Positions 1 to 10,006 of a stretch of DNA of 10,006 nucleotides are shown one piece after another. Source of the DNA: a bacterium (GTDB lineage: Bacteria > JACRDZ01 > JAJRWM01); the NCBI GenBank assembly GCA_024276815.1, contig JAJRWM010000034.1, positions 1 through 10,006 of the forward strand, given 5' to 3'. The translations under genes were made by a program, and so were the position numbers. Position 1 is the first letter of the stretch. Each line of letters begins with the position of its first letter. Below the pieces are notes generated by a model. That model made no database searches. It was given only the letters and a program-made list of their open reading frames with translations, and was not told the origin of the DNA.

Positions 1-28
1 AAACTGTGCTGAAAATATTGACATCCAT
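1..28 (-). CDS. atpE: Probable start of ATP synthase F0 subunit c (partial)
   Basis: On the minus strand, 38 bases beyond the atpB stop, an ATG at 28 opens a frame reading MDVNIFSTV to the window edge. A strong Shine-Dalgarno (AAGGAGG, plus-strand CCTCCTT at 44-50) lies 15 bases upstream, which is rather far. A second ATG at 24 in another frame (MSIFSAQF) cannot be excluded. Subunit c normally follows subunit a in F0 gene blocks, and the strong ribosome site shows that some gene starts here. The identity is inferred from gene order only, because just nine codons are visible and none is diagnostic. Confidence 0.4.
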
Positions 29-66
29 TCTAAAATTCAACAACCTCCTTAAAGATTTTTATTATT

Positions 67-1050
67 CTACTCTTCAGAATGAGATACTGCCCCGGCAATG
101 TAGATGCTGGACAACAAAACAAAAACCACCGTTTGAATCAACCCGCCGAACATGGCGAAGGCCATCATGGGCACCGGCAACGCGTAGGCCGAAAGAACGT
201 AAAGAACGAAAATAACGATTTCCTCCCCCGCGATATTACCGAAAAGCCGCAACGACAGCGACATCGGCCGGGCCAGTTCGCCAATTATATGCAACGGCAC
301 CATCAAGGGCGCCAAAGCCATCATCGGCCCGGTAAAATGTTTCAGGTAATGCTTACCCTGGAATCGGAAACCGGCGTAGTGGGTAAAGAAAAACACCACC
401 AGGGCGACAGCCGCGTTATTGCTCAGGTTCGCTGACGGCGACGCCATCCCGGGAACCAGGCCAAAATAGTTGGCGCTCAGAATATAGATCGCCAGAGTGC
501 CGATCAGGGGCCGAAAATGACGGCCATGATGACCAATCGTATCATCGACAAAGCCGTTGACACCGTCAACAATATATTCGAAGAAACACTGGAAGCGGCC
601 GGGAATGGTCTCCAGCTTTTTGGTCGATTTTCGGGCCAGCATTATCCAGATACCCATAATCAGCCAGGTAACCACGACTATGTTAGGCACCCCGCATTCC
701 GCGGTATGATGAAACTTTTGAAACGCCCTCATGCCGGAGTGATCGCAAGCCGGGTCTTTGGGAAAAATCACGGGAATCGTCAGATGCAACAGGAAACCAG
801 GCTCGATAGAAAACAATCCACCCGCTTCCTCGTGCCCCCCGCCCGCCTCTTCATGACTTTCCTCATTGCCGCCAACGGCTTCATGAGCGCCGGCGGTTTT
901 TTCGGCCCTGGCTCCGTGTTCTGCTTTTTGAGCCGCTGATTCCGACTTATGCTTATTGACAGCATTCCTAGCCAGAACAGGGCTACTCATAAGAAGCAGC
1001 GACAGAATACAAGCAAAAACAACCAAGCCACTTCCAAGCCATTTACGCAT
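67..1050 (-). CDS. atpB: F0F1 ATP synthase subunit a with N-terminal signal-like and His/Glu-rich extension
   Basis: This is subunit a of F0, the stator membrane protein that forms the ion half-channels beside the c-ring. The signature SLSLRLFGN is present at residues 264-272, with the essential helix arginine at R268. The hydrophobic core runs from about residue 120 to 322, with the usual PLMVPLHIIGELARP region before the signature. At 327 aa it is about 60-80 residues longer than typical bacterial subunit a. The excess is at the N-terminus: a signal-peptide-like segment (about residues 1-27, ending PVLA), then a low-complexity stretch rich in His, Glu, Ala and Gly (about 29-78). The ATG overlaps the end of the AtpI-like gene (AATGCGTAA), and AAGGAGG lies 12 bases upstream. 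Neighbours are atpI-like upstream and a probable atpE downstream. Identity is certain; the role of the extension is unknown. Confidence 0.96.
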   Translation of the reverse strand: MRKWLGSGLVVFACILSLLLMSSPVLARNAVNKHKSESAAQKAEHGARAEKTAGAHEAVGGNEESHEEAGGGHEEAGGLFSIEPGFLLHLTIPVIFPKDPACDHSGMRAFQKFHHTAECGVPNIVVVTWLIMGIWIMLARKSTKKLETIPGRFQCFFEYIVDGVNGFVDDTIGHHGRHFRPLIGTLAIYILSANYFGLVPGMASPSANLSNNAAVALVVFFFTHYAGFRFQGKHYLKHFTGPMMALAPLMVPLHIIGELARPMSLSLRLFGNIAGEEIVIFVLYVLSAYALPVPMMAFAMFGGLIQTVVFVLLSSIYIAGAVSHSEE

Positions 1051-1471
1051 TGTTAGTGAAATCCTCCTTCCCGAACCAATAGATGCCGCAAGACAGAATT
1101 ACCGTTACCACCAAGACCACGCCGCCAACTAACCCCAGGGCGCTTACCCTGAGATAGACCAGCGCGAAATAAAGCAACAGCCCCAAGACAAGCAACCGAA
1201 CAAAATGGAAAGCGTCCAGCCAGCCAACTTTAACCTTTTCCGATTTACCGCCAAAAAGCTTGTCAAGGCTTAAACATAAATACTTAAAATTATACAGGGT
1301 TATTAAAAAGCCAGCCAGAATACCCAGGATGACATCTGTTCTCTTAAAAATTGACGCAATTATAACACAGCCAATCGCAAAAAACCAACAAATTTTTTCA
1401 ATAAGATTAACCAGCCGCCGGTTGCTATCCAAGCCCGGGTTTTTACCATTTCCCTTGTTTATAGCCATCAT
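1043..1471 (-). CDS. ATP synthase subunit I-like membrane protein
   Basis: This is a small membrane protein of about 142 aa with four predicted membrane segments (grouped as two hairpins), lying directly between atpZ and atpB. Both topology and position match the AtpI-type proteins (ATP synthase subunit I / ATP_synt_I family) that precede subunit a. AtpI proteins are thought to assist F0 assembly, mainly of the c-ring, or ion supply, and are not structural subunits. The start is uncertain. The frame is open to an ATG at 1501, but that would overlap atpZ by 59 bases and add a leader (MVSWPDLSIY). The tandem ATG at 1471/1468 gives a hydrophilic N-terminus followed by the first helix, and overlaps atpZ by about 29 bases. 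Neither start has a strong ribosome site, so translational coupling to atpZ is likely. Assignment rests on context and topology more than on motifs. Confidence 0.8.
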   Translation of the reverse strand: MMAINKGNGKNPGLDSNRRLVNLIEKICWFFAIGCVIIASIFKRTDVILGILAGFLITLYNFKYLCLSLDKLFGGKSEKVKVGWLDAFHFVRLLVLGLLLYFALVYLRVSALGLVGGVVLVVTVILSCGIYWFGKEDFTNNA

Positions 1472-1676
1472 GTAAATACTTAAATCCGGCCAGGACACCA
1501 TAACCCAGGAAAATAAAGGTGAACCAGGGCTTCGTGCCCAACATCCTGTCGAGCCCGATACCCATCACCAAGCCGACAGCCAGACTGATTCCCAAGTACA
1601 AACCAAGGATGGAAGCCCAACTCGCTTCCTGGATTATTTTACGCTTGGCTTTGAAATTGAAAAGGTCCTCAAACAT
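1443..1676 (-). CDS. atpZ: AtpZ/AtpI-family F0 assembly or accessory protein
   Basis: This 77-aa protein has two transmembrane helices (about residues 20-42 and 51-67). It carries the pattern usual for AtpZ: a basic N-terminus (KAKRK), a Gly-rich first helix (GLYLGISLAVGLVMGIGLD), a short polar turn (DRMLGTKPW), and a second helix ending in basic/polar residues. AtpZ proteins are encoded at the head of F0 gene sets and have been linked to Mg2+/Ca2+ handling or ATP synthase assembly together with AtpI. Its ATG lies one base after the stop of the PII-like gene (TGAAATG), with AGGAAG about seven bases upstream. Its 3' end overlaps the next gene. The family call is firm; the molecular role is poorly known for the whole family. 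Confidence 0.88.
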   Translation of the reverse strand: MFEDLFNFKAKRKIIQEASWASILGLYLGISLAVGLVMGIGLDRMLGTKPWFTFIFLGYGVLAGFKYLHDGYKQGKW

Positions 1677-1677
1677 T

Positions 1678-2019
1678 TCAGGCTTCCTTTGCCATCCCCT
1701 TAACCATCGTGATCGGGACTGCGAAGATCAACCCCGTCCCCGGCTCGTCAAGGCTTGAGCAAATCTGCTCAACGACCTGGATTATCTCATCAATCTTATG
1801 TTCATCCTTGATAACCGTAAAGATCGTTTTATTATAAGGCCTTTGTCCCTGAATCATTTGCCTGAGGCCGGCGAAGATCGGAACGTCATAGGACAAAACC
1901 CGCCCCATGCCAACACTGTCAATAATGGTCGCCCCGGAAATGCCTACCTCCATAAAAGCCGACAGAACATCATCCAGCAACTCTTCCTGGTTTAACACTA
2001 AAATCAATAATTGAGCCAA
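1678..2019 (-). CDS. PII-like signalling protein
   Basis: This 113-aa protein has the length and beta-alpha-beta repeat of the PII (GlnB) superfamily. A first strand (QLLILVLN), a helix (EELLDDVLSAFMEVG) and a second strand lead to a T-loop-like section at about residues 39-63 (RVLSYDVPIFAGLRQMIQG, then RPYNKT). The second half ends with TGLIFAVPI at 95-103, which resembles the GDGKIFVLPV strand of GlnB. The uridylylation tyrosine context of true GlnB is absent, so it is a PII-like protein of unknown ligand, not a standard nitrogen regulator. The start is a TTG at 2019 with AGGGAG about eight bases upstream; no ATG is available. It sits 15 bases after tatC and one base before atpZ, so it is transcribed with membrane-energy genes. 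Nucleotide binding is inferred from the fold only. Confidence 0.82.
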   Translation of the reverse strand: MAQLLILVLNQEELLDDVLSAFMEVGISGATIIDSVGMGRVLSYDVPIFAGLRQMIQGQRPYNKTIFTVIKDEHKIDEIIQVVEQICSSLDEPGTGLIFAVPITMVKGMAKEA

Positions 2020-2034
2020 AAATCTTCTCCCTGA

Positions 2035-2784
2035 TTACTCGCTTGCTTTACCAAACCATCCCAACAATAATAAACTCAGCTCATACAGAAGCAACAGAGG
2101 CACTCCCATAAAAAGCTGTGTAACAACATCAGGAGGTGTCAGGAGCGCAGCCGCGATGAAGATACCCACAACAGCATAGCCCCGATACGCTCTTAAAATA
2201 TCCGCATTCACCAGCCCCAAGCGTCCCAGGGCCAGAATAATAACCGGCAACTCGAAAACAATACCAAAAACCAGGGAAAACTGAATAACAAAACTGGTAT
2301 ATCTGCCAACCGACCAGGTCGCGGCCAGGGCGGGACTGGTAAAGCTTAAAAAAAACTTCAGCGCTACCGGCAAGATCAAAAAATAAGCGAAGGCCGCTCC
2401 GCTCCAGACAAACACGGAACAGCCCATACTCAGCGAAACGTTACGTATAAAACCGCCACGCTCTTCCTCAAACACGCCGGCCCACCCGGCGGCGAAGAAA
2501 AAGGGCAGAGCGACCAGAAAAGCCGCGAAAAGAGCCAGTTTCAGACGAGCGGCAAAAGCCTCCAGAGGAGTAACAAAAATCAGGCTCTTCTGAACATCAA
2601 AAACGCCCGTTCCTGGACCGGCCACCAACTTTTCGAAGGGCGCCGCGGCCCAGAAAAACAGTTGATCGCTAAACAAATAGCCTACTGCCGTCCCGACGAT
2701 TAAAACGACCGCGGCCCGGATAAGCCCGCGACGAAAACCGGCCAGCCTCTCAAGAAGCGACGTCCTATTGTCGAAGGTTATCAT
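2035..2784 (-). CDS. tatC: Sec-independent (twin-arginine) protein translocase subunit TatC, divergent
   Basis: TatC is the six-helix membrane subunit that recognises twin-arginine signal peptides for export of folded proteins. At 249 aa the length is normal. Conserved regions seen: VTPLEAFAARLKLALF (first periplasmic loop into helix 2), the cytoplasmic loop ending EEER (counterpart of the conserved ER around E. coli E103), FGIVFELPV at the helix 4 glutamate, and LLTPPDVVTQ before the last helices. The N-terminal signature, normally HLxELRxR, is degenerate here (ERLAGFRRG), and the Pro of the loop before EEER is missing. The ATG at 2784 is preceded by AGAGGG. This is the first gene of the run leading into the PII-like and F0 genes. 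No tatA or tatB is in the window. Family identity is firm; normal substrate recognition is less sure given the changed N-terminus. Confidence 0.9.
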   Translation of the reverse strand: MITFDNRTSLLERLAGFRRGLIRAAVVLIVGTAVGYLFSDQLFFWAAAPFEKLVAGPGTGVFDVQKSLIFVTPLEAFAARLKLALFAAFLVALPFFFAAGWAGVFEEERGGFIRNVSLSMGCSVFVWSGAAFAYFLILPVALKFFLSFTSPALAATWSVGRYTSFVIQFSLVFGIVFELPVIILALGRLGLVNADILRAYRGYAVVGIFIAAALLTPPDVVTQLFMGVPLLLLYELSLLLLGWFGKASE

Positions 2785-2847
2785 GCCCCCATCCCTCTGT
2801 CAAGCCGAATATCATGGTTAGCCAAGCTCTGATAAAAGCGCGTTTCG

Positions 2848-2865
2848 CAACTGTTTTAACAGTTG
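2848..2865. promoter_or_regulatory. 18-bp palindrome upstream of tatC
   Basis: CAACTGTTTTAACAGTTG has perfect 8-base arms around a central TT and lies 64 bases before the tatC ATG, in the 159-base gap after the methyltransferase gene. A two-fold symmetric site of this size suits a dimeric repressor acting on the tatC-F0 operon. I could not place convincing -35/-10 boxes around it. As minus-strand RNA it could also fold, but the nearest U-run (CTTTTAT) comes about ten bases later, after a small GCG-AAA-CGC hairpin, so a terminator for the upstream operon is a weaker alternative. Confidence 0.4.
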
Positions 2866-2943
2866 AACAAGTAGCCACAGCTATTAAAAGATAAAGGTTG
2901 TTTTGGGGTTGTAAAACACCCGGCGGACAACAAAGCTAAAAAG

Positions 2944-3588
2944 CTAAGGAGAAAACTTAAGATAGCGCATCGTATCAAAATACCTGTACGTCAGGCTGGT
3001 GCTACTGAAGCCTGCTTCATGCAACATTTTGATCAGGTCTTCCTTGATGAATTGCCGCACCGTTGGTTCTTCGGTAAAGCGCAACAACAGTCGATAAACA
3101 ACCCCGGGCAGGCCATACGAGGGACCGTAATCAACGATCATCGCCTGGCCGCCGGGCTTCAGTAGCCGCTTGATCTCCCGCAGGGTGTTTTTCTGAGCTT
3201 CGAGCGGCAGTTCATGCAAGCCAAAAGAGATAAGGATACGGTCGAAACTCCCGTCCGCCAGCTTGATATCTTCAGCGTTATGCTGCTCGAACACGGCTTT
3301 CAGGCCTTTTTTTTCCGCTTTTTCAGCCGCCACTCTCAACATATTTTCAGCGAGATCAATTCCCGTGACCTCTGCCCCATTTTCAGCCGCGATCAGGCTC
3401 AAGGTGCCGGTGCCGCAACAAATTTCCAGGAACCGGTGACCGGCTTTGACTCCCAGTTCCCCGATAACCTGCTTCCGGAAACGTCTTTCGCCGCCGATAA
3501 AGAAGGTGATAAAGCCAACCGCGCGGTCATAGACATTGGCGATTTGATTCAAGTGTTCCCGGTAATACGCCGGTTTCAATCCGGTCAT
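2944..3588 (-). CDS. UbiE/MenG-like class I SAM-dependent methyltransferase
   Basis: This 214-aa protein has a Rossmann-fold methyltransferase core: motif I FLEICCGTGTLS (about residues 53-64), the acidic end of strand 2 in VTGIDLAENML (74-84, D78 for the SAM ribose), NAED (104-107), SFDRILISFGLHEL (114-127), and motif III LLKPGG (142-147). The N-terminal NVYDRAVGFITFF resembles the YD-containing entry of the UbiE/MenG family. The likely job is C-methylation of a prenylated quinone precursor, for example demethylmenaquinone to menaquinone. This is inferred from the family resemblance and the UbiD- and UbiA-like genes transcribed divergently nearby. The ATG overlaps the stop of the U32 gene (ATGA), with AAAGGGTGG upstream, indicating coupling. 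UbiE-like methyltransferases are diverse, so the exact substrate is open. Confidence 0.82.
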   Translation of the reverse strand: MTGLKPAYYREHLNQIANVYDRAVGFITFFIGGERRFRKQVIGELGVKAGHRFLEICCGTGTLSLIAAENGAEVTGIDLAENMLRVAAEKAEKKGLKAVFEQHNAEDIKLADGSFDRILISFGLHELPLEAQKNTLREIKRLLKPGGQAMIVDYGPSYGLPGVVYRLLLRFTEEPTVRQFIKEDLIKMLHEAGFSSTSLTYRYFDTMRYLKFSP

Positions 3589-4685
3589 GCTTGTCCACCC
3601 TTTAGCTTTGACAGTATCTCCTGATAGCTTTTTAACACCGCGGCTTTATTTTCGGAATTAATGATAACTGCCTGCTCAGCGATCTTAGCACAGTAACCGC
3701 ATTGTTCACAATCCCTTTGTCGGCAGTCAAGATCGGCAAAAAAATCAAAATAGCCGTCCAGTTTTTCATTATCTATGAATATCTCAACAGAGGGGAAATC
3801 TTCGCCCGGCCCCTTAACGACGGCTCCGGCTCCATGAGGAAAGTTAATAACATCGGCGGTATTGGAACCGCTGGAACGGGAGGCATAGGCTTTGGCCACC
3901 TTAATCAGCCAATCGGTGGACTTGGTACGGCCGGCGATCTTGAACTTGTCGACGCCGACGGCTTCCAGGTAGCGCAGGTCTTAGGGGCGCACCCAGGGGG
4001 AGCGGATAATTTCCACGGGATTGCTTAACCGGACACTACTGCAGTTTAATACCGGGTAATCTATTTTCACATTCTGAAACTCGTAACCACACTGGGATGA
4101 ATGAGAGTTGATATTGCTGTGATAGCGGCGGAACGGACAGCCAAACAGACAGGCGTTATTGACTATTACCTGCAAGTCAACCTTCAGGGCCTTGCGGTAT
4201 TTCCGCAGGATGGCGGGCTGGCGGCTCAGACTTTGAATTATGGTAATTTCATCAACGCCCAGCTTTTCATAAAACCGGGCCATGTGAAGATTATCGATAT
4301 GGCAGAAAATGGAAGCGGAAACTTTAAGAGCGGGGAAACGGCGTTTAATCAGTTCGATCAGGTAAGGCACCGCGACGCTTACCATATCGGTTCCGATATC
4401 AACCAGCCAGCCTAAAAGTTCAAACAACCGCCGCTGATACAATTCCTGATACTCGCGATTGCCCAGACAGGCGCTGTTCAGCACGTAGTTGAACTCAGCG
4501 CCGGCCTGATGTATCAAGTCAACCTGCCGGGCGACTTCCTCGCGGCTTACTTGCGGAAGCAGGTAGGAAGGACGCCCCCCGCCCACGACATCTTCCTTGA
4601 GCTTGCCGTAGTACGTGGTTATTGGCAGACCGGCCAGTTCCCGGTAGAGTCTTTCATCCCAATTGGTTGACATGGTTAAACGCAT
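3585..4685 (-). pseudogene. U32-family (UbiU/UbiV-like) iron-sulfur protein gene with one in-frame TAA
   Basis: A single frame of 367 codons encodes a U32 peptidase-superfamily protein but is cut by TAA at 3981-3983 (codon 235). The first part (234 aa, 3981-4685) holds the TIM-barrel-like core with NACLFGCP (C179, C183), C199 and C215, the spacing expected for the 4Fe-4S ligands of this superfamily. The part after the stop, to 3585, continues without shift (DLRYLEAVGVDKFKIAGR) and ends in a second cysteine cluster, C321, C326, C329, C332 (CX4CX2CX2C). The stop falls in SPWVRP-stop-DLRY, where relatives as I recall them read PED, so one base change GAA to TAA explains it. The ATG at 4685 has AAGGGA upstream. 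Members include the anaerobic hydroxylases UbiU/UbiV; here a quinone role is inferred from neighbours. It could be a true nonsense mutation, a read error, or rarely read through. Restart at GTG 3899 has no ribosome site. Confidence 0.8.
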
Positions 4686-4709
4686 AAAATATCCCTTTTA
4701 GTTTTTAAT

Positions 4710-4738
4710 ATTCTATCATTGAGTATTCACTCAGACAA
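4710..4738 (-). promoter_or_regulatory. Predicted sigma70-type promoter of the U32-methyltransferase operon
   Basis: On the minus strand, TTGTCT (-35, 4733-4738) and TAGAAT (-10, 4710-4715) are separated by exactly 17 bases. Transcription would start near 4703, giving a leader of roughly 18 bases that contains the AAGGGA ribosome site of the U32 gene. The spacer is almost entirely filled by the operator described separately. Confidence 0.6.
4716..4733 (-). promoter_or_regulatory. TetR/FadR-like operator inside the U32 operon promoter
   Basis: The minus strand reads TGAGTGAATACTCAATGA. Its core TGAGT-GAAT-ACTCA is an inverted repeat with 5-base arms. The whole site matches 13 of 16 defined positions of the Bacillus FadR (YsiA, TetR family) consensus TGAATGANTANTCATTCA as I recall it. 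It fills the spacer between the -35 and -10 boxes, where a bound repressor would block RNA polymerase. Which regulator binds is unknown, and none is encoded in the window. Confidence 0.45.
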
Positions 4739-4796
4739 TGAATTTCAAACCTTGCCCCATGTTTTTTATTCTCATTTACGATTAAACTATTTAGGC

Positions 4797-4805
4797 AAGA
4801 TAAAA
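4797..4805. repeat. Left copy of 9-bp target-site duplication
   Basis: AAGATAAAA directly abuts the left terminal inverted repeat of the MITE-like element and is identical to the sequence abutting its right end. This is the direct footprint of transpositional insertion. Confidence 0.78.
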
Positions 4806-4995
4806 TTGGAGTTCCCCCAAAAAAGCGAGTTGGTTAACTATAACTATATGTAAGATAGGTTTTTCAAGGTAAGTGGAACAGGAAAAACCTTGGGAGACAC
4901 CCTTTTTACATATCTATCGACGAGCTGTTTTTTAGCGAAGTCTAAAAGGGATTTCTCCCAAACCCTTCTTTCCCAAAATTTTCGGGGAACTCCAA
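4806..4995. mobile_element. 190-bp MITE-like element with 17-bp terminal inverted repeats
   Basis: The left end TTGGAGTTCCCCCAAAA (4806-4822) and the right end read in reverse, TTGGAGTTCCCCGAAAA (4995-4979), match at 16 of 17 bases. The ends are flanked directly by identical 9-bp sequences (AAGATAAAA). Inside are further inverted repeats: AGGTTTTTC/GAAAAACCT (4857-4865, 4882-4890), enclosed by ATATGTAA/TTACATAT (4846-4853, 4906-4913), and TGGGAGACACCCTTTT paired with AAAAGGGATTTCTCCCA (4891-4906, 4944-4960, one bulge). It encodes no transposase and is too small to do so. It is therefore a non-autonomous element, presumably moved by a transposase elsewhere in the genome that recognises the same ends. 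A 9-bp duplication occurs in several IS families (IS4- or IS256-like, for example), so the parent cannot be named from this alone. It lies between the two divergent promoters. Confidence 0.8.
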
Positions 4996-5004
4996 AAGAT
5001 AAAA
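4996..5004. repeat. Right copy of 9-bp target-site duplication
   Basis: AAGATAAAA directly follows the right terminal inverted repeat and matches the left copy at all nine bases. The lack of decay suggests a fairly recent insertion, although nine bases give little resolution. Confidence 0.78.
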
Positions 5005-5008
5005 AAGA

Positions 5009-5036
5009 TTCCGAATCCTTTATAGTGTGGTATAAT
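5009..5036 (+). promoter_or_regulatory. Predicted extended -10 promoter of the ubiD operon
   Basis: TGGTATAAT at 5028-5036 is a perfect extended -10 (TGnTATAAT). A poor -35 candidate, TTCCGA, lies at 5009-5014 with a 16-base spacer, which is acceptable for an extended -10 promoter. The start would be near 5043, leaving about 55 bases of leader before ubiD, including AGGGGA at 5088-5093. The promoter begins only a few bases right of the MITE target duplication, so the insertion replaced whatever lay directly upstream. Confidence 0.6.
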
Positions 5037-5098
5037 CATATATCGTTGTTTTCTACAAATGATATCAAAACTCATCTTTTTTCATTCAGGGGAAATGT

Positions 5099-6559
5099 AT
5101 GGCATATAAAGATTTGATGGATTTTATCGCGACCCTGGAAAAAAACAACCAGTTAGTCCGCATAAAAAAAGAAGTTGATTTTTTCCTGGAGATCGCCGAA
5201 ATCAACAACCGCGTAGTGTCCGAATACGGCCCGGCTCTCCTCTTTGAGAACATCAAGGGTTACAAGATGCCGGTCCTGATCAACGCGCTGGGAACGTACG
5301 AGAGACTGGCGCTGGCCTTTGAAGTAAATCATATCGAGGATATCGCCAACAACATCAGGGAGGTTTTCAAAGGCGAACCGCCGGCTACTTTCTGGCAGAA
5401 GATCAAAAAACTGTCCCAGTTGCGCAAGTTCGCCCACATCGCTCCCAGGATGGTCTCCGGCGCCCCCTGCCAGGAAGTCGTCAACACGGAAAATCCCAGT
5501 CTGGCCGCGATTCCGGTCCTGCATTTCTGGCCCGGAGACGGGGGCCGTTTTATAACCCTGCCGATGGTCTTCACCAAAAACCCCGAGACCGGTTCCCGCA
5601 ACTGCGGGATGTACCGGCTACAGGTGCATGACAAGCGCACGCTGGGTATGCACTGGCATATCCACAAACACGCCGCTCACCATTACCGGCTGGCTGAAGA
5701 AAAGAATCAGCCGCTGGAGGTAGCCATCGCGATTGGCGGCGACCCGGCGACTTATTTCGCCTCCGGCGCGCCCCTGCCCGATGAAGTGGATGAAATGCTG
5801 CTGGCTGGCTTCTTAAGGAACAAGCCGGTGGAACTGGTTAAATGTAAAACCGTGGACCTGGAAGTCCCGGCCAACGCCGATATTATTCTCGAGGGAGTAT
5901 GCCTTCCCGGGGAAAAACATTTAGAGGGTCCTTTTGGCGACCACACCGGCTACTATTCTCCGGCGGAGGATTATCCGGTGTTTCATCTAAAGGCCATCAC
6001 GATGCGTAAGAACCCGGTTTACGTGACGACCATGACCGGTAAGCCGCCCCGCGAGGATTGCTATATGGGGCAGGCCCTGGTAAAAATTTTCCGCCCTTTG
6101 CTGCAGATGACCCTGCCGGAAATTACCGACATGAATTTGCCGCAGGAGGGGGTTTTTCACAACATCGCCATTGTCGCCATCGACAAGCACTACCCGGGGC
6201 ACGCGCGGAAAGTCATGAGCGCTTTATGGGGACTGGGGCAAATGATGTTTACCAAGATCATCATCGTGGTAGACAAGGAAGTTAACGTCCATGATTTGAG
6301 CGAAGTTATCTGGCGGGTCGGCAACAGCATTGATCCCAAAAACGACGTCATGTTTACCGAAGGGCCGGTTGACGCTCTGGACCATGCCAGCCGCACCCCG
6401 ATCATTGGCAGCAAAATGGGGATTGACGCCACCCGGAAGTGGCCCGAGGAAGGTCATACCCGGAAGTGGCCGGATCTGGCTGAAATGGATAAGGGCACGA
6501 TCAGGATGGTCACCAGGCAATGGTCTGAATATGGAATTGATTTAAAGAAGAAAATTTAA
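5099..6559 (+). CDS. UbiD-family prenylated-FMN decarboxylase (MqnL/UbiD-like)
   Basis: This 486-aa protein is a full-length UbiD-type decarboxylase, using prenylated FMN made by a UbiX partner that is not in this window. Visible motifs: RNCGMYRLQ (167-175) with N168 and R173 in the cofactor-binding strand, HWHIHKHAAHHY (185-196) with H191, DEVDEMLLAGFLR (228-240) with a conserved Glu, and EGPFGDHTGYYSP (276-288) with E276 and D281. These give the E(D)-R-E catalytic set, so the enzyme looks intact. With the adjacent UbiA-like and nearby UbiE-like genes, the best role is decarboxylation of a polyprenyl-dihydroxynaphthoate (futalosine-pathway MqnL) or of a polyprenyl-hydroxybenzoate. The first is favoured in an anaerobe but is inferred. 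The ATG at 5099 is preceded by AGGGGA with good spacing; an ATG at 5095 is out of frame. The next gene starts two bases after the stop. Confidence 0.92.
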   Translation: MAYKDLMDFIATLEKNNQLVRIKKEVDFFLEIAEINNRVVSEYGPALLFENIKGYKMPVLINALGTYERLALAFEVNHIEDIANNIREVFKGEPPATFWQKIKKLSQLRKFAHIAPRMVSGAPCQEVVNTENPSLAAIPVLHFWPGDGGRFITLPMVFTKNPETGSRNCGMYRLQVHDKRTLGMHWHIHKHAAHHYRLAEEKNQPLEVAIAIGGDPATYFASGAPLPDEVDEMLLAGFLRNKPVELVKCKTVDLEVPANADIILEGVCLPGEKHLEGPFGDHTGYYSPAEDYPVFHLKAITMRKNPVYVTTMTGKPPREDCYMGQALVKIFRPLLQMTLPEITDMNLPQEGVFHNIAIVAIDKHYPGHARKVMSALWGLGQMMFTKIIIVVDKEVNVHDLSEVIWRVGNSIDPKNDVMFTEGPVDALDHASRTPIIGSKMGIDATRKWPEEGHTRKWPDLAEMDKGTIRMVTRQWSEYGIDLKKKI

Positions 6560-6561
6560 TC

Positions 6562-7434
6562 ATGACGGGAAATGTCTGGGACACTCTGAAGCTTCTTCAT
6601 CGGCTGACTCTGTTTAAAAGAACCATGTTAATCCTGCCGTTCGCCTTTATCGGCATGATCCTGGCCGCCGGCGGTCTGCCCAGTTTCTGGCAGATATTCT
6701 GGATACTGGTGGCTTTAATTTCCTCGCGTAATTTAGGCATGGCCCTTAACCGCCTGATCGACCACAAGATCGACGCGGTCAATCCCCGCACCAAGAGCCG
6801 TTTTTTACCTACCGGCCAATTACAACCTTGGCAGGTTTCCTTGTTCGCCGCTGCGATGCTCGCTTTTTTCCTGTTAGCCGCCGGCATGTTGAATCCCTTG
6901 TGTTTAAAGCTCTCGCCGCTGCCCATCGCTTTGATCAGCCTGTATCCTTTCATGAAGCGTTTCACCTGGACGCTGCACCTGGTTTTAGGGCTGGTTATGG
7001 CCTTCGCGCCCTTTGGCAGTTGGGTCGCCATCCGCGGCAGCATTGACCTGCCGGCGATTATTCTTTCCCTGGCGGTGGTTTTCTGGGTCGCCGGTTTTGA
7101 TGTCATTTCCGATACCAGGGACACTGATTATTACCAAGCGAACTGTCTCTACTCCCTGCCCTGCTGGCTGGGCATTGAACGCGCCTTATATGTAGCGAAA
7201 TTTTTCCACCTGGTCACCTTGCTGTTCCTGGTCTGGCTTTATTTCTTGTTGCCCCTGGGTGTTTTTTACCTGATCGGCCTGGTCTTTGGTTGCGGCATTC
7301 TGCTCTACGAGCACCACATTGTGACCCCTCAGGATTTATCCCAGGTTCCGACCGCTTTTCTTTCCGTCAACACGACGATGGGCATGACCTTATTTATATT
7401 CACTCTGCTTGACGTTTATTTAGGCCACTCATAA
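6562..7434 (+). CDS. UbiA-family polyprenyltransferase (MqnP-like)
   Basis: This 290-aa intramembrane prenyltransferase has about eight or nine predicted helices. It would attach a polyprenyl chain from its diphosphate to an aromatic acid. The first Asp-rich motif is NRLIDHKID (N63, D67, D71), which binds Mg-diphosphate. The second is GFDVISDTRDTDYYQ (179-193). There D180 and D187 align with the conserved Asp pair spacing, but the final Asp of the usual QDxxxD is Tyr (Y191), with D189 nearby. SLYPFMKRFT (126-135) is the typical UbiA segment. It lies two bases after the UbiD-like gene, so a shared pathway is very likely: prenylation, then decarboxylation and methylation. The substrate (1,4-dihydroxy-6-naphthoate or 4-hydroxybenzoate) cannot be decided from sequence. 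The ribosome site before the ATG is weak, suggesting coupling to ubiD. Confidence 0.9.
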   Translation: MTGNVWDTLKLLHRLTLFKRTMLILPFAFIGMILAAGGLPSFWQIFWILVALISSRNLGMALNRLIDHKIDAVNPRTKSRFLPTGQLQPWQVSLFAAAMLAFFLLAAGMLNPLCLKLSPLPIALISLYPFMKRFTWTLHLVLGLVMAFAPFGSWVAIRGSIDLPAIILSLAVVFWVAGFDVISDTRDTDYYQANCLYSLPCWLGIERALYVAKFFHLVTLLFLVWLYFLLPLGVFYLIGLVFGCGILLYEHHIVTPQDLSQVPTAFLSVNTTMGMTLFIFTLLDVYLGHS

Positions 7435-8078
7435 TGAAGCAGTTATTTGAACTTCAGCCCCAAAGGATGAAAGTACTGGTAGTCGCCAACCTGCTGGCGA
7501 TCATCGGCTTTTTCCTGCTCTATCAGCCTTTCAGCCCAAGGCCTTACTCCAACCTGGTTTACTTTTTCCTGATGCTTCTCGGCGGGATTCACCTGGCTGG
7601 AGCAACCAATTATCAGTTCCTGAAGGAAAACCCCGGGGTCATTCCCCTGACGTTGGGCGGCTCCGCTTTAATGTTGATCATATATGGCCTGATGCGTTAC
7701 GCGCACGCGTTTTTTGCCGCCAATCCGGAATTCGCCGGGCTGGTTGACGTCAACCAGTGGAGTTTTTTTGTCCAGCCCTGGATAGAGATGAATCCTTTTC
7801 TTTCGGTCAGCGGCGTGATTATGATCGTAGTCGCCTTGGAATACTTTTACCGGGCCTATCTTCAGGAGTTTTTCTCGGAGCATTTTTCACCGCGAAAGGC
7901 GATCCTGCTCACCGCCTTATTGAGCGGGATAAGAGGCTGGGGGGGCGGTTCGCTGGCCGGCCCCATTGATTTTCTGCTGGGGCTGATCTGGGGTTGGGTT
8001 TATTACCGGGGCGGCTTGTTGCCGGCGATTATTGTCCACCTTTGCTGGGATATCCCTTTTGTTTATTTCGCCCCCTGA
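7434..8078 (+). CDS. CPBP-family (CAAX protease-like) membrane protein with altered motifs
   Basis: This 214-aa protein has about six predicted membrane segments. The C-terminal half resembles the CPBP intramembrane metalloprotease (Abi/Rce1-like) family. ALEYFYRAYLQEFF (134-147) carries the E-x3-R of motif 1 (E136, R140), though the usual double Glu is single. GLIWGWVYYRGGLLPAIIVHLCWD (183-206) is the classic last block with H202. Motif 2, usually FxxxH, is missing: the equivalent helix end reads LLSGIRGWGGG (162-172). With one of the two metal-binding histidine sites lost, protease activity is doubtful. The ATG shares one base with the ubiA stop (TAATG), so it is co-translated with the quinone genes. 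Its role there is unknown. It is the last gene of the plus-strand operon. Confidence 0.75.
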   Translation: MKQLFELQPQRMKVLVVANLLAIIGFFLLYQPFSPRPYSNLVYFFLMLLGGIHLAGATNYQFLKENPGVIPLTLGGSALMLIIYGLMRYAHAFFAANPEFAGLVDVNQWSFFVQPWIEMNPFLSVSGVIMIVVALEYFYRAYLQEFFSEHFSPRKAILLTALLSGIRGWGGGSLAGPIDFLLGLIWGWVYYRGGLLPAIIVHLCWDIPFVYFAP

Positions 8079-8255
8079 CAGAGAGAGGCAAAGATAAAAC
8101 CTTCTAAAGCGCTTAACAAGCCAGGTAAGGCAGAGGAACCTTGGGGGAATTCTTTTCAGACAGAAACCACTCCCCACCCCCCCTCACAAAAACTTTAGTC
8201 GGCAGTTGGCAAAAGAAACTTCCGGTAATGGTGAAAGATTTCCCCCCACCCATAT
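8079..8255. other. Convergent intergenic gap with no clear terminator
   Basis: The 177 bases between the convergent CPBP and glycosyltransferase genes contain a weak hairpin (CCAGGT at 8121-8126 with ACCTTGG at 8138-8144, one bulge) followed by TTCTTTT, the only terminator candidate I can offer. There are also C-runs at about 8172-8185 and 8241-8250. The segment TTGGGGGAATTCTTTTCAG (8141-8159) resembles a segment inside the MITE-like element. Confidence 0.35.
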
Positions 8256-9863
8256 TTATCCGGCCCGAAAACCTTGGTTTGGTTTCATTTTTTTAAAAAT
8301 GGTTATCCGGGGATGGTCGAACAGCCGGAAAGTCAGTTCGGCGTAGTCATCCTTGATGGTCCAGCCGAAGATTCGCGGATAACGCTTGAAGCTCTTTATC
8401 TTCACGAAACCAAGCCGTTCGGCAAACAGCTCCCGGTAGAATCTGGAGAGAACCGGGAACCTTTTGGGCAGTCGGGCGAAGCGGCTGTAGTTATTGGAAC
8501 TCAGAATAAGATAATCCGCCTTTTTCAAAGCGATATCCAGCAATGCCTTGCGGCTTCGGGGGTTATTGTTCTGGTAAAACAAATCCAGGTTAACCAGTGA
8601 AAGACCATGATTTTCCGGCAAAAGATCCGTGAGGATAAAGCCTTCGTCGACTTCGGTCAGCGTCTTTTTGCCAACCGCTTCGTTCATCAGGAACCGGCTG
8701 GCTTCGATACGGCTGTCGGGATGGCGGTAAATATTAAGATAGGCCGCGCTGTAGATGAAAGTCCCTAAAACAACTGATAAGATGATCGCGTTTCTTAACT
8801 TGACCGACCGCCACCGACCGCCTGTCAGCCAGTCAGCGGCCAGGATATTCAAAAAGGGAATTACGGGAATGGTATAGCGGATAAATTTAACCTGCCAGTT
8901 GGCGGTCAGGATCAAATAGGGCAATATCCAGCTCAGGAGATAGTAATATTTTTCATCCGTTTTATTCAACGCCCGGAAGACACTCAGGAAAAGCGCTAAA
9001 GCCAGGGGAAAGCCGACCGCCCAGGGGTAGAGAGCGGTTAGTTCATATAACCCCTTGACCCGGTCGAGAAACTGCACGGTCCAAGGAGGCAGGACGATAC
9101 CCTTGACCATCAAAGCGTTCCAGAGCAGATCGGCCGACGTGCTTTTGCGCCAGTAACTCGCCGGTTCCAGCAAGCAATAAGGATTCAGGCCCAGAAATAT
9201 TGTTATGGATAACAGAATGGTCGCCCAGACAGACGGATGGAGCATCGCCTTGACCCGGTCGCCAAAGCCGTTACGATAGCCAAGATGCGCGGTAATTAAC
9301 GGCACGATCAGCAGTATCGAGACCAGCTTTACGGAGGCGGCCAGGCCCATGAAAATCCCGAACCACAGATAATACCGTTTCTCGCGGGTTTTCAGGATAT
9401 CGAAACCGGCGTTCAACGCCAGGGCGATAAAAAGCAGCAAGGGGGTCTCGGCAGTATAGAAGTGGCTTTCCCGCCAGAGAACAACGCTGCAAGCGGTAAA
9501 AACAGCAGCCAGCAGTCCCACGCGGCTGTCGTGAAATTTTTCGCCTAACCGATAGATAACAAACACCGTGAAAATTCCCAGGCAAGCCCCGACAACCCGA
9601 CTGCCTAAAAGGAGGTTTTCCGGCGAGTGGAAGATTAACTTCAGCGGCAGGATTAAATAAAACAGCAAGGCCCCGTAAGCTGAAAACATCGGGTTAAAGG
9701 AGCCGCTGGTCCTGATGTTTCCGGCCAATTTCCAGGTCACGGCCTGAACATTTCTTTCATCAATATGCAAACTGAAAGGCCGGCCCCAGTTTAGACCGTA
9801 CAAGCGGAAAAAAGCCGCCAGCGCCAGGATCACAACCAGGAACAGATGTTTTTTTCTTATCAC
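8256..9863 (-). CDS. Membrane glycosyltransferase, GT39/ArnT-PMT type
   Basis: This 535-aa GT-C fold glycosyltransferase uses polyprenyl-phosphate sugars at the periplasmic face. After the first helix (about 6-22) comes LHIDERNV (32-39), the acidic DE pair (D35, E36) that acts as catalytic base in GT39/PMT-like enzymes. RESHFYTAETP (131-141) matches the second conserved loop of this group. Some ten or more membrane segments run to about residue 370, followed by a soluble C-terminal part (about 380-535) rich in Arg and Tyr. The start is GTG at 9863 with AAGGGG about nine bases upstream. It begins 13 bases after the stop of the partial Ig-like gene, so they form one operon. Acceptor and sugar are unknown; cell-surface polysaccharide, lipid or protein glycosylation are all possible. 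It is transcribed towards the quinone operon and appears unrelated to it. Confidence 0.87.
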   Translation of the reverse strand: MIRKKHLFLVVILALAAFFRLYGLNWGRPFSLHIDERNVQAVTWKLAGNIRTSGSFNPMFSAYGALLFYLILPLKLIFHSPENLLLGSRVVGACLGIFTVFVIYRLGEKFHDSRVGLLAAVFTACSVVLWRESHFYTAETPLLLFIALALNAGFDILKTREKRYYLWFGIFMGLAASVKLVSILLIVPLITAHLGYRNGFGDRVKAMLHPSVWATILLSITIFLGLNPYCLLEPASYWRKSTSADLLWNALMVKGIVLPPWTVQFLDRVKGLYELTALYPWAVGFPLALALFLSVFRALNKTDEKYYYLLSWILPYLILTANWQVKFIRYTIPVIPFLNILAADWLTGGRWRSVKLRNAIILSVVLGTFIYSAAYLNIYRHPDSRIEASRFLMNEAVGKKTLTEVDEGFILTDLLPENHGLSLVNLDLFYQNNNPRSRKALLDIALKKADYLILSSNNYSRFARLPKRFPVLSRFYRELFAERLGFVKIKSFKRYPRIFGWTIKDDYAELTFRLFDHPRITIFKKMKPNQGFRAG

Positions 9864-9876
9864 AGGCCCGCCCCTT

Positions 9877-10006
9877 TTAAAACAAAGCGCTCAGCTCCGG
9901 CGGAGTGTTGTCGACATTAAGGTAATAATAATTTGTTCCGGGCGGCCGGGCAACGCCGGCGTTATTGCTGACGATAATGGAATAACTATGAGAGCCTTCG
10001 GACAGG
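9877..10006 (-). CDS. C-terminal end of a probable Ig-like-domain surface protein (partial)
   Basis: An open minus-strand frame enters from the right edge and ends at TAA 9877-9879, giving 42 residues. It starts LSEGSHSYSIIVSNNAGVA and then has NYYYLNVDNTPPELSALF. The pattern L-x-E-G-x-H-x-Y-x-I-x-V followed by a NAG turn and VDNTPPEL is typical of the last strands of bacterial Ig-like repeats in secreted or surface proteins, where VDxTPP marks the domain boundary. The rest lies outside the window. Its stop is 13 bases before the glycosyltransferase GTG, suggesting co-transcription. With only 42 residues the fold call is tentative, but the coding frame is clear. Confidence 0.6.
   Translation of the reverse strand, partial: LSEGSHSYSIIVSNNAGVARPPGTNYYYLNVDNTPPELSALF

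Follow-up and report, generated by a model that had tools for sequence, protein, structure and literature searches.

A hairpin unit nested in a bacterial MITE points to a possible spread of very small DNA hairpins through insertion into hairpin loops

Among the described systems closest to the locus reported here, the REP sequence combines a hairpin with a foot that is conserved on its 5' side, its Y1 transposase cutting at CT dinucleotides (PMC8266576), and certain REP families are located inside palindromes (PMC3733652). The BOX elements of S. suis have a modular organisation in which two kinds of ends are found around the same boxB modules, so that differing ends surround one inner module (PMC3049150). 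Whether the smallest bacterial repeats land in loops is still an open question for REP sequences. Here we describe a 190 bp miniature element (MITE), lying in a window of 10,006 nucleotides (the whole stretch of DNA that was analysed), which carries a small REP-like unit at the tip of one of its inner hairpins (Table 1).

Table 1. Coordinates of the MITE, its nested unit and the neighbouring genes in the window.
Feature	Position	Strand	Basis or remark
MITE	4806..4995	.	190 bp; shortened relative of the 302-bp C194 element plus nested hairpin unit
Left 9-bp target site duplication AAGATAAAA	4797..4805	.	9-mer comparison
Right 9-bp target site duplication AAGATAAAA	4996..5004	.	9-mer comparison
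Left terminal inverted repeat TTGGAGTTCCCCCAAAA	4806..4822	+	further TTGGAGTTCCCCC ends elsewhere in the genome
Right terminal inverted repeat (TTGGAGTTCCCCGAAAA read on minus strand)	4979..4995	-	
Inner hairpin AGGTTTTTC / GAAAAACCT of MITE body	4857..4890	.	
Second inner hairpin, nested unit at tip	4890..4961	.	arms 4890-4908 and 4943-4961
Nested REP-like unit, type V1	4911..4942	+	foot TATCTATC 4911-4918, hairpin GACGAGCTGTTTTTTAGCGAAGTC 4919-4942
U32 peptidase family gene, transcribed divergently to ubiD	3981..4685	-	Pfam
Extended -10 like sequence TGGTATAAT (TGgTATAAT) ahead of ubiD	5028..5036	+	by eye; absent from strict scan
ubiD gene (UbiD_N, UbiD, UbiD_C domains)	5099..6559	+	Pfam

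In the terminal inverted repeats of the element, 16 of 17 bases were found to be matched, and identical AAGATAAAA 9-mers directly adjoin these repeats on both sides, as a sequence-only reading of the window had claimed. That reading had also judged a chance origin of the 9-bp match to be very unlikely, and this held when the MITE flanks were sampled under a first-order Markov model, with a 9-base match at exactly both borders having a probability of approximately 2.8e-5 per site. AAGATAAAA was the sole 9-mer common to both flanks (1 of 10,640 position pairs). The element folded better than its own shuffles, as RNA or as DNA (z about -3.1 to -3.6), and the ORF list contained no ORF of 80 aa inside it.

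The genome of the host comprises 2.39 Mb in 246 contigs (assembly 91% complete), about half of which was read directly. Searching it with the element gave 39 matches of two kinds. The MITE body was common to three further copies (on contigs C194, C200 and C27) with the same TTGGAGTTCCCC termini, whilst the remaining matches were mostly of only ~45 bases (query 98-143), centred on TATCTATCGACGAGCTGNTTTTTAGCGAAGTC. The TTGGAGTTCCCCC ends recurred across the genome, with 21 matches relative to 3 for a reversed control. The closest full-length relative was the C194 copy, which is 302 bp long with both ends present; the end of contig C40 and the start of C194 overlap by an identical 141 bases and, if this join is right, the joined copy has CACCAAAA on both flanks, an apparent 8-bp duplication. 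Relative to the C194 element, an internal stretch of ~140 bp near the right end is missing from the window copy. Judged from sequence, positions 4806-4995 are a genuine MITE which was shortened by an internal deletion, because near-perfect terminal inverted repeats, a 9-bp duplication and relatives in the same genome, one with an apparent 8-bp duplication of its own, come together; the earlier description of the element as MITE-like was thus upheld, also by the existence of further copies. No transposase with TTGGAGTTCCCC ends was found: none was seen among the TTGGAGTTCCCCC loci of the 91% complete genome and, in a search for transposases of the DDE_Tnp_1 family, the sole match had CAGGG ends.

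Alignment of the window copy with that of C194 also revealed ~33 bases unique to the window copy, placed precisely where the hairpin GGGAGACACCCTTTTTA / TAAAAGGGATTTCTCCC has its tip; the tip of this second inner hairpin in relatives without the unit is CCCTTTTTATAAAAAGGG. The several nested inverted repeats noted previously inside the element include a second, separate REP-like repeat in the loop of a MITE hairpin, which could not be recognised in the sequence-only reading. This unit, type V1, consists of 32 bases, with the 8-nt foot TATCTATC preceding a small hairpin, GACGAGCT(N)AGCGAAGTC. A covariance model of V1 identified 35 copies in the host genome and none in the three further members of the phylum that were compared. 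When public genomes and viral contigs were scanned for the pattern, all matches were single and scattered, near chance. The unit caps at least four stems that are unrelated in sequence, namely TAGGGGG.../...CCCCCTA, GGAAACC.../...GGTTTCC, GGGGGCGG.../...GCCCC and the stem of the window MITE, and three of the stem families, the window's own included, are also found with the same tip lacking the unit (for example TTTTTTTTCGAAAAAAGGG). Variants of V1 (TCTACCG.., GCTTCTTTTTGCG) cross stem families, and the tip therefore has its own history. Flanks taken from the same V1 copy paired at -16.7 kcal/mol, compared to -12.1 and -8.9 kcal/mol for swapped and shuffled flanks respectively, with weak flank pairing at a few copies (L006, L024, L020). 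As the inner stem of V1 is nearly invariant, its pairing is without covariation support.

V1 belongs to a wider family of units in which the foot is followed by other hairpins. In 1.2 Mb the foot occurred 97 times, relative to 34 for the reversed word, and ATATCTATC occurred 51 times relative to 5. Besides that of V1, the stems behind the foot were GTGC/GCAC, ATTC/GAAT, GACG/CGTC, GATAC/GTATC and GATGC/GCATC, and a hairpin followed the foot in 25 of 98 cases compared to 4.6 in shuffles, a strict test which V1 itself fails. When 20 non-V1 units were aligned, stem covariation was strong, at 0.786 compared to 0.22 for shuffles and at most 0.163 for slid controls; the choice of these units by their hairpin, or by close resemblance to a unit with one, inflates the percentage paired but not the change of whole stems. 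Units occurred singly and in tandem (L134, L212, L223, L224), and one unit was found inside the loop of another at L133:7441, with similar arrangements in L139 and L143. A foot followed by TAAAA after a gap of 16-34 nt gave 32 matches in the host genome and 3 in the reversed control, nearly all of the former being recognisable units; the matches in other members of the phylum contained no recognisable units. CT or T follows the units. In total, 35 V1 copies and ~20 other units were counted.

V1 was also carried by elements with CAGGG ends, and at one of these a 10-bp duplication, GTATGTTGGT, is perfect. The right end of these sister elements, GAGTTTGCCTGTTGCCCTG, is also an end of an insertion sequence on contig C184 with an ISAs1-type transposase (PF13808 and PF01609). 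This is a single IS with CAGGG ends (L236:487-1655), whose transposase is probably broken, and may be inactive, because PF13808 and PF01609 are split over two open stretches. The window element is not an ISAs1-type sister, because it has TTGGAG ends.

Taken together, the occurrence of one unit at the tips of unrelated hairpins suggests that very small DNA hairpins propagate in this genome through insertion into hairpin loops. The reading that we favour, with a probability of about 65%, is that the MITE is moved in trans by a DDE transposase, which would act on the TTGGAGTTCCCC ends, and that the units are separate, non-autonomous parasites landing in hairpin loops. Units would enter the single-stranded loops of hairpins as single-stranded DNA, like REP sequences, and the Y1/HUH transposase acting on them would since have been lost or be missing from the assembly. 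Loop insertion would yield nested repeats, both of a unit in a MITE hairpin and of a unit in another unit. A parsimony argument favours insertion of the unit over its loss, since four unrelated stems share it at the tip; for the route of movement we infer either single-strand HUH transposition or recombination. No intact Y1/RAYT gene was found in the 91% complete genome, only a 58-residue IS200-like remnant. We tentatively suggest, and consider it a doubtful step beyond the favoured reading, that the units, 26-32 nt long with the 8-nt foot and an exchangeable hairpin, are ultra-small mobile DNA of a new class, which would insert without target duplication into hairpin loops, each other's included, via a putative single-strand transposase. 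Pairs of matching hairpins that differ in the presence of the unit, together with several independent stems and unit-in-unit nesting, offer a natural test of loop-landing spread, and the genome also shows how transposons whose ends are unrelated can share a single passenger repeat.

At the level of the MITE, the duplication at 4797 and 4996 might be a chance match, with the element an old palindrome rather than a recent insertion. The A-rich flanks would ease such a match, but its probability of ~3e-5 at this exact position, and the independent duplications of 8 bp and 10 bp seen at related or sister elements, make this very improbable. For the units, an account that we rate as quite possible, though below even odds, is that the elements are BOX-like mosaics in which short T-run/A-run matches allow hairpin modules to be swapped through recombination or template switching, with no enzyme dedicated to the 32-nt unit. 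Ends do mix freely (L139:9680-9943 combines a TTGGAG end with a GCTCTG end, and L138 and L144 are alike), and the crossing of stem families by unit variants and the two kinds of ends of S. suis BOX elements point the same way. However, the stretch held in common is often just the 32-nt unit and a few flanking bases, which is short for recombination, and the tandem and unit-in-loop units look freshly inserted.

The unrelated stems, ends and duplication lengths of the carriers (TTGGAG, 8-9 bp; CAGGG, 10 bp) also speak against a descent of all of the hairpins from one unit-bearing ancestor, with the copies without a unit having lost the tip by deletion. Such loss occurs at one copy at least, where half a unit remains (L223:885-935), and palindromic tips are prone to deletion, but with one family tied to an ISAs1 transposase, and with the foot alone common to units with other stems, we consider common descent unlikely. 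Selection could instead keep the unit as a functional RNA or a protein-binding site, for example at the tip of a regulatory or guide RNA, and this would suit the strong conservation of both strands of V1 (TATCTATC; GA/GAA internal loop) in copies with differing stems. Against this stand the Rfam search, in which the element matched no family and a single, chance-level match was obtained elsewhere in locus L006, the absence of an orientation preference towards neighbouring genes, the absence of a TnpB-type Zn-ribbon gene from the genome and the confinement of the unit to one genome of the phylum, and we think a selected function of this kind quite improbable.

Several specific roles were considered and set aside. 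A link to TnpB and omega RNA was rejected as the genome had no PF07282 match, and a riboswitch or terminator role as no gene-orientation bias was seen. A CRISPR array on contig C48 (L128:7780-9065) has a 36-nt repeat, GTTGTGGATTGGCCGCAGGTTGAGATAGAATACAGT, and 19 spacers of 29-31 nt; a CRISPR link was rejected as none of its spacers matched the repeats in the DNA read. Near position 1311 of L078, a TTGGAGTTTCCCC match adjoins a sequence that resembles a cobalamin riboswitch (by eye only).

Short repeat regions were common in this genome (n=158, median 150 bp, with at least 3 matches), making up ~2.3% of the DNA read, in which no multi-copy long IS was found. A hairpin-bearing repeat family, AGGTCGTAGACCTG..., unrelated to the window element, is present as tandem copies at L099:3934-4338 (C15) and also occurs in L094, L136 and L139. 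An abundant repeat of ~120-150 bp with the inner palindrome GTCATTCCCGTGCCAACGGGAATCCACTGGATTCC was observed at L110:15901-16049, L125:7249-7373, L087:2290-2444, L098:6916-7065, L131:1039-1160, L133:10620-10770 and L143:5143-5268, and a gene region on contig C14 (L098:8610-9632) contains tandem repeats of ~144 bp. TAGAGC-ended elements showed no target duplication at the copies inspected; a sequence resembling the TAGAGC end of this other repeat family closely follows a truncated IS200-like transposase (58 aa) at L224:1257-1500 (C210). Four short contigs that resembled palindromic repeats were rejected as an artefact of the overlap search, being fully masked with N.

The sequence-only reading had placed the element between the two promoters of a divergent gene block and close to the ubiD promoter, and proposed that it may have altered the regulation of quinone genes. 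The element does lie between the divergent U32 and ubiD genes, with ubiA next after ubiD on the plus strand, but the ubiD promoter was seen by eye only and a strict promoter scan returned a promoter-like site on the U32 side alone. The end of the right duplication lies 23 bp before the extended -10 sequence. A search for the empty site in the phylum's three further genomes revealed no U32 gene next to ubiD.

In comparison with known systems, the window element resembles bacterial MITEs such as RUP, NEMIS and Nezha, which are non-coding and 70-300 bp long, have terminal inverted repeats, target duplication and intergenic copies and are predicted to give a folded transcript; it differs from them in that no autonomous partner was found for its TTGGAG ends and in that its inner hairpin hosts a second repeat. 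ISAs1-family insertion sequences and their non-autonomous derivatives are represented by the CAGGG-ended sister elements, which contain this nested unit as well and have one end in common with an ISAs1-type transposase gene. With streptococcal BOX elements the likeness is of organisation only, both being modular with an inner hairpin module that is absent, single or repeated, although in the present genome the module is carried by several unrelated stems, at the tip of the hairpin. By analogy, the closest model for the units is the REP sequence, with its REPIN arrangements mobilised by RAYT (TnpA-REP): both are intergenic hairpins of 20-40 nt with a conserved unpaired 5' foot, found as singles and in clusters. 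The units differ from REP sequences in their foot (TATCTATC rather than GTAG/GTGG or CGTC), in stems of 3-5 bp with loops of 8-11 nt, in their unit-in-unit nesting and in that no intact RAYT was found.
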